This document shows, one piece after another, positions 1 to 64,000 of a stretch of DNA of 64,000 bases (position 1 is the stretch's first letter; each line of letters starts with the position of its first letter). This DNA comes from Struthio camelus (Eukaryota > Chordata > Aves > Struthioniformes > Struthionidae). The notes under the pieces were generated by a model. That model was not told where the DNA came from. It did no database searches and saw only the letters and a program-made list of their open reading frames with translations. The stretch covers positions 44,445,317 through 44,509,316 of the forward strand of contig NC_090981.1 in assembly GCF_040807025.1 (NCBI RefSeq). Direction: 5' to 3'. The position numbers and the translations under genes are program-made.

Positions 1-11683
<11,683 letters not shown>

Positions 11684-11926
11684 CGCCGCCGCCGCCGCCG
11701 GGCGGGGGGGGAAGGGGAGGGGGCAGGCCGAGACCCCGGCCACAGGACCGCTCCTCCACCAGCGCCGGGCCGCCCGCCGCTTCCGGCCCGGCGGCGAGCC
11801 CCGCCCCGGCGCCGCCCATGGCAACCGCCGGCGTCACCGCGGCCCTCGCCACCCCGCCGCGCCCCGCCTCTCCTCTCCTCCCGCGAGAGCCGCGGCCGCT
11901 GCCCGGGCGGGGGCTGTTGGGGCGGC

Positions 11927-11961
11927 GGGAGGGGAGGGGAGGGGAGGGGAGGGGAGGGGAA
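11927..11961. repeat. GGGGA pentanucleotide run upstream of CDK7
   Basis: Seven tandem GGGGA units about 250 bp upstream of the CDK7 start codon. Runs of four G separated by single A satisfy the G-quadruplex pattern on the plus strand, which is the template strand of CDK7. Confidence 0.9.
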
Positions 11962-12304
11962 GCGCCGCTGCCGCTGCCGCTGTTGGCGGCCCGGGCGCGG
12001 CGAGCCTCAGCCGCGGATGGGGCTGTGGGCGAGCAGCCGCTTTGCAGCCGGCTCTGGTTCACGACAAGGACGGAGGAGGTGAGAAGGCCGGCCTGCGGGC
12101 GCGCCGCAGGGCTGACATGAAGGCGCCCAGGCAGCCGCAGCGCGGTGCAGAGAGGGGTGCGAGGGCAGGAGGCGCCGCCTCCTGCTGGACCAGGTTATAG
12201 CTAACTCGCTGAACTGGCCCCGTGAGAAAGGCGGGCTGTCACCTCCCAGGAGGCGCACGCTGGCCTGGGGCCGAGGCAGCCCTCGGTGCGCCCGGGCGGG
12301 GGGA

Positions 12305-12309
<5 letters not shown>

Positions 12310-12335
<26 letters not shown>

Positions 12336-12338
12336 GGG
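12310..12338. repeat. GGA trinucleotide run
   Basis: A purine-only GGA microsatellite at the outer edge of the CDK7 CpG island. Confidence 0.88.
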
Positions 12339-12340
12339 TT

Positions 12341-13043
12341 GCGACACGTCCAGGAGAGGAGCATGCCGTTTTTCTTGAACTGCCGCAGTGTACAGCCCCG
12401 TGTGTTAACTTGGACTGAAACGAGCATGACTTACACTGACACAGCGGACTGTGACTGCATTAGATAGACAGACCGTCCAACCTCACAGGTTCACTTTTTT
12501 TTTTTCTGCCACATGAAAACCAGTAGCGAAAGACTACATGCTGTTGTTTTCTTAAAAATCAAGTCCAGGGATCAGGTACGTTATGTACTTCTAACTCTAA
12601 TCAGATCCAGATAACTCTCTTGAAAAAAATAATGATTTAAATAGACCAAGAGCAGCCTATTTTTATTTTGTTCCCAATCTCAGTCCTGATAGTGTGGGGA
12701 AGCAGCTGCTACGCTACTGCCCACTGGATTCCACTACCAGGCAGAAGTTGCATAGCTATTAAGAAGCACCGTGAAGTCTTAACAGTAATTAAAAATACTT
12801 CATTATCTCTTTCCTGCCTGTAAAATTATTACTGAAGAGACATCTGAATCTTTTTAAGAAGAAAAAGAAAGCAACTCAAGACAGTTTTATTGCCAAGTTT
12901 GTAGAATGGCTAATTAGAAAAATATTTTAATGGTGTAGACATCAAATATATTCAATTGCTAGTTAGCCATCAAAAGAAAATCTTTCTCAATCACAAATTA
13001 ATAGTGTGTTAAGTGACAACTTTCTCACCCTTCCTACAGGGTC
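12341..13043. other. Intergenic spacer between CDK7 and MRPS36
   Basis: About 700 bp of AT-rich DNA between the CDK7 CpG island and the MRPS36 3' end. I see no exon, RNA gene or recognisable repeat in it. Confidence 0.6.
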
Positions 13044-13098
13044 TTTATTAAAGCTATTAGTGTACAATCATTTATAACATTACAGAAATGCTTTTATT
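13044..13098 (-). terminator. Candidate MRPS36 poly(A) signals
   Basis: AATAAA occurs on the minus strand at 13,093-13,098 and 13,044-13,049, 55-105 bp past the MRPS36 stop codon. Either would give a short 3' UTR. Which one is used cannot be decided from sequence. Confidence 0.5.
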
Positions 13099-13150
13099 GT
13101 GAATACAATACTTCATTCTTCAACAGTGGTGAACAAACGATCTTCCACAC

Positions 13151-16100
13151 TTATTCGGGACCTCCACGCTGTAAAATAAAGTAGACAGTTAAATATATTC
13201 TACAAAAAGAAAGGAAAATTGAGAGCAAATATTCTTTTGCACTGTTACAGACAATCGAGACATTGATTTTTAATCTGTAAAAGAACATGCACAGAGTCTC
13301 AAAGTATTAGCATCAATCAGTTGCAGCTCTTTCATTTCAGAGAGAATACAAAAAGGTAAACACCTGCAAACAATAATTATAGTTGGTTCCAATTCCCCTA
13401 CTGGGAAAACTTGACTTTTAGAAAGGTCTGATAAACACAGCGGTAGTGAACAGGAGTTTTAGAATTATTTTCACTGCCCAGGTTCCAAGGTGCAAAGTAA
13501 AAACAAAAGCAAGGTCAGCCATTACAATCTTTATGAGATTTAAAAGGTACTCAATTCATTATTATGCCAACAAAACTGTTAGAAAATTTAGGCTGGAAGT
13601 CTAGAAGTGTACTACTATAGAAGTAAAATGAATTATTTTCTAATTATACCTATAATAATAGGTATAATACCCTATCCACATGCATGCAGGGAAAAATGAT
13701 TTTCTCTGTTCACAAGATTATACTTCAGATGTCCTGCTCACTTAACTGAGCTATATGTCTTTTTATTTCAAAAACTCAGACCTCTCTCTCCAGTTCTTCA
13801 AATTTTGTGTGTGCTCCCTTTTGGAGTAACAGAGTGATTATAATCTTGTTAGAGAACAGACTAGGTCTTGCCTTTCATGTACAATGCTATAATTGCAAAT
13901 ATTACAGAATATAATTTAAATCTAATTTAGTAAAATGCTTCCACTATTAGAAATATGAGTTCACGTACTAATAAATAATTTATAAAAATTAGTCTGAAAA
14001 ATATTTTGGACTTCAGTCATCTAGTAATAGCATTTTTCAGTCTATGAACAGACCTGTGCTCCTGTCCAACATACTCATACTACACATTAAACAGCTGTAA
14101 TAACACAGACAGTGACTGTCAGTAATGTAGGTTATGATTATCGCTAACTTTCCGCATGTGTGTATTAAGTCCATATCTCTCCGTTCAATTATATCACTAG
14201 CTACCAATTAGTGAGAGCTGGATACCTTGCATATGAAGAATATGTAATTTGAGTACTGTGCATCAAAGCTGTGAAAGCTCCAAGTGCACAGTTACCAAGA
14301 ATTAAAATGTAATACCATATCTGAAACTGTAGAGAACCTGTAGAAAAAAGATAAGTAAATACAGAGAATATGAACCAATAAACTTACTTGAATATATTCA
14401 ATCTCTTCCTCTGACATAAGTTTCCTTCTGTATTTCTGAGGTAAGGTTCTTGCTAATTCAGAAGTGTCTGGTGCACCTTGTACCCTACTAACAGGTGAAA
14501 TATTTTGAAAGGCCAGTGATCTGCCTCCTACAGACTCCTGCACTTTTGAAGCACGGTGTGATGGCACGCTTGCTTGTAGGGATTCCTGTACTGAAACGCA
14601 GATTGCAAAACCATTTACAGAAATGTACTAGGACTGTAAAAATAATTACATGAGCAGCCACTAAAAGTTACTAGTTACTGAAGATTGATTTTTCTTCCTT
14701 ATAAAAATACTTAAAAGACTTCAGATCCTCTACTTCCCCCAACCTGTTTTTATTGTTGTTAAATATAACAAGAACGGAGTGAAAACATTCCGAAAGTAGA
14801 AGAAAGCATATTTGACTGGCAGAAATACTGATGTGGTAACAGAAGATAAACCAGGGCATACCCTAACAAAGACTTTTTCACTAGGAAACTGTACTTGCAG
14901 AAAAAGCATATAGTACCCTCAAGATGTGTGTGTGTGGGGGTAATGTACAGACATTTCTCCACTAAGATGACACTTGGCTTTGTTTACTGTGACTGTAAAG
15001 ACAGGTGAAAAAGGAGTAGAGGCTTACAGAAAGTTAAAGCTCACAACTATGAAATACCACAGGATGCAATTCAGTGTTGCACCCATTTTTAATATTATAA
15101 ATTTCAGCATGTCAAATTACATTATTAATGTGCAGAATGAACACCACATAGTGGGCATCAGCAATCAGACTGTTAAAGAAATGCAGGAACCAAGGAGGGC
15201 ATGAAATACTTCACAGTTGTAGGCCAGGAGCTAGGTATAAGAAATTCACGTTAGAAAAGTCATCTTGAGTTCGAGGCTCATGTAACAGATGACAAAAGGC
15301 CAGTGATCAGAGTCAGCATTGAAAGAGTTTTGGACCTTAGGTCTGTCCCAGCATGGTTGATCTTTATAATGGCAATACATAGTTATCACACCAGGCAGGA
15401 CTGAGTCTTACAGCAATGTATTTATTTAAAAAGTCCTCAGGCCTCTAGACAGAAGGTTGAAACACCTGAAAAAGCAGAATACTTCCAGGAGAAGTCCCAG
15501 TGCAGCTGAGAAATGAGCAAAACAAAGGCAACATCTGAACAGTTGGGACAAAAGGACTATATAATTATGAAATAAGCAGCAACAAGATAAAGCAGTCCTG
15601 GATGACTCGAAGAATGCGAGGAGTTAAATGGCACGTTTCCTGTCTGCCACCCCAAGATCAGTGGTAACAGAGAAGGAAGAGGGAGGAGTCCGTTTCAGCC
15701 TTATGGAGTCTGAGTCAATGGCAGGATAGGGATGTCATATAGTTGCACCAACACGATCAAACATTCACACGAATCACTAGTGAGAGGCATATGCAGAAAT
15801 TCTCAGTGAGAAGACTGTATCTGGTGGTGCAGGAACAGAGAGGAAGGTCCCAAAGAGTAAGAGAAGGAAGACAGCCCATGAGAAGGAGCAGAATCAGAAG
15901 CCATTGAATTGAAATTAGAGCAGGAAGCAAAGGGAGCAGAAAATAAAACCAGAAAAAATAGCTGTTTGTCAACTTTCTAACAACATGCAGCTGATTAATA
16001 GCTTTGGCTAGTGATGACAGAGGAATATTTGTGATTTTCTCCTAGAGAAGAAATAATGCTCCTTATATATGAAAGACATGAAAAACAGTTTCTCCAAGTT

Positions 16101-18594
16101 TGTTTTATATGCCACAAAAATGTCTAGAGCTTTGCCTAAGATTTTCCTCTGTTGTGTGTTTTACCATCTGAAGTGTAGTTAGAATAGAAGCAGTAGCCAA
16201 TTACAACTGTGAGAAGTTGAGATTCAGAAGTACCACATCTTATGCTGCTGTTGCTTAACGTCAGATAGCCTGCGCTACAGCTTTCCCTTCCCCGTTTGAG
16301 ACCACCGTGTTGCAGTAATAGAATAAAAGAGTTTGCCTGGCCTTTCAAACACCCAAGTCCCTGAAAGTATAGTGTTGATCTGCGGAGCTCTGGCTGTGTG
16401 GAAGCAAGAATCTGGTGCACTAAAATGCTGTTATTGCTACAATGTTCAAGCAAAGTGAGGTAGATTGCAATTTACTTTTGAAGTAACAGAACCCGATCAA
16501 GGTAAAAAGGTCTAACACACTTAAAAGAAATATTGACAGAAAATTTCTGATGCAGAGATGAACAAGAGATAAGTAACACGTTTTTTAAACTGGCAGGAAA
16601 GGTGGTGCAGCTGACTTAACTGGCAGTATTAGGAAAAAAAAGATCTCATAGGTAAAGATCTAAAAAAAAGAATGAGTTAAAACCAGCCGTCACTTCTAAA
16701 AAATGAGAATAATACAGCAGAGATTCATGAGACATCTGTTATTTTAGTTTCAAATGCTATATTGGCTCAAACGGAATATTAAAACAACAGCCAGCTCATA
16801 TAGCTTTTACCTAAATATAACTGCCTGGTATTCTGTGAATATCAGCATAGCTATAGGTATAAAGATTGATGTGCCAAAGATCGCAATGAAATCGCTTTTT
16901 TCCTTAGTATTAACTAATAGCACTGGAAAACATTTCTTAAAATGCACAGCGGGTTGGCCCTCCCAGCTATAATCAGGATTTTAAATGCCACAGACATTGC
17001 ATGCTCCAATTAGGAAAAGGAGGACCAAGCAAAATCCCACATTATTTCTGCAAACATCACTGAATACCCAAGGTTGCTTCTCATGGTGACTTTGCCAGAA
17101 ACGTTCCAGGTGGATATTAGTATTTGCAAAAATGGGATCTTGTGTATAAATCAAAAGTAGGAAAACAATACTAGAAATCTTCACGAATCTGCCTCGACCA
17201 AGATGTGCATACACACAGTTTTCTTCCCCACAGCTGTAATGGAAGCATCAAAGAGCTGTCTCCAAACTAAAGCTATGTTCCAGAAATACCACTCAAAATC
17301 AGTTGAATATTTAATCGAAGTTGGAAAAAGCGTGTCCTGGTTCTTACATAAAATACTTAATGCAAAGAAAAGTGGTGCAAGTTATCTCTATAGATGAAAT
17401 ACTTACTTTTAGGTTTGGGGATACTTTTTCTGTCCGGGAACTTAATTAAGGGAGTATGTGGCTTGACTACCTAGAACAAGACAAGGTAGCAGGAGAACAC
17501 AGGAAGAGAAAAATATACTTCTAGACAAATGTTAATTTCACAATAGTAAAATGGAAAACATAACATTAATTGACCACTTCTATAGTGCTGCTTTGTGCAC
17601 CACCATTTTGATAACCTTATTACTTATTTCTGCTTTAATTTTACCCAAGGAGAAGTTTCACCTTTAAAGCTTCTCCTTCATCCTGGTGTCCAGCACAGGG
17701 ATAAGGGCTCCTTTACTTTTTTCACAGCAGTCACAGATTGGCTCTGAATACCAAATTTTTTTTTTAATCTATAGCATTTTCTTAATGGAACTAGTCAGTC
17801 CTGTCCAGGCAGCTGAACAAACGTGCAATGGCCGAACACAGTTAGCAGTCCTACAGTTCTTGTGCTAAAACTTTGTAATTCCATTTATGCCACTGTGATA
17901 GCTACTTCTACACAGTTATTTTTGCAACGTTTCTTTTCAAAGGCTCCATGCCTCGCCTTCACCTGAAAGGGAAGAGGGGTGCCTTAAAAAGATGCTGGCA
18001 AACACCCTCCCCTCCTGACGGATTATACAGAAGGTGCAGCTCGCAGGCTTCCCTAGAGCATCATTTTGTACCAGAAGGGAAGTAGGCAGCGGGATCAAGT
18101 GACTGGACAGCAAGAGCAGCGAAACAAAACGTCCTGAACCCCGAGGACGTACTGTACATACGCTGATTACTTGCCGGCGAAGGCAAGCACGCACGAGGGA
18201 AGAGGAGCAGAACAAACCGCAGTGCTTTTGGAAAGTGAAACGAATTAAAGCGCAGAGCCCCTGTTTCTCTAGGGAAAACGAGCGCAGCAGGCAGCTAACG
18301 CGCCTCCTCTCCCCCGGCAGCGGTTACCGCTCCCCGCCTCGCCGGGCGCCCCGCGCCGCCCCCGCCGCTCCGCCGGCCGCGGGGCCCCGCCGCGCCCCCG
18401 CCCCCCGCTCCGGCCAAGGACACCGGCCGCCCCGGCGGCGCCCGCAGCCCCGGCCGCCTCAGGCCCCGGCGGCCCCGCGCGAGGCCCGCGGCCCGCGCCG
18501 GTGCCCGGGGCGCCGCCGCCGCCGCCGCGCCTGGCCGCGCGCGGGGTGCCGTTACCTGAACGACCCTGGTGGCAGCCGCCATCTTGCTGCCCAT
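13151..18594 (-). CDS. MRPS36: MRPS36 / KGD4, 2-oxoglutarate dehydrogenase complex subunit 4 (formerly mitoribosomal S36)
   Basis: Small mitochondrial protein first named as a ribosomal protein. Later work places it in the 2-oxoglutarate dehydrogenase complex, where it tethers E3 to the E2 core. Four exons: 18556-18594 (MGSKMAAATRVVQ), 17407-17470, 14388-14590 and 13151-13168, totalling 324 bp or 107 aa (human 103). Visible: a basic N-terminus, the conserved VVKPHTPLIKFPDRK stretch, a variable Ser-rich middle, and the conserved C-terminus LPQKYRRKL followed by EEIEYIQRGGPE. All borders are GT-AG. The start has A at -3 and G at +4 (caccATGG); human has one extra Met before it. The gene lies head-to-tail between CENPH and CDK7. 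Intron 2 (14,591-17,406) holds no recognised repeat or exon. Confidence 0.95.
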
Positions 18595-18880
18595 GGTGAC
18601 CCCCGGCCGCCACGACGCCCGCGCCCCGCCGCCCGCCTGCCTCAGGGGCAGCCGCGGGCCACGCCCCGGGGCGGGGCCTGGGGGGCGGGGCTCAGCGCCG
18701 CGGGGGCGGGGCCTGCGGCGGCGGGCGGGCGGGCGGGCGGGGCGCGGCGGGCGGCGGGGAGCTGTTGGCCGCGGGGCCTGCTCCGGCCGGGCGGAGGCGC
18801 GGCAGCCGCCGGCGGGCAGCTGCGGTACCCGCGGCCAGGGCCAGCCGCCTCCTGCCTCCCGCGACATAGGAAGACAACAG
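18270..18880 (-). promoter_or_regulatory. MRPS36 CpG island and promoter
   Basis: A dense CpG block centred on MRPS36 exon 1. It includes a GGGC tetranucleotide run at 18,721-18,742, which also fits a G-quadruplex pattern, and several GGGGCGGGG-type GC boxes near 18,665-18,720. Open frames on both strands here are composition artefacts. Confidence 0.8.
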
Positions 18881-19520
18881 GCTGAGGCTAAATACCTGCT
18901 TAGAGTAGGTCGGTATTTGATTTGAATTTGATAAAGGCATGTCAGGTTCATCGTCTAAAATCAGACGTTCACCCATAAAATGAAAAGAACCATATTTTAA
19001 TCCAAAACTTTACACGAAATATGATTTACCATGTCAATTTTCTTCTACGATGAAGTAAAAATATGAATGTCAATGGATGAATAAACTTAAAATATTGCTC
19101 AGTTGCTTAATTTTAACAGCATCACGCTCCATCTTCCATTTTACCTACATTTTCTCTACGCTTGACATACTTTGCCATGTAGGACAGGATCTACAGTTTG
19201 TACCTCTTCCAGGATGTCTCAATGATCATCACGTTAACGGTCACAAGTGAGAGTTACAGCTAAGCATATAAACTTTTCAGAGTTAAAATTATATACAATA
19301 TTTTCAGAAAAAAAAAAGTAGGAAGATACTGACTTAACATTAAGTTTCCCAGTTCAGGCTTTCCGTGGGGCTGAGCTGGGCGCTGCTGCCTGCCTCAGCT
19401 CTGCGCCAGAAAGGAAGAGCTCTGCAGGGGCGCTGCTCCCACGCCTGGGCAGGAGCTCGGCAGCACAGGAACAGTACAGCCTTGGTTCAGGCCCCCTTCT
19501 ACATAAAAGCTCGTAATACA
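18881..19520. other. Intergenic spacer between MRPS36 and CENPH
   Basis: AT-rich DNA between the MRPS36 CpG island and the CENPH 3' end. No gene or repeat recognised. Confidence 0.55.
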
Positions 19521-19523
19521 TAG

Positions 19524-19539
19524 TTTATTCTTCTTTATT
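19524..19539 (-). terminator. Candidate CENPH poly(A) signals
   Basis: Two minus-strand AATAAA hexamers (19,534-19,539 and 19,524-19,529) lie about 290 bp past the CENPH stop codon. Plausible, not proven. Confidence 0.4.
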
Positions 19540-19825
19540 GGGTCATTGCTACATTTGCGATGGAAGTGAGCTCTTGGGCTAAAACAGCCAGGAAGTGATT
19601 CTTCACTTACTTTCATCAACTACATTAAGTGTTCTAACATTTGTATAAATTTCACTCTAAAGAGTTGCGTGGCCACATTCTGAGTCTCTTTAGAGAGGAA
19701 GCACTTCCAGAAAGGTTACATTTTCAAACTCTTAAAAATGTGCTTTCATGACACGTGTTAGTCGATATCAAATGTCATATGTTGGTTACATACGGTATAT
19801 AAAATTAAACGCCATTTTTCCTTAC

Positions 19826-22800
19826 TCAGAGAAAAGACAGATTTTTTTCAAGCTGGAGAACAATTGCCTTTAAAGATGGATCTTCTGCCCAGTTAACTCT
19901 GCTTCCAATTATGATATTCTGCAAAAAGAAAGATTATTAGTTAAAAAACAAATGCCTTTAAAAAGAAATATTCTTACTGAAATCTCTCAGAGGCCATCTA
20001 TTTTGTAATCTCTATATTAGAAGCCCCGGAAATTCATAGCAGTGTTTCAAATGGGCAGGAGGGTGACAGAGAGGAGAAGGGGAAGCATTACTTTAGATCC
20101 TATTGTCAACATATAGGCAAAAAAAAAAAAAGAAGCTAGTTTGAACTTCTGAACCACCTCGTAGTGCTAGCACACCATCCCCATTCAAAACATAGGTGTT
20201 GAGAATATATATATATATATATTTTTTTTTTTTACATAAAATTTGCCTCAAACACAAGTCAACAGTTTCTAACATCCTCACCCTGCCATTCTAGACTGAA
20301 AATGGAAATTAATAAATTTAAGCAAAGACGATTTGTTCTACTTCTTATGGCTCAGAAGATTTCAGAAAGATAAAAATAGAAGATAATTCCAGAAATCTAA
20401 TCCAAAATCCACTGAAATGTTTAATTTCTCATTCTCATCGTGAGATGTAACATAATTTTCCATTGCAAACTCCTAGTAGGTACAGCATGCAACACAGAAA
20501 CATGTGGCTCTTTTTCCATCCTTTAAATTTCTTCGGATCATACAAATTTACAGAATGGCTATATCCGGTCTCCTACCCAAAGCTCTCAAATAAGCTCCAT
20601 CTTTCCCCAGTCTGTATTTTGCTTAATAAGCCATGTGTGTTCTTAACTGGGATTTCATAAGCCATTTGTGGACAAACTTGCAAGCACTGCAACTGCAATT
20701 CGCTCTGCTTCCCATCTTCATACTTACTAAGTCACTGATCTGTAGGGTCAGGTGAAGGAAGCTAGGACAGGTCATATGGTGAGAAGCAAATACCAAACTG
20801 CAGTGCAGGGAATATGAACTTTAATAGGACCCCTCCGAGCACAGGATGCTGCAGACCCTTCCTCCACTCCTCCCCATCCCAAATCATGACATTTTCTTCC
20901 TCACTTTGCGTGACCACAAACACCAGATGACCTGCCAGCCAGCTGCATGGATATAGACTAGTTAGCAGCATCTGATACATGGGTAACCAAGGGGATGAAG
21001 ACTACACCGTTCAAAGTATTTGAAGTTCAGCCTTGGCTGGCAGGCCAAGGCCTTCACAGTGCTGCAGTGTGTAACACTGAACCAGAGAAGTGCCTGTGGT
21101 CAGAAGGAGCAAATTCAGAAGGGGCAGCCTGGCACGTTGGCATCGTGGGATTAAGACATGCTCAGGAAAAACAACAAGAGACTGGGAAACTGGTTTGGGG
21201 GGGATGAAGGGGTGACTCTCAGATTAAGGAAATACAGCCACTTCTGCAACAGTAATTGTCCTAGGAGATACAACATTTTTGTATCTTAGATGGATGACAG
21301 AAAGAGATAAAGAGAGATCGATAGGCCATTTCTAAATTCTATACATAATTTTCCAAACAACAATTTGGGACAATTTCATATTTTCAGTCTTTAAAACAAT
21401 AAAATTATCTCTGCGCGCAGTAGTTTTTTCATTACCATCTTGCTTAAAGTTTTTGAAAGCACACAGTATATCTTAATCTTGTTTGAAGTTACATTTACTA
21501 TACAGTAGGTTAGATTGATTGTGATGCAAAACTGCAAACTTGCTTCTGAAAGTTATGACTTTTTACCTGGAATATATTTTGAATCAAGGTAGTCATCTCT
21601 TTTTCTTTTTGTAAGTTGTTACGTATCTTCTCCAGCATTTCACCCACTTCCATACTTGCTAGTTCCTTCTTTTGTTTTTTCATTGTGGTATGAATTTGCA
21701 GTAGTTTGTTTCCTCCAGCTTGTTTTAGTACTATTCCATTATTAGGAAAATGAAGCATTAACAAGTCGTTCTGTGTGCAGTGGAACTGAAGAAACACTGT
21801 TTTCCACAGACATCTTAGGCACTTCCATTGCAATAATCCAAACTTCTCACCTCATCCCTTCCCTGCAATGTACCTCAACATATCCCTTCCACACAAAAAT
21901 CAACATGTGCTGTGGCTACCTGGTGTCAATATATACGAACTAGTTCCCTGGCTGCTGGCAAAACAAGGTACTGTGTGTACTGCCTGTATTTCCATCAGAC
22001 AGGGACACTAATTTGAATATCTGTCCTACACTCTGTCTCCAGTTGTCACAACTTCTACAGTTGAAAAAGTTTAAGTTCTTTTTCCTCTTTTTCAAATTTG
22101 ATCCAAACCAAGGTCCAAAGTCATGCAAGGGACATGGACAACGTCAGTGATTATTTCCAGTTTTCTTAGGAAATCAGACTCAAAACTACATGGGGTAAAA
22201 GCATTAAGGGACAATTCATACACTGGAAAAAATGCTGCCCCTCATGACTTAGCATTCCTTCCTTTATTTCTGAAGATATTAGGGTGCTCATTTTTTCTTT
22301 GAAGACAGATATTTGACTTATTGGTTTATTTACTTGCAACATGTACATCACTTTCTATGGATGAAACAAACACAAATTAATAGTGGTTAAAATTGCTGGC
22401 AAGCCTAATAATACCACAGTGGGAAGTTCTGAATAGCAAATCTAAATACATGTAAATTTGAGTCCTGACCTACTCTAACCGGCATACTGAACACCAAGAT
22501 ATACATTATCATGTTAGTTCTTTGCAGGTTAAGTGGCCTCCCATTTTACAAACATTTCACAAAGGTGCAATCTGACAAAAAGTCCTTGTTGTAGGACTGA
22601 TTTACTATGAATACACTCTAAAAAAGCCTAAGTGAGGTGTAGTAAACTGGGGAGTTTACACTCCATTCTTTTTAAGTATCTTCTTGCATCTCTGTTCTAA
22701 CACATCAGTCCCTGCTGCCATGTACACAACATGCCAGCTCTTTTCTTACATACTTCATAATCCTCTTTTCAGTAGTTTTATAACTGTATTCAGTTTCATA

Positions 22801-25800
22801 GTGATTTTATGTTAATTAATAGTGCTAAAAGAAACACTTTCTAAATTACAAACTATATCTTCAGATATAAAACAAAGTAAGTTTAACACACTTACAGAGT
22901 CTTTTCCTTTTAATGTCATTCAATTTCTCTTCCATCTCACGTGCTTGCTGAAGGAAAAAAAAAAAGTTTCTGTCTCCAATTAATACTGATAGATGTTAAT
23001 TTATTCCACAAAAGTAGTTAAGGAGAGCTCTAGAAGCAGACTTTTTGCATATCACTTTAAGGAATCATTTCAGTAATTTTAACACCAGCAGCAACTGCGT
23101 GCTTTGGGCCACATATTTACCTTCAAATGACTTTTACATTCCTGTTATTTTCAAATTGCACCCTGGCCGTACTGAAGAAAGCAGACCTGTGCAACTGCAA
23201 AAGTGGGTCCAACTGACACTTACCTGCTGAGATTCAAGTATGGCTGTGCTGAGCATTATTATGTGTTTCATAGTTTCCAAGATCAGTCTAAGGAAGGAAA
23301 CACAGATTTGCACACCTTAAGACTGTTAATATATACCTTAAAACTGTTAATATATGAAAACAGCACAAATGTTTTAACTGAAGTTATTTACATTATACAA
23401 AAAAAAATTCCCCTCTAACACTAAAATAAAGCATATTTTTATTTTTTACTTTTGAAACAACTATGCCATTTCTTTTGCATATTTAGCATACTAAAAATAG
23501 CTCTAGAGGCTAAATATTCTCCTTATTTCCATCTCAATGTTTCAGTTAGGTTTGTCTAACATTGCATAGTGAAAGCATAGAGCTTAGGAGACATCAAGGC
23601 AGCCGAGCCACCTCAGAACATCTAGTGATTGGAGTTCCTGAATTCTGGCCTGTGACAGAGACATTATGGAGACAGAGTGTTTTTGGCTGTTTCCTACAGA
23701 AAGGAAATTTCTCATATTACACTTCGTATGCATTCATCCATTCATATTGGGTAAGATATTAACAGATAATTTCAAACAAGTTTGAAACCTTCAGTTCTTT
23801 TTCAAAGACATTAAGCTCCTAAGTGATAAATTAATGAAAGCAGCAAAGCAGAGGCAAGGCCCTGTTACAAGCGTGTAATATGTGCTCACATATTATAAAC
23901 GCAGATGATTCATGCATTAAAGAAAAAAAGCCCTAACTCCCAACAGTTCTCACTAGCAAACCAAAAACAATCAAAGTCACCTAAACCCAGGTACTATTAG
24001 ATCCATTGTTCACAAAGTTACTTGCTATTTCCTAGCTATGGAAGAAAAGGTGCTCCACATCCGTTGTTCATACAGCACCCCATATACAGTCAACTTTCAA
24101 ATATCAAGATGATCACCAGGAATCTAAGGACAGAACTCGAAGGTGGCAAAAATTCATATAACATCAAATATATGTTCTTGCAGCCCAACTTAAATATGAA
24201 AGCACTAAGAAGAAAGGAAAAATCAGTTGCGTTCCACAACAAGTGCGGCCAAGATCATGGAGCTAGCGTACAAACAACTACGGTGGTGCTTCTGGAGCTG
24301 ATGCGGCTTGTGAGAAACAAGCCTAAATGTCTCTGTAATCAAAGGTTGGTTAATTCAGAGCCTAAATGTAAAACCACTCTGGGTATAAGAGATTTGATCA
24401 CGCTGATTCTAGCCAGAAGGTGGACAGCGTATCACGCAGTCAAAATTAGAAGAGGAAAGTTTGTTTTTAAAACGATACAATGAAATAATGCCATGATGTG
24501 TCTCATTCAGCTGTGTCAACTCTTTTCCTTTCTGTGTCAGTTCTTTTCCTTTCTTTTTGGCCATCCTTTCCCCCAAAACACCTTACCGTGAGTCGTCATC
24601 ATTTTGTTTCATTTTGTTTCTCAGAGCATCCATAAGCTGGATCCTGCACAGTGTGGAGAAAAGAGATAGAGCTGGTGAGAAACTAAGAAAAGTGAATTTA
24701 GATAAATATTGAAAGAGAGATTTTCAACATTCCATTTATGCTGACTTTCACATAGGAAATATATATATAAATACCCATCACTTTCAAAATATCACAACGC
24801 TTAAATATTGTGGTTTTCTTAACTCTCAGGATAAGAACATATTAATGATTCTTTGTAGGAGTGACAATGCATTTCTCACTTGCCAAACATACATCAGATG
24901 TCAATAATCTCAGAGTCTGAGAAGCTGAGGAAAGGTGAGAAGCTGGACAAAGGACAAAGGTGGGAAGCCAAACAAATGGTCACATAACATAGGAGAAATA
25001 TAACAGCTACCATCTCTACCTTTTCACAGGCATTTTAAAAATATAACCAACAACTACGTTTCGTGATGTGAAAAGGCTGACCGTATACAGTTTTGCAGGA
25101 CCTTTGGAGCTCAGGCATGTCAGTTTGTGAGCGTTTCTTGTTGTTCTGTACGGTGTCTCCATCTTCATTCCTACTGGTTCAATGGTACTAAAGTCTTTTT
25201 ATGTTTGTAACACACACTGTAGCATTCTGAAATCCTACTTTAATCAGAATTACATGTACATGCATGATGCACATGTAAACATCATGCAACAATACATGCA
25301 TGTTATACACATGTAAACAAGCAAACATACCCCCTCTCCCCCAAAATAAACAGGAAAAAAACACCTGCCTTTGTAACACCAATGTTTTGTTTTGGAAAGA
25401 GACTTTTACTTCCTCCATTTCTCTTTCCAAATCTTCTGTGGTACTGAAACAAAAACAACAGTGTGAAAGGAACAAGAAAAATTTTAAAGCAACCTCACAC
25501 TTGTAAATTTGAACTTGCTTTCTCCATGCCTGAGATAAGAATTTTGCCTGTCAGTTACGAATTATTCAATTCAGGAAAATTTTGGCACATGGAATAATGT
25601 TAGTTAAGTCTAGTCATTGCTTAGAAGGATTGCAAATTTAGCAAGCACATCAGATGCACAACTATATTAGGGGCTTGAATAAAATATTCCCTCTGCACGT
25701 TCTCTTTTCATATCCTCTATTTTCATCAGACTCTTGCAAATTATTGATAGTTAATCCAGAGTTTTCATTAAAAAGGAGTGAAAAGAGAACATCTAGCTCA

Positions 25801-26928
25801 GTTCCCAACCCTTCTCTTCTCTATTTTAAACTATGTCAAAAGCTTGAAATCATCAGATGACTTACGTCTTGATTAGCTTTTCTTCTATGATATGGTCAGG
25901 ATAACTTTCTTCACCTGCAAAGCAAGAATATTACTAAAACACAGAAAATTTTAAAATCCAATTTACAGAATATAAAGGATAAGTAGTTTGATCCCTATAC
26001 TAACAAGGTCTTTCTTATCCCTAGCTCCACACCTCACCATCCCTTTTGCTGTTAGTGGGGCTGCACTGTCAATCAGCTGTACAAGAGAAATAATTAGGCT
26101 TTAAAATATTTCTATTTAGCACTTTTCAGAGATCCCAGATCTGGTTCACAGCATTGCTGTGTATGCAGCTGGCTAGTTCAGTGGAGGAGGAGATACATAA
26201 TGGAAACAGAACAGGAACAAGAATACCTTAATTCAGTATTATTGCCAAACACTTTGTATTGTAAAACCTAAGCCCCAGTTGATCGGATTCCTGAAAACCG
26301 TTATCACACGTAATAGTGTGAATAATATAAAGTTTTGTCAGCATTAGAGGGGTCTAAAGCAAAAATCCAAGATGAGAAAGGGCAGAGAATACTTATGTCA
26401 CAGCTTTGTAAGGGTTCAAACATGTCTATAAGCGCTATCAAGAGCATGCAGTCAGATGCTTAGTCTATGAAAAAAAATTAATATTACAGCAAGCGCTTTT
26501 GATAAATTAAGAAAATATAATTTTAAACATACAAGCATGCGTCACATCACGTTCCTTACTACTGTAACGCACCACGCTGAGGGAAAGCACACTGGGTTTG
26601 CTGCAGGGAGCTAGGGAAAGGGATAGGCTTACTGGCTTGAACTGTGGCGCTACACTCCATGAGCTGCTGCTTCATCTGTTCCCTCAGGCTGCAAGGGAGG
26701 GAAAGCGACGACGGTTAAACCCAGAGCGGCAGCCCAGGAGGGCGGCCCCGGCCCCGGCCCCGCCGTCACCCGGCGGCTCCCCGGCCCGCCCGGGCACCGC
26801 CACCCCGCAGGCCGCCCCCGGCCCCACAGCACCGACCGGAGCAGCGTCAGGACGTCCAGCTTGGCCGTCGGCCCGGCCTCGGCGCCCCCCGCCGCCGCGC
26901 CCGGCGCCCCCCGCTGCGGCGGCTCCAT
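19826..26928 (-). CDS. CENPH: CENPH, centromere protein H
   Basis: Subunit of the constitutive centromere-associated network (CENP-H/I/K/M group), needed for kinetochore assembly on CENP-A chromatin. Nine exons: 26837-26928, 26633-26688, 25866-25914, 25369-25443, 24587-24643, 23224-23287, 22896-22947, 21567-21730 and 19826-19918. They sum to 702 bp, 233 aa (human 247). Recognisable against human: LLRLREQMKQQL, the coiled-coil stretch EDLEREMEEVKVSF, ETMKHIIML, LNDIKRKRL, and the conserved tail VNWAEDPSLK followed by IVLQLEKN. The N-terminus is Ala/Gly/Pro-rich and the rest is mostly coiled coil. ATG 26,928 was chosen for its gccATGG context; an in-frame upstream ATG exists. Intron 4 must use a GC donor (AAAG|gcaggt) to keep the frame, and exon 1 has a weak donor (CCG|gtcggt). 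The gene starts about 0.6 kb downstream of the CCNB1 poly(A) signal. Confidence 0.95.
20205..20233. repeat. AT dinucleotide run followed by poly-T
   Basis: About nine AT units followed by a T run of about 12, in CENPH intron 8. Simple repeat. Confidence 0.9.
25361..25369 (-). other. GC-AG splice donor, CENPH intron 4
   Basis: Exon 4 ends AAAG and the intron begins gcaggt. Only this junction joins in frame to exon 5 (giving LQR then IQLMDAL). The nearby GT four bases further on (CAG|gtgttt) shifts the frame and runs into a stop in exon 5. The site matches the known strong GC-donor context (AG|GCARGT). Confidence 0.85.
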
Positions 26929-27300
26929 GGCCGAGCCTTCAAACGGCCCGCGCGCGCCCATCGGCCAGCGCGGCCGGCGATTGCTTGCGCCTGGGGAGGG
27001 CGGGGCGCCCGAGCCGCCGACGCGCTCGCTGCCACTCCTGGGCCTCTTCCTCCGCATCGGCGTTTCGGCGCTCCGCCGCCCGGCGGCGGGAGGTGCTGGG
27101 CCTGGGCCGGCGGCGTGACGTGACGGCCCGCTGCCGCCATCGCCCCCCGCGGGAGGACCGGCTCCCCGCCCCGCTCTCACCCCGGCGCCTGCAGGAGGCG
27201 CCGGACAGCAGCCCGGCGGCGCTGCGTTCCCAGAGCCGGGGCCAAGCGGGGCAGGGCGGGTTTGTAACCACAGCCCCCGCGGGAGAGCGGGGTTAGTACT
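26690..27300 (-). promoter_or_regulatory. CENPH CpG island and promoter
   Basis: A CpG-dense block covering CENPH exon 1 and upstream. It ends only about 230 bp before the CCNB1 poly(A) signal, so the CENPH promoter lies directly behind the end of CCNB1. It contains the CDE/CHR-type element listed separately. Confidence 0.8.
26938..26953 (-). promoter_or_regulatory. CDE/CHR tandem cell-cycle element of CENPH
   Basis: On the minus strand GCGCGG (26,948-26,953), a 4-base spacer GCCG, then TTTGAA (26,938-26,943), ending 9 bases before the chosen ATG. Spacing and both half-sites equal the classical CDE/CHR arrangement of G2/M genes such as CDK1, bound by the DREAM/MuvB complexes. Its position implies a transcription start very near the ATG. 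Confidence 0.6.
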
Positions 27301-27531
27301 GCCGGGGGCAGGCAGACACAGGTCTCCGCACAGTATTTCACTTAAGTAGCTTGGAGCTGCGCTGGAGCAACTGTCATACTCTGGACTTGACTAACCTAGC
27401 AGCAGCTACCTCGGCCCTAGCAGTTAGCAGAGCACAGCCCTGGGGTAGCAGCAGCTGCAGGGGGAAAACAACTTGACCAGCACAACACGCACAAATAAGC
27501 ACTACAGACAAAGTAAAAGGCAACAAGATGC

Positions 27532-27537
27532 TTTATT
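27532..27537 (-). terminator. CCNB1 poly(A) signal
   Basis: AATAAA on the minus strand 83 bp past the CCNB1 stop codon, the first such signal downstream. It gives a short 3' UTR. Confidence 0.7.
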
Positions 27538-27619
27538 AAAAGCTTAACACACAAATAAGATACATTATGTACACAGTGGCACACAGTGCCAACATCCTGC
27601 CCAGTTGGTGGTGTAGGAG

Positions 27620-30600
27620 TTACGGTGCTTTGGCCAGAGGTTTGGCTAGATTCTGTATGACAGCAGAGTTCAGCTGTGCAATAGTGCTTATCTTGGCATT
27701 TTTGCTGCTGGCATATTTATTCTTGATAGTCTGCAAAGAGATAGTTAGATTAAGTTTAGCCTGCTCATAAATAAACATAAGCCACTCTACTAGCAGGCTT
27801 CAGATAATCTGAGGCTTGGTGGCCAGGCCAAGTGACTTCAGGCACCCAGAACAATTCTGTGTTCTGGTAAGCTTGTGCCGGCTTGTATCACCTTGGCAAG
27901 ATAGAGACCCTTCAGCTGAAGGGAGCAGGTCTGATACAAGTCTGGTATCAGCGGCTCAAGTCACAGAACCACATATTATTGACACGTAACCAAGTCCACT
28001 CCCCGTCTTTACCATGAGAAGCTTACCATGTGCTTAGTAAGGCCCCGATTCACTAGAATTATGTTCTTTGCCATATGTTGCATGACTGGAAGAAGGTCAC
28101 TCTCAGTGTAAGTCATGTAGTGTTGTAGAGTTGGTGTCTGAAAGGAAGGGACATTATTGGACGATACTACTAGGACAATTTGAGTTTGCTGGATTTTATC
28201 TTTTGTTGGGGTTGGACAGCTGCAGTCTCCTTTCTCACAGGAAACTGTTAACTGCCCTACTTCTGTCCCCCCGTTATGGGTCAAGGGGAGACAAGAACGC
28301 ACTTGGCCTAGAGTGGCATTTTATGCTGGTACATGAGTACACCAAGTCCCAAACTAGGAAGTGGTGTCCAACGAGCATGACTTACCCACTCGCCCCCATC
28401 AAGAACTTTCAGAGCCAAACAGGAAGCAGCAGCCGCAGTTTTGGAAGGAGGGAAGTGAACCATTTCATAGTCCACCATGGACAACTCCATCAGGTACTTG
28501 GCCAGAGTGTGTTGTTCCAAGTCCACCTGGAATAAGTCTGAGTTGAGCGTTGTCTCCAAGGCAAAAACATCGTGTCAAGGCTCAGTTGCCTTTGTTTAAA
28601 TAGGCAGGAAGAAATACTTCCTTATTAAACGCTTTTCAAGCTGTAGGCTTGAAGTTTAAGTGGCTTAATCATGGAGCCATTTTGAGTAGTGTTCAGCTGC
28701 TTGTATCTTAGGACTATTCCCTTCAACAGCAGTCTGACAATCCTCTGCTAGTACCAGGCAGGCATTTTCACTCAGGTATGGCTGGATCAGGCTCAAGTGG
28801 GAAAAAGCAGACAAATAAGACCACTTTCTACACGGAAACGGGTTTCAGACTGAACTGTTTGTTCAGTTGCTAAATGGTTATAATACTCAAACCAAAGTTT
28901 TACACAGTGTTAACAAGCTGCAACAGCCAAGCGTTGCATCTTCAGGTTAACGCTGACAGTAACACCACAGCTCTCAGCATTACCTCTGCAATCTTTGAAG
29001 CCCTCCTTAAGAAGTGTAGAGGCAGAGGGCGACCCAGACCAAAGTCCAGGGCTCGCAGGATCTTCATCTCCATCTGGCGGATCTGAGACTTTGTGTAAGT
29101 GTGATCTGTTACAAAGGCAAAATCCCCAATTTCAGGGGGATACATTTCTTCATACTTGCTGGCAATGAACATAGCTGTGACACCAACCAGCTGCAACATC
29201 TTCTTGGACACAGTATTGTCCTGTAGTAGAAAGCAGTAGAGACTTGTGTGAGACTGAATGACTTGGCTCAGCTTTTCAAGGTAGCCAACATAAGGTTCCT
29301 ACTATGCACTGGCATATACAGAGTAACTGTACAGCATTTTATTACCTCTATTAGCCTCTGCAGGGCTGTGGACAGGCTATTGAGATCAAGTCAGGGAGAG
29401 AAATAAATAGCTTTGATATGCCAGGTCAGTGTTTCTAGTTGAGATGGGTATACACTGTGCAGAGTTCAGGACTAAAAAGCTCTTTGCTTGTCAGCTATTT
29501 TTTTTGTTAGGGTCAACACATCCAACCACATGTATGATGTTATCAGTGCTTGTTGTGCTTTAGCTTAGAGGAAAAGCATTCCTTGACACTATACTCACCT
29601 GCAGGAAGCGATCAATGATAGCAACTGTCATGTACATGGTCTCCTGCAGGAGTCTGAACTTCATCTGTACTTGCACAAGCCAGTCTATTAGTATAGCTCG
29701 CATATTCCCAGTGATTTCCTGGCCTGCCAGGTATTTGGGTCTGACAGCTTGTTTTTCCTGTGTGGAAGGAATAGGGTTAGTAGGAGATCCAGCCAGTTAG
29801 AGGCTAGATGTTGCAGAGACTTGAGCTAGGTCATGTTAAGGCAAGGCTTATCAAGGAGCTCAGTACAAGCACACCGCATAAGCCTGGGACACAGAGCGTG
29901 AGGTTTCTGAGTTTGATTATTAGATATTGGCTAGAAAGATCAGGGTACTAGTACTACTAGCCGACTGGTCTAATGACCAGCGTTATCAGGCTGGTCAGTT
30001 TTACTCTGGAATTTTAAGTTAAGAAATTGCTTGTTCTTGCTTCCTAAAATCCTGTAAGGGAAAGTGAATGCCAGTCCCTGTAACGACAGGTTCGCTGTCA
30101 GTGGATCTGCCTGTGACTCTGAATGACTCCTACCAACCTCGAGGTCTCTCAGGTAGTTGTAGATGTCCTTCACGTATTCACTGCAGAGGTTTGGGTCAGT
30201 GCCATCTTCCACATCTACGTCCTTCACTTCCAGCAGGACATCAGAGAAAGCCTGGCACAGCATCTCCTCGGACGGGGCGCACCCGGACGTCTCCATGGGT
30301 GTCGGAGAGGGCGACTCCAGCTACAAGGAGGTTTGGGCTCAGCCGAGGGGAGGCCCCGAGTGAGCGGCCCGGGGCCGCCCCGGGGCATGGCGGGGCTCGG
30401 GCGGTACCTTGGCGGGCTCGGGCTGCGGCTCGGGCTGCGGCGGCGGCTCGGCAGCGGGCTGCGGCGGCTCCTCCTTGGGGGCCGCCCGCAGGGCCCTGCG
30501 CGGCGCCACCTTCTCGGCGGCGGCCGGCGGCTTCTTGATGGCAGCCCGCGGCTGGGGCTCGCCGACGTGGTTGCCGATGTCGCCCAGGGCGGTGCGGGGG

Positions 30601-33600
30601 CGCAGCCCGGCCTTGGCGGCGGCCGCCGGGACCCCGCGCTTGGCGGCGGGCACGCTGCTCTTCGCCGTGGCGTCGGCCGCCGTCCGCGTGTGCTGCGGGG
30701 AGGGGGGGGTGTCACCGCGGCCCCCGGCTGGGGGGGGGCCACGGCTGCACCCCCCCGCCCCCAAAGCGGGGGGGTTCGGGGGGAACCAGGAGGGGGCACG
30801 GCTGCACCCCCCAACCAGCGGGAGGGTTTGGGGGGTTCGGGGGGAACCAGGAGGGGGCACGGCTGCACCCCCCAACCAGCAGGAGGGTTTGGGGGGGTTC
30901 AGGGGGAACCAGGAGGGGGCACGGCTGCACCCCCCAACCAGCGGGAGGGTTTGGGGGGGCGGGGAGGGAACCAGGAGGGGGCACGGCTGCACCCCCCAAC
31001 CAGCGGGAGGGTTTGGGGGGCGGGGAGGGAACCAGGAGGGGGCACGGCTGCACCCCCCAACCAGCGGGAGGGTTTGGGGGGGTTCGGGGGGAACCAGGAG
31101 GGGGCACGGCTGCACCCCCCAACCAGCGGGAGGGTTTGGGGGGGTTCGGGGGGAACCAGGAGGGGGCACGGCTGCACCCCCCAACCAGCGGGAGGGTTTG
31201 GGGGGCGGGGAGGGAACCAGGAGGGGGCACGGCTGCACCCCCCAACCAGCGGGAGGGTTTGGGGGGGCGGGGAGGGAACCAGGAGGGGGCACAGCTGCAC
31301 CCCCCAACCAGCGGGAGGGTTTGGGGGGCGGGGAGGGAACCAGGAGGGGGCACGGCTGCACCCCCCAACCAGCGGGAGGGTTTGGGGGGGTTCGGGGGGA
31401 ACCAGGAGGGGGCACGGCTGCACCCCCCAACCAGCGGGAGGGTTTGGGGGGTTCGGGGGGAACCAGGAGGGGGCACGGCTGCACCCCCCAACCAGCGGGA
31501 GGGTTTGGGGGGTGGGGAGGGAACCAGGAGGGGGCACGGCTGCACCCCCCAACCAGCAGGAGGGTTTGGGGGGGTTCAGGGGGAACCAGGAGGGGGCACG
31601 GCTGCACCCCCCAACCAGCGGGAGGGTTTGGGGGGTTCGGGGGGAACCAGGAGGGGGCACGGCTGCACCCCCCAACCAGCAGGAGGGTTTGGGGGGGTTC
31701 GGGGGGAACCAGGAGGGGGCACGGCTGCACCCCCCAACCAGCGGGAGGGTTTGGGGGGGTTCAGGGGGAACCAGGAGGGGGCACGGCTGCACCCCCCAAC
31801 CAGCGGGAGGGTTTGGGGGGGTTCGGGGGGAACCAGGAGGGGGCACGGCTGCACCCCCCAACCAGCGGGAGGGTTTGGGGGGCGGGGAGGGAACCAGGAG
31901 GGGGCACGGCTGCACCCCCCAACCAGCGGGAGGGTTTGGGGGGGTTCGGGGGGAACCAGGAGGGGGCACGGCTGCACCCCCCAACCAGCGGGAGGGTTTG
32001 GGGGGCGGGGAGGGAACCAGGAGGGGGCACGGCTGCACCCCCCAACCAGCGGGAGGGTTTGGGGGGGTTCGGGGGGAACCAGGAGGGGGCACGGCTGCAC
32101 CCCCCAACCAGCGGGAGGGTTTGGGGGGGCGGGGAGGGAACCAGGAGGGGGCACGGCTGCACCCCCCAACCAGCGGGAGGGTTTGGGGGGGTTCGGGGGG
32201 AACCAGGAGGGGGCACGGCTGCACCCCCCAACCAGCGGGAGGGTTTGGGGGGTTCGGGGGGAACCAGGAGGGGGCACGGCTGCACCCCCCAACCAGCAGG
32301 AGGGTTTGGGGGGGTTCGGGGGGAACCAGGAGGGGGCACGGCTGCACCCCCCAACCAGCGGGAGGGTTTGGGGGGTTCGGGGGGAACCAGGAGGGGGCAC
32401 GGCTGCACCCCCCAACCAGCGGGAGGGTTTGGGGGGGTTTCAGGGGGAACCAGGAGGGGGCACGGCTGCACCCCCCAACCAGCGGGAGGGTTTGGGGGGG
32501 TTCAGGGGGAACCAGGAGGGGGCACGGCTGCACCCCCCAACCAGCGGGAGGGTTTGGGGGGTTCGGGGGGAACCAGGAGGGGGCACGGCTGCACCCCCCA
32601 ACCAGCGGGAGGGTTTGGGGGGGTTTCAGGGGGAACCAGGAGGGGGCACGGCTGCACCCCCCAACCAGCGGGAGGGTTTGGGGGGGTTCAGGGGGAACCA
32701 GGAGGGGGCACGGCTGCACCCCCCAACCAGCGGGAGGGTTTGGGGGGCGGGGAGGGAACCAGGAGGGGGCACAGCTGCACCCCCCAACCAGCGGGAGGGT
32801 TTGGGGGGGCGGGGAGGGAACCAGGAGGGGGCACGGCTGCACCCCCCAACCAGCAGGAGGGTTTGGGGGGGTTCGGAGGGAACCAGGAGGGGGCACAGCT
32901 GCACCCCCCAACCAGCGGGAGGGTTTGGGGGGGTTCGGGGGGAACCAGGAGGGGGCACGGCTGCACCCCCCAACCAGCGGGAGGGTTTGGGGGGCGGGGA
33001 GGGAACCAGGAGGGGGCACGGCTGCACCCCCCAACCAGCGGGAGGGTTTGGGGGGGTTCGGGGGGAACCAGGAGGGGGCACGGCTGCACCCCCCAACCAG
33101 CGGGAGGGTTTGGGGGGCGGGGAGGGAACCAGGAGGGGGCACGGCTGCACCCCCCAACCAGCGGGAGGGTTTGGGGGGGTTCGGGGGGAACCAGGAGGGG
33201 GCACGGCTGCACCCCCCAACCAGCGGGAGGGTTTGGGGGGTTCGGGGGGAACCAGGAGGGGGCACGGCTGCACCCCCCAACCAGCGGGAGGGTTTGGGGG
33301 GTTCGGGGGGAACCAGGAGGGGGCACGGCTGCACCCCCCAACCAGCAGGAGGGTTTGGGGGGTTCGGGGGGAACCAGGAGGGGGCACGGCTGCACCCCCC
33401 AACCAGCGGGAGGGTTTGGGGGGTTCGGGGGGAACCAGGAGGGGGCACGGCTGCACCCCCCAACCAGCGGGAGGGTTTGGGGGGTTCGGGGGGAACCAGG
33501 AGGGGGCACAGCTGCACCCCCCAACCAGCGGGAGGGTTTGGGGGGTTCGGGGGGAACCAGGAGGGGGCACGGCTGCACCCCCCAACCAGCGGGAGGGTTT

Positions 33601-33978
33601 GGGGGGTTCGGGGGGAACCAGGAGGGGGCACGGCTGCACCCCCCAACCAGCGGGAGGGTTTGGGGGGCGGGGAGGGAACCACGACCCCCCACCAAGCGGG
33701 AAAGGGGAGGGAAAAGGGGGGCCGGGAGCGTTGTACGGCTGCACCCCACAAGCGGGAGGGTTTGGGGGGAGGAAGGAGGAGCGACCGGGGGGCCGCATGG
33801 CTGCAGCCCAGCTGCCCCGCGCCGCGGCAGGGCTAGGGGCCGGGGACACCCCGGAGGGCTGCGTGGCCGCCCCCCGCCCCGCCGCGCAGCGGAGCCGGGG
33901 CAGACAGCCCGCTGCCCAGCGGGGGAAGGCCGGGCCGGGCCGGGCCGGCGCACCTACCCGGGTGACCCTGAGCGCCAT
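27620..33978 (-). CDS. CCNB1: CCNB1, G2/mitotic-specific cyclin B1
   Basis: Regulatory partner of CDK1 that drives entry into mitosis and is destroyed by APC/C. Eight exons: 33958-33978 (MALRVTR), 30408-30692, 30138-30320, 29599-29757, 28984-29220, 28386-28526, 28027-28137 and 27620-27730. They sum to 1,248 bp, 415 aa (human 433). Visible: destruction box RTALGDIGN (residues 40-48), a Pro/Glu/Ala-rich linker ending [13 protein letters not shown], the [11 protein letters not shown] phosphorylation region before the cyclin fold, the cyclin-box hallmark [29 protein letters not shown], and the second cyclin fold ending in [13 protein letters not shown]. The residues separate it from cyclin B2. 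Exon 3 has a weak donor (GAG|gttggt). Intron 1 (30,693-33,957) is almost entirely a tandem array. Introns 2-7 are short (88-1,072 bp) and unremarkable. Confidence 0.97.
30715..33775. repeat. G-rich minisatellite array in CCNB1 intron 1, about 47 units of 61-63 bp
   Basis: The anchor AACCAGGAG recurs at 30784, 30845, 30907, 30969, 31030 and so on to 33616, with a last partial match (AACCACGAC) at 33677: 48 positions spaced 61, 62 or 63 bp. A conserved core of about 45 bp (from AACCAGGAGGGGGCAC through GCTGCACCCCCCAACCAGC to GGAGGGTTTGGGG) is followed by a variable junction: TTCGGGGGG, TTCAGGGGG, GCGGGGAGGG, or single GTGGGGAGGG and TTCGGAGGG units. Point variants are G/A in CACGGCTG and in AGCGGGAG. 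The 61-bp form is 29 G, 16 C, 10 A, 6 T (74% GC). Degenerate units flank both ends (about 30,715-30,783 and 33,678-33,775), as expected for an array that grows and homogenises from within. No plus-strand frame has a stop, so open frames of over 1,100 codons appear; they are artefacts. Confidence 0.98.
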
Positions 33979-33988
33979 GGCCGCGGCG

Positions 33989-34018
33989 GGAGCGGAGCGG
34001 AGCGGAGCGGAGCGGAGG
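33989..34018. repeat. GGAGC pentanucleotide run
   Basis: About five GGAGC units 11-40 bp upstream of the CCNB1 ATG, in the likely 5' UTR. Confidence 0.85.
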
Positions 34019-34063
34019 CGAGGGCAGCGCGAGCGGAGGCGAGCCGCGCCGCCCCGCCGCTCG

Positions 34064-34116
34064 TTTAAACCTCGCACTCGGCGCCGCTCATTGGCCGCCC
34101 GCCGCCGCCCCATTGG
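34064..34116 (-). promoter_or_regulatory. Two CCAAT boxes and a CHR-like TTTAAA in the CCNB1 promoter
   Basis: On the minus strand CCAAT lies at 34,112-34,116 and again at 34,090-34,094 (22 bp apart), followed by TTTAAA at 34,064-34,069, 86 bp upstream of the ATG. NF-Y-bound CCAAT pairs with a downstream CHR are the known layout of B-type cyclin promoters; TTTAAA is, as I recall, a reported functional CHR variant. Sites are seen, function is inferred. Confidence 0.55.
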
Positions 34117-34461
34117 CTCCTGCCGAGCCGGCCCGAATGCGTTACCGCGGCGACCGGGACGTAGCCCCCTCCGAGCGTTCGAAAAAGGGGCGGGGCCAGC
34201 GCCGCGTCAGCGCAGGGCGGCGGCCACGTGCCCGCGGCGGCCCGGGTCCCGCTGGGACGCGCTCCGGGAACCCGGTCTGGGCTGCTCGCCCCTGCCACCG
34301 CGGCGGGTCGGTGCGGCCGAGGCCGGGCGCTTGCGGTCAAAGGCAGAACTGCGAAGGCACAAGCGTTTTAAAAGCATTTTCCTACTTACATCCCGATTAA
34401 GTTTTTAATCCAGGGAAGTCACGATGCGCTACATAAAATTAAAACAGCCTTGAAAAATAAA

Positions 34462-34467
34462 TTTATT
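34462..34467 (-). terminator. Candidate distal SLC30A5 poly(A) signal
   Basis: AATAAA on the minus strand, about 3.1 kb past the SLC30A5 stop and about 0.5 kb upstream of the CCNB1 ATG. A nearer AATAAA lies at 35,814-35,819, and ATTAAA forms lie at 37,328-37,333 and 37,116-37,121. Which is used needs transcript data. Confidence 0.35.
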
Positions 34468-37400
34468 TTTTTTCTCAGTGTATATACACATATTGCGTGC
34501 TGCCAAATGTACAATTCGTAGCTGCAGTTTCAAAGATGAAACTGATTTAAAACAGAACTGTTTCATTGTAACTGTCTGCATACAGATCAAAGGACTAGAA
34601 TAGGAACTTCCACACTGAAGTACTTATTAAAATATTCCAATTGGCCTATACTTGCAATTTGTACAACTGCCCAAACAGCACAGGTCTAATAGATCGCGGG
34701 GGGAAGCCTGAAGAAAGGCCTTTGGAGGATTACGGCCACCAGATGAGAGCTTCCGGGACGCTAACCGAAGGCAGCCTGTGCCTACTGTAGTGCTCTGCTC
34801 CTGTCAGGAGAACCAGGGTAACACTGTGCGCCTGTTGGGCAAAACCTGAAAAGCTGCGCAACATTTGTCAGGGTGCAGAGCAGCACATCATAGCTGATCC
34901 TCGCTGACAAAACACGATCATCTAACATGCTCCCAGCTACCCTAATTGGTTTTGGGTCCTATTGCCTGGGGCTGAACTGGGAAATCTGCATTGGCTTGGA
35001 GAAAGCTGTGACAAGTATTGAGGCTTAGCAATTATGTTAAAATAATTTGATTTAAAAAGAAAAATCACCACCCTTTTTATTTACCGACCAAGATGGGGCT
35101 AATGCTCAGTTTGGTGAGATACTGTCAGTTCTGCTTCAACCACCTCAAACATAAGTGGCAAACAAAAATATTAACTAAAGCTTTATTGTTTGAAAAAAAA
35201 TGGTTTCATAAACTGAAAGATCTCTTATGAGTCAAGTATAATTGTAGCACTGTTATCCAACTGACCTGAGCCTCCTAGAGGTGGGAAGGTGCGAAAACTA
35301 CTGCAAAAGGCATTAGTTTCCACTACAAATAATTTCCTGTTCCCAGGGCAACCCCCTACACCGTACATTGTACAAGCTGAATATGCAGTAAGATCAGCAG
35401 GTGAAGTAACATGCTTTCTTGTTCCCATACCGCTACTGAGATACTCTGCTGGTTCTGCAGTGCCAGCCTGGGAAAGGAGCTGCTAAGAAGGAACTTAAAA
35501 CAATCAAGATTCAGAATAAGTCACTTGAAAGCAAGGCAACTTTTAGAAGCTTTCTGACAACAGTTTTTTCCAACCCCTTAAAGAAATCTGTCCTGCACTG
35601 CATAAATTTCAATACAGCACTAGGAGAAGAGAACGGAATGAAAACGCGTTTAACAGATCTCTAAGAAATTCTACAGATTGTATAAACAGTCTGATCACAA
35701 GAGAGTCAGAATTGCTAGAGAACATTTCAAAATGCATCTCTGTTGAATCTGATCTGATAAATAAGGTGACTCCTGCATCACTATACTGAGCTCCACTAGC
35801 ATCAACTCAAGTATTTATTAAAACAACTCTGGCATCTATCCTGAATAACAGAACAAGAAAACAGTATGACAGAGTAAGACTAGTATGATATATGGAATGA
35901 TGAAAGATATACTCATTCTTGCTAGTCACTGAATTGATAGCTGAATTAAAAGGAAAATACTTAAGGGTTTTCAAACAGGAAGAAGAAAAGACATGCACAG
36001 GAAGACAGATTAACAGATATAACGATAACTACCTCCAAAGACCTATGCTGTTTTTACCCAGTTAACAGGTTCTCCCTAAAGACGGAGATTTGTCTTCTCT
36101 GCAAGTATTTCGACCCCAACATGCACAATTCTTTCTCAAATGCTCCTCTTCTCTTTTCAGTCAAGAAGTCTCAGTTTCCAGTTTGCTTCAGCACCTTGCC
36201 AAAGTCCCAGACTGCTGGCGTAGCTCAGCGTTCTAAACCAGGAGTCAGTCGTCCCTTGGGCACTACACAGTGGCAAAATTAAGTGCGGTAGACGTGCTGT
36301 TGTATTATGGTACAGTTTGAGCTTTTTTTCTTTTCTTGTTTTTAAACCTAGATCAGGTTAACCCTGAATAGATAACCCTGTCATCTATTCAAATGGAAAG
36401 TCTCTTCTCTTTTTGCCTAGCTAGTCATTCAGCCGCTTAATCCGATAGCCGATCTTGAACAAGTCAAGAAAAAAAAAAACAACTAACGAACAGCATTTTA
36501 GTAATCAGCAAGCCACAAGTAGTAACGATTGCATTGCCAGGTCACTCAGCTGCTCTCCAGTTACTCTCCTTAACCTATTTTCCATTGGAAGTTAATAGAT
36601 TTTGGCACAATTGAAAGTTATGAAATACTTATCACAAAAAATCTGTAAATATGAACTCCATCCAATTAGCTGCTCTGTAGGGAGGAAAAAAACATGTAAG
36701 TGACAGAATATTCTGTCTTGAAGAGGTAAAGTTTAGCTGGATGAAAGAAAGTGGATGCTTACTGGTGAATTAATTTTAAGCATGAAGTATTGCATTTGCA
36801 GTTATTCATACAAAAAGTACAAAACAGTTATTTTACACAGTGGTTTTGACTAAGTCTGTCCAGGAATCTTAAATAAAAATAGTACAAGAAAAGAAAAGCA
36901 TCTACGATTGTTATTTCTCCCAATTACTCGCTGTTAACATGAGTGGTGGATTTTTATCCTTAAAAATTGAGATAAATTTGAAATGGTAACATCTATTTGC
37001 TTTGATGCAGTAAAATTAAGTTTAGAAACTAGTTTTATATGCAGATGTAATATAAAAACTGTATATTTCCATTCCTATATAACAAAGTCTGCAAAAAAAC
37101 CTTGACTTCATATTGTTTAATTTTTACTCCTCATAATAAACATGTATTTTTTTTTTTAATTCAAAGAGTCTTCAAGCTACGTTTGAATGAAAAAAATTTT
37201 TCAGTTGATTGTTTCTATTGCAACCTAAACTATTTCCATTTCCCATAGCAAAGGAAATAATCATGATGTTCCATACTTAAAAAGTATGGAATATATCTGT
37301 GCTCATCCACAAGTCGCAAGATTTCTGTTTAATAAACACCGAGTATTTAAGATTTCCATTATTTCCACATATACAGCAGATATTCTAGTCCATCTCATTT

Positions 37401-37573
37401 CCATTATAAAAGCATCTTGATCCAATCTTAATAAAGATATTATGCTTAAAAAATTCATATATATAGTACACTTGTTTCTGTACAGGTATGTGCAAGTTCT
37501 TGTGACAAAAAATACAAATATGGAATCCCAGAGCTTCCCTGGTTACGTCCCCCCTGGTGAACACAGCTTCATA
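34468..37573 (-). other. Presumed SLC30A5 3' UTR and downstream sequence
   Basis: AT-rich DNA directly after the SLC30A5 stop codon, with several minus-strand poly(A) hexamers and no coding signal. It is best read as a 3' UTR of uncertain length followed by a short spacer. No repeat was recognised. Confidence 0.5.
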
Positions 37574-58040
<20,467 letters not shown>

Positions 58041-61000
58041 GCTTGGGAGCTTGGCAGCTGCAAAGATTTTAACAGGATTCTTCGTTTTTGTTCCTAGATC
58101 CAGCCTTACTGCAGCTTTTGTGTACTGAGTAAAAGTGTAAGCTGATCCCTGGTAGATACAGTATAACTTGCGCAAAACTTTTCGCTTTAGTTTGGAGGAA
58201 AGGATGATTTTTGGTCTGTACTGAAGGGAGCAGCTCGGAGAAATCAGAGGGCAAATAAATGGCTCCCATGTTCTGCATACAGGCTGGCGGGGAACAAATC
58301 AGCAAGAGCCACAGATCTTTGCCTCAGTTGTCTGCCACAGTCGGTCTACATGAGGAAAAAAGGTTTTGGTGGAGAAGCTGCCTTTGAATCTCAAAGTTAA
58401 TGCCCTAAATAGGTTTTAAATATCAAAGAGGAAACACTTCCAAGAAGTACTGCTAGTAGCAATGAGAAGAATTTCTAGAATGATTAATCTGTTGAAAGTA
58501 CAGCTATGTGAAACTAAACACTAGATCAAGAGTTCCCCTTTCCTTTGTCTGCAAGATTAGCCATTTGATTTAAATATATTAATCAAAAAGGTTTCATCCT
58601 CTATCTAGCTCATTTTTTCAAGTATCCTTCACAATGGAGGGCTAGAAATAGCTAGAGATAGTCTGTCTCCAGCAGTACAGCTTAAGTAATATTAGGTGAA
58701 ATTAAAATAGCAGACAACAATTAATAGTCATTCCTGCAATAATGATGGAGGATCTCATGTCAGCCTTAGACCAGCTGAAGGATTAGACCAAGTTCTTTGG
58801 GCTATGGTCTTGCCGGGTGGGATTCAGCTGCCTGTACAGAGGCATCTGCCATTTGCCATCAGCCCTCCCTAAAGCATCTTGATTGGGCTTCAACTGCTGA
58901 TCAAGCAAGACACGGGTTCACTCCCATGGGTTCTGTGTTATATCTGCTGTTTCCACGTGTATGTCTTGGTTACATAAGGCATTTCTAGTGACACTGGATT
59001 AAACATAGTCCCTTTGTTTACAGGACAGCATTGAGTGCTGAAGGTCAAGTTCCTATTTTCTTGCTGTGAAAATATATGTCCTTTGCCTTACAGTAAGTTG
59101 TACTGTAGGGCCAACCATGTGATTCTTAAGGGAACTGCAATTTAAAAGTCAAGATCATCATTCCCAGCTCTTGACATTTCAGCCTCTAAAATCTCAGCTT
59201 CAGATTTAAAGATCTCTGATGCACTTTTTGCTTGTGAAACCATTATAGGGCTGTTTCTTCAGCTGTGTACTAAGTCACTTCTCAGGATTTTCTGGTAATG
59301 GGCAGGAAGGTGGGCAGTTCTCCATAGCCCTGAGTTTGGATATTTATCCATATTTATTTGTCTGTGATGCCCGGTGAGTTTCACCCAACCTCCAGCATAA
59401 CAATACAGTCTCTGCACAGGGGGTCACTTCTCCCACAGATGAAACGGAGGAACATCCTGAGTGAAGCACAAAGTGTATAACAGTTTGTACAGATGATACA
59501 GAAGAGCAAGGGGGACAAAAATGTCCCATTGAAACTAGTGGGGAAATTGAGGCAGTAGGTTGGAAATACTGAAATTATGAGCCAACAGCTTTGTTCCAGC
59601 CATGTATTAAACGCCCTCCTCTTTAGACAACCTGACACGTGATTTTTGGTCCGAGGCAGGGAAAAGAAATCATAGAAATCAATTGGTAAGTGAAAGAAGG
59701 ATGAGCAGGGAATGGATGGCATGGTGAAAGGGAGACAAATCATATATCTCTCAGACAAAACTTTTAAGTCTGCTCCTGCTGGCATCATGTGTTGAATGAG
59801 TCTCAGCAACGGCCAGCTGCAACTAGATTTCTTCCAAGTAATAATCTAGGGTAGCCTTTAACTGGGAAGGTATGAAGGGATGAGAGCACAGAGGAGTATG
59901 GCTGCTGGAAAACAAAAGCTTCAAGATTTCACTGTGCCGATTTTTTTTTTTTTACCTGTAAATTGTTTTCAGTGCAGATGAGAACCTCAGCATACAAATT
60001 TAAGCCTATTTAAGGAAATGCAGGCTTTATCATTTCAGCTGCGTTTTGAAAAGCCCTTAAAAGTTTAAACTGCAGGTCCTGCTTCTTGTTCAAGACACCA
60101 CAGTTCACAGCCTGACATCTCCTGAAGTCCATAAATCAAAACAGAAGACATTAATAGGTTTGTAGGCAAGGAAAAAGGGGATTTTGCATACATGCCGTAT
60201 GCACTGTGTCCAGAAGAGGGAGGTGTTGGCAAACAGCACAGGAGAGAGTGCTATCAACCTGAAAAAGCCTTGGGCTCTTGACAGAAGTGGGTGAATGGTC
60301 CAGGATCTGAGCAGGGAGACAAAGTGCTGTGGGAGCTGGCAGAGAGTAAGAGTCGACCTGCTGGATCAGAGCCGTGCAGATGGGGAAAGAAAAAGACTAG
60401 AGAGGCACAGGGGAGAGTTTTTTGGGACCAAAATTGGGAGAAAACCCCACAATCCTCCAACATGAAAATAGAGGGTGTGCGTCAAATGACAGCGTTGCAA
60501 AGACAAGGGGATGCAGGAATAGATCCATGACACTTTTTAAGGATGGGAATATGTGTTGTGGTGGGGCAGGGTGCAACCTATGAGCAGCTTGCCTGTTGCT
60601 CCTGCTTGGTAATACCACGTACAAGCCCTGCGTTGTGCTGGACTCCAGGTTCACTCAGTTGGCCCCCACTAGCACTGCCACAGCCTATGTCTCAAGCACT
60701 TGTGCCTGGCAGCTTCTCCTTGGCTGCTGGTGGTGCCAGGGTCCTGGGCTGGAGTGGTGGCAGGGCACGCCTGCCAAGGCTGTGCACCCTGGCAGCACCC
60801 TTGTCTCCAAGGAGCCCTCTTGAAGGTCAAATTTTTCCGCTACATTGACTGCTTCTGCTTTACAATCCTGTATGTGCAGAAGCATACCTAGGATGTGACC
60901 TTACATGTGTGTGGACCTGTCCTGTGATCCTGACATACTGGAAACCCGTGCCTGGCTTGTCAGTCTTGTGTGGGTATTTGGTTTGGCTGAGAGGCCTCTT

Positions 61001-64000
61001 TGTGTCAGCTTGTAAACTCGATGTGTGAAAATGTTTTGTGTCTCCATTAGGTGTGAAAATACACATTATCATTCCCCAACAAGGTCGATGCGAGGTCTGT
61101 TAAACTTGGATGTTCAAGTATTCAAGTGGAACAGCGCTGCACAAAGATGGCTACTGCCCTGCCATAAACACAAGAGGGGGGTAACTGAAAAACAGACAAA
61201 AATGGAGAGGAAAAAACAGCTGGTGAAATTGGTCAGGATCCTTCAAGGGAATGGTGAAAATAAATACTATTAACCAGAATAGGAGTGGAGTGTGGCTTAT
61301 CTGCAGGGCCAGCTGAAAGAGAAACTGGGGGCTCAGAAAGAATAGACTCAGACCCAGAGACATTGTGACTGAAAAAAGACGCCACATACATGAGGACATG
61401 GAATTCTTGAACTTTTGAAAGGTCTCTGATTTAATCCCAGAAAACATGCAGAAATGCTGAGAAAATCAAGTAATAAAAAGAGATCTAAACATTTATTATT
61501 TTACTCCTGAATATATAGTATGCTAGCTAAAAGAGTTCTTTTGAGGGTTTTTTTTTTTTTGAGAAGCCTCTCAAAACCCATATTTCTGTTTGCTTAAATA
61601 TCACATGCGTTACAAGACTTGTCTTATAAAATCAAAGTATCTAAAAGGGTAGAGCCCTGGGAAAAATGTACTTGGGAGTGTCAGCAGTGGTCCTCAGGTT
61701 ATCACTTAATGAAAATGTGACGTAGTAAGAGACAGAGAACACATGCCTAAGAAATGTCATGCGAAGCTACAGAACTGATGACTGTTGCAGCCCAGTCTGA
61801 CTGAGGAAAACTTCGGAGAGAAAGACTGAGAGAAGTTTGGGAAGATACATTTTTCATTCTTTTCACTAGAAGAGATTTTGGGGCAAATGAAGCAAAAATG
61901 GAACCATGTCAGTTTTGTAAATGGCATATTTCTCTTGTCTCATTTTGTTTTGTTTTTTGTTTTGTTTTCTTGCTGTTTCAAGACTGCACTCTGGCTGATA
62001 ATAACAGAAATCCCTTCTCCTCCAAAAGCAAGAGTACTTAATTTTGTGCCCAGTGAAGAGTTGCGCAGTCATTTTAATTTTGGGCTTTTGTTCTGTTACG
62101 AAAGATCAAGTGTGTTGCCTCTGGGTTGAACAAAACAATTTGTGCGTGTGTCTGTGCCCAGGCCACCAAAACACAGAAGTGGTTATTCAGACCGAGCCCT
62201 TGGTTCCAGGAGGATGTGAATCAAGCTCAGGAGTGTGATGAGTGTCCAGGTGGGGGAGCTCTGACAGAGCTGTGCTGTAGATGGGCATTTATTCCAAGTT
62301 GTGCTTTCATTAGGAGTTTTGTTTAGAAAATATCTTAATAGCTTTGTATTTATTGAGTAATGGCCACATAGATATCTATTCCAGGAAAAGCTCACTGGGA
62401 TTAACTAAATAAATGGAATGGCAGAAAATGTCTTTTCTTTCTGATTCAGCATGAGAGGACAAAGACTTTGCTAAGATTTGGCTTCTGTATTTCGTCCTTC
62501 TGATTCTAATGCAACCCTCACTCTTTCATTTTTTGGATAGTAAAAAACAACAGCAGAAAGCAGCATTTCAGGGAAGTATGCAGAGATCAGTAGTTTGTGG
62601 ATTTCAGTTCAGTCATGGCAGCAAAATGATCCATAGCAATTTGCGTACAATTTCAGGATCAAAGAAGGGGAGCTGTCTCTAAAAAACACTGTAGTGACTT
62701 GGATTGCTGTGGGTCTCCTCTTGCACTACTGTATGTGAGAAGAACCTCTATGTAAACAATTACAATGATATAAGAGAAAAAGAAGAGCTTCTGTTGAAAT
62801 AATTCAGAGAAAAGAAATCACTTAGCAAGAAAACCTTACTGTGCCTTCAAAGGCACAGTATTCTTATTATAAAGCACCAATATTAACTATGTAGCAGGTG
62901 TGAGAAGGGAGAAAGGTTGATGGAAAATTAGGAAAGCTCTTGAAAATCAGGGTCACTTTAGAGGCTTTTGTGATTTCCTGTAACGAGACATAAACTATCT
63001 GTTGTGTTTTTACTGGGAAATTACTAGTTGAGGGCAATGTAGCAGAAAAATAGAGTAGAGAAAACACACACAGGCTAACTGAGCTGGTATGAGAGTTCAG
63101 TTTCTTATCAAACTGGTCACAGAATATAGTGCGTATTGAAATTTACATAAAACAAATCCTAAAGCATCTTTCGTACTATATTTTAACAAGTGTGTTGCTT
63201 CCTGTCAGTTTAATTTTGCATTATCAGAAAACTTTTGTTTGGATATAAGCAGATTTTGTTATTCGGTCTTGTAAATGCAGGTCTATAGCAACAGTTTTCT
63301 TTCCGCTCCTGCCTCTGCAGTGGAGGGCACTGAACAGTTAGTTGTGCCCTCCTTGGCCCTGCTGCCTCCCTTGTCCGCCTCCCCTGTCTGATTCTGGCTC
63401 TCTTGCTCTGTGCTGACTTGGGAAGGCCTGATTACTTCTTCATGTATACATGAGCTGGTTCAAGAATTGGTCCTTTGATGCCAGCAGGGAATGCAGAAGC
63501 CGAGCCTCTCCCAAGATCATGTGTGGTTTGCTAAAAGGTTTAGTGGAGAGAAGGCATACAACAAAAATCAGCAAAGTGATGTGGTTACACAGGGAGATGA
63601 GTCGGTGACTGAACCTCAGTCCCAGGCCAGTGGTTTAACCACAAGGTCAATTTCTCATTCATTATTATTTTACTTAAAAATAAAACTGAAATAAATATTT
63701 GAAACTATTTCAGATTTTTTTTTTTTGCAACTTTCCAGTCTGGATTAATTAGGTGCTAAGAATAGAACACCTGAACCATTAGAAATGATTCACTGCTTTC
63801 TTTCCTAAGGATATAAATTAACACATGTTCTATTTTGCTGACAAAGTAAATTCTGCTTTAGGAAACCCATGAAGCGTGGTTAGTGCGAGTAGAGACAAAT
63901 GTATGATGCTAACTTTCCGTCCTAAAGCAGCAGCTTCAGTTAGGTCTTATTTTATATCATCTTCCCTCCCCTGTGACAGCTCTAAGTAACAAGAAACACA
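58041..64000. other. Gene-poor region upstream of SLC30A5
   Basis: About 6 kb without any exon or RNA gene that I can recognise. Open frames are short (at most 142 codons) and have no known-family character. In human the equivalent interval up to PIK3R1 is a large gene desert, so absence of coding is expected. The only element identified is a small SINE-like relic near the right end. Confidence 0.6.
63580..63655 (-). mobile_element. Probable MIR/CORE-SINE fragment
   Basis: Read on the minus strand the stretch has TTGTGGTTAAACCACTGGCC, then GAGGTTCAGTC, then CTCCCTGTGTAACC, in the order of the tRNA-derived part and core of the MIR family. It is short, diverged and lacks both ends. Identification is by eye only. 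Confidence 0.45.

Follow-up and report, generated by a model that had tools for sequence, protein, structure and literature searches.

What kind of sequence is the G-rich tandem array that takes up most of intron 1 of CCNB1, which encodes cyclin B1 in the ostrich, and by what process does it change? The window – the whole 64-kb stretch of DNA analysed here – belongs to a 70.4-Mb contig (C40), and the same assembly carries a second copy of the gene on an 89.9-Mb contig (C41), of which 76 kb were compared with the window. We read the array as a hypervariable minisatellite of the VNTR type, arisen from a G-rich stretch of intron 1, pseudoautosomal, reshuffled by exchange and largely neutral, and give this reading a probability of about 65%.

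The array and the gene around it

The identity of the gene is clear: the 415-residue protein assembled from its exons is 100% identical over its full length to 'G2/mitotic-specific cyclin-B1 [Struthio camelus]', the next-best named matches coming from emu (96%), kiwi (95%), rhea (94%) and a tinamou (80%). The promoter carries two inverted CCAAT boxes and a TTTAAA motif (Table 1), the latter of which we take to be a CHR element. NF-Y is a known activator of Ccnb1, according to the available part of PMC5437063.

An earlier note on this DNA had proposed that a 47-unit minisatellite fills nearly the whole of this intron. Tandem Repeats Finder (TRF), run over the 64-kb window as a check set beforehand, bears out both count and place: it reports 47.1 copies of period 61 (and also 123) with 95% matches and a score of 5145, the next-best array elsewhere within the 64 kb scoring 98, and the resulting 2,900-bp array makes up 89% of intron 1. 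With a tandem unit of 61/62 bp in this many copies, it falls within the minisatellite class as commonly delimited (units of about 10–100 bp, many times repeated). A higher-order unit of 123 bp was considered and set aside; TRF scores that period at 5174 against 5145 for 61, and the identity of units two places apart, given below, is suggestive only.

There are 47 occurrences of the strict unit start, AACCAGGAGGGGGCAC, and cutting the array at each of them yields 47 units of 61–63 bp, the last being cut to 61 bases. A looser anchor is found at 49 places, of which 48 lie within 30740–33629 and one, in isolation, at 33796. The 48 anchors that the note had counted are thus present, and their spacing is the 61–63 bp that it gave, save for the first interval of 57 bp. 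Likewise, the degenerate edges that it described exist on both sides of the array, whereas the homogeneous centre is not borne out: the distance of each unit to the commonest one is flat along the C40 array, with no visible edge-to-centre trend, and the idea of an edge-to-centre homogenisation gradient was dropped. The degenerate copies on the exon 1 side are a candidate remnant of the array's seed. As to composition, 'G-rich' holds for the plus strand, the template for transcription of CCNB1; the transcript of the array within CCNB1 is C-rich. The GC-rich part of the locus is about 4 kb long and set in DNA of 32–45% GC; the array starts 0.3 kb from the CCNB1 start codon.

The array stands alone within the gene, as TRF over 27620–33978 found none in the other CCNB1 introns, its remaining rows lying in or at exon 2. 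Nor did comparison of exons 1–3 with the intron find an exon copy in the unit array (the best matches span 12 bp, with E values of 0.017 and 0.044), and exon stuttering was dropped as its origin because the array lacks such copies.

Table 1. Features of the CCNB1 locus in the window, with the basis of each assignment
Feature	Positions	Strand	Basis
CCNB1 coding exons 3–8 with introns	27620..30320	-	translation; protein match
CCNB1 exon 2, differing from the C41 copy at 4 bases and 2 amino acids	30408..30692	-	last codon placed from donor context
CCNB1 intron 1, 3,265 bp (C41 copy 2,032 bp)	30693..33957	-	GT...AG boundaries, lengths
Degenerate partial unit, exon 2 side of array	30715..30767	.	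sequence; loose anchor at 30740
Minisatellite with a 61/62-bp unit (47 units, 15 types)	30768..33667	.	TRF and unit cutting
Degenerate copies, exon 1 side of array	33668..33775	.	unit match 76% over 94 columns, 89% over 38 columns
CCNB1 coding exon 1 (MALRVTR)	33958..33978	-	translation; 100% protein match
CCNB1 promoter motifs: TTTAAA (34064), two inverted CCAAT boxes (34090, 34112)	34064..34116	-	motif scan

A second copy and its chromosome

When 301 bp of the array were searched against their own assembly, at least 24 matches were returned, distributed over C40, a place near 64.01 Mb of C41 and, in one weak case, contig C36, while CCNB1 exon 2 matched twice, once on C40 and once on C41. The comparison of coding sequence covered eight exon pieces, those of exons 2 and 8 being one or two end codons short; all read open in both gene copies, and only exon 2 differs between them. 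The flanks are also nearly identical, with 105 mismatches among 60,957 aligned bases outside the array (0.17%) and 29 gap events amounting to 140 bases in total.

The arrays themselves are a different matter. There are 27 units on C41 against 47 on C40, and the 74 units pooled fall into 24 types, six common to both arrays and nine private to each. Their order cannot be aligned: the global alignment score of the two unit maps was matched by 61% of 300 shuffles and the local score by 21%, the edges aligning no better; no run of three units is common to both arrays, and common pairs number three, compared with 2.8 in shuffles. If the 27-unit map is rebuilt out of runs found in the 47-unit map, 25 pieces are required, within the range of shuffled maps (22–26). 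To provide an internal control, we traced 32 TRF rows from C40 to C41; four were the array itself, seven were unplaceable and 21 could be placed by their exact flanks, and among these last the biggest change in length, in a CCG repeat at 57344, was 24 bp.

A scrambled unit order and a near-halved copy number between near-identical flanks mean that the internal structure of the array turns over far faster than the DNA on either side, which upholds the earlier suggestion of ongoing change. Two hallmarks of a VNTR – a copy number that differs between alleles and an internal variant map that differs as well – are found here, the former as 47 versus 27 units in n=2 copies of one assembly and the latter as maps that align no better than shuffled ones. 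Variation of the array among individuals is implied by these two copies of a single assembly. At mutation rates of between 4e-9 and 1e-8 per site per generation, 0.17% would correspond to about 86,000–215,000 generations to the common ancestor, the time within which unit order would have been lost.

What chromosomes carry the two copies? We read C41 as the Z, C40 as the W and CCNB1 as pseudoautosomal. A DM-domain search of the assembly gave five matches: three on C41, including a partial one, at 9.28–9.38 Mb, another two on C8 and none on C40. The C41 cluster is probably the DMRT1-3-2 cluster, and in ratites DMRT1 is described, in the accessible text of PMC7601716, as located on the Z and absent from the W. 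In addition, CCNB1 lies 25.92 Mb from the same end on both contigs, and the flank difference of 0.17% fits the diversity published for the ostrich pseudoautosomal region (52.2 Mb, pi 0.0016; PMC10343094, in part). C40 and C41 could instead reflect a duplication, or be the two haplotypes of a chromosome other than Z and W. Colinearity of the two was established over 64 kb, nothing at the guessed C41 places matched the C40 stretches from 30.0 and 40.0 Mb, and the C40/C41 size ratio is 78%, whereas the ostrich W is given as 65% of the Z (PMC10343094, available part). A third C40 stretch, near the end, matched its C41 counterpart in a tandem satellite only, and the pseudoautosomal boundary was not found from these three stretches paired with guessed C41 places. 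However, the distribution of DM-domain matches, the loss of DMRT1 from the ratite W, the equal distance of CCNB1 from the end and the fit of the divergence to pseudoautosomal diversity all speak against two haplotypes or a duplication, which we regard as very improbable; even so, were it true, the arrays would remain two fast-diverged copies. Judged by how far it lies from the end of the chromosome, CCNB1 would be in the middle of the pseudoautosomal region, a part in which broad-scale recombination is described as low (PMC10343094, same portion).

How the units vary and what may move them

Most of the unit – a core of 46 bp – is constant save for four positions, three of which lie in CpGs, and 16 of the 21 variant cells in this core are CpG transitions, as would be expected if the array were methylated in the germ line. 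The remaining variation lies in the G-run tail, where the length of the G-run changes between 6 and 7. On its plus strand the C40 array holds 45 non-overlapping G-quadruplex (G4) motifs, whereas 200 dinucleotide shuffles gave 28.9 +/- 2.8 and never more than 35. A Watson–Crick hairpin, by comparison, was rejected as the special feature of the unit, the z-scores being unexceptional for both RNA (0.44 and -0.55) and DNA (-0.22 and -1.38).

Identical neighbours number 3 out of 46 pairs in the C40 array and 1 out of 26 in the C41 array, compared with 5.5 and 1.2 expected, and in neither array are neighbouring units more alike than in shuffled order. This argues against slippage by single units and for conversion-like exchange. 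There are nonetheless weak signs in C40 that events within the array contribute too: repeated runs of three units occur four times as against 1.5 expected (a value reached by 6% of shuffles), and units two places apart are identical in 9 of 45 cases (reached by 6.5%).

On the reading that we favour, the array would have grown from a G-rich seed inside CCNB1 intron 1, and its units would since have been gained, lost and shuffled through recombination-type exchange – gene conversion in the course of break repair – with homologues or sister chromatids as partners. Such exchange may be favoured by the adjoining CpG-island promoter in a bird presumably devoid of PRDM9, as well as by a G-rich strand able to stall replication forks. 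In the bird species sampled, PRDM9 is absent and recombination clusters around promoters and CpG islands, as set out in the available part of PMC5519329. The low recombination of the middle of the pseudoautosomal region (PMC10343094, part), on the other hand, counts against a simple hot-region account. As intron 1 is spliced out, the length of the array would be tolerated, and we assume the array to be largely neutral for the gene. The substitutions beside it are no guide to exchange: within 500 bp of the array the exon 2 side has six where 0.86 would be expected, and the promoter side has one, but all six are CpG transitions. An inference of recombination polarity from them was accordingly dropped and their excess gives no support to exchange, because CpG mutability is the simpler cause.

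The same minisatellite could instead owe its shape chiefly to slippage of replication at G-quadruplexes, confined to a single molecule and involving no exchange between alleles. The excess of G4 motifs over dinucleotide shuffles, the variable G-run, the low recombination reported for this part of the pseudoautosomal region and, weakly, the repeated three-unit runs of C40 are all in keeping with this; yet slippage should leave blocks of like units, and identical neighbours are not above chance in either array, so that we think slippage unlikely as the main process. Less probable still is that what separates the two copies is an assembly artefact, in the form of a wrong copy number or mixed units in one or both arrays. 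G4-rich tandem repeats are indeed hard to sequence (PMC6792250, as far as its accessible text goes). However, there is no N in either stretch, each array has its nine private unit types, and the longest exact repeated run of types at a lag of 4 or more spans 4 units in C40 and 1 in C41, unlike the stutter of an assembler – observations that leave an artefact highly improbable.

A further account departs from neutrality. Template-strand G-quadruplexes, together with repeated GC boxes, might tune CCNB1 transcription or the splicing of intron 1, with allele length as the modulator. The array lies 0.3 kb inside the gene, with its 45 G4 motifs on the template strand, and the GC box GGGGCGGGG is found in 13 of the 47 units and in 14 of the 27, near-equal totals, as raw counts, despite the unequal lengths. 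Against this, neither the order nor the number of units is conserved between the two copies, and our literature search, made on titles and abstract openings, turned up no report of such an element in CCNB1; a regulatory role strikes us as doubtful. A bolder version, in which a length-polymorphic, G-quadruplex-dense cassette on the template strand sets the speed of polymerase or spliceosome on the first intron, and allele lengths exchanged between Z and W translate into heritable differences in mitotic cyclin supply, we consider a long shot. Were allele length to affect CCNB1 output, the array would matter much more.

Relation to known repeats

Within a search of titles and abstract openings that included few subscription papers, no array in CCNB1 intron 1 and no minisatellite in ostrich CCNB1 was found described. 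Repetitive, length-variable avian introns, however, are an already described class (PMC12954441, 2026, accessible part), and the CCNB1 array belongs to this known kind. Under the name of 'sequence stuttering', the available text of that paper describes avian introns filled by imperfect tandem repeats, with strong length variation between alleles and mainly on dot chromosomes; of 236 introns with exon stuttering, 190 lie on dot chromosomes and 36 on macrochromosomes, and 11% of the introns of chicken macrochromosomes are length-variable. Replication stress at G4 structures, or meiotic conversion, is suggested there as the cause. The likeness extends to GC-rich imperfect repeats of tens of bases, to an intron filled (89%) by local repeats and to a large length difference within the species, 3,265 versus 2,032 bp in two copies. 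There are also differences from the cases in PMC12954441, as far as the text available goes: the CCNB1 array occupies one intron only, where several introns are usual on dot chromosomes; it sits on a 70/90-Mb sex chromosome, dot location being a strong tendency and not absolute; and it has no exon fragments, exon copies being occasional and not required.

G4-prone intronic tandem repeats also occur in GC-rich avian genes, namely leptin, TNF-alpha (first intron), MRPL52, PCP2 and PET100 (PMC6792250, available part). CCNB1 shares with them G4-capable intronic tandem repeats; these genes, however, are portrayed there as GC-rich throughout and missing from assemblies, whereas the GC-rich part of CCNB1 is confined to the short tract given above.

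Among human sequences, the classical minisatellites are GC-rich, polymorphic in length and built of units of 9–100 bp. MSY1 on the haploid Y shows block maps, while many autosomal loci show interspersed maps, their polymorphism being ascribed to largely interallelic exchange in the germ line (both statements from the accessible part of PMC2599865). In its unit size and in being GC-rich, polymorphic in length and interspersed in its maps, the CCNB1 array resembles these autosomal loci and not the blocks of MSY1; compared with the human minisatellites of that paper, it is known from two assembled copies alone. Minisatellite-like repeats have also been placed at the recombination peaks of human PAR1 (PMC4102438, in part), and the CCNB1 array is likewise a tandem repeat in what we read as a pseudoautosomal region. 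The PAR1 repeats are tied to PRDM9 in that account, in contrast to the sampled birds, for which PMC5519329, in the portion available, reports no PRDM9.

What sets the CCNB1 array apart is its place and its two fully resolved copies. Resolved unit by unit, it shows an intron turning over fast on a large avian sex chromosome, outside the dot chromosomes for which the phenomenon was described. Because two copies are known base by base while their flanks are only 0.17% apart, it can be tested whether slippage or conversion is the mutation process. As a pseudoautosomal marker of exchange between Z and W, the array could moreover be highly informative.

The weak match on C36 (72% identity, E 4.9e-6) was entertained as a source of the array and rejected, the surrounding C36 sequence consisting of other G-rich arrays that are similar in kind. 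This 0.92-Mb contig shows a similar style of repeat in a dense form, with 47 TRF rows in the 7 kb looked at.

Sequence adjoining and spanning the array

Between the C40 and C41 copies of CCNB1, six substitutions cluster beside the array where 0.86 would be expected; all six fall at CpG sites, and two of them, in exon 2, alter the CCNB1 protein (V to A and H to R). On the + strand, all three frames run through the array without a stop, yielding stop-to-stop frames of 1,234-1,289 codons, which we take to be a by-product of the stop-poor unit rather than a gene.

Neighbouring genes

CCNB1 is flanked on one side by what we take to be CDK7, MRPS36 and CENPH and on the other by what is presumably SLC30A5, identities assigned by eye from protein motifs in the translations.

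Other tandem repeats in the assembly

A CCG microsatellite has 20.7 copies on C41 vs 12.7 in the window; of the TRF rows placeable on C41, it ranks second by length difference. Related tandem satellites lie near the same end of C40 and C41, about 20 kb from the tip (L020 and L026, stretches at the contig ends), the best piece sharing 90% identity. A stretch of contig C36 (L011) is dense in G-rich tandem arrays (47 TRF rows within 7 kb) and looks like the pattern published for dot chromosomes (PMC12954441).

Coordinates of the features (in the window unless a contig is named)
Feature	Position	Strand	Contig size	Method
CCNB1 neighbours (within)	11000-61500	- (all)		by eye
Open frames	30123-34408	+		
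Substitution cluster	30268-30767			
CCG microsatellite	57344-57381			TRF
G-rich arrays, L011	C36:180001-187000		0.92 Mb	TRF
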